Below, piece after piece: positions 1 through 64,000 of a DNA stretch of 64,000 nt. A model generated the notes under the pieces. The model was not told where the DNA came from, ran no database searches, and saw nothing but the letters and a program-made list of their open reading frames with translations. This DNA is from Rosettibacter firmus. GTDB lineage: Bacteria; Bacteroidota; Ignavibacteria; Ignavibacteriales; Melioribacteraceae. The position numbers and the translations under genes were made by a program. Location of the stretch: positions 620,001 through 684,000 of the forward strand of contig NZ_JAYKGJ010000001.1 in NCBI RefSeq assembly GCF_036860695.1. Direction: 5' to 3'. Positions within the stretch are counted from its first letter, which is position 1, and every line of letters begins with the position of its first letter.

Positions 1-1
1 A

Positions 2-1360
2 CTCGAGCTTATAGAAGAAAATATAAGACAAAGAAAATTTGGTTCAGTAGTCAGATTAGAAGTTGAAAAGCAAATGCCTGATTATATGATTGATACTCTC
101 ATAGAAAATCTGGAAATAACTCGTGATGATTTGCACATCATCGATGGTCCTTTAGGACTAAGTGATGTTATGTTACTCTACGACTTAGCTCTCCCTCATC
201 TGAAAGATAAACCGTTCTATCCTGTAACTCCTCCAATATTTGATGAAGATGAAAATATTTTTTCACTTATTAGCAATAAAGATATTTTAATTATACATCC
301 ATACGAATCATTTACGCCTGTTGTTGATTTTATCAAAGAAGCATCTCGAGATCCAGATGTATTAGCCATAAAACAAACACTATATAGAGTTGGTCAAAAT
401 TCTCCCATCGTAAAGTATTTAATTGAAGCAGCTGAAAGAAAAAAACAGGTTGCCGTGCTGGTTGAACTTAAAGCAAGATTCGACGAAGAAAACAATATTT
501 ATTGGGCACGCGAACTTGAAAAAGCAGGTGTTCATGTAGTTTATGGTTTAGTAGGACTAAAAACTCATGCAAAAATGACACTTGTGGTAAGAAGAGAAGC
601 TGAAGGTGTAAAACGCTATGTCCATTTAAGCACAGGAAATTATAATATTGATACTGCCAAAGTTTACACTGATATTGGACTTTTTACTACCGATGAAGAA
701 ATATGTGCTGATGTTTCAGAAATTTTTAATTATTTAACTGGTTATTCAGAGCAAAAAGAATATAGAAAATTATCTGTTGCTCCTATAAATAAAAGACAAA
801 CTTTCTTAGAGTTAATTGAACGAGAAATAAAAAATGTAAAAACTTATGGTAAAGGGCACTTGATATTCAAACTTAATTCACTTGTTGATCCTGTGCTAAT
901 TGCTTCTCTTTATGAAGCCTCGCGACAGGGTGTAAAAATTGATTTAATTGTTAGAGGAATTTGTTGTCTTATCCCTCAAGTACCAGGATTAAGTGAAAAT
1001 ATTAGAGTAATAAGCATAGTCGGAAGATTTTTAGAGCATAGTAGAATCTATTATTTCTATAATAATGGTAATGAAGAAATTTATTTAAGTAGTGCAGACT
1101 TAATGCAGAGGAATTTAGATCGTAGAGTTGAAATTACATTCCCTATTAAAGATCCCGAGCACAAAGCATTTTTAAAAGAACATATTTTAGATACTTGCTT
1201 AAAAGATAATGTAAAAGCAAGAATATTATTACCAACAGGGAAATATGTTTTCAATCATCCAGTTTATAATGAATCTCTTGTGGATCATCAAGAATATATG
1301 ATGCAATTAGTGAATAACAATTATAAAAAATCTCTTGCATCTAAAATTAATAATAAATAA
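2..1360 (+). CDS. ppk1: Polyphosphate kinase 1, 3' part (5' end outside window)
   Basis: PPK1 reversibly transfers the gamma phosphate of ATP onto polyphosphate. The reading frame is open from base 2, and its first residues ([10 protein letters not shown]-type, here with KFG) match the family interior, so the ATG at 74 is internal and roughly 240 N-terminal residues lie outside the window. The two phospholipase-D-like catalytic domains are present. The conserved GLKTHAK segment holds the phospho-acceptor histidine (codon 566-568, equivalent to E. coli His435). FLEHSR carries the second active-site histidine (codon 1037-1039, equivalent to His592). The gene converges on the iron operon with 29 bases between stop codons and no clear terminator hairpin. 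Confidence 0.96.
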
Positions 1361-1389
1361 AAATCATATTCTCTTTTTATTACTTCCAA

Positions 1390-2811
1390 TTAAAAAATAA
1401 ACCACAATCTAGTTACAATAAAACAAACCAGAATTCCCAGCATTATTGGTAGAAATGTTGAAATCAATGTCCATTTCCAGCTATTTGTTTCTTTATAAAT
1501 TGTAAATATTGTTGTAGAACATGGATTATGAAGCAAACTAAATAACATTAAATTAATTCCTGTTAGTGTTGTCCATCCTCCTGTTTTCAAAAGCACTGCA
1601 ACATCTGAGATATTCTCCATTTCAAACATCACTCCAGTTCCCGCTCCCACTCCAGTAATTTTAGTTGTCAACACTGTTAACATTAATATTGTAGGTATTA
1701 CAATTTCATTAGCTGGTATAGCTATTACATATGCAAGAATAATGACTCCATTTAATCCAATAATCATTGCAGCAGGATCAACAAACTTAATAAAGTGTTC
1801 TGCCATACTAACATTATTTATATTAATATTTGCAACAAGCCAGATTACAGCACCAGCAGGTAAAGCAAAAACAACTGCACGCCATAAAACAAAAATTGTT
1901 CTATCAATAAGTGAAGTATATAGAATCTGCAATATCTTTGGTGGGCGATAAGGTGGTAATTCAAGACTAAATGCTGATACTTCCCCCTTTAATACTGTAT
2001 TTGATAAAAGCCATGAAACAACAAGACTCAATATTATTCCCAGAACTGCAATTCCCAGAACTGCAGCTGCAGAAATAAAACCAGCCAAATATGGTGGAGC
2101 TAAACTACCAATAAAAATTGTAGCTATTAAAATTTGTGTAGGCCATCTTCCATTACATATAGAAAAATTATTTGTTATTATTGCTATTAATCTTTCACGC
2201 GGGCTATCGATAATTCTTGCAGCAATAACACCAGCAGCATTACAACCAAAACCCATACTCATTGTTAATGCTTGTTTACCATGTGCACCTACTTTTTTAT
2301 AAATGCTATCCATATTAAATGCAACTCTTGGTAAATATCCAAAATCTTCGAGTAATGTAAATAATGGGAAAAATATAGCCATTGGTGGTAACATAACACT
2401 AACAACCCATGCCATTGAAAGATAAGCTCCATCAATCAATACTCCTTTTAACCACCACGGGAAATGTAATGCGAGTGCGGTCTCTCCTAAAACAGGATGT
2501 AACTTATCAATCAAAATTGAAGATAAAAAACTCGAAGGATAATTAGCTCCTACTATAGTTAACCAGAATACCAAAGAAAGGAGTAATAACATTATAGGTA
2601 AACCAGTCCATTTATTAGTAACTATTTTATCTATAAAACGATCAAAATCAAATTTTTGGTTTTTCTCTAATTTAAAAACAACTTCTTGAGTAATTTCTTC
2701 AGCATTTTTATAAATTGATTTAATAATTAAATCGTGAACACCTTCCCCTATTTCCCATCTTAATTTTTCTGCAGTTTCAATCAGGTTTTCTCTATCGATA
2801 TTATTTTCCAT
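1390..2811 (-). CDS. feoB: Ferrous iron transporter FeoB, membrane part as separate protein
   Basis: This 473-residue protein corresponds to the C-terminal permease half of FeoB, which moves Fe2+ across the inner membrane. Residues 1-65 are a hydrophilic helical lead-in and about 70 onward are hydrophobic segments. The first Gate/nucleoside-recognition core contains GFGCNAAG (Cys190) followed by SPRERL and SICNGRWP (Cys219), matching the FeoB GCN..SPR..C.R.P pattern. There is no GTPase domain; that is encoded 10 bases upstream as its own protein. A good AGGA ribosome site precedes the ATG, so this looks like a real second cistron and not a frameshifted single gene. It is the last gene of the iron operon. 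Split FeoB is unusual relative to the standard fused form. Confidence 0.9.
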   Translation of the reverse strand: MENNIDRENLIETAEKLRWEIGEGVHDLIIKSIYKNAEEITQEVVFKLEKNQKFDFDRFIDKIVTNKWTGLPIMLLLLSLVFWLTIVGANYPSSFLSSILIDKLHPVLGETALALHFPWWLKGVLIDGAYLSMAWVVSVMLPPMAIFFPLFTLLEDFGYLPRVAFNMDSIYKKVGAHGKQALTMSMGFGCNAAGVIAARIIDSPRERLIAIITNNFSICNGRWPTQILIATIFIGSLAPPYLAGFISAAAVLGIAVLGIILSLVVSWLLSNTVLKGEVSAFSLELPPYRPPKILQILYTSLIDRTIFVLWRAVVFALPAGAVIWLVANININNVSMAEHFIKFVDPAAMIIGLNGVIILAYVIAIPANEIVIPTILMLTVLTTKITGVGAGTGVMFEMENISDVAVLLKTGGWTTLTGINLMLFSLLHNPCSTTIFTIYKETNSWKWTLISTFLPIMLGILVCFIVTRLWFIF

Positions 2812-2821
2812 AACCAGTATC

Positions 2822-3610
2822 CTATTTATTATTTGATAATTTTAATGACCCAATTTCACCTGAACGAATAGCATCAATAATTCTTTGATCCCCTTCGAGT
2901 AAACGTAAGGCAATCCATCTTGTATTATTTAAATCAGGAAAAATTTTCTGGATTTTTTTATCAAGCTCTTCAACTGCAAACGCTAATTCTTTGAAGTCTT
3001 CGGTAACTCTGAATGGCTGACATTTAAAACTTCCAGTTGCAACTTCATATACTGCTTTTAATAATTCTTGAATTCCAATTTTTTCTCTTGCAGCTGTTGG
3101 AACAACAGGGATTCCTAATTTCTGTGAAAGTAATTTATCATTGATTAATATTTTATGCCTTTTTGCTTCGTCAATAAGATTCAAACATAAAACAGCTCTA
3201 TCGGTAATTTCAAGAATTTGAAGTACAAGATTTAGATTTCTTTCCAGTCTTGTTGAATCGACTACAATTATAGTTACATCAGGTTTGCCAAACAATATAA
3301 AATCCCGAGCAATTTCTTCATCAACACTTGTAGAAAGTAAAGAATACGTTCCAGGTAAATCGACTATTTTGAATCTCTTATTGTTATAAATAAAACCACC
3401 TTCTGTTCTACCAACAGTTTTACCAGGCCAGTTACCTGTATGTTGTTTAAGTCCAGTAAGACTATTAAAAACAGTACTTTTGCCAGTATTAGGATTCCCG
3501 GCTAAAGCAACAACAAAGTCATAATCTGTCATATCAATTCCGAGTCTTACAAGATGATTCAGATTATGAACAGGTTGGTTTTCACTATTTTGATTTACAT
3601 TATTTTTCAT
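2822..3610 (-). CDS. feoB: FeoB N-terminal GTPase domain as separate protein
   Basis: This 262-residue protein is the cytosolic G-protein half of FeoB, which gates ferrous iron uptake. The G motifs are visible: G1 GNPNTGKST (residues 38-46), the switch-I segment NWPGKTVG, G3 DLPGTYS, G4 NLID and a G5-like PTAARE. A GDI-like helical region with [11 protein letters not shown] follows, and the protein stops before any membrane segment. About 30 residues precede the usual FeoB start. The chosen ATG makes a 4-base ATGA overlap with the upstream DtxR-FeoA gene, which supports it; Met27 is an alternative. The permease half is encoded by the next gene, so the two must assemble in trans (inference). 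Confidence 0.9.
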
Positions 3611-4614
3611 TTTATTTCTTTAACAAATATGTTTTCAGCCTGATTTTTTCTGAGAGCTATTAATGTTCCTCTTACTTCGTATGCTACTGGTTCTTTTCCA
3701 ATACTTTCTAACACTGGTTTTATTTTTGTGCCCGGCACTATACCCAAATCAAGCAGTCTTCTTCTTTGTTCTCCACGCAGAGCTTTAGATAAATAGTTAA
3801 CCTCTGCAATCTCTCCTGTTTTTAATGAAGAAAGAGGTTTTACATTTATTTTCGAGTAATTACTTTCTTCTATCTCTTTGACGCTTATATTTTTTGCTAC
3901 TTCTGTAGATAACTTAATTTCTCTTCCTTCTACTTCAATAATAATTTCATCTTTGAATTTTTTAATAATCTTCAATTTCATATCTGGATAAATCTTATGC
4001 GAATTAATCACTGAAAAAATTTCATCTGGTTCATCTTCTATGTGCAATATTTGAGCATATTTCCCTTCATCTAATTCATCAAGGAATATTTGTTTCCTGA
4101 AGTGAATATTTCCCTTTTCATTTGGTATTGGATCGCCATGAGGATCTAATAATGGATTACCAAGTTCAATGGAAATTTTATTTGCATCTTCAATATCAAT
4201 TTCATGCTCTTTTTCTTCTGCTATTCGATGCCATTCAGTTTCTTTTATATTTGTTTTTTCAGCCAGATATCTTTCTAATAATCTATGTATACGAACTATC
4301 TTTAGAGCATTTTCTCTTCCCAAATCTGTTAATCGAACTATATTATTTTGCTCAGTCACAAGACCTAATTTTTCTAATTTATATATCAGCTGTCTGGCTG
4401 TCTCTTCATTAATTAATAAGGTTTCTTTTAAACTATCAATTGTACATTCGCTTAGTTTAAATTCACAATCAAACATGTACTTAAGAGCATCTTCAAATAA
4501 TACTTTCTCTCTATACTTCTTCATATCATTTAATTTTGAGAGATATTTTTTTAACATAAAAAAAGCAATAATCAGAACAAGTATTCCAGATAAAAAAATC
4601 AGATTCATTTTCAC
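3607..4614 (-). CDS. Membrane-anchored DtxR-like regulator fused to FeoA-like domains
   Basis: The domain order over 335 residues is unusual. There is one N-terminal membrane segment (about residues 4-22) and a winged-helix DtxR/MntR-type DNA-binding domain (about 38-105). A metal-binding/dimerisation region follows, with His110, His129, Glu133 and His137 spaced as in the family, and the DPHGDPIP motif at 158-165. Two SH3-like FeoA-type domains follow (about 175-250 and 257-335); the second has the FeoA pattern [17 protein letters not shown]. It overlaps both operon neighbours by 4 bases. It may sense iron and act on FeoB at the membrane, on DNA, or on both (inference). A purely structural FeoA role is an alternative for the C-terminal domain. 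Confidence 0.82.
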
Positions 4615-5282
4615 CTCGCCTTCTTAACTGGTTTAACCATTATATTTCTTGCCACTTTATCACTGATCGTAACTGTCTTGTTTGAAAACTTAACGATTAA
4701 AGACTTATCATACGATACTATATCGGAAACCTCAAATGGTACATTTATAAAAAGTCCTATTTTCGATAGATATTTTATAAGTCGTTCATCAGTATCATCA
4801 ACTTGTGATAATTCATAAATATTACCAACTTCACATTGATTCATACAAATTAATTTTGGAAGCTTTGGTAATGTTCCATCCTTTTTAGGAATAGGATGAC
4901 CATGTGGATCTATTTCTGGATAACCCAAGTATTCATCAATTTTATCAATTAAAGAATCAGAAGTATTGTGTTCGAGTAGTTCTGCTTCTTTATGTACTTC
5001 ACTCCAGGGTATTTTTAATACCTCTAATAAAAATGACTCCCATAATCTATGTTTTCTGACAACTTTTAATGCTGCTTTTTTACCCTCTTTTGTTAGTTGC
5101 ATTCCTTTGTATTTAGTATATGTAATCAAACCTTCTTTAGCTAATTTTTTTGCCATTCCGCTAATAGCAGAATTTGTAATTGATAATCTTTTAGCAATTC
5201 TTGAGGTAGCAGCACCAGTATTTTTATCTATGGTATGTATATAAATAAGTTTCAAATAGTTTTCTTTTGAAATTGTAGTCAT
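4611..5282 (-). CDS. DtxR/MntR-family metal-dependent transcriptional regulator
   Basis: This is a soluble 223-residue regulator of the DtxR family, which represses metal uptake genes when loaded with Fe2+ or Mn2+. It has an N-terminal winged helix (about 5-65, with recognition helix around TNSAISGMAKKL), metal-ligand candidates His78, Glu82, His97 and His105, the family motif DPHGHPIP (125-132), and a C-terminal SH3-like domain (about 150-220). It is the first gene of the iron operon and overlaps the next by ATGA. A perfect palindrome 25 bases upstream of its start codon is a likely autoregulatory operator. Whether it responds to iron or manganese cannot be decided here; FeoB downstream favours iron. 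Confidence 0.9.
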   Translation of the reverse strand: MTTISKENYLKLIYIHTIDKNTGAATSRIAKRLSITNSAISGMAKKLAKEGLITYTKYKGMQLTKEGKKAALKVVRKHRLWESFLLEVLKIPWSEVHKEAELLEHNTSDSLIDKIDEYLGYPEIDPHGHPIPKKDGTLPKLPKLICMNQCEVGNIYELSQVDDTDERLIKYLSKIGLFINVPFEVSDIVSYDKSLIVKFSNKTVTISDKVARNIMVKPVKKAR

Positions 5283-5307
5283 AATTTTATCTTCTTAATT
5301 AATTATA

Positions 5308-5327
5308 AAGTTAAGTATTCTTAACTT
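5308..5327. promoter_or_regulatory. Palindromic candidate operator for the DtxR-type regulators
   Basis: AAGTTAAG-TATT-CTTAACTT is a perfect 8-base inverted repeat with a 4-base spacer, in the divergent region between the dtxR-feoB operon and mrp. Its start lies 25 bases upstream of the dtxR start codon. DtxR-family proteins bind palindromes of about this size, so autoregulation of the iron operon is the simplest reading (inference). The region is AT-rich, which weakens the case somewhat. Confidence 0.5.
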
Positions 5328-5472
5328 AATTATCAAGCATATTTAACTATGAATTTTAATATAATTAACTTATTACTCGATACCATAAATTGAACATAAT
5401 CTTGTTGTTCATCGTTTAATAGGTAGAAAGAAAAGAAATTATTATTTTTACTTTTAAAATAATGGAGAATTT

Positions 5473-6570
5473 ATGCAACTTAACATAGATAATATAAAAG
5501 CTGCCTTAAAAAACGTAATAGATCCGGATTTAAAGAGGGATATTGTAAGTTTGAATTTTGTAAAAGACATAAAATTAGAAGGAAAAAATGTATTCTTAGA
5601 AATTCAGCTTACCACACCTGCCTGCCCACTTAAAGATAAAATTAAAGATGATTGTATCAATGAAATCAAAAAAGCTTTTCCTGAAATTGAAAATATTAAT
5701 GTGAATTTAACTTCCAATGTCAGCACAAAATTTGAGAAAACAAAAAACTCAATTCTACCAGATGTAAAAAACACAATAGCTGTTGCCAGCGGGAAAGGTG
5801 GGGTAGGAAAAAGTACTGTCGCTGCTAATATTGCAATTGCTCTCTCTAAATTAGGAAGCAAGGTAGGACTTATAGATGCAGACATCTATGGTCCAAGCAT
5901 ACCAATGATGCTTGGAATTCCAAGCAAACCACAAATTTACCAGGATACAAAAACCGGAAAAATGTTACCTCTCGATAGTTATGGTATAAAAGTTATTTCT
6001 ATTGGTTTTCTCATTGACGAGGATACACCAGTTATCTGGCGTGGACCAATGGCAAGTGGTGCAATCAAACAATTTATGACAGATGTATTCTGGGATGAAT
6101 TAGATTATTTAATTTTTGATTTACCTCCGGGAACTGGTGATATACAATTAACTCTTGTTCAATCAATTCCTTTAACTGGAGCAATTGTAGTTACAACACC
6201 ACAAGATGTTTCATTAATTGATGTCAAAAAAGCAATGCGAATGTTTCAACGTGTTAATGTTCCAATACTTGGTATAATTGAAAATATGAGTTATTTTATA
6301 GCTCCAGATACAGGAAAACGATATGATATATTTGGAAATGGTGGTGGAGAAAAATTATCCAGAGAACTTTCTGTCCCACTACTTGGACAAATACCAATCA
6401 ACCCAAATATTCGAATTGGTGGAGATTCTGGTAAACCAATTGTATACGCAGAACCTGATTCAGAAGAAGCAAAAAAAATTATTGAAATAAGTAAAAATCT
6501 TGCAGCACAAATAAGCATAAATAATTTATCAACCAGTACTCCTAAAATTGAAATAGTTTTAGGAAATTAA
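5473..6570 (+). CDS. mrp: Mrp/ApbC-type Fe-S cluster carrier ATPase
   Basis: Mrp/ApbC proteins carry and transfer Fe-S clusters in the cytosol. The 365 residues contain an N-terminal MIP18/DUF59 domain (1-85, conserved Cys51 in TTPACPLKD) and a deviant Walker A P-loop ASGKGGVGKST (105-115) of the ParA/MinD superfamily, with the IDADIYGPS switch at 134-142. The ENMSYF segment (270-275) is followed by IAPDTG, where many homologues have the cluster-binding CxxC pair; here both cysteines are absent. The RBS GGAG is well placed. It is followed after 11 bases by an NfuA/NifU-type scaffold gene, which supports an Fe-S assembly role. Confidence 0.93.
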   Translation: MQLNIDNIKAALKNVIDPDLKRDIVSLNFVKDIKLEGKNVFLEIQLTTPACPLKDKIKDDCINEIKKAFPEIENINVNLTSNVSTKFEKTKNSILPDVKNTIAVASGKGGVGKSTVAANIAIALSKLGSKVGLIDADIYGPSIPMMLGIPSKPQIYQDTKTGKMLPLDSYGIKVISIGFLIDEDTPVIWRGPMASGAIKQFMTDVFWDELDYLIFDLPPGTGDIQLTLVQSIPLTGAIVVTTPQDVSLIDVKKAMRMFQRVNVPILGIIENMSYFIAPDTGKRYDIFGNGGGEKLSRELSVPLLGQIPINPNIRIGGDSGKPIVYAEPDSEEAKKIIEISKNLAAQISINNLSTSTPKIEIVLGN

Positions 6571-6581
6571 AAGAGGTTATT

Positions 6582-6833
6582 ATGAATGAAGATTTGCAAA
6601 ATAATATACTGAAAGAAAAGGTTGAGAAAGCTTTAGAGACAATTCGACCTTATCTTAAAGCAGATGGTGGAGATGTTGAATTAGTGAAAGTTACGCCTGA
6701 AGGTATTGTCGAAGTTAAATTAACCGGTGCCTGTGTTGATTGTCCAATGTCTCTTATGACTTTAAGAGCTGGTGTCGAACGCGTTCTAATAAGAGAGGTA
6801 CCGGGCATACGCCGTGTAGAAGCAGTTAATTGA
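6582..6833 (+). CDS. NifU C-terminal-domain Fe-S scaffold protein
   Basis: This small 83-residue protein consists of only the NifU-like/Nfu domain, which binds a labile Fe-S cluster for transfer to apo-proteins. The motif GACVDCPMS supplies the cluster-ligating pair Cys51 and Cys54, and LKADGGDVELV is the usual N-terminal signature. A GAGGT ribosome site precedes the ATG. It lies directly downstream of mrp, so the two likely act together in cluster delivery; the missing CxxC in Mrp makes this partnership more relevant (inference). Its length is normal for stand-alone Nfu-domain proteins. Confidence 0.95.
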   Translation: MNEDLQNNILKEKVEKALETIRPYLKADGGDVELVKVTPEGIVEVKLTGACVDCPMSLMTLRAGVERVLIREVPGIRRVEAVN

Positions 6834-6869
6834 AAATTCCGTATTTAATAAATAAGTAGAGAAAAAAAT

Positions 6870-7628
6870 ATGCGTACAAAAGTAGTTGCCGGTAACTGGA
6901 AAATGAATAATGATATTAATTCTTCAGTTACACTTATTAATGAAATTAAAAAGGGCTTAAATCAAAAAAATATTAATGTTAAAGTTATAATCTGCCCTCC
7001 TTTTACTTCACTTGAAACAGCTTATGCTTTAATTAAGGAGACTCCTATAAAATTAGGAGCACAAAATATGTATTTTGAAAAAAGCGGTGCTTTTACTGGT
7101 GAAATTTCACCTTTAATGTTAAAAAGCGTTGGTTGTGAATATGTAATTTTAGGACATTCCGAACGAAGAACCATTTTTATGGAGTCGAATCAATTAATTA
7201 ATAAAAAAATTAAAGCAGCTATATCAAATGGATTAAATCCTATCTTTTGTATTGGTGAAACTCTTGAAGAAAGAGAAGCAGGAAAAACATTTAATGTTGT
7301 GGAAACTCAAATTCGTGAAGGTTTAGCCAATTTATCTGAGCAAGAACTTTCAAACCTAATTATTGCATACGAACCTGTCTGGGCTATAGGAACAGGTAGA
7401 AATGCTACCCCCGAACAAGCAGAAGAAGTTCATAAGTTTATTAGAGATTTAATTGCAAATCTTTATTCAAAAGAATTTGCTGAAAAGTTAATTATTCAAT
7501 ATGGCGGCAGTGTAAAACCAGAAAACTCAAAAGATTTAATGTCGCAACCGGATATTGATGGTGCTCTGGTGGGAGGAGCCTGTTTGAATGCTGAATCTTT
7601 TATTAAAATTATAGAGTCCGCTCAATAG
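6870..7628 (+). CDS. tpiA: Triosephosphate isomerase
   Basis: This enzyme interconverts dihydroxyacetone phosphate and glyceraldehyde 3-phosphate in glycolysis. All catalytic features are present in the 252 residues: Lys11 in NWKMN, His96 in ILGHSERR, Glu168 in AYEPVWAIGTG, and the phosphate-binding YGGSVKPEN loop near the C-terminus. Length is standard. It follows nfu by 36 bases and is the last gene of the unit: its TAG stop lies inside the stem-loop of the downstream terminator. Confidence 0.98.
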   Translation: MRTKVVAGNWKMNNDINSSVTLINEIKKGLNQKNINVKVIICPPFTSLETAYALIKETPIKLGAQNMYFEKSGAFTGEISPLMLKSVGCEYVILGHSERRTIFMESNQLINKKIKAAISNGLNPIFCIGETLEEREAGKTFNVVETQIREGLANLSEQELSNLIIAYEPVWAIGTGRNATPEQAEEVHKFIRDLIANLYSKEFAEKLIIQYGGSVKPENSKDLMSQPDIDGALVGGACLNAESFIKIIESAQ

Positions 7629-7639
7629 CGGACTTTTTT
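7615..7639 (+). terminator. Rho-independent terminator overlapping the tpiA stop
   Basis: A perfect 8-base stem AGTCCGCT / AGCGGACT with a CAAT loop is followed directly by five further T. The tpiA stop codon (7626-7628) sits across the loop and the 3' arm, so a terminating ribosome could compete with hairpin folding. Confidence 0.9.
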
Positions 7640-7654
7640 GTTCCCCCTGCCAAA

Positions 7655-7685
7655 TTGATAAGCCCTCTCATTTTTTATATATTTG
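7655..7685 (+). promoter_or_regulatory. Candidate Bacteroidetes-type promoter before the GH2-like gene
   Basis: TTG at 7655-7657 is followed after 20 bases by TATATTTG at 7678-7685, matching the TTG-N(17-23)-TAnnTTTG promoter described for Bacteroidetes. It lies between the tpiA terminator and the start at 7715, where a promoter is expected. In AT-rich DNA such matches arise by chance. Confidence 0.4.
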
Positions 7686-7714
7686 AAAGATATATTACTA
7701 TATTTTTATAGAAA

Positions 7715-10264
7715 ATGAATTTAAAACCCAAATTTTTATTCTTTATCTTAATCTTTCTTTTTTACTCAAATTTAATCTCAGAAATTAAGATTAAATCTCT
7801 TGTTTTTAATTCAATTGATGATACCTGCTATTTTGAACCTTCCACTAGAAAAATTATTTTATTTAATCAGAACTGGAAAGTTTACGAAGAAGATAATCCA
7901 GAAAAAAAAATTAATACTTCACTCCCCTGTTCTTTTGAAGGTGCAACTACATTAATTTTTGAAAAATATTTTTACATTTCTAAAAACGAGTACCAAAATA
8001 ATGTCATAAAACTATGCTTTTTAGGAATTAACAACTCTGTTGAAATAAGCTTCAATAAATACAATATATTTAGAAAATACGGATCAGAAATCCCCTTCGA
8101 AATCGAAATTCCTAAAGACATTATAAAACCAGATTCTAAAAATAAAATAACACTAAAAGTTACTTTTGACTATGATAATTCTACAACTATTCCATTAAAA
8201 TCAGGTTATTTATTACCACGAACATCAGCAGGAATTTTAAGGAGTGTCTATTTAAAATTTATTCCCAATACTTTTATTGATGAATCTAATTTTTATTTCT
8301 CATTTCCTGAAAAACAAAATTATGCATTTGTTACATTTGAATCGATTATTAAAAATTATGATTTACTCAAAAAACAATCTGAAAACATCGAAGACTTACA
8401 TATTGAAATTAATGTACAACCAAAAAACTTTTTAGGAAATTCACAAAATTTTGTGTTTACTTTAAATGATAATAAAGAAATAAAAAGGAAATTTTATTTC
8501 ACAATACAAAATCCTGTTCTCTGGTCTCCCGAAACTCCTAATCTTTATATCTTTAAGGTAAGTTTATATTCAGGTAATCAGCTAATTGACGAAATTACAC
8601 AAGAAACAGGAATTTTTAATTTCAAAAGCGACAATACTTTGTTGCTGAATAATCAACCATTTTCATTTAAAGGAACAACTTATTACTTAGATGAAAGCAT
8701 TTATACAAAAACACCTTTGCAAGATAGAATTATAAACGATTTATTGTTAATAAAAAAGAGTGGTTTCAATTCTGTTAGATTTGCTAAGTCATATCCCAAT
8801 CCTTTTGCATTAAAATTTTGTCAGCAAATTGGACTATTTGCTTTAATCGAATTACCACTTAATTCAGCTCCAGAAGAAATATTACTTGATAATGAATTTC
8901 AAATAAGAGCACAAAACAAATTAAAAGAGTTAATTCATCAATATAGAAATTACTCCAATGCAATTTTAATTGGTTTAGGAAGTTCTTACCTGGCAGATTC
9001 TTATGTAACACAAAGGTTTATTAAAAAACTATTGAACAATATTGATAAAAGTATTTTTACTTATGCTTCTTTTGTTGGAATTCCTGGTTATAATTTTGCA
9101 GACTTAAATTTTTATGGACTGGAATTATATTCTTATCCAGTTGAAAAACTTGAAATGATTATCGATAGAGTAAATAATAATCCTGAAAAATATTTCATTA
9201 GCGAAGTTATCTATCCTAATTATGTTGGTAATTCATCAGGTTATCTCATAAAAAATTCTACAGAAGCACAGGCAAAATACTTTGAACTATTTCTTGAAAA
9301 TATTTCAAACACAAAATTAAGCGGATATTTTATTAATGGTTTATTCAACTATCCAGCCAATATTTATTCATTGTATGGAGGATACAATGAATATTATAAT
9401 TTCGGACTTTTACACAATAGAAATAATTTAAATTCCATCTCATTTCGTTTAGTTGAATCAATACAAAACAATAAACAAAAAGTTACTATTCCAATAGGTA
9501 TTGGTAAAAGTGAGAATAAATCATTCTTTATTTTTATTGCACTTGGACTCTCATTAATTTTAGCAATATTAATTAATTCAAGAAAACGCTTTAAAGAAGA
9601 TTGCACAAGAGCATTATTTCGACCTTATAATTTTTTTGCAGACTTAAGAGATCATAGAATTCTTTCAAGCTTATACACAATCATTTTAATGTTCATTGTT
9701 GCTGGTTCAATTTCTTTACTTTTTACAATAATTTTATACTATCTAAGATCAAACATACTTTTAGAAAAAATTTTATTAGCTTTTGGTAACAGTTGGTTAA
9801 TTAACTCTATCAGTTATCTTGCTTGGCATCCTGAGGCTTGTTTCATTTATCTTTTATTACTTTTTTTAATTAAAATTCTTATACTCAGCATAATTATAAA
9901 ATCTGCTAATATTTTCATTAAAACAAAAATTGATTTCCCGAGTATTTTTTATAGTGTTATATGGTCATTCTTCCCTTTAGTATTGATTATACCAGGTGAA
10001 TTAATTCTTTATAGAATATTGCTATTAAACAATTTTAATGCATACATCTTTATATTTATTGTGTTGATTATGTTATGGATAATTCAAAGACTGTTTAAAG
10101 GAATTAGTGTTCTATTCGAAGTTAATTCTGGTAAGGTTTATTTCTATAGCTTTTCATTAATTATAGTTATAGCAGGTATTATTATACTATACTATCAATA
10201 TACAGAATCAACTATTTATTTTATAAAAAATTCAATTAACCAATACGCTCAGATGTTACATTAA
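7715..10264 (+). CDS. GH2-like ectodomain fused to a multi-pass membrane domain, catalytic acid lost
   Basis: The 849 residues begin with a signal peptide (about 1-22). A glycoside hydrolase family 2 layout follows: jelly-roll sugar-binding domain (about 40-195), Ig-like sandwich (about 200-310) and a TIM barrel (about 315-580) with FKGTTYYLDES and GFNSVRFAKSYPNP. In GH2 the acid/base lies in a GNE motif; here the matching strand reads GLGSS (420-424), so Asn-Glu has become Ser-Ser. A Glu is kept at the nucleophile position (Glu497 in ISEVIYP), about 73 residues later, as expected. From about residue 600 there are six or so hydrophobic segments, loosely Yip1-like. Probably a carbohydrate-binding or sensing membrane protein and not an active beta-galactosidase (inference). 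It precedes smc by 12 bases. Confidence 0.75.
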   Translation: MNLKPKFLFFILIFLFYSNLISEIKIKSLVFNSIDDTCYFEPSTRKIILFNQNWKVYEEDNPEKKINTSLPCSFEGATTLIFEKYFYISKNEYQNNVIKLCFLGINNSVEISFNKYNIFRKYGSEIPFEIEIPKDIIKPDSKNKITLKVTFDYDNSTTIPLKSGYLLPRTSAGILRSVYLKFIPNTFIDESNFYFSFPEKQNYAFVTFESIIKNYDLLKKQSENIEDLHIEINVQPKNFLGNSQNFVFTLNDNKEIKRKFYFTIQNPVLWSPETPNLYIFKVSLYSGNQLIDEITQETGIFNFKSDNTLLLNNQPFSFKGTTYYLDESIYTKTPLQDRIINDLLLIKKSGFNSVRFAKSYPNPFALKFCQQIGLFALIELPLNSAPEEILLDNEFQIRAQNKLKELIHQYRNYSNAILIGLGSSYLADSYVTQRFIKKLLNNIDKSIFTYASFVGIPGYNFADLNFYGLELYSYPVEKLEMIIDRVNNNPEKYFISEVIYPNYVGNSSGYLIKNSTEAQAKYFELFLENISNTKLSGYFINGLFNYPANIYSLYGGYNEYYNFGLLHNRNNLNSISFRLVESIQNNKQKVTIPIGIGKSENKSFFIFIALGLSLILAILINSRKRFKEDCTRALFRPYNFFADLRDHRILSSLYTIILMFIVAGSISLLFTIILYYLRSNILLEKILLAFGNSWLINSISYLAWHPEACFIYLLLLFLIKILILSIIIKSANIFIKTKIDFPSIFYSVIWSFFPLVLIIPGELILYRILLLNNFNAYIFIFIVLIMLWIIQRLFKGISVLFEVNSGKVYFYSFSLIIVIAGIIILYYQYTESTIYFIKNSINQYAQMLH

Positions 10265-10270
10265 AGAGGA
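10264..10270 (+). promoter_or_regulatory. Ribosome binding site fixing the TTG start of smc
   Basis: AAGAGGA ends six bases before the TTG at 10277. No ATG or GTG in this frame gives the conserved SMC N-terminus, so this site decides the start. Confidence 0.8.
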
Positions 10271-10276
10271 AAGAAC

Positions 10277-13200
10277 TTGTTCCTATCAAAATTAGAAATA
10301 TTTGGCTTTAAGTCATTTGCAAATAGAACAGTTATAAACTTTAATCGTGGAATTACTGGAATAGTTGGACCTAATGGTTGTGGTAAAACTAATATAGTTG
10401 ATGCTATTCGATGGGTATTGGGAGAACAAAAAACCACAACGTTACGAAGTGATAAAATGGAAAATGTAATTTTTAACGGGACGAGAGAAAAAAAACCAAT
10501 GGGTATGGCTGAAGTTTCTCTTACTCTGGTTAACGATAAAGGTATTCTGCCATCTGAATATTCTGAAATTACTATAACAAGAAGAATATTTCGTTCTGGT
10601 GAAAGTGAATATCTTCTGAATAAAAATATTTGTCGTCTCAAAGATATTACAAATCTATTTATGGATACTGGCATTGGGACTAATGCTTATTCAGTCATTG
10701 AATTAAAAATGATCGAAACCATTTTAAGTAGCAAAGCTGATGAGAGAAGAAAATTATTTGAAGAAGCAGCAGGTGTAAACAAATACAAATTAAGAAGAAG
10801 ATTATCATTAAAAAAACTGGATGATATAAAAGCCGATTTAACACGTGTTAATGATATTGTCTCCGAAGTTGAAAAAAATGTAAGATCACTGGAACGACAG
10901 GCTAAACGAGCAGATCAATTTACTCAGATTCAATCAGTTTTAAGAGATAAAGAATTAAATTTAGCTGAAAGAGAGTTTGCACTCTTTCACGAAAAAAAAC
11001 AAAATCTTATAAATGAAATATCTTCCTTAATATCGCAAAAAGAAGAAATTGATAAAGAAATAAGAACAATTGAAAATGAATTAATAGTTTATCGCAATCA
11101 GATTAATTCAATAGAATCTGAATTACATAAAAAAAGAGTTGAAATTTCTGAGGTTTCCAATCAACAATATCAATTGCAAAAATCATTTTCTGTTTCAGAA
11201 GAAAAATTGAACTCGCTTTCAAATAATAAAATTAGAATAGAACAAGAAATCGAAGAGCTTAAAGAAAACATTGAAAAATATAAAACAGCTAATGAACAAT
11301 CCAAGCTCGAGTTAGTAGAATTCGAAAAGAATCTTGAAACAAAAAAACTGGATGTTAATAATTATGAGCAAATAATTTCACAAAAAAAGATTTTACTTGA
11401 TGAAAAAAGACAGGCACTAAAACAACTTAACCAGGAAAGATTTTCTCTTATTAAAGAAATTTCTATTAAGGAAAATCTTGTAAACACATTAAATAAAGAA
11501 ATAAATAACTACAACGAAAGAATCGAAAAACTCAATAATAAAATTCTTAATATCACAAATAGAATTGCAAAAACAGTTGGATTCATAGAAGAACTATCAA
11601 ACGAAAAAGCTGAAGCAGAAAATAGATTAAATCAAACAGGTTTTCAACTTGCACAAAACCAGAAAGAAAAAGAAAGATTAGAAAAAGAACTTAATGAACT
11701 AAAAGAAAAAGAAATTGAACAAAAAACATTTTTGTTTAGCTTAAAAGAAAAAATTAACTTCTTACAAACACTCATAACAAATCTCGAAGGACTTTCGAGT
11801 GGAACAAAAGTTTTACTCGAAAGCAAAAACTGGTCTGATAAAGAAAAAAACATTTTCGCCGATGCTGGCAATACACAGGAAAAATATCGATTTGCACTCG
11901 AAGCTGCACTTAAAACAGCACTAAATAATTTATTAATTAATGAAATTACTGATTTACAAAACGCTGTAGAATTTCTAAAGAATAACGAACTTGGCAAGGC
12001 ATCTTTTATTTTATTAAAAAGTGATTTTAATAAGAAATTAACTTTACTCGATAGAATAAACAAATACAATCTGAAGAAAAAAATAAAAAAGCTCGAAAAA
12101 GAAAATTCATTTATTGGTTGGGCTAACAATTTTGTGGAAACTTCAGATGAATGGAAATATTTCTTTGAACAACTTCTCTCTTCTTTTGCAATAATTAGTG
12201 ATTTTAAAAATGCTATTACACTTTTCAAGAAATATCCTGACTTCAATTTTGTAACATTAGATGGCGATTTAATACTAAATAATGGCATAATAGAAGCAGG
12301 ATCTCTCCCTAAAGAAGATGAAACAATATTTGGAAGAAAACAATTACTTGAAAATCTTAAAAAAGAATTTCCCGTTCACGAAACCAATCTCGAGTCTTTA
12401 AAAAAAGAAATTTCCACATTAGAAGAAAAAATTGCTGCAATTGATCTTAAAAATTTAAGTGATAGAGAAAAATTAATTGCAAATGATATTTCTAACATCG
12501 AAAAACAAATTTCTCAACTTGAATATGAAAAGAAAAAATCTGATGAAGAAATTGATCTGGCTCGAAAGGAAATTCAGGAATTAGCAGAAAAATCAAATGA
12601 ACTTGATAATCAACTTGAAGAAGAAAAAAAATCATTAAATATTCTTTACGATAAACGCAATGAAATTGATAATCAAATAATTGCACACGAAAAAGAACTT
12701 CAAACTTTCGAAGAAGAATATTCTTCTATACTTAATTTGTTTAACGAGCACAAACTTGAATTAGAAAGACTGAATGGTAGAATTAAAAATATATTAAACA
12801 CAATTAATCATAATGAAAATGAAATCACCAATACTCTTAAAGGAATAGAAAAAAGACAGAACGATTTAATAAATAATAAATCAGAAAGTGAAACACTAAA
12901 AAATACTCTGGAGAGTTTAAAAACTGAACTCGAAAATGTATTGCAACTTAAAAATAGACTTGAAGAAGAAGAAACAAAAATTGAAACTAACTTATCGAGT
13001 TTAAAAAACGAAGCTTCAAAATATGAAAATCAATTAAGAGAACTTAGAAATAAAAGACAGGAAGTTTCCGACAAAATTCATTCACTTGAAATAAAAGAAA
13101 ATGAAATAAATTATAAAATCGAAAGTATTCAACAACATATAAAAGAAAATTATTCAATTGATCTTGAATTAAAACAATTTGATGATTTACAAACTTTCAA

Positions 13201-13870
13201 TTACGAAGAAACTTCTCAAGAAGTTAATAGACTAAAAGAAAAACTAAAAAGTCTTGGTCCTGTAAATTTACTTGCTTATTCAGAATATGAAGAAGAGAAA
13301 AAGCGACTTGATTTCTTACATCAACAACGAGACGATCTGATTGAATCCGAAAAAGATTTAATTAAAACAATTCACGAAATAAATGAAACTGCACAAAAAC
13401 TATTTCTTGATACTTTTGAGCAAATCAGAAAAAATTTCATAAAAATCTTTCAAACACTTTTTAATCCTGGAGACGAAGCTGACTTAACACTCGAAGAAAA
13501 TGTTGATCCTCTGGAAGCTAAAATTGAAATAATAGCTAAACCAAAAGGAAAAAGACCGACTTCAATTGAATTATTATCTGGAGGAGAAAAAACTTTAACA
13601 GCAACTGCTCTTTTATTTGCTATTTATCTTGTTAAACCAAGTCCATTCTGTATTCTTGATGAAGTTGATGCTCCTTTAGATGATGCAAATATTGATAGAT
13701 TTACTAAACTTCTAAAAGAATTTAGCAAAGACACACAATTTATCATAGTAACACATAACAAAAGAACTATGGAAGCTGCAGAAACAATGTACGGTGTAAC
13801 AATGCAGGAAGAAGGAATTTCAAAACTTGTAGGTGTAAGATTCGAAGAAATACCAGAATATCAGGATTAA
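10277..13870 (+). CDS. smc: Chromosome segregation protein SMC
   Basis: SMC is the ATPase core of the bacterial condensin that organises and segregates chromosomes. The 1197 residues show the N-terminal FKSFANRT and Walker A GPNGCGKT (31-38). Two very long coiled coils surround a hinge (about 510-680). The C-terminal head has the ABC signature LLSGGEKTLTA and Walker B ILDEVDAPLDD. Length is typical. It starts with TTG behind a strong AAGAGGA site, and the resulting MFLSKLEIFGFKSF is the standard family start. ScpA and ScpB are not in the window. The stop is followed after one base by a HAD phosphatase gene. Confidence 0.98.
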   Translation: MFLSKLEIFGFKSFANRTVINFNRGITGIVGPNGCGKTNIVDAIRWVLGEQKTTTLRSDKMENVIFNGTREKKPMGMAEVSLTLVNDKGILPSEYSEITITRRIFRSGESEYLLNKNICRLKDITNLFMDTGIGTNAYSVIELKMIETILSSKADERRKLFEEAAGVNKYKLRRRLSLKKLDDIKADLTRVNDIVSEVEKNVRSLERQAKRADQFTQIQSVLRDKELNLAEREFALFHEKKQNLINEISSLISQKEEIDKEIRTIENELIVYRNQINSIESELHKKRVEISEVSNQQYQLQKSFSVSEEKLNSLSNNKIRIEQEIEELKENIEKYKTANEQSKLELVEFEKNLETKKLDVNNYEQIISQKKILLDEKRQALKQLNQERFSLIKEISIKENLVNTLNKEINNYNERIEKLNNKILNITNRIAKTVGFIEELSNEKAEAENRLNQTGFQLAQNQKEKERLEKELNELKEKEIEQKTFLFSLKEKINFLQTLITNLEGLSSGTKVLLESKNWSDKEKNIFADAGNTQEKYRFALEAALKTALNNLLINEITDLQNAVEFLKNNELGKASFILLKSDFNKKLTLLDRINKYNLKKKIKKLEKENSFIGWANNFVETSDEWKYFFEQLLSSFAIISDFKNAITLFKKYPDFNFVTLDGDLILNNGIIEAGSLPKEDETIFGRKQLLENLKKEFPVHETNLESLKKEISTLEEKIAAIDLKNLSDREKLIANDISNIEKQISQLEYEKKKSDEEIDLARKEIQELAEKSNELDNQLEEEKKSLNILYDKRNEIDNQIIAHEKELQTFEEEYSSILNLFNEHKLELERLNGRIKNILNTINHNENEITNTLKGIEKRQNDLINNKSESETLKNTLESLKTELENVLQLKNRLEEEETKIETNLSSLKNEASKYENQLRELRNKRQEVSDKIHSLEIKENEINYKIESIQQHIKENYSIDLELKQFDDLQTFNYEETSQEVNRLKEKLKSLGPVNLLAYSEYEEEKKRLDFLHQQRDDLIESEKDLIKTIHEINETAQKLFLDTFEQIRKNFIKIFQTLFNPGDEADLTLEENVDPLEAKIEIIAKPKGKRPTSIELLSGGEKTLTATALLFAIYLVKPSPFCILDEVDAPLDDANIDRFTKLLKEFSKDTQFIIVTHNKRTMEAAETMYGVTMQEEGISKLVGVRFEEIPEYQD

Positions 13871-13871
13871 T

Positions 13872-14594
13872 ATGATAGAAAGACAATTTAAAATATTTGT
13901 AGACTTTGATGGAACAATTACAAAAGAGGATATTGGGGAATTGATGTTTTTAAAATTTGGTGATGCTCAAAAAGCAAAAGAAATTGTTAACGATTGGATT
14001 AATGAAAAAATTAACGCACGTCAATCCTGGCAAATGCTTTGTAATACAATTAAGAATTTAGATTTACAAAAATTTGATGAATTCCTATTAAATTCTGAGA
14101 TCGATCCTTCATTCAAACATTTTATTAATTATTGCAAAGAAAATAATTATGAATTAAGAATACTTAGCGATGGTCTTGATTATTACATAAATAAAATTCT
14201 TGAAAAAGAAGATTTATCTTATATACAGGTCTATTGCAACAAACTAACTTTTGACAACAATGGCAATTTAATCCCAGTTTTTCCTTATACAGACGAAGAA
14301 TGTACAAGATGTGCTAATTGTAAAAGAAATCACGTTCTAAATTACAGTGGTGATGACGAATTCAGCATTTACATAGGAGATGGATATTCAGATGTTTGTC
14401 CTGCACAATACTGCGATTTTATTTTTGCTAAAAAATCATTATTAAAATATTGCGAAATAAATAGAATAACTTATTTCCCCTATTCAGATTTTAATGATGT
14501 AATAAAACGACTTGAAGAATTAAAACAACGAAAAAGATTAAAGAAAAGATATCAAGCAGAACTAAAAAGAAGAGAAATATATATACAAGGGTAA
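13872..14594 (+). CDS. HAD-IB phosphatase, MtnX/SerB-like
   Basis: A 240-residue HAD hydrolase. Motif I is FVDFDGTITKED, with the two nucleophile/acid aspartates; motif II is RILSDGLD and motif IV is IGDGYSDVCPA. It resembles the MtnX-like group (2-hydroxy-3-keto-5-methylthiopentenyl-1-phosphate phosphatase) more than phosphoserine phosphatase. It carries a Cys cluster TRCANCKRNH in the part after the cap, common in that group and possibly metal-binding. The C-terminal 25 residues are strongly basic (KRLKKRYQAELKRRE). No other methionine salvage genes are nearby, so the substrate is open. It is one base downstream of smc and clearly in the same transcript. Confidence 0.78.
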   Translation: MIERQFKIFVDFDGTITKEDIGELMFLKFGDAQKAKEIVNDWINEKINARQSWQMLCNTIKNLDLQKFDEFLLNSEIDPSFKHFINYCKENNYELRILSDGLDYYINKILEKEDLSYIQVYCNKLTFDNNGNLIPVFPYTDEECTRCANCKRNHVLNYSGDDEFSIYIGDGYSDVCPAQYCDFIFAKKSLLKYCEINRITYFPYSDFNDVIKRLEELKQRKRLKKRYQAELKRREIYIQG

Positions 14595-14598
14595 TAAA

Positions 14599-15183
14599 TT
14601 GGCAGAAATAGCAAAAAAAATTTTTAAGTATCGTAGTTATACGCCCATACCATTTTTGATTTTAATGGTAATTTTTCAAAAGGCTACATTAATAAGTTTA
14701 ATTACAGGTTTTATCTTTGTTCTTATTGGCGAATTTTTCCGTCTATGGGGTGTATCTTATGCAGGTAGCGAAACCAGAACTACTGGACAGGTAGGCGGAA
14801 CTTTTTTAGTTGTTTCAGGTCCATATGCTTACGTTCGTAATCCATTATACTTTGGTAATATTTTAATTTATACTGGAATTGGTGTAATGTCTATGGCTTT
14901 ATATCCATACTTGCTTATAATTGCAATACTGTTTTTCTTATGGCAATATCAAACAATTATTAAAGAAGAAGAAGCTTTCTTACAAAAAAAATTTGGCAAG
15001 CAATACGAACATTATTTTAATTCTGTTCCAAGATGGATTCCTACTTTTACTAAATATAAAAATCCAGAAATTGAACAACCACCTTTTAATATTAAAGCTG
15101 GTTTAAAATCAGAGCGAAGAACATTACAGGCAATTTCTTTTACTATATTACTATTAATCATACTTTTTGTGGTTACAAATTGA
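14599..15183 (+). CDS. Isoprenylcysteine methyltransferase-like (ICMT/PEMT family) membrane protein
   Basis: This 194-residue membrane protein has about four or five hydrophobic segments and the conserved C-terminal SAM-binding signature of the family: GPYAYVRNPLYFGN, later EEAFLQKKFGKQYEHY. Family members methylate prenylcysteines, phospholipids or other membrane substrates; the bacterial substrate is generally unknown. It starts with TTG behind AAGG (14587-14590) and lies 4 bases after the HAD gene. It overlaps lpxB in a TTGA junction, so it is translationally coupled to lipid A synthesis. A role in envelope lipid modification is a guess from context. Confidence 0.82.
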   Translation: MAEIAKKIFKYRSYTPIPFLILMVIFQKATLISLITGFIFVLIGEFFRLWGVSYAGSETRTTGQVGGTFLVVSGPYAYVRNPLYFGNILIYTGIGVMSMALYPYLLIIAILFFLWQYQTIIKEEEAFLQKKFGKQYEHYFNSVPRWIPTFTKYKNPEIEQPPFNIKAGLKSERRTLQAISFTILLLIILFVVTN

Positions 15184-16316
15184 ACAAGAAAATAATGATA
15201 ATAGCAGGTGAAGCATCTGGCGATTTGCACGGTGCTGCTTTAATAAAAAAATTAAAAGAGCTTGATTCATCAATTGAATTTTTTGGTATTGGTGGAGATA
15301 AAATGATCGATGCTGGATTACATGCACTTTTTCATATTAAAAAAATGGCATTTCTTGGATTTACTGAAATTATAAGACATTTACCTTTTATCAGTTATGT
15401 TCAAAAAAAATTAATTGATTATGTTCTTTCAGAAAATATTATGACCATCGTTTTGATAGATTATCCTGGATTTAATCTGAGAATTGCAAAAAAACTAAAA
15501 AAACTGGGAAGAAAAATTATTTACTACATTTCTCCACAGGTATGGGCATGGGGAAAAAAAAGAATAAATAAAATCAAAAAATTAATTGATAAAATGATTG
15601 TAGTATTTGCATTCGAAGAAAAATTGTACAAGGAAAAATCTATTGATACTTCATATGTTGGTCATCCATTGATTGAGCACATTAAAAACTACAATTACTT
15701 ATCAAAGGATGAACTCTTTGAAAAATTTTCACTTGATAAAGAAAAAGAAATATTACTACTTCTTCCTGGAAGCAGAAAACATGAAATTAAAAAAATATTT
15801 CCTGAGTTAATTAAAGCAGCAGATCAATTAGCAACAAATTTTAATCTACAGATTGTAGTTGCTTGTGCAGATAATATCAACGAAAATATTTTTAAGGATT
15901 TAAGTGATATTAAAAATTATAAAATTATAAAAGGTTATACTTACGATCTTTTCAAACATTCATATTTTGGTATCATAAAGTCTGGAACTTCAACACTTGA
16001 AGCTGGTTACTTTAAACTTCCTTTTGTTGTCGTTTATTCAACCAATGCTTTAACATACTGGCTCGGAAAAATTTTTGTTAAAATTGATTCAATTGCTATG
16101 GTAAATATCTTACTTGGCGAAAAAGTTATAGATGAACTTATTCAAAAAGAAATGAATTCAAAAAATCTTTACTTAACCTGTTATAACATTCTTTCTAATG
16201 AATTAAAGTATAAAGAAATAAAAGAAAAATTATCTCGTGTTAAATTATTATTAGGCGAAGACGGTGCTTCTGAAAAAGCAGCAAGAATTATTTATTCGGT
16301 TCTAAATGAAGCTTAG
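15180..16316 (+). CDS. lpxB: Lipid-A-disaccharide synthase
   Basis: LpxB condenses UDP-2,3-diacylglucosamine with lipid X to make the lipid A disaccharide at the inner membrane. Signatures in the 378 residues are IIAGEASGDLHGA (N-terminus), ISPQVWAWGKKR, YVGHPLIEH, LLPGSRKHEI and the donor-binding KSGTSTLEAGY. Length matches the family. It starts with TTG within the stop codon of the previous gene and overlaps the following acyltransferase by 11 bases. With the acyltransferase and lpxK it forms a lipid A operon. Confidence 0.97.
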   Translation: MNKKIMIIAGEASGDLHGAALIKKLKELDSSIEFFGIGGDKMIDAGLHALFHIKKMAFLGFTEIIRHLPFISYVQKKLIDYVLSENIMTIVLIDYPGFNLRIAKKLKKLGRKIIYYISPQVWAWGKKRINKIKKLIDKMIVVFAFEEKLYKEKSIDTSYVGHPLIEHIKNYNYLSKDELFEKFSLDKEKEILLLLPGSRKHEIKKIFPELIKAADQLATNFNLQIVVACADNINENIFKDLSDIKNYKIIKGYTYDLFKHSYFGIIKSGTSTLEAGYFKLPFVVVYSTNALTYWLGKIFVKIDSIAMVNILLGEKVIDELIQKEMNSKNLYLTCYNILSNELKYKEIKEKLSRVKLLLGEDGASEKAARIIYSVLNEA

Positions 16317-16971
16317 TAATTTTCAAAAAAAAGTACTTAGAAAAATTGGATTTTACATTGCAGATATTGCTGTTAATATTCTTTTGAAAACCTGTAAAAT
16401 AAAAATTCATAAAAGAGAAATTATTAATGATTTAATATTGAGAAAACAAAATTTTATTGTTGCATTCTGGCATGGTTATATGATGATTGGATGGTATTTA
16501 CATAGAAATTTAAATTGTGCTGCACTTGTAAGTAGAAGTAAAGATGGTGAACTATTAGCCCATGTATTAAAAAAATGGGGTTACAAAGTTATACGTGGTT
16601 CAAGTCATATTGGTGGAAACGAAGCAATGGAAAATATTGTGGAATTATTAAAACAAAAAAATAATCTTGTTATAACTCCCGATGGACCAACAGGTCCAAT
16701 CTATAAAATGAAAGCAGGTGCTGTTGTGGCTGCAAAAAAAACTCAAGTACCATTAATTCTTACTGGAATTTGTAGTAATAAAAAAATTAATTTGAAAAGC
16801 TGGGATAAATTTGAAATACCACTACCATTTAGTAAAATTAATGTTCTCTATTCTGAACCAATTTATATTAGCAATACTCTTACTTATGATGAAACATCAA
16901 GATTGATACAGGACTGTGAAAATAAACTAAATAATTTACAAGAGGATGTTAGAAAGCTTTGCTTAAGTTAA
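16306..16971 (+). CDS. DUF374 lysophospholipid acyltransferase-like protein
   Basis: A 221-residue protein of the DUF374 family, related to LPLAT/LpxL-type acyltransferases. Motifs are VAFWHGYMM (HxxxxD/E-like acyl-transfer histidine region), SRSKDGELLAHVLKKWG, VIRGSSHIGGNEAM and TPDGPTGPIYKMKAGAV. The position between lpxB and lpxK, overlapping both (11 and 13 bases), suggests acylation of a lipid A precursor. It could replace LpxL/LpxM-type late acyltransferases, which are not in this window (inference). N-terminal residues are amphipathic, fitting peripheral membrane attachment. Confidence 0.85.
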   Translation: MKLSNFQKKVLRKIGFYIADIAVNILLKTCKIKIHKREIINDLILRKQNFIVAFWHGYMMIGWYLHRNLNCAALVSRSKDGELLAHVLKKWGYKVIRGSSHIGGNEAMENIVELLKQKNNLVITPDGPTGPIYKMKAGAVVAAKKTQVPLILTGICSNKKINLKSWDKFEIPLPFSKINVLYSEPIYISNTLTYDETSRLIQDCENKLNNLQEDVRKLCLS

Positions 16972-18035
16972 TAAGAATAATATTATCACCGTTTACATTT
17001 ATATATGCATTTATAATTAAAATTAGAAATCTTTGTTTTGACAAAGGAATATTTACAATAACAAAAGTAAATGCTTTTATAATTTCTGTCGGAAATTTAA
17101 CAGTTGGTGGTTCTGGTAAAACTCCAACTGTAATATTTCTTGCAGAACTAATGAAGAAAAATAATATTAGTACAGGAATTTTAAGCAGAGGTTATCGAAG
17201 AAGTTCTCGTGGATATTTATTAGTATCCGATGGTAAAAAAATAAAAACAACAGTAGACCAGTGTGGAGACGAAATGTATCTTATTGCAAACGAAACGAAT
17301 TTACCAGCAGCAGTATCAGAAAGGAGAGTTTTAGGTGCAAAAAGGTTAATTGAAGATACCAATGTAAAAACAATTATTCTTGATGATGCATTTCAACATC
17401 GCTGGCTATATCGTGATCTTGATATTCTTATATTTGATCAACGATTTTTAAATAAAATTGAACAAACTGAACAAAGATTACTTCCATTAGGTTTAATGCG
17501 AGAACCTTTTGAATCTATTAATCGTGCAGATTTAATTATAATCAATAGAAAATTTGCAGATAAAACAGAATTACCAGAAAAATTGTTAAAATACTTTAAT
17601 AACAAAAAAATTTTTTATGGATATTATATACCAGCAGGAATTTTTGATGTTAAAACACATAAAGAATTTACTCTTGAAGAATTTAGAGGACAAAAAAGCC
17701 TTGTTGTTTGTGGAATAGCAAAACCATATTCTTTTTTAAGTATACTTGAAAACAATAATATTGATATTACTAACAAAATGCTTTTTCCAGACCATAAGAA
17801 TTATACATTAAGAGAAATACAAAGTATTAGAAAAAAATTTTATGATACAAATGCATATTCTGTTTTAACTACACAAAAAGATGCAGTTAAACTAACAAAA
17901 TTTTCAAAAGAACTTGATGATATTGACATTTATTACTTAAAAATAGAAATGAAACTTGAAAATCAAGAAGTATTCGAAAATTTAATACTTAACATATATA
18001 ATAATAAAAACTTAACTAAAGAATCGTTAACTTAA
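16959..18035 (+). CDS. lpxK: Tetraacyldisaccharide 4'-kinase
   Basis: LpxK phosphorylates the 4' position of the lipid A disaccharide using ATP at the inner membrane. The 358 residues show an N-terminal hydrophobic segment (about 5-20), the Walker A variant VGNLTVGGSGKTPT, ILSRGYRR, and the conserved LDDAFQHRWLYRDLDIL (catalytic Asp region). It starts at TTG within the 3' end of the acyltransferase gene (13-base overlap). No closer ATG or GTG would retain the amphipathic N-terminus. It is followed by ppdK after 18 bases. Confidence 0.96.
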   Translation: MLKLIRIILSPFTFIYAFIIKIRNLCFDKGIFTITKVNAFIISVGNLTVGGSGKTPTVIFLAELMKKNNISTGILSRGYRRSSRGYLLVSDGKKIKTTVDQCGDEMYLIANETNLPAAVSERRVLGAKRLIEDTNVKTIILDDAFQHRWLYRDLDILIFDQRFLNKIEQTEQRLLPLGLMREPFESINRADLIIINRKFADKTELPEKLLKYFNNKKIFYGYYIPAGIFDVKTHKEFTLEEFRGQKSLVVCGIAKPYSFLSILENNNIDITNKMLFPDHKNYTLREIQSIRKKFYDTNAYSVLTTQKDAVKLTKFSKELDDIDIYYLKIEMKLENQEVFENLILNIYNNKNLTKESLT

Positions 18036-18053
18036 TTAATTGGAGGTAATGCA

Positions 18054-20825
18054 ATGGCAAAATCTAAAACGCCAAAGTATGTTTATTATTTCGGTGGTAA
18101 AAAAGCCGAAGGTACAGCAGATATGAAAGAATTATTAGGTGGTAAAGGTGCAAACCTTGCTGAAATGGTTAATATTGGATTGCCTGTTCCCGCAGGTTTC
18201 ACTATTACTACCGAAGTTTGTACTGCATATTACAAAAACAATAAAAAGTATCCAAAAGAGTTAGAAAAACAAGTTAAAGAAGCACTCGCCAAAGTTGAAA
18301 AAGAAATGGGTGCAAAATTTGGTGATAAGAATAATCCTTTACTCGTTTCTGTTCGTTCTGGTGCACGAGCTTCGATGCCAGGTATGATGGAAACTATATT
18401 AAATGTAGGATTAAACAACGAAACAAGAGAAGGACTGATTAAAAAAACAAATAATCCCCGCTTTGTATACGATTCTCATCGTCGACTTATTCAAATGTAT
18501 TCTGATGTTGTAATGGAAAAAGCAGCTGGTATTGAACCCGAAGAAGGAAAAGGAATTCGTCAGCAATTAGAAGCAGAACTTCACAAAATGAAAGAAGCAA
18601 AGGGATACAAAAACGATACAGAATTAACTGCTGATGACTTAAAAGAACTGGTTGAAATTTATAAAGCAAAAGTTCTCGAAGTTTTAGGAAAACCTTTCCC
18701 GGAAGATCCTATGGAACAATTATGGGGAGCTATTGGAGCTGTATTCCAGAGCTGGATGGGAAAACGTGCTGTAGCTTATAGAAGACTTGAAGGTATACCT
18801 GATGATTGGGGAACAGCTGTTAATGTTCAATCCATGGTATTTGGTAATATGGGCGATACATCGGCTACTGGAGTAGCATTTACACGTAATCCAGCTACTG
18901 GTGAAAAATATTTCTACGGTGAATGGCTTCCTAATGCTCAGGGCGAAGATGTTGTTGCTGGTATCAGAACACCAAACCCAATTAATGAAATTGGAAAATC
19001 TGAACATAATGCACATCTGCCTTCATTAGAAAAAGCAATGCCAAAAACTTATAAAGAACTAAATAGAATACAAAAAATTTTAGAAAAGCATTACCGTGAT
19101 ATGCTTGATATTGAATTTACAATTCAGGAAGGTAAGCTCTATATGCTTCAGTGTCGTGTTGGAAAAAGAAATGGTCCTGCTGCAGTAAAAATTGCTCTGG
19201 ATATGTATAAAGAAAAATTAATTACAAAAGAAGAAGCTATTTTAAGAGTAAATCCATCACAGTTAGATGAATTACTTCACCCAATAATTGATCCTAAAGC
19301 AGAATTAAGTGCAACTGCAATTGCAAAAGGTTTGCCTGCTGGTCCTGGTGGTGCAAGCGGTCAGGTAGTATTTAGTGCTTCCGATGCTGTAGCATGGGCT
19401 AAACAGGGTAAAAAAGTTATACTTGTTAGAGAAGAAACAAATCCAGAAGATATTGAAGGAATGAGAGCTGCTCAGGCAATTCTTACCGCAAGAGGTGGAA
19501 TGACCTCTCATGCTGCTCTCGTTGCACGTGGCTGGGGTAAATGTTGTATAGTTGGTGCAGGTGCAATTAAAATAAATTATAGCGAAAAATATTTTACAGT
19601 TGATGGTCATGTTGTAAAAGAAGGTGACTGGTTAACACTCAATGGATCAAAAGGAGTTGTTTATTTAGGCGAACTTCCAATGGTTAAAGCTGCAGAAGAA
19701 AATCCAGATTTCCAGGCTTTTATGAAATTATGTGATCAGGTAAGAAAATTAAAAGTAAGAACTAATGCAGATACACCTGAAGATGCTGCTAAAGCAAGAG
19801 CTTTTGGTGCAGAAGGTATAGGTTTATTTAGAACAGAACATATGTTTTATGGTAAAAATTCGGAACAACCGCTATTTATTCTGCGTAAAATGATTGTATC
19901 TAAAACAGAAGAAGAAAGAAGAAAAGCTCTGGATGAATTATTCCCATTTGTTAAAAATGATATTAAAGGTACACTTGAAGCTATGGATGGCTATGGTGTT
20001 ACAATCAGAACACTTGATCCACCATTACATGAATTTGTTCCAAACCGTCAGGATGAAAGAGCTAAATTAGCAGAAAGTCTGGGTATTACTCTCGATGAAC
20101 TAAATGCTCGTGCTGATTCATTACACGAAAACAACCCGATGATGGGTCATCGTGGTGTTCGTCTCGGAATTACATATCCTGAAATTACAGAAATGCAGGT
20201 AAGAGCTATATTCGAAGCAGCTGCTGAATTAATTCAAGAAGGTAAAAAGCCATTCCCTGAAATTATGATTCCTGTTGTTTGTGACGTAAAAGAATTAAAA
20301 CACCAATATGACATAATTAATAAAGTTCATGCAGAAGTATGTGAGAAATTTGGATTAAAGAAAATACCACATTTAACCGGTACTATGATTGAAATTCCAA
20401 GAGCAGCTTTAACTGCTAATAAAATTGCAGAATACGCTCAATTTTTCTCATTCGGTACTAACGACCTTACACAAATGGGCTTTGGATTTTCTCGTGATGA
20501 TATTGGTGGTTTCTTACCAGATTATCTTGAAAAGAAAATTCTTCCTGAAGATCCTTTCCAATCAATTGATCAAGAAGGTATAGGTACATTAATGAAAATT
20601 GCTGTAGAAGGTGGTAGAGCAACAAGACCCGATTTAAAAATTGGAATCTGTGGTGAACATGGTGGGGAACCAAAATCAGTTGAATTCTGTCATAAAATTG
20701 GTTTAGACTATGTAAGCTGTTCACCATTTAGAGTTCCAATTGCTCGATTAGCAGCAGCACAGGCTGTTGTTAAAGAAAAAAAAGCTAATGCAAAACCAGC
20801 TAAAAAATCATCTAAAAAAAGATAA
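18054..20825 (+). CDS. ppdK: Pyruvate, phosphate dikinase
   Basis: PpdK interconverts pyruvate, ATP and Pi with phosphoenolpyruvate, AMP and PPi. The order in 923 residues is: nucleotide-binding domain (GGKGANLAEM, then SVRSGARASMPGMMET), phosphohistidine domain with GGMTSHAALVARG (His486), and PEP/pyruvate barrel with GLFRTEHMF and the catalytic ICGEHGGEP cysteine. About 50 residues longer than the classic 874-residue enzyme; part is a lysine/alanine-rich tail (about the last 20 residues). A GGAGGT ribosome site precedes the ATG, the strongest in this stretch, suggesting high expression. A strong terminator follows. Confidence 0.97.
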   Translation: MAKSKTPKYVYYFGGKKAEGTADMKELLGGKGANLAEMVNIGLPVPAGFTITTEVCTAYYKNNKKYPKELEKQVKEALAKVEKEMGAKFGDKNNPLLVSVRSGARASMPGMMETILNVGLNNETREGLIKKTNNPRFVYDSHRRLIQMYSDVVMEKAAGIEPEEGKGIRQQLEAELHKMKEAKGYKNDTELTADDLKELVEIYKAKVLEVLGKPFPEDPMEQLWGAIGAVFQSWMGKRAVAYRRLEGIPDDWGTAVNVQSMVFGNMGDTSATGVAFTRNPATGEKYFYGEWLPNAQGEDVVAGIRTPNPINEIGKSEHNAHLPSLEKAMPKTYKELNRIQKILEKHYRDMLDIEFTIQEGKLYMLQCRVGKRNGPAAVKIALDMYKEKLITKEEAILRVNPSQLDELLHPIIDPKAELSATAIAKGLPAGPGGASGQVVFSASDAVAWAKQGKKVILVREETNPEDIEGMRAAQAILTARGGMTSHAALVARGWGKCCIVGAGAIKINYSEKYFTVDGHVVKEGDWLTLNGSKGVVYLGELPMVKAAEENPDFQAFMKLCDQVRKLKVRTNADTPEDAAKARAFGAEGIGLFRTEHMFYGKNSEQPLFILRKMIVSKTEEERRKALDELFPFVKNDIKGTLEAMDGYGVTIRTLDPPLHEFVPNRQDERAKLAESLGITLDELNARADSLHENNPMMGHRGVRLGITYPEITEMQVRAIFEAAAELIQEGKKPFPEIMIPVVCDVKELKHQYDIINKVHAEVCEKFGLKKIPHLTGTMIEIPRAALTANKIAEYAQFFSFGTNDLTQMGFGFSRDDIGGFLPDYLEKKILPEDPFQSIDQEGIGTLMKIAVEGGRATRPDLKIGICGEHGGEPKSVEFCHKIGLDYVSCSPFRVPIARLAAAQAVVKEKKANAKPAKKSSKKR

Positions 20826-20842
20826 ATATTATCTGAAACTTT

Positions 20843-20873
20843 AAGCAGCGTAGTTTTAATCTACGCTGCTTTT
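20843..20873 (+). terminator. Rho-independent terminator after ppdK
   Basis: A perfect 11-base stem AAGCAGCGTAG / CTACGCTGCTT with a 7-base loop (TTTTAAT), followed by TT and then AT-rich sequence. It closes the smc-lpx-ppdK unit before queA. Confidence 0.88.
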
Positions 20874-20911
20874 AATTAAACTTGTTAATTAGGGATTAAA
20901 GAGGAGTATAA

Positions 20912-21949
20912 ATGAAGCTATCAGATTTCAAATATAACTTACCTAAAACAGCAATTGCTAAGTTTCCTGTTTCTCCGCGAGATAAAGCAAAATTAATGGT
21001 ATTAAACAGAGCAACTGGAGAAATAGAGAATAGAATTTTTTCTGATATCGTAGACTATATGGATAAAGGCGATGTTGTTGTAGTTAATAAAACTAAAGTT
21101 ATGCAAGCTCGATTAATAGGAAAGAAAGAAAGAACAAACGCAAAGATTGAGGTTTTTGTTCTACGCGAATTAAATAAAGAAGAAAAAATCTGGGATGTTA
21201 TAGTTGATCCCGCAAGAAAAGTTAGAATAGGAAATAGAATTTATTTTAACGATAATCTCTGGTGTGAAGTAATCGACAATACAACATCGCGAGGAAGAAC
21301 AGTAAGATTCAATGAAGATGCTGGAGATATTTACAAAGCAATTGAAAAAATTGGAACTACACCACTTCCCCCATATATCAAACGTGAACCAACAGAACAG
21401 GATAGAGAATATTATCAAACAATATTTGCAGAAGTTGACGGTGCAGTTGCTGCACCAACTGCTGGATTACATTTTACTCCACAGCTCGTAAAAAAAATTG
21501 AAAAGAAAGGTGTTAAATTTGTTCCTGTTATACTTCATATAGGTCTTGGTACATTTAGACCAGTAGAAGTAGAAGACTTGACAAAACACAGAATGGATTC
21601 AGAATATTATGAAATACCTGAAGAAACAGCAAACGTAATTAATAAAGCAATGCAAGAAAAGAAAAATATATTTGTCGTTGGTACAAGTACCTGTCGTGCT
21701 CTAGAAAGCAGTGTAACAGCAGATGGTTTTTCAAAACCAAATGCAGGATGGACAGATAAGTTTATTTTCCCACCTTATGATTTTAAAATTACTAAAAAGT
21801 TAATTACCAATTTTCATGCTCCTGAATCAACTTTACTGATGCTTGCTGCTGCCTTCGCTGGTTATGATTTTATAATGAAGGCTTATAAAAAAGCAATTAA
21901 AGAAAATTATCGATTCCTTAGCTATGGCGATGCTATGTTAATTCTCTAA
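20912..21949 (+). CDS. queA: S-adenosylmethionine:tRNA ribosyltransferase-isomerase
   Basis: QueA transfers and isomerises the ribose of S-adenosylmethionine onto preQ1 in tRNA to make epoxyqueuosine. The 345 residues show the family markers FPVSPRDKAKLMVLNR near the N-terminus, VVVNKTKVMQARL, DGAVAAPTAGLHFTPQL, LHIGLGTFRPV and NFHAPESTLLMLAAAFAG. Length is standard. AGGAG lies 5 bases before the ATG. It starts a new unit after the ppdK terminator. Confidence 0.97.
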   Translation: MKLSDFKYNLPKTAIAKFPVSPRDKAKLMVLNRATGEIENRIFSDIVDYMDKGDVVVVNKTKVMQARLIGKKERTNAKIEVFVLRELNKEEKIWDVIVDPARKVRIGNRIYFNDNLWCEVIDNTTSRGRTVRFNEDAGDIYKAIEKIGTTPLPPYIKREPTEQDREYYQTIFAEVDGAVAAPTAGLHFTPQLVKKIEKKGVKFVPVILHIGLGTFRPVEVEDLTKHRMDSEYYEIPEETANVINKAMQEKKNIFVVGTSTCRALESSVTADGFSKPNAGWTDKFIFPPYDFKITKKLITNFHAPESTLLMLAAAFAGYDFIMKAYKKAIKENYRFLSYGDAMLIL

Positions 21950-21996
21950 TTATTCCCCGGATTTAATCATTTTTAAATGGAATTATTTACATATAT

Positions 21997-22677
21997 ATGA
22001 AGACTTTTGCTATAATACCAGCTGGTGGGAAAGGAAAAAGAATAAACTCAGAAATCCCAAAACAATATTTATTATTCAATGGGAAAGAATTAATTACTTA
22101 TACTCTCCACATTTTCCAAAAATCACATTTAATAGATGAAATAATTATTGCAGCTCAACATGAATATTTCTCATTACTAAACGAAATAAAACAGAAATAT
22201 TCTTTTACTAAAATCACTAACATTGTAGAAGGTGGATTAGAAAGACAGTTCTCTGTTTTTAATGCTGTTAAGTCAATAAAAGCAAATGATGATGACTTAA
22301 TTTTAGTTCACGATGCTGTACGACCACTTTTAAAAGAATCAATTCTCGAAAACGTAATTAATGCTGCAAAAAATTTTGGGAGTGCTATTACTGCTATTAA
22401 AGCAAAAGATACTCTTATTAAAGGAACTGATTTAATAGAGTATTATATTGACAGATCAGATACTTATTATGTTCAAACTCCCCAAGTATTTCAATATAAA
22501 ATTTTTTTACATGCAATGGAAAAAGCAGAAAAAGAGAATTTTATAGGTACAGACGAATCAATGTTAATCCACAATGCTGGTTATAGAATTAAAATTGTAG
22601 AAGGTTCATCAATGAACTTTAAGATTACTACAGATGATGATTTGAAATTATTTGAAAAACTAATAAGTCAATTTTGA
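21997..22677 (+). CDS. ispD: 2-C-methyl-D-erythritol 4-phosphate cytidylyltransferase
   Basis: IspD makes CDP-methylerythritol in the non-mevalonate isoprenoid pathway. Motifs are IIPAGGKGKRINSEIPKQYL (nucleotide loop, with Lys/Arg contacts), GGLERQFSVFNAV, LVHDAVRPLL and the C-terminal ITTDDDLKLFE. At 226 residues it is a stand-alone IspD, not an IspDF fusion. It starts 47 bases after queA without a strong ribosome site. Confidence 0.95.
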   Translation: MKTFAIIPAGGKGKRINSEIPKQYLLFNGKELITYTLHIFQKSHLIDEIIIAAQHEYFSLLNEIKQKYSFTKITNIVEGGLERQFSVFNAVKSIKANDDDLILVHDAVRPLLKESILENVINAAKNFGSAITAIKAKDTLIKGTDLIEYYIDRSDTYYVQTPQVFQYKIFLHAMEKAEKENFIGTDESMLIHNAGYRIKIVEGSSMNFKITTDDDLKLFEKLISQF

Positions 22678-22746
22678 ACGTTAATAATATTTTAATTGTT
22701 AATCTGATAGTTTTTATCTAATTTACACAAAAATTTTAAAGGAAAA

Positions 22747-23409
22747 ATGTTAAATCTAATTTTTGTAACAGTACTTTCATATATCGTTGGTTCAATTCCA
22801 ACAAGTATAATTATAAGCAAACTTGTAAAAGGAATTGATATTAGAAATTACGGTAGCAAAAATGCCGGCGGTACTAATGTATTTAGAGTACTTGGCTGGA
22901 AGTGGGGACTTCTAACAATAATTCTCGATGCACTTAAAGGTGCATTTGTAGTTGTAATAATCGCAAGAATGTATTTGGATAATATTCCATTTAATAATAT
23001 AACACCTTTTGATGATTTCACATTAATCCAGATAATATGTGGAGTCGCAGCAGTAATTGGTCACATCTGGACTGTATTTGCTGGATTCAAAGGTGGTAAA
23101 GGTATTGCAACTGCTCTGGGATTTTTAATTACAATAATCACAGTCGACATGTTATTAGCATTAGGAATATTTTTAATTGTTGTTTATTTATCCCGTTATG
23201 TTTCTTTAGGTTCTTTAACAGCAGCAGTATCTGTTCCTATAATATTAATAGTTCGAGAAAATATTTTTGGTGTACATATACCGGGCTATAATACAATTTT
23301 ACCCTTCATAATTGCATTATCTTTATTAGTAATTTTCACACATCGAAAAAATATTGACCGCCTAATTAAAGGAAATGAAAATCGTATTTCATTAAGAAAA
23401 CATAAATAA
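22747..23409 (+). CDS. plsY: Acyl-phosphate:glycerol-3-phosphate acyltransferase
   Basis: PlsY acylates glycerol 3-phosphate from acyl-phosphate, the first step of phospholipid synthesis, in the inner membrane. The 220 residues form about five membrane segments with the three family motifs: YIVGSIPTSIIISKL, NAGGTNVFRVLGWKWG and AGFKGGKGIATALG. It lies 7 bases before gpsA, which makes its substrate glycerol 3-phosphate, so the pair is a functional unit. Confidence 0.97.
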   Translation: MLNLIFVTVLSYIVGSIPTSIIISKLVKGIDIRNYGSKNAGGTNVFRVLGWKWGLLTIILDALKGAFVVVIIARMYLDNIPFNNITPFDDFTLIQIICGVAAVIGHIWTVFAGFKGGKGIATALGFLITIITVDMLLALGIFLIVVYLSRYVSLGSLTAAVSVPIILIVRENIFGVHIPGYNTILPFIIALSLLVIFTHRKNIDRLIKGNENRISLRKHK

Positions 23410-23416
23410 GTTAGTA

Positions 23417-24418
23417 ATGCGTGTATCTGTTTTAGGTGCTGGTGGCTGGGGTACAACCCTGGCTATTCTTCTTTATCATAATGGTCATGATGTTACCCTA
23501 TGGGAATATAAAAAGCATTATGCTAATGTACTTGATAAAACTCGTGAAAACAAAATATACTTACCTGGTATAAAAATCCCTGATGAAATAAAAATAACAC
23601 ACTCACTTGAAGATAGCTGTAACAATAAACATTTTATAGTACTTGCTATACCAACTCAGTATTTGAGAAGTGTTCTTGTTCAAATGAAAGATTTCAATTT
23701 TAGAAATACAACTTTTGTTAATGTAGCTAAAGGAATTGAAAAAGATTCACTTAAAACAGTTTCACAAATTATCCTTGATGAAATTAAAAAAATATCTCCT
23801 TCGCAAATTGGTGTTCTCTCCGGTCCAAGTCATGCAGAAGAAGTAAGCAGAAAAATTCCAACAGCAGTAGTAGCTGCATCTTCTGATATCGACACCGCAA
23901 AAGAAATTCAATCGACTTTTATTACATCTTATTTCAGAGTTTATTCATCTACCGATATACTTGGAGTAGAATACGGTGGTGCTCTCAAAAATGTAATAGC
24001 TATTGGTGCGGGTATTGTCGATGGAGCAAAGTTTGGGGATAATACAAAAGCAGCAATAATGACACGTGGAATTGCTGAAATTTCTCGACTTGGTATTGCG
24101 CTTGGTGCCAGACCGGAAACTTTTTCTGGTCTTTCTGGAATGGGAGACTTAATAGTAACATGCATGAGTAAACATAGTCGTAATAGATATGTAGGTGAAC
24201 AAATTGGAATGGGCAAAAAACTAAAAGATATTCTTAAAAATATGAAAATGGTTGCCGAAGGAGTTGAAACAAGTAAATCAGTTTATCAACTTTCAATTAA
24301 ACACAATATCGAAACACCTATTTGCACTGCTGTTTATAAAATTCTCTTTGAAGAACTCGACCCAATAAAAGTTACATATGAACTTATGACTCGTGATATG
24401 AAAGCCGAAAACGAGTAA
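23417..24418 (+). CDS. gpsA: Glycerol-3-phosphate dehydrogenase [NAD(P)+]
   Basis: GpsA reduces dihydroxyacetone phosphate to glycerol 3-phosphate for phospholipid synthesis. The 333 residues show the Rossmann motif GAGGWGTTLA (7-16), LSGPSHAEEV, the catalytic Lys region GVEYGGALKNVIAIGAG, and SGMGDLIVTCMSKHSRNR. Placed directly behind plsY (7-base gap), supplying its substrate. Confidence 0.97.
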   Translation: MRVSVLGAGGWGTTLAILLYHNGHDVTLWEYKKHYANVLDKTRENKIYLPGIKIPDEIKITHSLEDSCNNKHFIVLAIPTQYLRSVLVQMKDFNFRNTTFVNVAKGIEKDSLKTVSQIILDEIKKISPSQIGVLSGPSHAEEVSRKIPTAVVAASSDIDTAKEIQSTFITSYFRVYSSTDILGVEYGGALKNVIAIGAGIVDGAKFGDNTKAAIMTRGIAEISRLGIALGARPETFSGLSGMGDLIVTCMSKHSRNRYVGEQIGMGKKLKDILKNMKMVAEGVETSKSVYQLSIKHNIETPICTAVYKILFEELDPIKVTYELMTRDMKAENE

Positions 24419-24487
24419 TATTTAATATACACCTTTCAAAAAATACTTTTCGATTTTATTTATTATTTTTATGAAAAAAATTCTTGA

Positions 24488-26665
24488 ATGTCAGAAAATC
24501 TTTCTACATCAGTTCAATATTTAAAATCGGTTGGGCCAAAACGAGCCGAAGCTTTTTCTAAAATCGGAATCAATACAATCAAGGATTTACTTTTTTATTT
24601 CCCTTCAAAATATCTCGACCGTTCAAATATCTTAAATTGTATAAAAATTGTTCAATACGTACGCAATGGTTATCAAGGCGAAGTTACAATCATAGGTGAA
24701 GTTATTAATAAAGAATTAATTCATTACGGTAAAAAAAATATATTCAAAGTTAGAATGAAAGATTCCACAGGAATTTTCGAATGTGTATGGTTTCAGGGAA
24801 TAAAATATTTTACTGAAATATTCAACGAAGGAGATTACTTTGCTATTTCAGCTAAACCTGTACTTACCAAATATGGAAATCTTCAGTTTGTACACCCTGA
24901 CTTTGATAGAATATCAAAAAATGAATCTTTAGAATTTTTACACACCGGTAAAATTATTCCATTTTACAGAGTACCAAAAGAATTAAGAGAAAAAAATCTG
25001 GGTGATTTTAGTTTAAGAAAAATTATTCATCAAGCCGTTGAAAAATTTTCTGATCTTGTAGAAGAAACTTTACCACAGTATATCTTAAAAGAAAAAAAAA
25101 TATTACCACTCAACGAAGCCATAAAAAACATTCACTTCCCCTCTGATAACGATTCACTAACAGCCGCCAAACGTAGATTAAAATTCGAAGAACTTTTCTA
25201 TTTTGAATGTCTTGTTGCATTAAGAAAAAGCCTTGTAGAAAGCAAGAAGAAAAATTATAAAATTATTGTAAAGCCAGAACCAATAAAAAAATTTTTAAAT
25301 TCACTTCCCTTTCAATTAACAAAAGCTCAATTAAAAGTATTACACGAAATAAGAAAAGATTTAGAAAGTTCTAAACCAATGAATAGATTATTACAAGGTG
25401 ATGTAGGAAGTGGAAAAACAATTGTAGCTTTAATTGCAATGTTAATTGTTGTTACAAATGGTTATCAGGCAATTTTAATGGCTCCAACAGAAATATTAGC
25501 CGATCAACATTTTAAAAATATTTCAAGGTTAATTAAAGACTTAAATATAAAAGTCAGTCTTCTAATTGGTGGACAAAAAAAATATGAACGAGAAAAAATT
25601 CTTAAAGAAATAAAAAATGGAGATGCACAAATTATTATTGGAACACACGCTTTAATTGAAGAGAATGTTGATTTTCACAAAGTAGGTTTAGTAGTAATTG
25701 ATGAACAACATCGATTTGGTGTAATTCAAAGATCAGAATTAATCAAGAAAGGTATAAATCCAGATGTGTTGATTATGACTGCTACTCCAATCCCCAGAAC
25801 TTTGTCGTTAACACTATATGGAGATCTGGATGTTTCTACAATCGATGAAATGCCTGCTAATAGAAAACCAATTAAGACAGTATTGCGTGGAGAAAGCAAA
25901 TTGCCTGAGATATATAAATTCATTCAAGCTAAAGCTAAAGAAGGTTATCAAACATTTTTAGTTTATCCATTAATAGAAGACTCAGAAAAGATGGAATTAA
26001 AAGCCGCAGAAACTTATTACAATAGCTTAAAAGAAACCCATCTCAAAGATTTACGATTAGCTTTAATTCATGGACGAATGAAATGGCAGGAAAAAGAAAA
26101 AATTATGTTAGACTTTGCTGCTAAAAAATACGATGTTCTTGTTTCAACAACTGTAATCGAAGTTGGAATTGATATACCAGATGCAAATATAATTGTAATT
26201 AATGATGCATTTAGATTTGGATTATCACAGCTTCATCAATTGAGAGGAAGAGTTGGAAGAAGTGATAAGCAAGCATATTGTATCTTAGTAACGAAAGATG
26301 AATTCATTACTAATTCAAATATGCTTAACATTAATTTCGAATATTTATCTCCTGCACAAATAGAAAAAAGTAAAACAATAATAAGATTAAATTCCATGGT
26401 TAGATGTAATAATGGTTTTGAATTATCAGAAATAGATTTAAAGTTAAGAGGTCCTGGAGATATATTTGGTACTAAACAAAGTGGATTACCAGATTTAAAA
26501 TATTCAGACATCTCAGAAGATGTTGACATACTTTATGATGCAAAAGAAATTGCTTTTAATATTATTAAAGAAGATCCAAAATTAAACCTGGAAAAAAATT
26601 TTATTATTAAAAAAGTTCTTAAAGAAAATTATCACAACAATCTTCTTCTATCTCAAATAGCATAA
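24488..26665 (+). CDS. recG: ATP-dependent DNA helicase RecG
   Basis: RecG reverses stalled replication forks and branches Holliday junctions. The 725 residues contain an N-terminal wedge/OB-fold region (GPKRAEAFSKIGI, then the OB domain to about 200), helicase domain 1 with Walker A GDVGSGKTIVA and the DEQHRFGV box, TATPIPRTLSLT, and domain 2 with VGIDIPDANIIVI and QLRGRVGRSD. Length is normal. The ribosome site is weak. It ends 95 bases before the ATP-grasp cluster. Confidence 0.98.
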   Translation: MSENLSTSVQYLKSVGPKRAEAFSKIGINTIKDLLFYFPSKYLDRSNILNCIKIVQYVRNGYQGEVTIIGEVINKELIHYGKKNIFKVRMKDSTGIFECVWFQGIKYFTEIFNEGDYFAISAKPVLTKYGNLQFVHPDFDRISKNESLEFLHTGKIIPFYRVPKELREKNLGDFSLRKIIHQAVEKFSDLVEETLPQYILKEKKILPLNEAIKNIHFPSDNDSLTAAKRRLKFEELFYFECLVALRKSLVESKKKNYKIIVKPEPIKKFLNSLPFQLTKAQLKVLHEIRKDLESSKPMNRLLQGDVGSGKTIVALIAMLIVVTNGYQAILMAPTEILADQHFKNISRLIKDLNIKVSLLIGGQKKYEREKILKEIKNGDAQIIIGTHALIEENVDFHKVGLVVIDEQHRFGVIQRSELIKKGINPDVLIMTATPIPRTLSLTLYGDLDVSTIDEMPANRKPIKTVLRGESKLPEIYKFIQAKAKEGYQTFLVYPLIEDSEKMELKAAETYYNSLKETHLKDLRLALIHGRMKWQEKEKIMLDFAAKKYDVLVSTTVIEVGIDIPDANIIVINDAFRFGLSQLHQLRGRVGRSDKQAYCILVTKDEFITNSNMLNINFEYLSPAQIEKSKTIIRLNSMVRCNNGFELSEIDLKLRGPGDIFGTKQSGLPDLKYSDISEDVDILYDAKEIAFNIIKEDPKLNLEKNFIIKKVLKENYHNNLLLSQIA

Positions 26666-26705
26666 CACAAAAAAATTTTTCTCAACAAAATTTTATAATA
26701 ACTTC

Positions 26706-26735
26706 TTGAAAAAAATTTTTAAATGACTATATTGG
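26706..26735 (+). promoter_or_regulatory. Candidate promoter before the ATP-grasp/KamA unit
   Basis: TTG (26706-26708), 19 bases, then TATATTGG (26728-26735): one mismatch from TAnnTTTG. It would start transcription about 20 bases before the AT-rich ATT start region, leaving no room for another start codon. Weak by itself; position is its best support. Confidence 0.3.
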
Positions 26736-26747
26736 TAACAAACAAAT

Positions 26748-26754
26748 AGAAGGA
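26748..26754 (+). promoter_or_regulatory. Ribosome binding site pointing to an ATT start codon
   Basis: AGAAGGA ends six bases before ATT at 26761, the correct spacing for initiation. The only nearby TTG (26757) is out of frame and meets TAG two codons on. Confidence 0.55.
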
Positions 26755-26760
26755 TTTTGT

Positions 26761-27837
26761 ATTAGTTCTTTTATACTAAATAGAAAGTTTAAAGTAGCAC
26801 TTACATATAATATAAAACCGGAAGAAGAAAATTCTTTCGAAGGCAAATCTCTCTCTCTTCAAAAGAATACAAAAGAAATTTTTTTAGATAAGTATGCTGA
26901 ATGGGATACAATCGAAACAATTAATGCTGTTAAAGAAGCTCTAGAACTTTTTAATGATGTTATAATGATCGAAGCCAATGAAGATGCATTTGAAAAATTT
27001 AAGAAACACAGACCAGATATTGTTTTTAACATTGCTGAAGGTGCAAATGGAATTAGTAGAGAAGCACAAATTCCTGCAATGTTAGATATGTTACAAATAC
27101 CATATACAGGTTCTGATCCACTTACACTTACAACATGTTTAGATAAAGCTCGCACTAAAGAAATTTTATCTTACTATAAAATACCAACTGCAAAATTCCT
27201 GTTAGCAGAAACACTTAATGATTTAGAAAACTTTCATCTAAAATTCCCTGTAATTATTAAACCAGTAGGCGAAGGTTCCAGTAAAGGCATCTTTAATTCT
27301 TCATTCATTCAGAATATCGATGATTTAAAAGAAAAGTTGGTTTACAATTTTGAAATATACAAGCAACCTTTCTTAATTGAAGAATTTTTGCCTGGTAGAG
27401 AATTTACAGTTGCTTTAATAGGAAATGATTCTGAAACCGAAGTTCTTCCAATTGTTGAAATTAATTTTAATGAATTACCAGAAGATTTAATACCTATATA
27501 TTCTTACGAAGCCAAATGGATTGTCGATACTAGAGATAAGCCTCTTAAAATATTTTCCTGTCCAGCAGAAATTGACAATGCACTAGAAGAAAAAATTAAA
27601 AGTATTGCTCTTAAAACTTATAAAGTTCTTAGATGTAAAGATTGGAGTAGAATTGATATAAGACTTGATGAAAATGGTATACCAAATGTACTCGAAGTAA
27701 ATCCACTTCCGGGCATTTTACCAGATCCTGATGATAATTCATGTTTCCCTAAAGCTGCTCGAGCAGCTGGACTATCGTACGAAGAAATGATAAATAAAGT
27801 TTTATTTTCTGCAATTAAAAGATATAACTTGGTATGA
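26761..27837 (+). CDS. D-Ala-D-Ala ligase-like ATP-grasp enzyme 1 (probable ATT start)
   Basis: ATP-grasp ligases of the Ddl type join two amino-acid-like substrates through an acyl phosphate. The frame is open from the stop at 26707 and encodes a typical Ddl-like N-terminus (FKVALTYNIKP, then WDTIETINAVKEALE) well before the first ATG at 26965. No ATG, GTG or TTG lies in frame there. ATT at 26761, behind AGAAGGA, gives 358 residues, close to the 352 of its neighbour. Motifs: GEGSSKGIF (ATP-binding loop, about 171-177), EEFLPGREFTVA, YEAKW, DWSRIDIRLDENG and EVNPLPG with the metal ligands. It overlaps the second ligase by ATGA. The KamA context argues against ordinary peptidoglycan D-Ala ligase (inference). 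Confidence 0.8.
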   Translation: MSSFILNRKFKVALTYNIKPEEENSFEGKSLSLQKNTKEIFLDKYAEWDTIETINAVKEALELFNDVIMIEANEDAFEKFKKHRPDIVFNIAEGANGISREAQIPAMLDMLQIPYTGSDPLTLTTCLDKARTKEILSYYKIPTAKFLLAETLNDLENFHLKFPVIIKPVGEGSSKGIFNSSFIQNIDDLKEKLVYNFEIYKQPFLIEEFLPGREFTVALIGNDSETEVLPIVEINFNELPEDLIPIYSYEAKWIVDTRDKPLKIFSCPAEIDNALEEKIKSIALKTYKVLRCKDWSRIDIRLDENGIPNVLEVNPLPGILPDPDDNSCFPKAARAAGLSYEEMINKVLFSAIKRYNLV

Positions 27838-28892
27838 ACTTCGAACGGAAAATATTAATATGCTACAATGAACCAATAAGATACTATAATAATTACCTTG
27901 GGAAAGAAATAAATAATGAAAAAGAAAATATCGATCTCTCTGAACACAATTTTTTAAACCAAATTGATAACATAAAGAAAATATTAAGCAAAAAATATTT
28001 AGAAGTTAATACACTCTCTGTAAATAGTGATATAAAAACATTTATTAAAAAAATATTGTCATATTCTCCTGATGTAATAATTAACTTCGTTGAATCTATT
28101 GAAGGTAATTCTAATCTCGAAAGTTATATAGCAGGTTTATATGATATACTCGGAATTCCATACACAGGGAATAATGCTATTTGTTTAGCTAATTGTCTTG
28201 ATAAAGTACGTACCAAACAAATCTTAAAATCACATAGAATTAAAACACCACGTTATTATATTGCACAATTAAAAAGAATTCCTTCGTCAACGGAATTAAA
28301 ATTAAAATATCCTGTGATAACAAAGCTTTTACGAGAAGATGCCAGCATTGGCATTTCAGAATTTTCTGTTATAAGTAATTACAGGAATTTGAAAAAACAA
28401 CTTGAATACCTTTTTGAAAATTTCAATCAAGATGTTTTAATAGAAGAATATATTGAAGGTAGAGAATTAAACGTAGCAATTTTAGGTGATGAGATATTAC
28501 CTATTTCAGAAATTTGTTTTGAAAGTTTACCTGAACATTTACCAAAGATTATAACTTACGAAGCAAAATGGTCACCCGAAAGTATTTATTATAAACATAC
28601 AATTCCTAAATGCCCTGCAGAGCTGGAAAAATCTTTAAAAGAAAAAATTGAAGCAATAGCAAAAAAAGCATTCGATGCACTTGAATGCAGAGATTACGCC
28701 AGAGTAGACATTAGATTGAACAAAAATAATATTCCGTATGTTATTGAAGTTAATCCCAATCCTGATATTTCACCAGATGCGGGTTTTATTCGTTCTGCTG
28801 CTGCAGCTGGAATTAGTTATGAAGAAGTTTTATACAGAATAACAAATTTTGCATTACAAAGGCAGAATTATGATACGCAAGTTGCAATGTGA
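27834..28892 (+). CDS. D-Ala-D-Ala ligase-like ATP-grasp enzyme 2
   Basis: A 352-residue ATP-grasp protein related to the preceding one: GIPYTGNNAICLANCLDKVRTK, EDASIGISEF in place of the EGSSxG loop, EEYIEGRELNVAILG, TYEAKWSPES, CRDYARVDIRLNKN and EVNPNPDISPDAG. ATP and metal ligands look complete. The loops that line the substrate pocket differ from both the first enzyme and true Ddl: the EGSS serine pair has become DAS, and NPLPG has become NPNPD. A different substrate is likely. The N-terminal 90 residues are divergent and charged. It overlaps its upstream neighbour by 4 bases and the acetyltransferase by 23. Confidence 0.85.
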   Translation: MNFERKILICYNEPIRYYNNYLGKEINNEKENIDLSEHNFLNQIDNIKKILSKKYLEVNTLSVNSDIKTFIKKILSYSPDVIINFVESIEGNSNLESYIAGLYDILGIPYTGNNAICLANCLDKVRTKQILKSHRIKTPRYYIAQLKRIPSSTELKLKYPVITKLLREDASIGISEFSVISNYRNLKKQLEYLFENFNQDVLIEEYIEGRELNVAILGDEILPISEICFESLPEHLPKIITYEAKWSPESIYYKHTIPKCPAELEKSLKEKIEAIAKKAFDALECRDYARVDIRLNKNNIPYVIEVNPNPDISPDAGFIRSAAAAGISYEEVLYRITNFALQRQNYDTQVAM

Positions 28893-29340
28893 TGATAGAA
28901 ACAGATTAGTTGATTTGATAGCTCAAATAGAAAATTTTAATGATGAAGAAAAAAAAGTTGCTGTTGAATTAATTGATGAAGCTATTTCTAATAAAGACCA
29001 GGATTATTATAACATATATGTCTACGAAAATGAGAATGACATTATTGGATATTATTGCATCGGGAAGAGAGCACTTACAGATGGTGTATACGATTTATAC
29101 TGGATTGTTGTTGATCCACAACATCAAAACAAAGGGATTGGGAAACAATTACTTAATCATGCGGAAAAATTTGTTCAAGAAAAAAAAGGAAGATGGATAT
29201 TAGCAGAAACATCTTCAAAAGAAAGCTATGCAAGTACAAGAAACTTTTATTTGAGAAATAAATATTCAATACTTGCAGAGATAAAAGATTTTTACACAAT
29301 AAATGATAATCTCATAATATTTGGTAAATACATAAAATAA
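28870..29340 (+). CDS. GNAT-family N-acetyltransferase
   Basis: This 156-residue protein has the GNAT fold, which moves an acetyl group from acetyl-CoA to an amine. The acetyl-CoA loop is QHQNKGIGKQLL (about 84-95), preceded by the strand DLYWIVVDP. The ATG at 28870 is preferred because AAAGG (28858-28862) lies seven bases upstream; a TTG at 28849 would only add MHYKGRI. It lies between the ATP-grasp pair and kamA. In Bacillus and methanogens a GNAT (AblB/YodP) next to KamA acetylates beta-lysine; those proteins are longer, so direct orthology is doubtful. Acetylation of a beta-lysine-containing product is a reasonable inference. Confidence 0.85.
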   Translation: MIRKLQCDDRNRLVDLIAQIENFNDEEKKVAVELIDEAISNKDQDYYNIYVYENENDIIGYYCIGKRALTDGVYDLYWIVVDPQHQNKGIGKQLLNHAEKFVQEKKGRWILAETSSKESYASTRNFYLRNKYSILAEIKDFYTINDNLIIFGKYIK

Positions 29341-29356
29341 TATAAAGGGCATAAAT

Positions 29357-30547
29357 ATGGAACTCTGGCAGCAAATGATAAGGGATAGTATCCACTCAGT
29401 AGATCAACTTGTAGAAAAATTCAAGTTAGATAGAAAAGTAGCTGAAGAACTCGATGGGTTCTTCCAGGCAAGAATTAATCCCTACTACCTGAGCTTAATT
29501 AGATACCCAGGAGATCCAATATGGTTACAATGTGTTCCAGATGTAAAAGAACTAGAAGACATTTCTGGATACGAAGACCCGCTGCAAGAAGATGCCATGA
29601 GCCCTGTACCAAATATTACACACAGATATCCAGACCGTGCTCTATTCCTAACAACAAGTCAATGCGGGATGTATTGTAGATTTTGTACAAGAAAAAGAAA
29701 AGTTGGTAACTCAGAAAAAATTTCCATGAAACAACTTGAATCTGCATTTAAATATCTCGAAGAACATACAGAGATAAGAGATGTAATTATGTCTGGCGGA
29801 GATCCTCTTATGTTAACAGATACTATGTTAGAAAAAATATTAAAGAGATTAAGACAGATTCCACATATAGAAATAATTCGCCTGGGTACACGCATGCCTT
29901 GTGTACTTCCACACAGAATTACTCCCAAACTTGTAGAAATGTTAAAAAAATATCATCCAATTTATGTTAATACTCATTTTAATCATCCATGGGAAATAAC
30001 ACCTGAAAGTACAAAAGCTTGCGAAATGTTAGTTGATGCAGGAATTCCTGTAAATAATCAGGCAGTATTGATGAAAGGTGTAAATGATGATGCAGAAGTA
30101 TTAAAAGAACTATTTCTTAAATTGCTCAAAATAAGAGTTAGACCATATTATTTATTCATGGCAGACGAAACGAGAGGAGCTAATCATTTTAGAACATCTC
30201 TTGAAAAAGGATTAGAAATTATGTTCAAGCTTCGTGGAAATATAAGTGGATTGGCTATACCTCACTTTGTTATCGATGCACCTGGAGGTGGAGGCAAAAT
30301 ACCAGTCCTACCACAATATATTTTACATCGTGATGAAGATAGAATTGTTATGAGAAACTATAAAAATGAAATTTATATTTATCGAGAAGCAAAACATGAA
30401 TCTGCAATTATTAAAGAAGAACCTCAAATACCAATAGAAATTTCTCATAAGAAAAATGGTAATTCAAAAAAACCAAAAAATTATAAACATATAACTACTA
30501 TTGAAATTCCACAACTTGAAACAAGTGAAACAATAAATAATAGTTAG
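29357..30547 (+). CDS. kamA: Lysine 2,3-aminomutase family radical SAM enzyme
   Basis: KamA converts L-lysine to beta-lysine with a 4Fe-4S cluster, SAM and PLP. In the 396 residues the cluster motif is CGMYCRFC (Cys103, 107, 110), followed by Arg112. SAM contacts are at SGGDPL (146-151) and PLP Lys314 is in GGGGK. The lysine-binding aspartates fit Asp270 (MADETRG) and Asp307 (VIDAPG). Spacing of Lys314, Asp270 and Asp307 equals that of Clostridium Lys337, Asp293 and Asp330 (offset 23), supporting lysine and not glutamate as substrate. The C-terminal zinc cysteines of the Clostridium enzyme are missing; instead there is a 60-residue Lys-rich tail. Good RBS (AAAGGG). Last gene of the ATP-grasp unit. 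Confidence 0.92.
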   Translation: MELWQQMIRDSIHSVDQLVEKFKLDRKVAEELDGFFQARINPYYLSLIRYPGDPIWLQCVPDVKELEDISGYEDPLQEDAMSPVPNITHRYPDRALFLTTSQCGMYCRFCTRKRKVGNSEKISMKQLESAFKYLEEHTEIRDVIMSGGDPLMLTDTMLEKILKRLRQIPHIEIIRLGTRMPCVLPHRITPKLVEMLKKYHPIYVNTHFNHPWEITPESTKACEMLVDAGIPVNNQAVLMKGVNDDAEVLKELFLKLLKIRVRPYYLFMADETRGANHFRTSLEKGLEIMFKLRGNISGLAIPHFVIDAPGGGGKIPVLPQYILHRDEDRIVMRNYKNEIYIYREAKHESAIIKEEPQIPIEISHKKNGNSKKPKNYKHITTIEIPQLETSETINNS

Positions 30548-30585
30548 AAAAATATAAAATATAACAAGCTTGAAATTTATATAAG

Positions 30586-31398
30586 TTATTTGAGTAATGA
30601 ATATGGGTCAAGATTTGGTCTTTCAATATCTTTAAAATATTCTACAGTACCTACTTTTAATTCCCATGTTGCTGCATAATCACAAACTATAATTCCCTTA
30701 GGATGAAGTTGTAATGCACTTACTGTCCACATATGATTAACTCCCTCTTCCACTACTTTTGCCAACGCTCTTGCTTTATTATGACCGCTAACTATAATCA
30801 TAACTTCTTCTGCATCCAAAACTGTTTTAACACCAACTGTTAAAGCTCTCTTAGGTACTTTACTTACATCATTATCAAAAAAACGAGAATTGGCAATTAT
30901 TGTATCCTGCGTTAATGTTTTAATTCTTGTTCTTGAACTTAAAGAAGACCCTGGTTCATTAAATGCAATATGACCATCAGGTCCTATACCGCCAACAAAT
31001 AGTTTAATACCACCATAGCTTAAAATTTTCTTTTCATAATTTTCACATTCCAGCTCTAAATCTTTTGCATTACCATTAAGTATATTTACATTTTCTTTAG
31101 GAATATCAATATGTTTAAAGAAATTATTCCACATGTAGTAATGATAACTTTGAGGATGATCTTCTGGTAATCCAACATATTCACCCATATTAAATGTTAC
31201 CACATTTTTAAATGATATTTTCCCTGATTTATAAAGCTCAATTAGTTCTTTATACATTCCAAGTGGCGAAGAACCAGTTGGTAATCCTAACACAAAAGGT
31301 TTTGAAGGAGACGGATTAAATTCTAAAATTCTATGAGCAACATAAAATGCAGCCCATTTTGAAACCAATTCATAATTATCTTGAATTATTAATCTCAT
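30586..31398 (-). CDS. nagB: Glucosamine-6-phosphate deaminase-like protein with D72G substitution
   Basis: NagB converts glucosamine 6-phosphate to fructose 6-phosphate and ammonia. The 270 residues align without gaps to E. coli NagB over the active site: [13 protein letters not shown] (phosphate loop), [15 protein letters not shown] with Asp141, His143 and Glu148, and SRTRIKTLT. The proton-transferring Asp72 of NMDEYVG is replaced by glycine (NMGEYVG, Gly72; codon GGT). This predicts lost or changed activity, unless another residue substitutes. The ribosome site GGGGG precedes ATG. It follows a GlmU-like sugar nucleotidyltransferase gene by 19 bases, so both belong to amino-sugar metabolism. 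Confidence 0.9.
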
Positions 31399-31417
31399 GA
31401 TTCCCCCTTTTTGCTAA

Positions 31418-32680
31418 TCACATTCCCCTTTTCTTTCTTTCATTTTCTGTAAGCTTAAATACTTCTCTAAATAATTTTTCATCAACAGCTGTAAATTCAA
31501 TATTTCTTCTCTTCATTACTTTTCTGGCAACGTCAATTGATTTATCTATTTCATAAGTTGTAAGAGACTCACTCCCGCCCCAGGAGAATGATGGAATATA
31601 TTTAGGAGGAAAACCAGCTCCAAAAATATTGCATGATACTCCTACTACAGTTCCAGTATTAAACATAGTATTAATTGAACATTTTGAATGATCTCCCATT
31701 ATTAAACCAACAAATATAGAATCACTATCAACTTGCTCATCATTAATAATTACCTTCACTGTTCCATAATTATTTTTTAAATCGCTATTATTTGTATCAG
31801 CACCTAAATTTATCCATTGACCCAAATATGAATGTCCTAAAAAGCCATCATGTTGCTTATTAGTATAAGAATGAATTATAGAAGCTTCAACCTCTCCACC
31901 TATTTTACACACTTCGCCAATACTTGTGTTTTCATAAATCTTTGCTCCTATTTTAATAACCGAGTTATCTCCAATAAAACAAGGTCCTTCTATTACTGCA
32001 TTCGGTAATATCTGAACATTTTTACCAATATAAATTGGACCTTCTTCGGCATCAAGTACAACTCCTGGTTTAATTTTTACACCTTCATCAATAAAAATAT
32101 TATCTTTATTAAGAAGATAAGCTCCATCATAAATTTTTCCACGTATCATAGAATCATTTTTATTAACAATCAATCCAAAATCTTCTACTATTTGAGAACC
32201 ATTAATATTAACAAAATCCCACGGATATTTTAAAATAGTGACATTTATTTCTTGTTTTTTAATATTAGCAAATGCTTCATTTGTAAAAACATTCTTCATA
32301 ATTTTTTTAATCATATCCAGATTTTTTCCGCTAACAATTGCAGCAACTACCGTGTCGTTATGTATATACGCAACATCTTCACCATTTACCACTACTTGAT
32401 TTTTAAAGTAATCATTTACTATTACTCGAGAATTGACAAATAAACACCTATTAACAGTTTCTGGAATTTCATTTACAATAAAATTTGAATATTTCATTTT
32501 GACAGAGTCATTTAAATATTCTCTACAATGAAGAATAAATGAGTAATCTGGATAATGAAGTTTGACCTTATCAATTAATTTCATAATTCCACATCTTAAA
32601 TCAAATACTGGTCGAAAGTAAACAAGTGGCAATAAATTTTTATAATCTGAATCCTCAAACAAACATATTGCCTGTAACAT
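31418..32680 (-). CDS. GlmU-like putative sugar nucleotidyltransferase/acyltransferase
   Basis: The 420 residues have an N-terminal nucleotidyltransferase-like domain of the NTP_transf_4 type (YFRPVFDLRCGIMKL, residues about 20-36). The C-terminal left-handed beta-helix (about 190-370) is built of hexapeptide repeats such as IYIGKNVQILPNAVIEG and GADTNNSDLKNNYGT, the latter close to the GlmU acetyltransferase segment. The classic GlmU N-terminal GxGTRM loop is not visible, so the function is not that of ordinary GlmU. GGAGGA is the ribosome site. Paired with nagB, hence probably amino-sugar related (inference). Confidence 0.8.
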   Translation of the reverse strand: MLQAICLFEDSDYKNLLPLVYFRPVFDLRCGIMKLIDKVKLHYPDYSFILHCREYLNDSVKMKYSNFIVNEIPETVNRCLFVNSRVIVNDYFKNQVVVNGEDVAYIHNDTVVAAIVSGKNLDMIKKIMKNVFTNEAFANIKKQEINVTILKYPWDFVNINGSQIVEDFGLIVNKNDSMIRGKIYDGAYLLNKDNIFIDEGVKIKPGVVLDAEEGPIYIGKNVQILPNAVIEGPCFIGDNSVIKIGAKIYENTSIGEVCKIGGEVEASIIHSYTNKQHDGFLGHSYLGQWINLGADTNNSDLKNNYGTVKVIINDEQVDSDSIFVGLIMGDHSKCSINTMFNTGTVVGVSCNIFGAGFPPKYIPSFSWGGSESLTTYEIDKSIDVARKVMKRRNIEFTAVDEKLFREVFKLTENERKKRGM

Positions 32681-32899
32681 GAATCCTCCGATGTTATTTG
32701 CTATTATAAAATATCCCCAGCAATTATTAATAACTCCTACAATTAGTAAAAATGTAATTCAACCGTACTCTTGCTAATATATTTAATCTTCAATATTCTT
32801 CAAACCAGATTAATTATGAAATACTTATTATGACAAAAAAATATTTTCATTATTGGTATTAATAACAGAAATGTTATGCTATATATAAAACTATAATAT

Positions 32900-33784
32900 T
32901 CATTGATGATTTTTAAACTTACGAATATCCAGTCCCCAGAAAAGTTTATTACGTAATATCTCAAAGTAACTAGTATTATTTGAATGTGCTAATTGAATAT
33001 CTTTCTTACTTTTTTCAACAAATATATAAGAAGGAGAATCATAAATATTACTGCGTTGCCCATCACAGCTTATATGAATCTTTCCAAATTGTGATTGTGC
33101 GATTATTGTAATTTTTTGATTGCTGGATATAACAAGGGGTCTCATTGTTAAAGTATGAGGAGCAATGGGACTTAATGTTATTACATTTGATTTTGGAGTA
33201 ATTATAGGACCTCCAGTAGAAAGTGAGTACCCTGTTGAACCAGTTGGAGTTGCTATTATAATTCCATCTGCAGAAAAAGTAGATACATAATCATCATCAA
33301 TTTTAATAGTAATTTCAATCATTTTAGCCCATGAACCTTTATCAATTACAATATCATTTATTGCATATAATTCCTCTTTATTATTCACATTTCCTATTAA
33401 TGCAATTCTATTTTCAATTGTGTAGTTTTTAGATATTATATCAGGAATAAAATTTTTAAAGCTTTCAACATCAAACTCTGCGAGAAAACCTAATTTACCT
33501 AAATTTACTCCAATAATCGGTTTATTATCATTTCTAACTTCGTATGCAGTATTGAGCATTGTTCCATCTCCACCAATGGAAATTATTATATCTGATTTAT
33601 TAATTAATTCCTTCAAAGGAAGAAAACTGCAGTTATTAAGTTTTTCACTAAACTCATTTTTCTTTTTAAGCATTGAATCACAAATAAAAAATCCTAGATT
33701 GTATTTTTGTAATTCTTCAACTATGACTTCAATAGTTTTCAAGATATCTGTTTTTGTAATATTTGGAATTATTCCAAGTATCAT
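32900..33784 (-). CDS. nadK: NAD kinase
   Basis: NadK phosphorylates NAD to NADP in the cytosol. The 294 residues contain the diagnostic GGDGTMLNTAYE (Asp is the catalytic base), VNLGKLGFLAEF, NDIVIDKG, and the glycine-rich TPTGSTGYSLSTGGPI. Length is standard. It lies one base after a glycosyltransferase gene and ends the msbA unit. The 219 bases downstream, before the next gene on the strand, contain only a weak 6-base inverted repeat (32862-32877). Confidence 0.96.
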   Translation of the reverse strand: MILGIIPNITKTDILKTIEVIVEELQKYNLGFFICDSMLKKKNEFSEKLNNCSFLPLKELINKSDIIISIGGDGTMLNTAYEVRNDNKPIIGVNLGKLGFLAEFDVESFKNFIPDIISKNYTIENRIALIGNVNNKEELYAINDIVIDKGSWAKMIEITIKIDDDYVSTFSADGIIIATPTGSTGYSLSTGGPIITPKSNVITLSPIAPHTLTMRPLVISSNQKITIIAQSQFGKIHISCDGQRSNIYDSPSYIFVEKSKKDIQLAHSNNTSYFEILRNKLFWGLDIRKFKNHQ

Positions 33785-33785
33785 A

Positions 33786-34589
33786 TTATTCCTCTTTTAA
33801 ATTTCTCCCGGATTTCTTTATCTCCCAAACTTTACAATACTTAGTAAACACATAAAATGATGAATAAAGAGATAAAATTAGTCCATGCAATCCATCCAGG
33901 AATCCCAATTTTAAAATATACATTTTAATAAAAATAAATGCTGGTCTTAATAATATATCTATTAAAGTTACTTTCTTATTATTCTTAATTATTTCTTCGG
34001 CAGCAAGAGAAGTATAATTATTTAATTTATTTAAATAATGAGTTATATCGGGGTATGTATAGTGAATCAATGGATGTTGTAAATAACCTGATTCACCTTT
34101 AACTATTAATTTTTCGTGAACTGGATTTTCGCTTATATATGAGAAGTTTTTATTGAATAATCTCAAAACATAGTCCGGGTACCATCCACAATGTTTTATC
34201 CATTTACCAAGAAAATATGATTTTCTAGGAATAAAATATGAATTAAATTCTGGAGTAGAATTTTTAAAGCTAAGCAAATCATTGGCTAATTCTTTTGATA
34301 ATTCTTCATCGGCATCTATCCACAAAACCCATTCATATTTTGTTTTAGATATTGCATAATTTTTAGTTGGACCAAATCCTTTCCACTCTACAATTTCTGA
34401 TCTTACATCTGGATAAGAAGTAACAATTTGATAAGTATTATCTTTTGTTCTAGAATCTACTAAAACTAAAATATCATCAATAATATTTAACTGGCTTTCG
34501 ATACACCTACTAATATTTTGTTCTTCATCTCTTGCTATAATAATTGAAGATAATTTCACTTTATTTTTTCTTATTGTGACGAAATTCAA
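33786..34589 (-). CDS. Family 2 glycosyltransferase, WaaE/KdtX-like
   Basis: This GT-A-fold enzyme likely adds a sugar to LPS core or another envelope glycan at the cytoplasmic face. Visible are LSSIIIARDEEQNI (nucleotide-sugar strand), VDSRTKDNTY, and the DxD-type WVLWIDADEEL. WYPDYVLRLFN and NPVHEKLIV are typical of WaaE-like proteins. The listed start is a TTG that overlaps the msbA stop (TTGA). An internal GTG at 34559 gives MKLSSIIIARDEE, the usual family start, and may be the true one. Coupling with msbA, the lipid A flippase, supports an LPS role. Confidence 0.85.
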   Translation of the reverse strand: MNFVTIRKNKVKLSSIIIARDEEQNISRCIESQLNIIDDILVLVDSRTKDNTYQIVTSYPDVRSEIVEWKGFGPTKNYAISKTKYEWVLWIDADEELSKELANDLLSFKNSTPEFNSYFIPRKSYFLGKWIKHCGWYPDYVLRLFNKNFSYISENPVHEKLIVKGESGYLQHPLIHYTYPDITHYLNKLNNYTSLAAEEIIKNNKKVTLIDILLRPAFIFIKMYILKLGFLDGLHGLILSLYSSFYVFTKYCKVWEIKKSGRNLKEE

Positions 34590-36445
34590 TCAATATCTCT
34601 AAATTGCAAATCGTAAAGTTTTTTGTAAATACTATTTTCTTCACCAAGTAATTCATCGTGTTTACCATCCTGAACAATTTTCCCTTTTTCGATAACAAGA
34701 ATTCTATCTGCGTTTCTAATTGTGCTAAGACGATGTGCAATAACAAAAACAGTTCTATCTTTCATAAGTCTTTCAATAGCTTCCTGAACCAAAGCTTCTG
34801 ATTCATTATCAAGTGCAGATGTTGCTTCATCAAAGATCATTATAGGAGGATTTTTCAGGAGAGCGCGAGCTATAGCTATTCTCTGTCGTTGTCCCCCAGA
34901 AAGTTTTGTTCCTTTTTCGCCAATAATAGTATCGTATTTTTGAGGAAGCTCCATTATAAAATTATGCGCATTTGCTGCTTTAGCTGCTTCAATTATTTTT
35001 TCTTCAGAACAATTTGTTAATCCATAAGCGATATTATTTCTAACAGATTCATTAAATAAAATTATTTCCTGGGTTACAACCCCAATTAATTTTCTTAAAT
35101 CTTCAATACGAATATTTTTTATATCAATACCATCTATCAATATTCTACCTTTTGTAGGATCATAAAATCTCGGGATTAAATCTACAAGAGTTGTTTTGCC
35201 TGCTCCACTACTTCCAACAAGTGCAATTATCTTTCCTTTTTCCACCTTAAAATTAATATCATTCAAAACATATTCATCAGTACCATCGTATTTGAAATAA
35301 ACATGTTCAAATTCAATATCTCTATTAAATTGGTTAATAGATACCGGGTTATCAATATTTTTTATACTGGGTTCGATATCAATAATCTCAAAAATTCTAT
35401 CTGCAGCTGCACTTGATTCCTGAATTCGATTATTCACACTGCTTAATTCTTTAATAGGTGGCATTAGTTGAAATATAGCAAATAAAAATCCAATAAATTG
35501 ACTTGCTGTTATAGATTTTTCGATAAGTACAAGTTGTGCCCCAAAATAAATTATTACCACTCCAACAATTACACTTAAAAATTCTGTTGTGGGACTTGCA
35601 ATATTTCTTATTCTTGTAATTTTCAAAGAAAGTTTAAAAAAGTTTTGTGTTTCCTTAAAGAATTTTTTGTTTTCATAATCTTCCATTCCAAAAGCTTTAA
35701 CAATTTTAACACCTGTTATTGCTTCGTGAATACTGTTTGTTAAATCTGCAATTTTAGATTGAAGCAATCCACTCTGTTTTCTTACAAGTAATCCAATATA
35801 ACTAATTACTACCAGTGAAAAAGGTAATACAACAAGTGAAAATAAAGTTAATCTCCAGCTAATAGCCAGAGCAATACTAAGAAAGACAATTATCTTTAAT
35901 GGTTCTCTTATTAAATTTAAAAACACTGCTGATACACTTGCATTAACAGCATTAACATCATTCATAATTCTAGAAATTAAATTGCCAGTCTTTTCATTCT
36001 TAAAAAAACTCATTGGTAGTTTATGTAAATGTTGATATGCCTCGTTTCTTAAATTTCGAATCATCCCCTGTTCTACATGTGCAAGAAAATATGCTTGAAG
36101 ATACCCAAAAAGATTTTTTCCTAAAAATGTGATAACAATTAAAAAGCATATTTTTAAAAGTACTTCAGAAGTTGAGCCACTAAATATGAATGCTTTAAAA
36201 TTCGTTGCTATTTCATTTGCAAATTGGGAAATCCAATTTCCTGTTTTATGACTCAAGTTAGAAATACTATCAATCTGATTTCCAGTAGATACTCCCTTTT
36301 GCTGAAATAAAGTATCGAGCAGAGGTATTGAAAGGTATATTGATGCTCCATCAAGTAATGCAGAAAATATTGTAAAAATTATTGAAGCAGCAAGATATTT
36401 CCAGAATGGTTTTACGTATTTAAGAATTCTAAAATATGTTTTCAT
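34586..36445 (-). CDS. msbA: MsbA-type lipid A exporter (ABC transporter, fused permease-ATPase)
   Basis: A half-transporter of 619 residues: an ABC exporter membrane domain (about 1-340, six segments) and an ATPase domain with Walker A GSSGAGKTT (411-419). The Q-loop is VTQEIILFNESV, the signature LSGGQRQRIAIARAL, Walker B MIFDEATSALD and the H-loop VIAHRLSTI. Such proteins flip lipid A-core from the inner to the outer leaflet of the inner membrane. Coupling to an LPS-type glycosyltransferase (4-base overlap) fits MsbA, although drug exporters of the same fold cannot be excluded. The loop at residues 45-95 between the first two segments is long. Confidence 0.88.
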   Translation of the reverse strand: MKTYFRILKYVKPFWKYLAASIIFTIFSALLDGASIYLSIPLLDTLFQQKGVSTGNQIDSISNLSHKTGNWISQFANEIATNFKAFIFSGSTSEVLLKICFLIVITFLGKNLFGYLQAYFLAHVEQGMIRNLRNEAYQHLHKLPMSFFKNEKTGNLISRIMNDVNAVNASVSAVFLNLIREPLKIIVFLSIALAISWRLTLFSLVVLPFSLVVISYIGLLVRKQSGLLQSKIADLTNSIHEAITGVKIVKAFGMEDYENKKFFKETQNFFKLSLKITRIRNIASPTTEFLSVIVGVVIIYFGAQLVLIEKSITASQFIGFLFAIFQLMPPIKELSSVNNRIQESSAAADRIFEIIDIEPSIKNIDNPVSINQFNRDIEFEHVYFKYDGTDEYVLNDINFKVEKGKIIALVGSSGAGKTTLVDLIPRFYDPTKGRILIDGIDIKNIRIEDLRKLIGVVTQEIILFNESVRNNIAYGLTNCSEEKIIEAAKAANAHNFIMELPQKYDTIIGEKGTKLSGGQRQRIAIARALLKNPPIMIFDEATSALDNESEALVQEAIERLMKDRTVFVIAHRLSTIRNADRILVIEKGKIVQDGKHDELLGEENSIYKKLYDLQFRDID

Positions 36446-36451
36446 TGTATA

Positions 36452-37654
36452 CTATAAATTATTTAAACCACAACCATCATAAAATTGAATTCTATAATAT
36501 ATTGAATTAGTATTAAAATCATATATCGTAATTTGTTTAGTTGTACCAATTTCTTCTTCAAAAAATAGAAAGTTTCCATGAACTAATAAATTCTGATTTA
36601 AAGGACCTTTATAAATATTTCTTATTTGCATTTTATTTGTATCAACAATTATAATCTTACCTGAGTTATTAGTAATATCATCTGCTGCTATAATCATACA
36701 ATATTTTTCATCATCAGTCCATTTAATACTTTTTAATTCACCTTTACTTTCAAAAATAAGTATCTCTGAGTTATGAATAACATCACGAAGGTAAATATAT
36801 TCTTTTTCAATTTCTTTAATATTTCTAATTTGAAATCGACCTTTAGGTGAAATAACCACTGGTTTTATTTTAGGAGGTTTTGGGAATCCATCTTTTTGTA
36901 AATTAAAATATCTTTGCTGAATATTAGTTAAGATACCCGTAATATCAAATGAATAAATTTTTTGAATCAATATCTCCGGCTTTAAAGAATCTGAAAAAGT
37001 AATATTTACTTTAAATGTATCTTCTGTTTCCCAGTAACTATAAATTTGAATTCCATCACCAAAAGTATAAACTTCCTGAAATTCTCCTTTTAAACCATCA
37101 TAGTAAAGCAAACCAATATCATTAATATATGGTATTGAATTTCGAACATTATAATTTTTTGCTGTAATTATAAATGCTTCAGTTTTATTTTTAGAATAAT
37201 TTAAAGTAAGAACTTTTCTACCCCAGCGAGTCCATAATGGTCTTGTTTGTTTATTTACTAAGTTAAAATTATAAATTGAAGGTCTTCCAGAGTAGTTTGC
37301 AATAAATAATACATTGGCAAATAAATCTTTTACATATTCATCTTTATAATAGATTTTATAATTTTTTATCAATCCCTTCTTAAATAAATCATAGGCTCGA
37401 TAGCCTGCATCAAAAGACGAATTATATTTACCATAAAGGATTAAATATCTATCTGGTGAAATATTTCTGATTGTAATACTATCAATTAAATTTTTATCCA
37501 GTTTATTTCTATAATTATAAGCTTTTGTTAATGTTTTAAATTCAGCAAGGAAGATTGAATAAGTAAACTTAGATTGTTCTTCATTTTTATTATTGCACCC
37601 GGAAGAAATCAATAGTAAATAAACAGCTATTATTGCCACTAAAAATTTTTTCAT
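36452..37654 (-). CDS. Predicted lipoprotein with SPOR-like and beta-propeller-like parts
   Basis: The 400 residues begin with a signal sequence and the lipobox-like SSGC (cysteine about residue 20), so a lipid anchor in the periplasm is likely. Residues about 32-105 (FTYSIFLAEFKTLTKA, then LILYGKYNSSFDAGYRA) have the size and pattern of a SPOR peptidoglycan-binding domain. The rest is beta-rich, with repeated short strands such as YCMIIAADD and GKIIIVDT, resembling TolB/WD-like blades. I do not recognise a named family. It is located between msbA and xerD with gaps of only 3-6 bases. Confidence 0.65.
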   Translation of the reverse strand: MKKFLVAIIAVYLLLISSGCNNKNEEQSKFTYSIFLAEFKTLTKAYNYRNKLDKNLIDSITIRNISPDRYLILYGKYNSSFDAGYRAYDLFKKGLIKNYKIYYKDEYVKDLFANVLFIANYSGRPSIYNFNLVNKQTRPLWTRWGRKVLTLNYSKNKTEAFIITAKNYNVRNSIPYINDIGLLYYDGLKGEFQEVYTFGDGIQIYSYWETEDTFKVNITFSDSLKPEILIQKIYSFDITGILTNIQQRYFNLQKDGFPKPPKIKPVVISPKGRFQIRNIKEIEKEYIYLRDVIHNSEILIFESKGELKSIKWTDDEKYCMIIAADDITNNSGKIIIVDTNKMQIRNIYKGPLNQNLLVHGNFLFFEEEIGTTKQITIYDFNTNSIYYRIQFYDGCGLNNL

Positions 37655-37657
37655 TTT

Positions 37658-38548
37658 TTAACCACGTGGATGATGATCTCGATGAACCTGTTTAATATAT
37701 TCACGATCAATATGAGTATAGATTTGTGTAGTGGAAATATCAGCATGACCAAGCATTTCTTGAACAGCTCTTAAATCAGCTCCTCGTTCTATTAGATGAG
37801 TTGCAAAGGAATGTCTGAATGTATGTGGATGAATTTCCTTTTTAATTCCTGCTTCTTTAGCATAGAAATTAATAATTTTCCATATACCCATTCTTGATAG
37901 TTTAGTCCCCCTTTTATTCAGAAAAACATAGTTTTGACTTTTTGTTTTTTTTTCAATTATTGGTCTGGTTGTTTTCAAATATTCATTAATCCAGTAAATA
38001 GCACTTTGACCAACGGGAACAAGTCTTTCTTTAGAACCTTTTCCTAAAACACGAATTACTTCTTCGTCGAAAAACAAATCAGTAATTTTTAAGTTGATTA
38101 ATTCAGATACTCTCAAGCCTGAGGAATATAATAATTCAATTATTGCTCTATCTCTAATGCCAAGTAAATTATCTGCCTTTGCTGATTGGAGGATTTTTTC
38201 AATTTCTTCGAACGTAAGCACAGATGGGAGTTTTCTGGATTTTTTTACAGAATACAATTTTTCAGTTGGATTTTTCTCTATATATTTTGAAGATTCAAGA
38301 TATTGCCAGAATCCCTTAATCGAAGACATATAACGTGCAACAGTAGCTGCATCAATACCATATTTACGTTGTAGGTCAAAGTATTCAGAAATTAACTCAG
38401 CAGTAACATCATTTAGATCCTTTACATTTTTAGACTCCAGGTAATTAAATAATTTCCTTAAATCAGTTTCATAAGATTTAATTGAGTTACTGGAAAGATT
38501 TTTTTCGAATCGTAAAATTGTGAGGTATTCTTTTAAGAATTGTTCCAT
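37658..38548 (-). CDS. xerD: Tyrosine recombinase XerD
   Basis: XerC/D resolves chromosome dimers at dif during division. All six catalytic residues are present with the spacing of E. coli XerD (offset 2): Arg146 in SSGLRVSEL, Lys170 in LGKGSKER, His242 and Arg245 in HPHTFRHSF, His268 in LGHAD and nucleophile Tyr277 in TQIYTH. The N-terminal SAM-like DNA-binding domain spans 1-90. Its length of 296 is typical, and there is no integrase-type element around it, so it is the housekeeping enzyme. It is named XerD and not XerC on overall resemblance; a second Xer is not in the window. Confidence 0.92.
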   Translation of the reverse strand: MEQFLKEYLTILRFEKNLSSNSIKSYETDLRKLFNYLESKNVKDLNDVTAELISEYFDLQRKYGIDAATVARYMSSIKGFWQYLESSKYIEKNPTEKLYSVKKSRKLPSVLTFEEIEKILQSAKADNLLGIRDRAIIELLYSSGLRVSELINLKITDLFFDEEVIRVLGKGSKERLVPVGQSAIYWINEYLKTTRPIIEKKTKSQNYVFLNKRGTKLSRMGIWKIINFYAKEAGIKKEIHPHTFRHSFATHLIERGADLRAVQEMLGHADISTTQIYTHIDREYIKQVHRDHHPRG

Positions 38549-38550
38549 AA

Positions 38551-40752
38551 TTAATTTTCTTCATCTTTTCTTACTTCCAACTCATCTTGATTTGGATATC
38601 GAATTCTTTTATGACGCTGTCCAATAAGAATATTTTGAAAAGCTTCTTTAATTAATTTAATATCATTAAATGTTATTGGTGCATCATTTAATTGACCATC
38701 ATCAATTCTAGCTTTAATTAAATTATTAATTACATTTTCAATTTTTTGAGGTTCAGGATTGGTTAATGATCTTACTGTAGATTCACAGGCATCTGCAAGC
38801 ATAACAAGAGCGGTTTCTTTTGTATTTGGCTTTGGACCTTTGTATCGGAAATCATTTACATCTACATTTTCTTCACCATTAATTTCTTTAGCTTTTTCAT
38901 AGAAATAAGTTATAATCATTGTTCCGTGATGCATTGGAATAAAGTTTATAATTTCATCTGGCAGATCATATTTTTTAGCAAGTTCAATCCCTTTTTCAAC
39001 ATGATCTAAAATTAATTTTACACTTTCTTCAGGTTGAATCTTTTCATGTATATTTTCGTCGTGCAATTGATTTTCTATAAAGCTCGATGGATTGAGTATT
39101 TTACCAATATCGTGATAATAAGCTCCTACTCTTGCCAGGATTGGATTAGCACCTATTGCTTCGGCAGCAGTTTCTACCATAGTTCCCATTAACATAGAAT
39201 GATTAAAAGTACCTGGTGCTGATTTTGCTAATTCCTTTAGTAAGGGATGATTAAAGTCCGTTAATTCAAGAAGAGTTAAATCTGTTGTTATTTTAAAAAT
39301 TCTCTCAATAAAAATTATTAAGCCATATGTAAACACTGGACTTATAAGTGCATTCGAAGCTGCAAATGCAATTGTCACAATCATTTTATTAAAAGAATCA
39401 TACCTTTCTAATCCAAACGCAATTATACTTATCAGATAACCAATAAGTATATATAAAAAAGAACGAAATATTTGTGTTCTATTTTTTATATCTCTAACTG
39501 TATAAGCAGCTAAACCTCCTGCTACAATATTCATAACCGCAAAAACATAATCATTACCTCTCAATCCAGCTACTATTAATGAAATAGTAACAGTACCATA
39601 AAAACCAACTCTTGAATCAAATATTATTGTCAATAGCATGGATGCTACTGGTACCAGCACAAGCAATTCAAGTTGAATTGAAGCATTAATTTGATAAATG
39701 AGAAATGTAATAAAACTTACAATTAAAAATATAATTGCAATAAGAAGAATTTTTAAATTATCATTATAGATTTTCTTCCTGAACAAATATATATAAAGTA
39801 TAAAAGGAAGTGCTACAATGGATATATGAATAAATTTCCCCAGTTCTTGTGCAGCTTTATTCAAAGTACTTGTTTCTTCACCTTTTGCTATTCTGTATGA
39901 ATCTATTTTTAATTTAATTTCTGGAGTAATTCTATCATGTTTTGCAACTATTCTTTCGTTCTCATTTACAATTCCAATATTTCGTGGAATTTTTTCTTTT
40001 GCATTTTCTTTTGCAGCTTTAGTTAAATCATAACTATAAATAATATTAGGAGTGAGAAAATGAGTAATATATTCAAAAAGAGATTCGTTTACTTCTTTAT
40101 TACTCCCGATGTTTGTTTCTAAATAAGTATTAATAAATTCATTAACTGATTGTCTATCGAAATAAAATGTTTTAGGTAGATTTTTTTCATATTTCCCTTC
40201 TCTAAATGTAATGCTATCTTTTTCAATTTCTTTATAGTCATAATTCAGTAATCCTCGTTGATATATTCTTCCGAGCAGAATTACAACATTCTGTAAAATT
40301 AGATTTAATGATTTTACTTTTAAGCCTGTAAACCTTGAAGGATTTTTTTTTAATGTTAAAAGAGTATTGTATGAGCTTTCACTTAAGAATATTTCTTTTG
40401 ATGAATTTTTATTTTGTAATATATCTCTTTGAAGTAGTTCATTTAATTTTTTATTGAATTTATTGATAGAGTCTAAAAATTTCTCAGATGCCTTATTATC
40501 ACGAACAAAAATTGGTAGTATTTTTGAAATCGCATCTTGTTTTTCTTTTTCATAAACTGCAGGATCTTTTAGCACTTCAAAAGTTCTTGAAGCAATTAAA
40601 TCATCTTTAATCCAGATAGAACCAACGGTTACTTCTGATTCAATTGATTCACCTTTAGGAAACATTAATACCATAAGTGTTATGGTAATAAATACAATCA
40701 GTAACTTAACTCTTATATTTTCTTTCAAAATATTTTCCAAATTCCTTTTCAT
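38551..40752 (-). CDS. PgpH-type 7TM-HD phosphodiesterase (probable c-di-AMP hydrolase)
   Basis: The 733 residues show a membrane segment (about 17-32), a large extracytoplasmic 7TMR-HDED domain (about 50-300), seven closely spaced membrane segments (about 305-485), and a cytosolic HD domain. The HD domain has FNHSMLMGTM, YYHDIGK (His547-Asp548), PMHHGT and ALVMLADACE. This layout is that of PgpH, which cleaves cyclic di-AMP. No di-adenylate cyclase is in the window, so the substrate is inferred from the family. It abuts xerD and overlaps the HAD gene upstream by one base. Confidence 0.92.
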   Translation of the reverse strand: MKRNLENILKENIRVKLLIVFITITLMVLMFPKGESIESEVTVGSIWIKDDLIASRTFEVLKDPAVYEKEKQDAISKILPIFVRDNKASEKFLDSINKFNKKLNELLQRDILQNKNSSKEIFLSESSYNTLLTLKKNPSRFTGLKVKSLNLILQNVVILLGRIYQRGLLNYDYKEIEKDSITFREGKYEKNLPKTFYFDRQSVNEFINTYLETNIGSNKEVNESLFEYITHFLTPNIIYSYDLTKAAKENAKEKIPRNIGIVNENERIVAKHDRITPEIKLKIDSYRIAKGEETSTLNKAAQELGKFIHISIVALPFILYIYLFRKKIYNDNLKILLIAIIFLIVSFITFLIYQINASIQLELLVLVPVASMLLTIIFDSRVGFYGTVTISLIVAGLRGNDYVFAVMNIVAGGLAAYTVRDIKNRTQIFRSFLYILIGYLISIIAFGLERYDSFNKMIVTIAFAASNALISPVFTYGLIIFIERIFKITTDLTLLELTDFNHPLLKELAKSAPGTFNHSMLMGTMVETAAEAIGANPILARVGAYYHDIGKILNPSSFIENQLHDENIHEKIQPEESVKLILDHVEKGIELAKKYDLPDEIINFIPMHHGTMIITYFYEKAKEINGEENVDVNDFRYKGPKPNTKETALVMLADACESTVRSLTNPEPQKIENVINNLIKARIDDGQLNDAPITFNDIKLIKEAFQNILIGQRHKRIRYPNQDELEVRKDEEN

Positions 40753-41603
40753 TAAGATTTTAATTCCAATAACAAATTCAAAAATTCATTAATACCATCT
40801 TCGTTATTACTTTTTGTTGTAGTAATATCAGCTAATTTTTTTATTTCTGGGACTGCATTAGCCATTGCAACCTTGAAAGCATTTGTATTAAAAAGTGAAA
40901 TATCATTATACCAATCGCCAACTACAGCAGTATTTTTAATTTTTATATCCAGATAATTACAAAGTTTTTTAAGTGCCATCCCTTTATTTACTCCAATTTT
41001 TTTTATTTCTAAAAAATTATTCCCATTATCTTTTCTTGATTTGTAAATTGATGCTTGAATGCCATATGTGTATGGGAAAATCATTTTTCTCTTTACTTTT
41101 TTTAAGTTTTCAAACTCATTACCTGTTATTATAACTTCATATGTTTCATTAACACAGTTATTAATGAAATTAATCAATTTATATTCTGTTCCATATTTAT
41201 GTAACAATGATTCTATAACATAACTATTTTTGTTATAATAAATTCCATCTTTACAAAATAGAAGAAAATTTAGAGAGTATTTTTCGGACATTTTTATAGA
41301 GCGTAAAACATACTTAGCAGGAATAAACAATTCATTAATATATTCCCCTGTAATAGGATTTATTATAACCGAACCATCAAGACATATTACTGGTAAATCT
41401 ATATTGAGTAATTTTATATAATCTAAAAAGGAGGATAAATATCTTGCAGAAGCAATTGTAAATTTAAGTCCTTTATCTTTTAATTTTGTTATAAGATTGA
41501 TTGTTTCTTTACTAATATTATTTTCGTTATCGAGGATTGTCCCATCGAGATCTAAAACAACAAGCTTCAAGTTTCTTAGTATTTCTTCTTCTGTTTTTAT
41601 CAT
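40752..41603 (-). CDS. Cof-type HAD hydrolase
   Basis: A 283-residue HAD-IIB phosphatase with motif I VVLDLDGTILDNENNIS, motif II FTIASAR and motif IV VGDWYNDISLFN. The C2B-type cap lies between about residues 85 and 190. Family members dephosphorylate sugar phosphates, PLP or FMN with loose specificity, so the substrate cannot be named. It overlaps the PgpH-type gene by a single base. Confidence 0.88.
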   Translation of the reverse strand: MIKTEEEILRNLKLVVLDLDGTILDNENNISKETINLITKLKDKGLKFTIASARYLSSFLDYIKLLNIDLPVICLDGSVIINPITGEYINELFIPAKYVLRSIKMSEKYSLNFLLFCKDGIYYNKNSYVIESLLHKYGTEYKLINFINNCVNETYEVIITGNEFENLKKVKRKMIFPYTYGIQASIYKSRKDNGNNFLEIKKIGVNKGMALKKLCNYLDIKIKNTAVVGDWYNDISLFNTNAFKVAMANAVPEIKKLADITTTKSNNEDGINEFLNLLLELKS

Positions 41604-41686
41604 TTTTTTTAGAACGACATAGTCTCAATATTAATCGCTATAGGAGATAGCCTGACAAAATTAATTGAATTTACAAAGGGATTGAA

Positions 41687-42052
41687 TTATTCTGAAATTT
41701 CTTCTAAATCTATCAAAGCTTCATCAACTGAATTACAAATTTTTAATACCCTATCAAGTTGTGAAATTTCAATAAGTGTTTTTACATTTTTTGTAGGATT
41801 AGCTAAACGAATCATTCCATCTCGTGTTTGAAGAATACGGTAAGCCAGTAGTATTGCACTTAATCCCGAGCTATCACAATAATCAACTTCCGATAAATCT
41901 ATGATTAATTTATTTATATCACTGCTATGAAGTAGAATTGTAAATTCTCCTTTTACAAATCCAGCAATGGAAGCATCAAATCTTTTTTCATTTAATTTGA
42001 ATATAGCAGTATTACCTATTTTTTTTAATTCGTAATTAATATTGTCGCTCAT
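41687..42052 (-). CDS. STAS-domain anti-sigma factor antagonist
   Basis: This 121-residue protein is a single STAS domain of the SpoIIAA/RsbV type, which releases partner-switching sigma factors when unphosphorylated. The phosphorylation site is DYCDSSGLSAI (Ser61/Ser62), preceded by the LIIDLSEV strand. No anti-sigma kinase or partner sigma is adjacent; the ECF pair at 47296-48571 is of another type. It is separated from its neighbours by 83 and 68 bases and may have its own promoter. Confidence 0.9.
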   Translation of the reverse strand: MSDNINYELKKIGNTAIFKLNEKRFDASIAGFVKGEFTILLHSSDINKLIIDLSEVDYCDSSGLSAILLAYRILQTRDGMIRLANPTKNVKTLIEISQLDRVLKICNSVDEALIDLEEISE

Positions 42053-42120
42053 TTTATCCTGCTCTTAAATTTTACTATTGAAATCTACAAATTCAATGAA
42101 ATATTATAAAGAATATTTAA

Positions 42121-42651
42121 CTAAAACATTCGTACAAAATTTAGAAAATTTCTAAATACTAATTCTGACTCATTATTATTATCAAAATATAATAAATTAT
42201 AATATGATTCTGAATTTTCCTTTTTAAAGCTAATCCTAACTTTTGAACTAACAATATTAGCTACTGCACTAAAAAAAGTATTCTCAACTCTATTCAAATC
42301 AATTACAATATCATATTTAGTATTAAATAACTTATTTAGCAAATTTTTAGAAGGTAAATTTAATCGAGATATATCCTGTTGCGAATAAGTTATAAAATGA
42401 ATTTTATCCTTCATTGGAAAAAAATTATATCTGTATTCCTGCAAAAAAACTGTAACATCTTTTTTATGTATTAATAAAAACTTAATTAAATCTAACGAAT
42501 GGCTTAAATCACTTTCTTCTTCTGGAAGGATAACAAAAAAACTTTTAGAATTAGTAATAATCTTATTAAATAATATTGGATTACTACCATTTTTTAGAAA
42601 TTTTTTTGATAACAAATAATGAGCTAATTTTCTTTTTATATTTTCAAACAT
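42121..42651 (-). CDS. Hypothetical protein, resembles half of a GT9-like fold
   Basis: I do not recognise a characterised family. The 176 residues look like the N-terminal Rossmann-like half of a heptosyltransferase (GT9)-type protein: FFVILPEEESDLSHSLDLI, VTVFLQEYRYN and YDIVIDLNRVENTFFSA, followed by VRISFKKENSESYYN. The donor-binding half is absent. There is no signal peptide or membrane segment. It resembles, from memory, small DUF6913-type proteins of Bacteroidetes. It precedes the STAS gene and follows ligA by 6 bases. Confidence 0.55.
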   Translation of the reverse strand: MFENIKRKLAHYLLSKKFLKNGSNPILFNKIITNSKSFFVILPEEESDLSHSLDLIKFLLIHKKDVTVFLQEYRYNFFPMKDKIHFITYSQQDISRLNLPSKNLLNKLFNTKYDIVIDLNRVENTFFSAVANIVSSKVRISFKKENSESYYNLLYFDNNNESELVFRNFLNFVRMF

Positions 42652-42657
42652 AATTTT

Positions 42658-45535
<2,878 letters not shown>

Positions 45536-45551
45536 ATAATTTCTCTATATA

Positions 45552-46925
45552 TTAAACTAAACGAATAATCTTAGCAGCAAACGAACCATCAATACCATGA
45601 ATATGAGGATATGTTTGAACACAACCATTTTCATCTAAAAGTTCTTTGGGAAATATTTCAGAAGCATCTACAAGTGTAAAATTTGGATTTTCTGCTAAAA
45701 ATCTTTTTATGATTTCAAAATTCTCTTCAGGTTCTATTGTACATGTACTATAGACCAGTGATCCTCCCACTTTAAGCATTGATGAACCTTTTTTTAACAA
45801 TTCATATTGAATATTAATAATTTTTCTAATATCTCCCAAGTCTTTTTTCCACTTTAAATCTGGCTTTTTTGTAAGCGTACCTAATCCAGAACAAGGAGCG
45901 TCAACTAAAACCCTATCAAAACCCTCATTATCATTAAAATCAAGTGCATTTATTGCAAGAGTTTTCACATTAGTAACTTTTAATCTTGTGAGGTTTTTTT
46001 CCAGGATTTTTAATCTACTTTCATATCTATCTATAGCAATTATTTCACCCTGATTATTCATTATATCTGCAATAAAAGCTGTTTTACCACCAGGTGCTGC
46101 ACATAAATCAAGAACTCTCATTCCAGGTTTAACATCTAATAATTTTACGGGCAGTCCACTACTTTCATCCTGAACAGAAAAAAATCCTTTCTGAAAATAT
46201 TCCCAATCAGTAATATTGGTTAATTTATTAAGTCTAATAAATTCTGGTAAATATTTACTTATAGTATACTTAAGTTCTACCGAATCCAGGAGTGATTTTA
46301 ATTCATCTAAACTTGTAACTAAATTGTTTACTCTTAAAGAAAGAACTGGCTTACTATTATTAGCTATTAAGAGTTTTTCAGTTTCTTCTTTACCAAATCT
46401 TTTAAACCATCTTTTAACCATCCATGCTGGATGTGAATAATATGCACTCAAATATCCAATCAAGTCTTCTTCTGGATCGGGGTAACGAATAGAATCTTTA
46501 TTCCTGATTATATTTCTGAGTACAGCATTAGCAATATCGGCATATTTTTGTCCCTGAAGTTTTTTTATGAATTCCACAGCTTCGTTAACAGCAGCATAAT
46601 CTGGTATTTTATCTAAAAAAAGGATTTGATAAAGAGCAACGCGAAGTGCATTTTTTACATCTGAAACACTTTTTGAAAATTGTCCTTTATAAAATCCAGT
46701 TAATATCCAATCTAATCTTCCCATCCATCGCATTACACCATGAACAATTTCAAATAACAATGCTTTATCAACTCCACTCAGGTTAGAATTTTTTAATTCT
46801 ATTTCTAACAATTTATCAAGATAAGCATCTGTTCTATCAACGCGATTCAAAATCTTTACGGCATGACCTCTTACACCCTGATACAAATTCATACCAGATA
46901 ATTCTGTATAATCTAACTTATCCAT
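45552..46925 (-). CDS. rsmB: 16S rRNA m5C967 methyltransferase RsmB
   Basis: RsmB (Sun/Fmu) methylates C967 of 16S rRNA using SAM. The 457 residues have an N-terminal NusB-like RNA-binding domain (about 15-155, with VHGVMRWMGRLDWIL) and a Rossmann methyltransferase domain with LDLCAAPGGKTAF (SAM loop), VDAPCSGLGTL and STCTIEPEEN (the catalytic cysteines). Length is standard. It lies 16 bases upstream of the RodZ-like gene and downstream of the rpmE terminator. Confidence 0.95.
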   Translation of the reverse strand: MDKLDYTELSGMNLYQGVRGHAVKILNRVDRTDAYLDKLLEIELKNSNLSGVDKALLFEIVHGVMRWMGRLDWILTGFYKGQFSKSVSDVKNALRVALYQILFLDKIPDYAAVNEAVEFIKKLQGQKYADIANAVLRNIIRNKDSIRYPDPEEDLIGYLSAYYSHPAWMVKRWFKRFGKEETEKLLIANNSKPVLSLRVNNLVTSLDELKSLLDSVELKYTISKYLPEFIRLNKLTNITDWEYFQKGFFSVQDESSGLPVKLLDVKPGMRVLDLCAAPGGKTAFIADIMNNQGEIIAIDRYESRLKILEKNLTRLKVTNVKTLAINALDFNDNEGFDRVLVDAPCSGLGTLTKKPDLKWKKDLGDIRKIINIQYELLKKGSSMLKVGGSLVYSTCTIEPEENFEIIKRFLAENPNFTLVDASEIFPKELLDENGCVQTYPHIHGIDGSFAAKIIRLV

Positions 46926-46959
46926 TATTAAAACTCGCAGTTATTATTTTTAAGGTAGG

Positions 46960-46994
46960 TTTAAAATAATAAAGGGCTGTTTAAAAACAGCCCT
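46960..46994 (-). terminator. Rho-independent terminator after rpmE
   Basis: A GC-rich inverted repeat AGGGCTGTTT / AAACAGCCCT (46973-46994), read on the minus strand, is followed by TTATTATTTT. It begins 17 bases after the rpmE stop and separates it from rsmB. Confidence 0.85.
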
Positions 46995-47011
46995 GAAACT
47001 TCTAAAAAATT

Positions 47012-47218
47012 TTAAGCTTCTTTCAATCCGTATTTCTTTCTGAATTTTTCTACTCTACCAGTAGAATCCACAATTTTTTGTTTGCCTGTAAAGAAGGGAT
47101 GACATTCAGAGCAAATTTCAAGTTTTATACTGCTTACTGTAGAACGTGTAACAAATGAATTTCCACATACACACGTTACTTCGCATCTTCTATAAGTTGG
47201 ATGAATACCTTTTTTCAT
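47012..47218 (-). CDS. rpmE: 50S ribosomal protein L31
   Basis: This 68-residue large-subunit protein is the zinc-binding (C+) form, with the four cysteines in VTCVCGN and ICSECHPF, followed by the [16 protein letters not shown] signature. The C+ form contrasts with the zinc-independent paralogue expressed under zinc starvation. AGGAAAA lies upstream of ATG. It has its own terminator and appears monocistronic. Confidence 0.97.
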
Positions 47219-47295
47219 TTCTTCTAATTTTCCTAAATAATTTGAGTTACAAAATTAAGTATGTATGAATAAAAAAACAAATTTATAAATTTCTA

Positions 47296-47976
47296 CTATC
47301 TATTATATCTTGATCTTCTGATTGAATCTCTTTTTGCTTCTGCTTTTTTAATTGAATCAATCATTCTTCGATATTTTTCAATAGACTCTTTATCAAGTTG
47401 TTGAGGCATAAGAAATCTATCAAATTCAAAAACTTCTTCTCCGCTACTAACAACTGTTCCTCGCTGTAAATTATTTACACGAGCATTTTCTCCCGAAATA
47501 TATTCATCTAAAGAAACTGAACGGGTTTGATTAATTGGATATTTAATTGCAGGATTTGTAGATGTATTTGATTTTTTACTTGTACTCCCAGATTGAATTT
47601 CCCCCTTTTTTACTTTCAGTTTAGGCGTAGTAATCTGTTCAACATTAGAAGAAAAAATCTGAGAGTTATCTATATTTTCTTTTTCAGATATTTTTGGGGG
47701 ATCAGACATTAAAGGATTATCTATTACCTGTTCATTGGTTGGGAAAAACAGGATAAATAAAATTATTATTGAAACTATTGCAGATGGTATAATAAATTTA
47801 ATAATGCCATAGCGTGGTTTAAATTCTTCCTCTAAGTTACCGAAGTTACCATTTTGAATACGAATCATTAGATTGTATTCAAAATTATCTTCGGCTTTAA
47901 TTTTCGGGAGTTCTTTTAAATCCTTTAATAGTTTGATAAATTTAAGTTCATCATCATTGTAACCGTTTATTTCCAT
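47296..47976 (-). CDS. Probable anti-sigma factor (single-pass membrane protein)
   Basis: The 226 residues comprise an acidic cytosolic part (1-58, with DDELKFIKLLKDLKELPKI), one membrane segment (about 60-78) and an extracytoplasmic Ser/Thr/Asn-rich region. The C-terminal tail is basic (SIKKAEAKRDSIRRSRYNR). It has no zinc-binding HxxxCxxC anti-sigma motif and I recognise no named domain. It lies 4 bases after an ECF sigma gene, the usual place for a cognate anti-sigma factor, so that role is inferred from context and topology. Confidence 0.6.
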   Translation of the reverse strand: MEINGYNDDELKFIKLLKDLKELPKIKAEDNFEYNLMIRIQNGNFGNLEEEFKPRYGIIKFIIPSAIVSIIILFILFFPTNEQVIDNPLMSDPPKISEKENIDNSQIFSSNVEQITTPKLKVKKGEIQSGSTSKKSNTSTNPAIKYPINQTRSVSLDEYISGENARVNNLQRGTVVSSGEEVFEFDRFLMPQQLDKESIEKYRRMIDSIKKAEAKRDSIRRSRYNR

Positions 47977-47980
47977 AGGC

Positions 47981-48571
47981 TTACTCTTTGTATATATTTT
48001 TTAATAATTTCTGTAGTTGAGTTCTTCCTCTATTTATTCTCGATTTAACTGTTCCCAAAGATACTTTTGTAATTTCAGCAATTTCTTCGTATGAAAGTCC
48101 CTGTATATCTCTTAAAATCACCATTTCTCTATAAACAGGTTTAATTTTCATTAGTGCACGTTGAATCATGTCATGTTTAATATTGCTATCTGCTGCTCGA
48201 TCTGGCGAAACAAATGATTTATCTTCAACCTGTATTTGTTTTTCATCTTCAGTTGGACCTAAAGAAATAATATTTCTTCTTTTTCTTCTTTTAAGTTCAT
48301 TTTTTGCAAGGTTACCAGCTATTGTATAAATCCAAGTAGAAAACTTAGCAAACTCACGATAAGAATCTTTATTAAGATAAAATTTAATCATCGTATCTTG
48401 AACTATATCTGTACAAACATCTCTATCGCCAACAAATCTATACACAAAGTTCATCAAAGGATCCTTATACCTGCGAACTAATATTTCATAAGCTTCAAGT
48501 TCATTAGTTTCTTGAAACTTTTTAATTAGTTCTTCGTCCGATAATTCAGTTAAATTTTGATTGTTCGGCAA
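47981..48571 (-). CDS. ECF-type RNA polymerase sigma factor
   Basis: This 196-residue sigma-70 family protein has region 2 (DPLMNFVYRFVGDRDVCTDIVQDTMIKFY, interrupted only by normal variation; TWIYTIAGNLAKNELKRRKRR) and region 4 (LSYEEIAEITKVSLGTVKSRINRGR). It directs RNA polymerase to stress or envelope promoters. The first codon is TTG behind GGATGGG; ATG codons just upstream are out of frame. It is followed after 4 bases by a membrane protein that is probably its anti-sigma factor. Confidence 0.93.
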   Translation of the reverse strand: MPNNQNLTELSDEELIKKFQETNELEAYEILVRRYKDPLMNFVYRFVGDRDVCTDIVQDTMIKFYLNKDSYREFAKFSTWIYTIAGNLAKNELKRRKRRNIISLGPTEDEKQIQVEDKSFVSPDRAADSNIKHDMIQRALMKIKPVYREMVILRDIQGLSYEEIAEITKVSLGTVKSRINRGRTQLQKLLKNIYKE

Positions 48572-48647
48572 TTATACCCATCCATTATTAAGATTGTTTC
48601 AAAAATAAGGTGCATAATTTTAGTTATTATGGAAATATTTTTCAACA

Positions 48648-49655
48648 TTAACTTAACATTTTCGTAATCAGCATAATCAAAATTGTTTTAGAATCTGTAG
48701 CAGTAGTTTTTACAGCTTCATCGGCTTCGAGAAGAGCTCGCGAAGCGTTTAATAGTCTTTTTTCAGAAAATAAATAATTGGCTTTTTTACAATTTATGTA
48801 ATAATACCAGCTTACTCGAAGTTTATTTGCAGCTTCATTATCGTTAACATTTGTTTTAACCATTTCAGTAATTTGAGCAATTGTCAAAATAAATTTTGCA
48901 AGCATATTTATTATGGCTACTATTTCTTCTCCATTGTCCAGTAGATTAACTCCAATTTCAATGGCTTTTGATTTATCTCCTCTACCTATTGCCTCCTGTA
49001 AATCGAAAATGGAGAATTTCTTTGTAACTGAAATAAGTTCTTTTATTTCATTAAAAGTAACTGTTTTATTAATGTTATAATCTGAAATTTTTTTAAGTTG
49101 ACTTTCAAGTAAGCTTTTATCTTCACCAACTATTTCAATTAAACCAATTAAATCTTCACGTGCTATTTCTAAATTAAATTCTTTTGCTCTATTTACTAAC
49201 CAGTCAACAAGTTCTTCTCCTGTTTCTGATTTAGTCTCAAATAAATATCCTTTTTGTAATAATGATGAAAACGGTTCTTTTGTGTAATCATTAATTTTAG
49301 ATCTATTTATTAATACAAGTATTGTAAATTCAGCAGGAGATTTTAAATATTCTTGTAATGTTTTTTTATCACTCACTCGTTCAAAATTCTTGACAACTAT
49401 TAACTTTTTCCCTCCACCGAAAGGAAATGCCAGAGCAATATCAATAATTTGAGAAAAATTTTGTCCCCGATCAGATTCAATAACTTCAATATCAAAGTCA
49501 GATTTAATAAAAGGTTTTGCAGCTTTTATAATTGAGTTAACTGTTTGTTCGATAGTATAATCATCTTCACCACAAATAAAATAAACTGGTAAAAACTTCT
49601 CTGTTTTTAAATTTTTTAATAATTCATTAGTTGATGGAATTATTTTTTTTGCCAT
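48648..49655 (-). CDS. holA: DNA polymerase III delta subunit
   Basis: HolA opens the beta clamp in the clamp-loader complex. The 335 residues resemble the family: FLPVYFICGEDDYTIEQTV (N-terminal strand and helix), FPFGGGKKLIVVKNFERV, the middle LIEIVGEDKSLLESQLKKI, and the C-terminal helical collar domain FSIFDLQEAIGRGDKSKAI. Sequence identity in this family is low, but order and length fit. The ATG at 49655 is preferred over a TTG two codons earlier. It overlaps the 3' end of the small MetS-like gene by 29 bases. Confidence 0.9.
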   Translation of the reverse strand: MAKKIIPSTNELLKNLKTEKFLPVYFICGEDDYTIEQTVNSIIKAAKPFIKSDFDIEVIESDRGQNFSQIIDIALAFPFGGGKKLIVVKNFERVSDKKTLQEYLKSPAEFTILVLINRSKINDYTKEPFSSLLQKGYLFETKSETGEELVDWLVNRAKEFNLEIAREDLIGLIEIVGEDKSLLESQLKKISDYNINKTVTFNEIKELISVTKKFSIFDLQEAIGRGDKSKAIEIGVNLLDNGEEIVAIINMLAKFILTIAQITEMVKTNVNDNEAANKLRVSWYYYINCKKANYLFSEKRLLNASRALLEADEAVKTTATDSKTILIMLITKMLS

Positions 49656-49761
49656 CTTCAATCATTTTTTTCTTTTCGAAATTTATAGCTTTTATTATAA
49701 AAAAAATAAATCCTCCCCAGATTATAATAATTGTTATTATTCCAGTAATAAACGTTATCAT
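49627..49761 (-). CDS. MetS-like small subunit of the NSS transporter
   Basis: This 44-residue open frame starts with ATG, one base after the stop of the NSS transporter gene. It encodes one hydrophobic helix (about residues 2-23: TGIIT, IIIIWGGFIFFII) followed by a charged tail with FEKKKMIEDGKK. The IWGG element within the helix is typical of the MetS-type small subunit of methionine/alanine NSS transporters, needed for transport in Corynebacterium MetPS. Position, size and motif all agree. Its 3' end overlaps the start of holA by 29 bases. Confidence 0.75.
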   Translation of the reverse strand: MITFITGIITIIIIWGGFIFFIIKAINFEKKKMIEDGKKNNSIN

Positions 49762-49762
49762 A

Positions 49763-51214
49763 TTATAATATTTTATTTGATATTTTCTTATTGAATACAA
49801 TCAGTAAGGCTAACACAATTGCCCATTGAAATACACAAGTTCCTAAATTTTCTTTATGAAATGGATTCCACCATTCTTTATCCCAGGAAGTAGAAGATAA
49901 TAACCACCAGGATAATAGCAAAATTGCTTGAATAGGTATAAAATATTTCATAATAACGTTATACCATTTACCAATTTTTATATCACTCCCAATCCCATTA
50001 ATAACATTTTCTCTTAATTCATCGATTCCATATTTTATTATTGAAAAAGCAATGAATGCACCGCTTAATATTAATCCTACTCCCCAAACCCAATCTTGAT
50101 TTATTAGAAAATTTATATTAATTGCAGATGGAATCCCAAAAGCAAATCCACCTATTGCAACAAAAAGTGTAGCTTTATTTCTCTGAAAACCAAAATCTAT
50201 TAAAGATTTCACAGCCAGTTCAATCATAGAAATTAAAGAAGTAATAGCAGCAAAAGATAATGCAAGAAAGAATAATGACGCAAAGATTATATTAATTAAC
50301 ATTGTTTCAGAAATTTTAGAAAATAACTGAGGCAATACAATAAAAGTAAGACCAGTATTTGCAGGACCTGATTGTGAAATTTGTTGAATTGCATCATTTG
50401 AGCCCAGAGCAAATACTGTAGAAAAAATTATTATTCCAGCCAATAATGAAATAGAATTATTTCCAAATCCTATTAAAGTAGCATTCAAAGCAATATCTTC
50501 TTTTTGTTTCATATATGTTGCATATGTTAAAACTAATCCCCAACCAGCACCTGTATCCCATGCATTTTGTGTTAATGCACTTAGCCATACTTTATAATCT
50601 GTTAAGTATTCAAGTTGAGGTGTAAAAAAATATTTAATTCCTTCAAAAGCATTAGGTAATGTTACAGCTCTTACAAATAATATAAAAAGTATAATTACAA
50701 GTAAGGTTACAAGAACTCTACTAACCTTTTCGATTCCTTTTACAATTCCTTTATAGACTACTAATGAACCAATCAACATTGCAATAAAATGGTATAATAG
50801 TGGATTTAGACCAGATGAAAAGTCATACCATGTTTGAATTGTATTAGATGTAAGTAAATCCCCAGATAAAGACAAAATTAAATATTTTATACACCAGCCA
50901 GTAATAACAGAATAATAAAACATTATAGCAGTAGATACAAAAGCAATAAAAGCTCCCATCCATGTAAATTTGTTACTGGATATATTTGCAATTGCTCCAA
51001 TTGGTGCTTTTCTTGTAAATTTTCCGAGAGCAAATTCAGAAATGATTAATGGAATAGACCAGATAAATAAAAATATAATCCATGGAATTAAAAAAGAACC
51101 ACCACCATTTTGAGCAACAATTCGAGAAAATCTCCATATATTTCCTGTACCTACTGCAATTCCAAGTGTTGATAAAACCAATCCCCATCGTGTAGAAAAA
51201 AATTCAAGTCGCAT
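49763..51214 (-). CDS. Neurotransmitter:sodium symporter family (MetP/LeuT-like) transporter
   Basis: A 483-residue LeuT-fold sodium-coupled amino acid transporter with about 12 membrane segments. The N-terminus carries the family signature WGLVLSTLGIAVGTGNIWRF and then QNGGGSFLIPW in segment 1-2; a later segment has NAWDTGAGWGLVLTYA. The following MetS-like mini-gene suggests the methionine/alanine subgroup, but the substrate is not certain. It is one gene in a closely spaced minus-strand run. Confidence 0.93.
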   Translation of the reverse strand: MRLEFFSTRWGLVLSTLGIAVGTGNIWRFSRIVAQNGGGSFLIPWIIFLFIWSIPLIISEFALGKFTRKAPIGAIANISSNKFTWMGAFIAFVSTAIMFYYSVITGWCIKYLILSLSGDLLTSNTIQTWYDFSSGLNPLLYHFIAMLIGSLVVYKGIVKGIEKVSRVLVTLLVIILFILFVRAVTLPNAFEGIKYFFTPQLEYLTDYKVWLSALTQNAWDTGAGWGLVLTYATYMKQKEDIALNATLIGFGNNSISLLAGIIIFSTVFALGSNDAIQQISQSGPANTGLTFIVLPQLFSKISETMLINIIFASLFFLALSFAAITSLISMIELAVKSLIDFGFQRNKATLFVAIGGFAFGIPSAININFLINQDWVWGVGLILSGAFIAFSIIKYGIDELRENVINGIGSDIKIGKWYNVIMKYFIPIQAILLLSWWLLSSTSWDKEWWNPFHKENLGTCVFQWAIVLALLIVFNKKISNKIL

Positions 51215-51217
51215 GTT

Positions 51218-51835
51218 TTATCTGCGTTTTTCTATTATAATTTTTTCAATAACAACATTCTGAAGAGGTCTATCATTTTTATCTGTAGGGACTGAATTTA
51301 TTGAATTAACTACATCCATTCCATTAATAACCTTACCAAAAATTGTATGTTTAAGATCAAGCCATGGTGTAGGAACAACAGTTATAAAAAATTGACTTTG
51401 ATTTGTATTTGGACCTGCATTTGCCATAGATAGTATGCCTGGAGAATCATGTCTTAAAGAAACAGAAAATTCATCTTCGAAAGGACCACCATAAATGCTT
51501 GCACCACCCATTCCAGTACCTGTAGGATCACCCCCTTGAATCATAAAATTCTTGATTACTCTGTGAAATATCACTCCATCATAAAATCCTTTGAGAGATA
51601 AACCCACAAAGTTTTTTACTGTTTTAGGTGCTTCGTTCGGGAATAGTTGAAGTTCTATTGTTCCCATATTTGTTTTCATTACGGCAATCAATTTCTCATC
51701 TGGTTTCAAAGTTATCATTTCTTCAATATTATCTTTAGCTTCATTTTTAGTTTCAGGTTGCTTTTGATTATTAGAAGTGCAGTTTAATATCATTAATGAA
51801 ATTATACCAAGTAAAAACATCCTAAAATATTTCAT
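51218..51835 (-). CDS. Cyclophilin-type peptidyl-prolyl isomerase, exported
   Basis: The 205 residues have a signal sequence ending at a lipobox-like ILNC (Cys19) and an acidic linker, then a cyclophilin domain (about 45-203): [39 protein letters not shown] and [11 protein letters not shown]. The catalytic arginine (FHR) and the [10 protein letters not shown] segment are intact. It likely folds proteins in the periplasm; lipid attachment is plausible, although Asn before the cysteine is not classical. Confidence 0.93.
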
Positions 51836-51842
51836 ATATCAC

Positions 51843-52691
51843 CTATGGTTGTAATATTTTAAAACCAATTAATAACAAAATTAAAAAGCCAGCTAAAATT
51901 CTATACACAATAAAAATAAAAGTAGTTCTTTTTCTTAGATACTTTAATAAAAATTCAATTGATAAATAACCAATCAATGCAGAAGTAATAGTAGCAATTA
52001 ATAAATTAATAATAGAAATAGATTCCAGATATTTGAGTGTTTCATAAAATTCCAGTAAACCACTTGCAAAAACAGCAGGAATACTCATTAAAAAAGAAAA
52101 ACGTGCAGCAGTTTCTCTATTCAATCCAAGAAATAAACCTGCAGTAATTGTAGTTCCCGAACGTGAAGATCCTGGTACTAATGCAAATGATTGAGCAATT
52201 CCTATTATTAATGCATCAAACCATTTAATTTCATTCATATCTCTTTTAAACTTTCCTGTTTTTTCTGCTATACCGAGTATTAAAGCTAACAAAATTAAGC
52301 TTGCTGAAATTACATATAAATTTTTTGTTAAAGTTCCTTCAATTATATCTTTAAAACTCAATCCAATCACTACAACAGGTATGGTTGCAATTATAACATA
52401 CCATCCCATCTTAGCATTAAATGATTGTTCAAAAAAATTTTTCCTTCTCCATAAATTATCTTTTAAAAAATCTCTAATTATATTTTTTATATCAATTCGA
52501 AAATATATTAAGACTGCAATCATAGTACCTAATTGAATTACAGCAATAAAAGCAGTCCATACTTGTGGATTAGATTCAGAAATAAGATTCATAATTTTAC
52601 CAGCTACAGTAAGGTGTCCCGTACTACTAATTGGTAAAAATTCAGTAAGACCCTGAATAATACCAAGAATAATAGCTTCAATAAAACTCAT
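51843..52691 (-). CDS. uppP: Undecaprenyl-diphosphatase UppP (BacA)
   Basis: UppP recycles the undecaprenyl carrier by removing one phosphate from its diphosphate form. The 282-residue integral membrane protein has the two family motifs: GLTEFLPISSTGHL (about 14-27) and VPGSSRSGTTITAG. Eight or so hydrophobic segments; typical length. It lies 7 bases before the cyclophilin gene. Confidence 0.97.
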   Translation of the reverse strand: MSFIEAIILGIIQGLTEFLPISSTGHLTVAGKIMNLISESNPQVWTAFIAVIQLGTMIAVLIYFRIDIKNIIRDFLKDNLWRRKNFFEQSFNAKMGWYVIIATIPVVVIGLSFKDIIEGTLTKNLYVISASLILLALILGIAEKTGKFKRDMNEIKWFDALIIGIAQSFALVPGSSRSGTTITAGLFLGLNRETAARFSFLMSIPAVFASGLLEFYETLKYLESISIINLLIATITSALIGYLSIEFLLKYLRKRTTFIFIVYRILAGFLILLLIGFKILQP

Positions 52692-52700
52692 AAAAACTCC

Positions 52701-53342
52701 TTAAAAAATGTATGCTATACCAAGTTTAATTCCTGCAGAAAGAGAAGTCATATTAACAGGTTTGCCATTATAGTAATTTATTATTTTATTGTTCGACTTT
52801 TCATCTTTTAGCTCAGAAATAAAATCATATCTTAAATCGAATCCAATAACTGCATAGAGATTATCACTCAATAATGTATTTCCTTCTGCTTTCAAAAGTA
52901 ATCCAAAACCTTTAGCAGTATAATTAACTTTTACAATATTATTTTCAGTTAATAACACAAAACGTGGCCCTAAACCACCTCCGAATTTGAATTTATATCC
53001 TGCACCGCTTATAACATAATAAGTTGTTATAGAAGGTCTTAAAAAAGAATATGAAATTTCATAAAGGCCACTCATTCCTATATTTACATTATAAGAATCA
53101 ATCAAATAACTTATTTCAATACCAAATTGAGTATTATCAGCTATTCTGTAATTAATCTCGCTTCCAAAGTTTATAGCACTCGAAAAAGAAGATAATTTTT
53201 TACCATATTGTGAAAAATTAGAATTGATATAATCACGATATGAGGGAGTAGACTTATAATCCAATCCCATAGATATACTAAAATCCCATTGTGCGATTAT
53301 AATAAGAGGGAACGCAAAAAATAAAACTAATATTTTTCTCAT
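52701..53342 (-). CDS. Predicted outer-membrane beta-barrel protein
   Basis: The 213 residues have a signal peptide (about 1-17, cleavage near IIAQW) and alternating amphipathic strands, such as FGIEISYLIDSYNVNIG, YKFKFGGGLGPRFVLL and KLGIAYIF at the C-terminus ending in phenylalanine, the usual barrel terminus. Small size suggests an eight-stranded barrel. No function can be named. It overlaps the flippase-like gene by 4 bases. Confidence 0.7.
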   Translation of the reverse strand: MRKILVLFFAFPLIIIAQWDFSISMGLDYKSTPSYRDYINSNFSQYGKKLSSFSSAINFGSEINYRIADNTQFGIEISYLIDSYNVNIGMSGLYEISYSFLRPSITTYYVISGAGYKFKFGGGLGPRFVLLTENNIVKVNYTAKGFGLLLKAEGNTLLSDNLYAVIGFDLRYDFISELKDEKSNNKIINYYNGKPVNMTSLSAGIKLGIAYIF

Positions 53343-54412
53343 TTATCACCTGAATTAGGATTAAAAACCGAAACAAAATTTTCTTTTGGTTCACCTCTTT
53401 TTACTCTTAATCTATTGATGATATAAATTAAAACTGGCATTGACACAACAAATACAAAATACTGAATAAAATGAGTTAAAATTGCATATGCGGCACTAAT
53501 TTCATAATTGAATTTATATAATCTTGATAGAATAAAAATTGAGATAATATGATATGAACCTGTACCACCTGGTGTTGGAATCAAAGTACCAAAAGCACTG
53601 ATAGCCATAAAAACCCAAGCCATTTTCAAATCTACATTTTGTATAAGATGCATTTTAAGCATCAAAAATCCCACATATGTATTAAATGCATAAAGTAAAA
53701 ACATAATGACGGTAAGACTAATAATATTAAAAATATTTTTACCTCCTTTAATACTGGATAATCCATCAATAAGAGTTGATAATATTTCAGAAAACTTATT
53801 TGATAAATTCGGATTAATTTTATTTAGCAACCTGAATAACTTAGAAGTTAACCCTTGTTCGTATTTCACAATTAATACAAGTAAGGTTATAATTATAGAT
53901 ACAACAAAAAATCCAACTATCAAAGTAGGTTTGAGCCAGTTAATTCTATTAAATAGATCACCAGTATAAAATAAGACACTCAAAAATGTTGCTAAACCAA
54001 AAGAAATAATATCAATTACTCTTTCAACTATAATAGTTCCTATCATAGTAGAGCGAGATAATTTTTCCCATTTGCCAAGAAATAAGCCTCTATAAATTTC
54101 TCCGAAGCGAGGAATAACACAGTTAATACCATATCCAATCATAACAGCACCAAATAAATTTAAAGAAGAAGTATCTGCTTTAACCGATTTAATCATTAAT
54201 TTCCATCGTAATGCACGAATGTAATGGGAGAAGTAAAATATTATTATGTAAAAAATTAACCAAACAACCGACGTGTTAATAATAAGTTTAAATGATTTTT
54301 TGAGATCGATACCTCTGAAAGCAAGAATTAAAAAAATAATTGTAAGTAAAAAAGGTAATATGTAGCCAGTAAATATTTTAAACCAATTTTTATTTTTAAC
54401 GGAGATCAACAA
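53339..54412 (-). CDS. Lysylphosphatidylglycerol synthase TM-region (UPF0104/AglD-like) protein
   Basis: A 357-residue integral membrane protein with about eight segments, of the family that shares the flippase half of MprF. Visible signatures are YGINCVIPRFGEIYRG (family G-x-N-x-x-x-P-x-R-x-GE) and the C-terminal IPTPGGTGSYH. There is no aminoacyltransferase half, so a lipid transport role is possible (inference). It starts with TTG 17 bases inside the lolA end, behind AAAGGA. Confidence 0.88.
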   Translation of the reverse strand: MLISVKNKNWFKIFTGYILPFLLTIIFLILAFRGIDLKKSFKLIINTSVVWLIFYIIIFYFSHYIRALRWKLMIKSVKADTSSLNLFGAVMIGYGINCVIPRFGEIYRGLFLGKWEKLSRSTMIGTIIVERVIDIISFGLATFLSVLFYTGDLFNRINWLKPTLIVGFFVVSIIITLLVLIVKYEQGLTSKLFRLLNKINPNLSNKFSEILSTLIDGLSSIKGGKNIFNIISLTVIMFLLYAFNTYVGFLMLKMHLIQNVDLKMAWVFMAISAFGTLIPTPGGTGSYHIISIFILSRLYKFNYEISAAYAILTHFIQYFVFVVSMPVLIYIINRLRVKRGEPKENFVSVFNPNSGDK

Positions 54413-55001
54413 TGTGAATTCCTTTTGGAGGATTAAAAGTAAATTTTGAATCAGTTATATTCTGATTGATTAAAATGTCTTTAAAATGAATTCTATAACA
54501 CATATCTCCTATATCAGTAATCTCTAATTTTGAAATAAAATCATTCTTATCCTTCCATATTTTTATGTTTTTTATATCAAGCATTCCTTCTTTAGGTAAT
54601 AATTCAATAACATCTTCATCAAGTTCTTTTTTCAAATACCTGATGTTACATAACGATGGATAATTATAAATAATCTTTTCAATTGAATATGTATTAGGTT
54701 CATCATTTAAATTACTTATAATTACTTGTTTTTGTTTCTTATTATAATTCCAGATAATTTCTCCATTCGAAATTATTACTTGATTTTTCAACTCCACTAT
54801 AAATTTATTTTTCTTCTTATACAAAATCTTTCCCTGAATAGCAGATGAGTTTTTCATTGAAGATGTGCAATCATACTGAATAAAACTTGCGGTAAAATCT
54901 GATATAGTATTAAACTTATTCTGAATTTTTCTTAATGTTTCAGTTCCAATTTGAGCAAATAAAATATTTGCTGTTAATAACAGAATAATAATCTGCTTCA
55001 T
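54396..55001 (-). CDS. lolA: Outer membrane lipoprotein carrier protein LolA
   Basis: LolA carries lipoproteins through the periplasm. The 201 residues show a signal peptide (about 1-16), then the LolA fold start TETLRKIQNKFNTISDF, TASFIQYD, IQGKILYKKKNKFIVEL and FTFNPPKGIHIVDL at the C-terminus. Sequence conservation is low but the pattern is characteristic. It overlaps ftsK by 4 bases; the ftsK-lolA neighbourhood is common in bacteria. Confidence 0.88.
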   Translation of the reverse strand: MKQIIILLLTANILFAQIGTETLRKIQNKFNTISDFTASFIQYDCTSSMKNSSAIQGKILYKKKNKFIVELKNQVIISNGEIIWNYNKKQKQVIISNLNDEPNTYSIEKIIYNYPSLCNIRYLKKELDEDVIELLPKEGMLDIKNIKIWKDKNDFISKLEITDIGDMCYRIHFKDILINQNITDSKFTFNPPKGIHIVDLR

Positions 55002-57436
55002 AGCGATCTTAATATTGTTTCGAGTTGTTCTTCGTTTTCGACAATTACTTCGCGGGCTTTGCTTCCTTCGGCTGGTCCAACTATACCTGCCTGTTCAAGT
55101 TGATCTATTATTCTTGCCGCGCGGGAATAACCTAATTTAAGTTTTCTCTGCAATAACGACACCGACCCCTGTTGATGACGAACAACAATTCTTGCTGCTT
55201 CTTCGAACATTGGATCCAGGTCAGATAAGAAATTATTCATTTCAGCTTTCTTTTTTTCATAAATAGAAGGAAGAAAATATCTCTTAGAATATCCTTTTTG
55301 TTGATAGATAAAATTAGTTACTCTTTCAATTTCTTCGGTAGTAATAAATGCATTTTGAATACGAATTGGTTTTGGCATACCCGCTGGTAAAAATAACATA
55401 TCACCACTACCAAGTAATTGCTCAGCACCATTCATATCGAGAATAGTTCTGGAATCAATTTTTGTTGCAACTTGATAAGCAATTCTTGCACTAAAATTAG
55501 CTTTGATCACACCTGTTATAACATTTACAGAAGGTCTTTGTGTTGCAAGGATCAAATGAATACCTACAGCTCGTGCAAGTTGTGCTAAACGAGCAATTGG
55601 TTCTTCAACTTCTTTTCCAGAAGTCATCATCAAATCTGCAAGTTCATCAATTATAACTATAATATATGGTAATTTGTGATGTTTAATCTCTTCTGTATCG
55701 TGTGGACGAGTTTTAGGATTTAAAACTTTTCTATTGTAGTCAACAATATTTCTTACACCTGCTTTAGCAAGTTTATCGTAACGTTTTTCCATTTCATATT
55801 CAACTGCTTTGAGAGCAAGCAATGCATTCGTTGGTGTTGTTATAATTTCTTCTTCCAGATCAGGTGATACTGCTAAGAAATGTCTGCTTAATTTTCTATA
55901 GAAAGACAGTTCAATTTTTTTGGGGTCAAATATTACAAACTTAACATCAGAAGGATGTTTCGAATAAATTAAACTGTGAATAATCATATTAATACCAACA
56001 CTTTTACCAGAACCAGTCGAACCAGCGATAAGCAAATGAGGCATCTTTGCTAAATCAGTTATATAAACTTCGCCAGATATTGTTTTGCCAAGTGCAAGTG
56101 GAAGTTCAGCTTTTGTATCTTTCAATTTGCTAATCACAGATTTTGCACGGACTAAAGATGCTTCGGCATTTGGAATTTCTACACCTATTGCACTTTTACC
56201 AGGTATTGGTGCTATAATTCTAATTCCTCGTGCAGCAAGAGCCAGAGCAATATCATGTTCAAGACTAACAATTCTGCTAATTTTTACTCCAGGTGCAGGT
56301 ACAATTTCATAAAGAGTTACAACTGGACCGGGTGTAACTGTAATGTCTTCTATTTCGATATCAAAAAGTGAAAGCTTTTCTTTTAAGAGCTGAGCATTTC
56401 TTTTTAATTCACTTTCGTGAATTTTAAATTCTTCGTCGTCTGGTGTAATTAATAAATCTAAACTGGGAGGTGTATAATCAATTTCTTCATTCCATTGATC
56501 AGGAAGTTCAGCTTCTTTTTCTTTATCTATTTTTATAAGTTCTTCTTCAACTTTAGGTTTTTCAACTTTTTGTATTTCACTCTTCTTATGTTTTGCTGGA
56601 AATTCTTCTGGCTCATAAATTTTTGTTTCATCATCTTTCTTAATAATTCTTATTTTAGTTTCAGTTTTCTTCTGTTTATCCAGTTCAGCATCATTATCTA
56701 ATTCTTTATCATCATAAATTACTTCTGCATTAACACTTTTTATTTTAATTGTATTATCAGAAATTTCTTCGAGTTCTTCTTTTTCTTTAATTTCCTTTTC
56801 AAAGAAACTTTTTAAAAAATCAAGTAATGGACTGAATCGCACATCAAATGAGATTATTAAAGTTATCAATATACCAGCTGATAAAAATATAATACTGCCT
56901 AAACCGCCCATTAAATTACTGAAGGCAATTCCAATATAATCACCAACATTTCCAGATAATTCATAATAATCTTTTAATAATTTAAATTCTTTTGCATTGC
57001 GAAGAACTCCAAAGAATGAAGATAGTAGAATTCCAATTACCAGAAAAAAATTGGTAAAATAGATAGCTAATTTGAAATCATTACTTCTTAATATTGTATA
57101 TCCCCATATAAAAAGAATTACAGGAAAAATTAAAGAGAAATACCCAAGTGTTGCATGAATAAAAAAGTTAGAAATGTATGCACCAAAAATTCCAAGCCAA
57201 TTATGTGTGTTAGCTGCTTTCTCTTTTAATTCAGGATTTGCAAAGAAGATATTAAACAGGTCTGTGAATCGATAAGAAAAAAAAGCATCGTCATAGCGTG
57301 AATAAGAAAGTATACTTAAAAAAATTAGAAGAGCAAATACTATAAATAGTATACCCAGAATTTTTTTCTTTTTCTTGGGAGAGATAACAAAAAATTCCTT
57401 ATCGCTATTAACAGATTTACTCTTTTTATTAGACAT
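54998..57436 (-). CDS. ftsK: DNA translocase FtsK
   Basis: FtsK pumps chromosome ends across the septum and activates XerD at dif. The 812 residues have four N-terminal membrane segments (about 30-195), a short charged linker, the alpha/beta motor with Walker A GSTGSGKS (472-479), VIIDELADLMM (Walker B) and ILATQRPSVNVITG, and a C-terminal gamma winged helix (SLLQRKLKLGYSRAARI). It has a short linker compared with E. coli FtsK. The gene xerD lies about 16 kb away in the window. Confidence 0.97.
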   Translation of the reverse strand: MSNKKSKSVNSDKEFFVISPKKKKKILGILFIVFALLIFLSILSYSRYDDAFFSYRFTDLFNIFFANPELKEKAANTHNWLGIFGAYISNFFIHATLGYFSLIFPVILFIWGYTILRSNDFKLAIYFTNFFLVIGILLSSFFGVLRNAKEFKLLKDYYELSGNVGDYIGIAFSNLMGGLGSIIFLSAGILITLIISFDVRFSPLLDFLKSFFEKEIKEKEELEEISDNTIKIKSVNAEVIYDDKELDNDAELDKQKKTETKIRIIKKDDETKIYEPEEFPAKHKKSEIQKVEKPKVEEELIKIDKEKEAELPDQWNEEIDYTPPSLDLLITPDDEEFKIHESELKRNAQLLKEKLSLFDIEIEDITVTPGPVVTLYEIVPAPGVKISRIVSLEHDIALALAARGIRIIAPIPGKSAIGVEIPNAEASLVRAKSVISKLKDTKAELPLALGKTISGEVYITDLAKMPHLLIAGSTGSGKSVGINMIIHSLIYSKHPSDVKFVIFDPKKIELSFYRKLSRHFLAVSPDLEEEIITTPTNALLALKAVEYEMEKRYDKLAKAGVRNIVDYNRKVLNPKTRPHDTEEIKHHKLPYIIVIIDELADLMMTSGKEVEEPIARLAQLARAVGIHLILATQRPSVNVITGVIKANFSARIAYQVATKIDSRTILDMNGAEQLLGSGDMLFLPAGMPKPIRIQNAFITTEEIERVTNFIYQQKGYSKRYFLPSIYEKKKAEMNNFLSDLDPMFEEAARIVVRHQQGSVSLLQRKLKLGYSRAARIIDQLEQAGIVGPAEGSKAREVIVENEEQLETILRSL

Positions 57437-57454
57437 TCTCTTCAGATTGAATTT

Positions 57455-58174
57455 TTATAGTCTCTTAATTGCACCAGATACAAAATAAGGAATTACATCT
57501 GTAATACCATATTTCGAACACTCAATTATATCATCAAGGAATCCATTTTCAATCAATAATTTTCCATGTTCTGTTTCGCATAAAAAGCTATATAAATTTT
57601 TATTTAGTTGTTTGCTTAAAATTACACTTGCTACTGCTGAATCTGAAAGCTGAATGTCTGATAATTGAGTTTGAATTTCATTTATTAACATACCCGCACA
57701 AACTGCATCTTCCAGATTAAATAATCCATTTGTACCGGCACATACTATTTCAAAATCAAGATTGAGATTCATTAAATGCCGAGCTAATGCAGGTAAATTA
57801 AGAAAACATCCAATAAATAAATTTTCCGAGAATTTTGCTTTTACAATACTTTTACTACCATTCGTGGTATATAAAATTATTGATTTACCAGCAACTATCT
57901 CAGGTTTATATTCAAGTGGTGAATTCCCAAGATTAAATCCTTCGACCATTCTGGTATTTCTTTCACCACAAAGTAATGTTTGACTTTTAAATGCATCGCT
58001 CGAAATTTTCATTGCAAAATCTAATGTACTTACTGGAACGATTTCTCGAGCACCATTAGATAATGCAGTTGTAATAACTGAGGATGCTCTTAATACATCA
58101 ATAATTACTGTAGTTTTACCAGTAAAATAAAGTTCATCTAAAAATATGTTTGAAAACAATACATTGATTTTCAT
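57455..58174 (-). CDS. comB: ComB-like 2-phosphosulfolactate phosphatase
   Basis: ComB removes phosphate from 2-phosphosulfolactate to give sulfolactate; known for coenzyme M synthesis in methanogens. The 239 residues carry the family motifs VIIDVLRASSVITTAL, LLCGERNTRMVEGFNLGNSP and LYTTNGSKSI. ComB homologues also occur in many bacteria without coenzyme M, where the substrate is unresolved. No comA or comC lies in the window. It sits between gcvT and ftsK with gaps of 1 and 18 bases. Confidence 0.85.
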   Translation of the reverse strand: MKINVLFSNIFLDELYFTGKTTVIIDVLRASSVITTALSNGAREIVPVSTLDFAMKISSDAFKSQTLLCGERNTRMVEGFNLGNSPLEYKPEIVAGKSIILYTTNGSKSIVKAKFSENLFIGCFLNLPALARHLMNLNLDFEIVCAGTNGLFNLEDAVCAGMLINEIQTQLSDIQLSDSAVASVILSKQLNKNLYSFLCETEHGKLLIENGFLDDIIECSKYGITDVIPYFVSGAIKRL

Positions 58175-58175
58175 A

Positions 58176-59258
58176 TTAGTTCTTCACAAATGGTAATTTA
58201 GTAATATATGCAGGTATTTCTTTTCCTCTAATTAAAAAGTTAATTTGAGTTCCTTCTTTTGCATAATCAATAGAAACATAACCAAGTGCAATTGCTTTTT
58301 CAAGTATCGGGCTCACAGTACCACTTGTAATCTCTCCAACTTTTTTACCATCTGCAACTAAATCGTAACCATGACGTGGAAATGCTTTTTCTTCTGAAAT
58401 TAACGGGACTAATTTTCTTTTTAATCCTTCTTCTTTTATCTTCAAAAGAGATTCTTTTCCAATAAAAGAATTCTTTTTGAGTTTTGTAATCCAGCCAAGA
58501 TTAGCTTCAAGAGGATTTGTAGTTTCGTTAATATCATTTCCATATAAACAATATCCCATTTCCAATCTTAAAGAATCTCTTGCTCCTAATCCAGCAGGTG
58601 TAATATTTTCATATTTCCCTGCTTCAAATAATTCATTCCATACTTTTGTTGCTGTATTTTCATCACCTTTAAAATACAACTCAAAACCCAGTTCTCCGGT
58701 ATATCCTGTTCGAGAAACAATCATATTGACACCAGCAACTTTAGCAAAAAAGAAGTGGTAATATTCCAGATCAAGTGGTCTATCACAAATTTTTTGAATT
58801 ACATCTTTTGATTTTGGTCCCTGAACAGCAAGTAAAGAATAATCATCGCTCTCATCAGTAATTTCCACATCAAAAATATTATTGCTAATCATCCATTGAT
58901 AATCTTTATCTTTATTCGATGCATTAACAACAAACATAAATTCATCATCGTTTAATTTGTAAACGAGTAAATCATCAACAATTCCACCATCTGGATAACA
59001 CATAGCAGAATATTGAACTCTACCATTTTTTAAAATTGAAGCATCATTAATTGTTATATGTTGAACAAAGTCCAGAGCATTTTTTCCGCGAACAAATATT
59101 TCTCCCATATGAGATACATCAAAAACTCCAACAGCTGAACGAACAGCTTTATGTTCGGCAATAATAGATGAATATTGAATAGGCATATAGAACCCGGCAA
59201 ACTCTACTATCCTGGCTCCAAGTTTTTCATGAATGGAATAGAATTTTGTTTTTTTCAT
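58176..59258 (-). CDS. gcvT: Glycine cleavage system T protein (aminomethyltransferase)
   Basis: GcvT transfers the aminomethyl carbon from lipoylated H protein to tetrahydrofolate and releases ammonia. The 360 residues contain HEKLGARIVEFAGFYMPIQY, VGVFDVSHMGEI, VVNASNKDKDYQWM, SRTGYTGELGFELYF, and GLGARDSLRLEMGYCLYGND, all family landmarks. Length is standard. GcvH and GcvP are not in the window. It lies 2 bases after the transaldolase gene. Confidence 0.97.
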   Translation of the reverse strand: MKKTKFYSIHEKLGARIVEFAGFYMPIQYSSIIAEHKAVRSAVGVFDVSHMGEIFVRGKNALDFVQHITINDASILKNGRVQYSAMCYPDGGIVDDLLVYKLNDDEFMFVVNASNKDKDYQWMISNNIFDVEITDESDDYSLLAVQGPKSKDVIQKICDRPLDLEYYHFFFAKVAGVNMIVSRTGYTGELGFELYFKGDENTATKVWNELFEAGKYENITPAGLGARDSLRLEMGYCLYGNDINETTNPLEANLGWITKLKKNSFIGKESLLKIKEEGLKRKLVPLISEEKAFPRHGYDLVADGKKVGEITSGTVSPILEKAIALGYVSIDYAKEGTQINFLIRGKEIPAYITKLPFVKN

Positions 59259-59260
59259 AT

Positions 59261-59908
59261 TTATGATTGATTAAGTTTTTTCCAGTCTGACAAAAATTTT
59301 TCTAAGCCAATATCTGTTAATGGATGTTTAAAAAGTTTTTCAATAACATCGAAAGGCATTGTAGCAATGTGAGCTCCCATCATTGCAGCTTCTACAACAT
59401 GTAAAGGATGTCGTATACTTGCAACTATAACTTCAGTTTTAAAATCATAATTTTTATAGATTTGAATAATCTGAGCAATTAAAGCCATTCCTTCGTGACT
59501 GATATCATCCAGTCTACCAACAAAAGGACTTACATAAGTTGCACCTGCTTTTGCTGCAAGGATTGCTTGAGAAGGAGAAAAACACAATGTTACATTAGTT
59601 TTTATTCCTTCGGAAGAGAGTGTTTTAACTGCTTTTATTCCTTCTTTAATTAAAGGAATTTTTACAACAATATTTCTATGAATTTTAGAAAGTTCTCTTG
59701 CTTCTTTAAGAATACCTTCATAATCTGTAGCAATTACTTCTGCACTAATTGGACCGTCAACAATTTTTACAATTTCTTCTAATAATTCTCTAAAATTTTT
59801 TCCTTCTTTAGCTACAAGTGTTGGATTTGTAGTTACACCATCTAATAAACCATAAGAAGCTGCTTCTTTAATATGATTAATGTTTGCTGAATCTATAAAA
59901 AATTTCAT
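59261..59908 (-). CDS. tal: Transaldolase of the TalC/fructose-6-phosphate aldolase type
   Basis: The 215 residues form the short transaldolase/FSA subgroup: [37 protein letters not shown] with the Schiff-base lysine Lys83 (equivalent to FSA Lys85), [19 protein letters not shown], and [12 protein letters not shown]. Most bacterial members are true transaldolases of the pentose phosphate pathway, which is preferred here. The ribosome site is GGGAGA. A 126-base gap, AT-rich and without a clear signal, separates it from rng. Confidence 0.93.
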
Positions 59909-60034
59909 CTCTTATCTCCCATACAAATATTTAAAATATTCTTATCGAAAAATTACTAAAATTGATTAACAGTAAATAATCTTTATTTACATATTATTAA
60001 ATAATTTTTCATCGAAAATGTATTATATAAAAGT

Positions 60035-61639
60035 TTATGCAAAGTTTTCTGTAATATCTTCTCCAGTTCTTGAAACAACTATTCTGAAAGATGATGGATC
60101 CATTTTTTCATCTTTTACTAATTTCAAACGAACGAAATATTTAAATTGAATTTTAGTAAGTGTTGAAATAAATCCTTCTTTTAATTTTTCGCCCAGAGAA
60201 GGATGCACTATAAGCTTGAGAAATTTATGTTTTCCCTCTAATCTATATCTTTGAAGCCATTTTTCTATTTCGTGAATAACATTGGATTTTTTAGTTAATA
60301 AACCTGTTCCTTGACAATAAGGACAAACTTCTGTTAGTGATTGTACTATATTTTCTCTTACTCTTTCTCTTGTTATTTGCATTAATCCAAATTCGGTCAT
60401 TGGAAGTAATGCAGTTTTTGCACGATCTTTTTTAAATTCTTTTTTTAGTTCATCATAAATTTTTTTTCTGTTTTTTTCATCTTCGAGATCTATGAAATCT
60501 ACTACAATCAAACCACCAATATCACGTAATCTTAATTGTCGAACAATTTCGCGTGCAGCTTCCAGATCTGTTTTAAGCGAATTAAGTTCCTGTTCTTTTT
60601 TAGCAGCATATCTTCCACTATTAACATCAATTACAGTCATAGCTTCTGTATGTTCAATTACTATATGACCACCACTGGGCAAAGGAACTTTGCGTCCCAT
60701 TAATGTTTTTATTTGTTCTTCAATTTTAAATGCTTCGAATATTGGCTCTTCACCTTTATAAAGTTCAATTCTATCAAGAAGAGAAGGCTGAACAAATTGT
60801 ACATAATTACGAATTTCTTTCCATAATTTTTTTGAATCAACAAATACTTTTGAAACATCTGGAGTGAATAGATCCCGTATAACACTGATTGTAGTACTCA
60901 AATCTTTATAAAGAATTGCCGGGGGTTCAAGTTTTTTAGCATCTTCTTGAATATCTTCCCATATCTTCACAAGATATTTTAAATCACCGGCAAGAGTTTC
61001 TTCGTCCTGATCTTTAGCAGCAGTACGAATAATAAGACCGCAATTTTCTGGAATAATACTTCTTGCAATTCTTCTTAATCTTTTTCTTTCTCGAATATCT
61101 GTAATCTTTTTTGACACACCAATTTTATTATCCATTGGAAGGAGCACACAAAATCTACCCGGGATAGATACAGAAGAAGTAACACGAACACCTTTATCTT
61201 TTACAGGTTCTTTAAGAATTTGGACAAGAATTTCCTGTCCTTTTTTCAATTTTGGGATAGTACGTTCTCTAACAATAGTTTTTACATCTTTTTTATTTTC
61301 ATCTAATTGCGATTCTGTTACTACCGAAGAGAAACCATTATTTTCTGGTTGGTTACTATCATCATCGTCATCGGGTTCGTCATCATCAAAAATACCCTGG
61401 AGAGCTTCTGTGCGTTCTCCAATATCTGAGAAGTGCAGAAATGCATCATGTTTCAAACCAATATCGATGAAAGCTGCTCTAATTCCAGGTAAAACTCTTG
61501 CAACTCTTCCAAGATAGATATCGCCAACCATTCTTTGTTTTTCTGGGTTTTCAACAAAAAAATCGACAAGGCTTCCATCTTCGGTGATTGCTACTCTATT
61601 CTGTGTTGTGGAAGAACTAATTATAATTTCTTTATTCAT
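60035..61639 (-). CDS. rng: Ribonuclease G/E family endoribonuclease
   Basis: Rng/Rne-type enzymes process rRNA and decay mRNA. In 534 residues: an S1 domain (about 35-135) carrying an acidic insertion (residues about 85-95, DDDEPDDDDDSNQ), then the catalytic domain with DVNSGRYAAKKEQELN and DIGGLIVVDFIDLE (metal-binding aspartates), and the zinc-link VCPYCQGTGLL. There is no long C-terminal scaffold, so it is closer to RNase G. Weak ribosome site; dusB lies 14 bases upstream. Confidence 0.95.
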   Translation of the reverse strand: MNKEIIISSSTTQNRVAITEDGSLVDFFVENPEKQRMVGDIYLGRVARVLPGIRAAFIDIGLKHDAFLHFSDIGERTEALQGIFDDDEPDDDDDSNQPENNGFSSVVTESQLDENKKDVKTIVRERTIPKLKKGQEILVQILKEPVKDKGVRVTSSVSIPGRFCVLLPMDNKIGVSKKITDIRERKRLRRIARSIIPENCGLIIRTAAKDQDEETLAGDLKYLVKIWEDIQEDAKKLEPPAILYKDLSTTISVIRDLFTPDVSKVFVDSKKLWKEIRNYVQFVQPSLLDRIELYKGEEPIFEAFKIEEQIKTLMGRKVPLPSGGHIVIEHTEAMTVIDVNSGRYAAKKEQELNSLKTDLEAAREIVRQLRLRDIGGLIVVDFIDLEDEKNRKKIYDELKKEFKKDRAKTALLPMTEFGLMQITRERVRENIVQSLTEVCPYCQGTGLLTKKSNVIHEIEKWLQRYRLEGKHKFLKLIVHPSLGEKLKEGFISTLTKIQFKYFVRLKLVKDEKMDPSSFRIVVSRTGEDITENFA

Positions 61640-61653
61640 CTAAAACTCTTTAT

Positions 61654-62718
61654 TTATTGTATCTCTTCATAATCATTTTCTAACCAGAATAATACTTTTT
61701 TCTTGAATTTTGAATTTATATAATCACTATCCTGAATTTTATAAAAATTAGACTGAATTTTCTCTACATGTTCATCAACTAATAATTTTAATGAAGCCAG
61801 ATCTTTTTGGGAAAAAACTTTTTCCATCAATATTTGAATTCCTTCAAAATTTCTGAAATACCAGATAATATTTTTCTTTACTTTATCAAGACAATTATAT
61901 TCACCATATTCTTCTTCAAGCAAATTTATTTGTCTTAATAAAACATTTTTTATGTATTCAACAGAAGGTTCTCCTGGATCAATTCCTGTTTCTATAATTG
62001 AATTATATCTTTCAAAGATGAATGGATTTCCAATTGCTCCACGTGCAATCATAGCAGAATCGCAATTTGTCTCATCAATCATTTTTTTAATATCATCGGG
62101 ATAAAAAAGGGAACCATTGCCTACAACAGGTATTTTTACAGTTTCTTTGACTTTTTTTATCCACTGCCAGTGGGGTTCTGTATCATATTTTTCATCTCTT
62201 GTTCTGGCATGAATAAAGATCAAAGAACCTCCATTATCTTCGACTGCTTTTGCAACATCAATAACATTTATATTTTTTTTATTTCTACCCAGCCGAATTT
62301 TTACAGAGATTGGAATTCCATTTGATGATTTTACCATACTTAATACAAGTTTCCCAATTACATTTGGATCGTCCAGTAAAGCAGCACCCATAAAATTAGC
62401 AGTAACCTTTTGAACAGGACAACCACAGTTTAAATCAATTAAATCAGGTTTAAAACTGGAAATTTCTTTTACAGCATCGCCAATTATTACAGGATCATTC
62501 CCGAGCAATTGAACGCCAATTGGTTTTTCGGATTTATGGAAGGAAAGATTTCGAAGTGTAAAAAAGTTATTTTTAATAACTCCTGCAGCACTAACCATTT
62601 GAGTAAAAGTAAAACCTGCACCATGCTCTTTACAAATTCTTCTGAAGGATGAATCTGTAATTTCTGCCATTGGTGCAAGAAAAAGTTTTTTGCCAATATC
62701 AACATTTCCAATTTTCAT
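61654..62718 (-). CDS. dusB: tRNA-dihydrouridine synthase DusB
   Basis: Dus enzymes reduce uridines of tRNA using FMN and NADPH. The 354 residues begin with LFLAPMAEITDSSFRRICKE; the catalytic Cys100 is in LNCGCPVQKVT, and FMN-phosphate contacts are VVGNGSLFYPDDI and MIARGAIGNPFIF. Length fits DusB. It is placed between pnp and rng, so the stretch groups RNA-modifying and RNA-degrading enzymes. Confidence 0.95.
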   Translation of the reverse strand: MKIGNVDIGKKLFLAPMAEITDSSFRRICKEHGAGFTFTQMVSAAGVIKNNFFTLRNLSFHKSEKPIGVQLLGNDPVIIGDAVKEISSFKPDLIDLNCGCPVQKVTANFMGAALLDDPNVIGKLVLSMVKSSNGIPISVKIRLGRNKKNINVIDVAKAVEDNGGSLIFIHARTRDEKYDTEPHWQWIKKVKETVKIPVVGNGSLFYPDDIKKMIDETNCDSAMIARGAIGNPFIFERYNSIIETGIDPGEPSVEYIKNVLLRQINLLEEEYGEYNCLDKVKKNIIWYFRNFEGIQILMEKVFSQKDLASLKLLVDEHVEKIQSNFYKIQDSDYINSKFKKKVLFWLENDYEEIQ

Positions 62719-62798
62719 CTAACAAATCAAAATAGTTCAATAATATTCAAAATCTTTCCTTCAAAAAACAAGGATGTGTTATGTTAATTATTTGTGAA

Positions 62799-64000
62799 TC
62801 ATTTTTCTTCTGAATTTGAATCTTCTTTTTCTTTTAATAATGCTTTTCGTGATAAAGAATATTTATTTCCATCAATGCTAAGAAGTTTAACTCTGATTGT
62901 ATCACCTTCCTTTAAAACATCCGATACTTTTTCAATTTTTTTATTATCGATTTGTGAAATGTGTAATAATCCTTGAACACCTGGTAAAATTTCTACAAAG
63001 GCACCAAAGTCTGCAACACGAACAACTTTACCATTATAATTTTTACCCACTTCAGGTTCAGCGGTTAACCATTTTATATATTCTTTTGCTTCTCTTGCCT
63101 GTTTAGCATCCTGACCAGAAATATTAACCGTTCCATCTTCATCAATAACAATTTCTACATTATAATCTTTTTGAATTTTTTGGATAATCTTTCCACCTGG
63201 ACCAATAACAGCACCAATTTTATCTGTAGGAATTTTTGTTGAAAGAAGTGTAGGTGCATAAATAGAAATATGAGGTCGTGGTTCCGAAATTGCTTGATTC
63301 ATAATTTTAAGAATATGCAATCTACCTTCTTTTGCCTGTTGTAATGCTTTTTCCATAATCTCATAAGAAATACCCTGAATTTTAATATCCATTTGAAATC
63401 CAGTAATTCCTTTTTCGGAACCTGCAACTTTAAAATCCATATCGCCTAAATGATCTTCGTTGCCTAAAATATCAGAAAGTATTGCATATTGATCACCTTC
63501 TTTTACAAGTCCCATTGCAATTCCAGCAATAGCAGTTTTAATAGGAACTCCACCATCCATAAGAGCTAAAGAACCAGCACAAACAGTAGCCATAGAAGAT
63601 GAACCATTTGATTCAAGGATATCGGAGTTAAGGCGAATCATGTATGGAAATTTATCTTCTGATGGAATAACATTTTTTAGAGAACGTTCTGCAAGATTAC
63701 CATGACCAACTTCCCTTCTTCCAACACCTGAATATTTACCAACTTCGCCAACGCTAAAAGAAGGAAAGTTATAATGAAGTATAAATCTTTTTCTAAATTC
63801 TGCTTGAAGACCATCAATAATTTGTTCGTCCTGTTTTGTACCTAGTGTTAATGTAGTTAAGCTTTGTGTTTCTCCGCGAGTAAACAAAGCAGAACCATGA
63901 GGACGAGGTAATAATCCAAGTTCAATTGATATAGGTCTTATCTCATTAGTTTTTCTTCCATCAAGTCGTATACCTTCTTGAAGAATTCTCTTACGCATCA
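62799..64000 (-). CDS. pnp: Polyribonucleotide nucleotidyltransferase, C-terminal part (5' end outside window)
   Basis: PNPase degrades RNA by phosphorolysis. The visible 399 residues start at the linker before the second RNase PH domain ([13 protein letters not shown]), so about 300 N-terminal residues lie beyond the window edge; the ATG at 63998 is an internal methionine. The catalytic aspartates are in [10 protein letters not shown] and QMDIKI. A KH domain follows ([17 protein letters not shown]), then S1 ([20 protein letters not shown]), then a short Lys/Glu tail. Confidence 0.97.

Follow-up and report, generated by a model that had tools for sequence, protein, structure and literature searches.

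The window, i.e., the whole stretch of 64,000 nucleotides that was analysed, contains upstream of smc a gene of one open frame with an ATG start, which encodes a protein of 849 amino acids. Features of the locus are collected in Table 1. The following gene encodes the sole full-length SMC of the genome, and ScpA is encoded elsewhere in the genome. The TTG start of smc is preceded by AGAGGAAAG and lies 12 bp past the stop codon of the upstream gene; the two genes are probably co-transcribed. Elsewhere in the window, an iron-uptake cluster with a split FeoB occupies 1390-5282 of the reverse strand. It comprises a GTPase protein (FeoB_N, 2822-3610) and a permease (Gate/FeoB_C, 1390-2811), and is preceded by two DtxR-like repressor-type proteins, both with a FeoA domain.

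Table 1. Features of the gene upstream of smc and of its surroundings (positions in the window)
Feature	Position	Strand	Basis
Whole gene: putative GH2-derived pseudo-glycosidase with six-TM, Yip1-like membrane domain, 849 aa	7715..10264	+	
Signal peptide / N-terminal hydrophobic segment, residues 1-22	7715..7780	+	hydropathy
GH2 N-terminal sugar-binding-like beta-sandwich, ~residues 43-185	7841..8269	+	PF02837 E 9e-6 (below cut-off); model; structure match
GH2 immunoglobulin-like domain, ~residues 186-302	8270..8620	+	PF00703 E 6.8e-13
Degenerate TIM barrel, ~residues 303-590	8621..9484	+	PF02836 E 7e-7; structure match
GLGSS, residues 420-424, replacing G-N-E; Ser424 at acid/base position	8972..8986	+	alignments
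Glu497, nucleophile position	9203..9205	+	alignments
Membrane domain, residues 601-849, six TM, distant Yip1 (PF04893) similarity	9515..10261	+	
Juxtamembrane segment, predicted cytosolic, residues 623-651, RKRFKEDCTRALFRPYNFFADLRDHRILS; top conservation in protein	9581..9667	+	
smc, chromosome segregation protein SMC	10277..13870	+	TIGR02168 1028 bits
Terminator-like hairpin with T-run after tpiA, between tpiA and the pseudo-glycosidase gene	7613..7636	+	consensus match only
Promoter-like hexamers TTGATA-17-TATATT upstream of the pseudo-glycosidase gene	7655..7683	+	10/12 matches; regional count not above shuffles

The ectodomain of the protein belongs to GH2 by its fold. In Pfam, the immunoglobulin-like domain (E 7e-13) and the TIM barrel (E 7e-7) scored above the cut-offs, and the sugar-binding domain fell just below. 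The nearest solved chains are GH2 enzymes (5t98, LacZ) with E of ~1e-14 to 1e-13. The structure prediction proposed together with the original prediction was carried out with AlphaFold2 using 67 homologues (mean pLDDT 88.9, pTM 0.86). Residues 37-598 of the model matched GH2 structures with a VIA-align Z of ~31 and include the complete three-domain fold of sugar-binding sandwich, Ig-like domain and TIM barrel. At Z 31.6, the rmsd was 3.1 Å over 528 residues for 3cmg and 2.6 Å over 511 residues for 6xxw. Searching structures with the whole-protein model returned GH2-type matches only, a search by which the membrane part was barely probed.

The active site departs from this fold. As originally predicted, GLGSS takes the place of the GNE acid/base motif: in the alignment it falls on the NE of LacZ and further GH2 proteins, with SS at 423-424 in place of Asn-Glu. 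The prediction that the nucleophile-position glutamate is kept about 73 residues further on was equally accurate, as Glu497 lies 73 residues past Ser424. The corresponding spacing in LacZ (E461/E537) is 76. Three other typical residues are replaced in the window protein, namely the His of the RHE/NRHE region by Tyr, the His of the R-x-S/G-H-Y motif by Lys, and the Trp after the nucleophile strand by Asn. As a control, five further GH2 proteins encoded by this genome were aligned, and all of them possess NE (NNE, GNE). Four have Glu in the nucleophile column; in the fifth, a LacZ-like protein, the GEYAHAMGNS motif is displaced by an alignment gap at this column. A different acid/base glutamate had been named beforehand as a sign against the pseudo-glycosidase reading. 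No newly conserved Glu or Asp was found at any substitute position in the homologue alignments. E379 was considered for this role and rejected, since it aligns with a Glu present in intact GH2 proteins too.

The motif survey in homologues gave the same picture. The acid/base position was never Glu in 30/30 aligned homologues of the same order. Among 165 full-length homologues, the acid/base Glu was found in 20 and the nucleophile Glu in 88; in the other 77 the latter is not Glu, and S, R, K, G and A are found at this position within the family. Both catalytic residues occur together in only six of the 165, all from one family (L065, L202-L206) that is nested in the tree and also retains the His and Trp residues in the two members checked. 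The ancestor therefore probably had an intact catalytic site, and the dyad would have decayed several times independently. Retention of the dyad in 6/165 suggests that catalysis was repeatedly dispensable while the fold and the fusion persisted. Together with the lack of a replacement Glu and the intact paralogues of the same genome, the repeated dyad loss gives good support to the predicted pseudo-glycosidase, and the protein is very probably a GH2-derived pseudo-enzyme residing in the membrane. The active site appears to have been lost in parallel on many occasions, with the fold preserved. The dyad-keeping proteins (L065, 8353-10938, and L202-L206) combine the full GH2 dyad and His/Trp with the same membrane fusion, and they are possibly still active, envelope-acting enzymes.

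The "six or so" membrane segments predicted after the ectodomain proved to be six by hydropathy, at ~600-624, 648-679, 704-737, 741-773, 767-801 and 805-831, and the helices of the AlphaFold model match them. The fusion had been noted as unfamiliar among active GH2 enzymes. It is real and conserved, but the dyad-keeping family has the same fusion, and the arrangement is consequently not diagnostic of inactivity. The best-conserved part of the family is the juxtamembrane segment (RRFRE...RPYNFFADIRDQR). The top 25-residue window in the 165 homologues is 625-649, with a mean pairwise identity of 0.68 versus ~0.2-0.35 in the other domains. Its family consensus is RRFRExxxRALxRPYNFFADIRDQR, and the segment carries 8 K/R and 4 D/E. 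An ectodomain on the outer side and a TM1 spanning 601-622 would place the segment in the cytosol, in agreement with the positive-inside rule.

Matches to Yip1 (PF04893) were obtained at E<=0.01 for 20/32 members (best E 1.2e-9), making a distant kinship of the membrane domain to Yip1 likely. The window protein itself scores 20.6-20.7 bits against the Pfam curated cut-off of 28.6. A PDB sequence-profile search with the membrane domain gave chance matches to cytochrome oxidase only (E>0.1). By the acid/base test the protein is thus GH2-derived and no GH2 enzyme, and by Pfam score it is Yip1-like and no Yip1 member. The conservation of the juxtamembrane segment and the retention of the membrane domain alone in one genus (see below) mark this domain as the core of the protein.

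Identity to the protein is 59-64% in two congeneric genomes and, over the full length, mostly 33-49% across the order; with such conservation the observation is not due to chance. A homologue was found in 56/58 relatives searched, mostly at full length, with a few of these being ordinary GH2 matches or fragments. In Ignavibacteria, 221/245 genomes carry the fusion, nearly always in one copy and in open frames of mostly ~800-970 residues. Full-length copies are also present in other classes of the phylum (L059-L062, L070). An assembly or annotation artefact behind the fusion was rejected, as a single open frame is found in >200 genomes. No relative was detected in the viral contigs searched, and a search of open-licence papers found none on a GH2-Yip1 fusion or an smc-linked GH2 protein. 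In one single-contig genome (G082; L186, 8801-10057), the membrane domain extends over two frames, which may be a real frameshift or a sequencing error.

The genomic link to smc is conserved. The available sequence was sufficient at 108 homologue loci; in 100 of these the next gene downstream is smc in the same orientation, mostly after a gap of 0-20 bp. By a reading of the tree, the eight exceptions form one clade with smc elsewhere in the same genomes, which looks like one separation event. In this clade, L049, L054 and L055 have a divergently transcribed neighbour of ~2,300 residues belonging to one sequence cluster. The scanned copy of it matches SprA (PF14349), a component of type IX secretion/gliding, and L186 contains an ORF of similar size. 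In 20-kb neighbourhoods, smc was the most constant neighbour (33/41 loci), followed by an MtnX-like HAD phosphatase and lpxB (22/41 each). The genes lpxB and lpxK, a DUF374 protein gene and a lipid A methyltransferase-like gene lie downstream of smc, so that a role in envelope biogenesis is a live alternative. Beside lpxB and lpxK, window positions 14599-15183 (+) encode a small membrane methyltransferase (PEMT/ICMT), which resembles the Leptospira lipid A Kdo2 1-phosphate O-methyltransferase LmtA with E 5e-21, far below the cut-off.

In the family f12, seven genomes of one genus encode a product of ~250-360 residues, which is the membrane domain without a GH2 part, and this gene also precedes smc. 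Two sister genera within f12 possess smc with no detectable homologue, and co-occurrence with smc throughout these lineages does not hold. Several other checked genomes of the phylum likewise have smc and lack the homologue. SMC therefore has no general requirement for this protein. In two otherwise near-complete genomes (G043, G185), neither the pseudo-glycosidase nor a strong match to SMC is present, either by joint loss or by a shared assembly gap.

With the membrane-domain profile, weak hits were obtained in a different class of this phylum. The proteins of this second class have ~520-580 residues and consist of a signal peptide, a bare TIM barrel and the membrane domain. In hhalign against the Ignavibacteria family, barrel and membrane domain were collinear over 477 columns (probability 99.4%, E 5e-22). 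Of 146 genomes in this class, 102 gave a match, with roughly one match in four, or more, being weak. Directly upstream of 17/30 second-class loci lies ftsZ; at the other 13, of which two are close to a contig end, the 1.5-kb flank contains no ftsZ. In three longer loci inspected, ftsA precedes ftsZ.

Its recurrent linkage with smc, and the independent one with ftsZ, point to a partner in chromosome segregation or division. The leading mechanism, tentatively preferred at somewhat less than even confidence, is a non-catalytic envelope adaptor tied to one of these processes. The ectodomain would be periplasmic, as indicated by the signal peptide and topology, and the old glycosidase fold would only bind an envelope glycan or protein or act as a rigid scaffold. 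The membrane domain would present the basic RxFRE...RPYNFxADxRDxR segment to the cytosol. This segment could dock a cell-cycle partner such as SMC-ScpAB, ParB/DNA or a divisome protein, and the docking would tie the nucleoid or the machinery of division to the envelope. Cut down to a bare TIM barrel, this module would act with the FtsZ machinery in the second class. Against the adaptor, gene adjacency is circumstantial and no proof of a shared process. Lineages with smc but no homologue, the clade in which the two genes lie apart, the lipid A genes of the region and the 13 second-class loci without a flanking ftsZ also count against it. The farther-reaching version is rather doubtful, namely that these inner-membrane pseudo-glycosidases form a family not described before and provide a physical coupling of the envelope to SMC-driven segregation (and to FtsZ-driven division in the second class), their former glycan-cleaving domain now serving as an envelope anchor or sensor.

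Instead, the protein may have no relation to SMC and serve in envelope assembly or transport, e.g., as a Yip1-like accessory membrane protein that aids the assembly or regulation of a transporter or of a lipid A/glycan export step. We regard this as possible and on balance unlikely. The dead GH2 part would then be a periplasmic docking platform, and smc adjacency an inherited operon structure. The PF04893 matches and the lipid A genes downstream of smc fit such a factor, and so does YknW of Bacillus, the best studied bacterial protein assigned by name to the Yip1 family, which modulates the assembly of an ABC efflux complex (PMC4887032). However, the lipid A genes are linked less consistently than smc, no transporter gene is a constant neighbour, and the smc link outlives the loss of the ectodomain. 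The original prediction had suggested a carbohydrate sensor, a binding protein or a scaffold. Glycan binding and a sensor function are still conceivable, but the smc/ftsZ linkage, the conserved cytosolic element and the genus without GH2 shift the weight from the glycan to the membrane and cytosolic side. In particular, a sensor or receptor that captures a glycan of the envelope or the environment in its dead active-site cleft and passes the signal on via the membrane domain seems improbable. The fold is kept, the pocket-forming R355, E379, P381 and the GY and SxEAQ elements are strongly conserved, and Yip1-like proteins have been put forward as membrane receptors (PMC6682643). Yet the window protein has lost the GH2-typical binding residues (two His, Trp, Asn-Glu) and bears no kinase, phosphatase or regulator domain, and one genus lacks the ectodomain and the second class both beta-sandwich domains.

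Catalysis by Glu497 with an unusual acid/base residue is very improbable. Glu497 is retained in most of the order and the L065/L202-L206 proteins keep the whole dyad in the same fusion, but its replacement elsewhere in the family, the loss of the His and Trp positions, the lack of any newly conserved Glu or Asp, and the alignment of E379 with a Glu of intact GH2 proteins all speak against activity. That the protein is an ordinary GH2 enzyme and only the alignment is wrong might be argued from the overall fold, but this was rejected as scarcely credible: three separate alignments agree on GSS for the acid/base site, the whole order shares the missing Glu, and the paralogue control shows NE throughout.

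The envelope adaptor, as the preferred reading, would bear on the question of how SMC-loaded chromosomes are connected to the envelope, unsettled for the majority of Gram-negative lineages. With its single-copy gene right before smc, or right after ftsZ in the relatives, this core membrane protein is a concrete and testable candidate. The family is also a lead on the function of bacterial Yip1-like domains.

The window protein can be compared with several known systems. It shares with the GH2 enzymes (LacZ, beta-glucuronidases) the whole three-domain ectodomain fold and the nucleophile-position Glu. Unlike them, it has SS in place of the acid/base NE and substitutions at the active-site His, His and Trp, bears six fused membrane segments, and is encoded in a putative smc operon rather than in a catabolic cluster. 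With Yip1 (PF04893, e.g. Bacillus YknW), it shares a membrane domain of several spans whose conserved N-terminal segment is predicted to face the cytosol. It differs in its score below the Pfam cut-off, in the six TM with an extra anchor helix, in the large GH2 ectodomain and in that no ABC transporter neighbour was found. The second-class homologues resemble it in the collinear barrel and membrane domain, in an equally degenerate barrel and in a putatively cytosolic segment of the same type (RFR..RYF..HGFYR..R[ED]), whereas they lack the beta-sandwich domains and are linked to ftsZ instead of smc. RocS of Streptococcus is a membrane-bound chromosome segregation factor (PMC13042908), with a C-terminal membrane-targeting helix and a DNA/ParB-binding part, and has no GH2 or Yip1-like domain. 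The presumed likeness to RocS is one of working principle only, with no homology claimed: a membrane-anchored protein that links chromosome and membrane.
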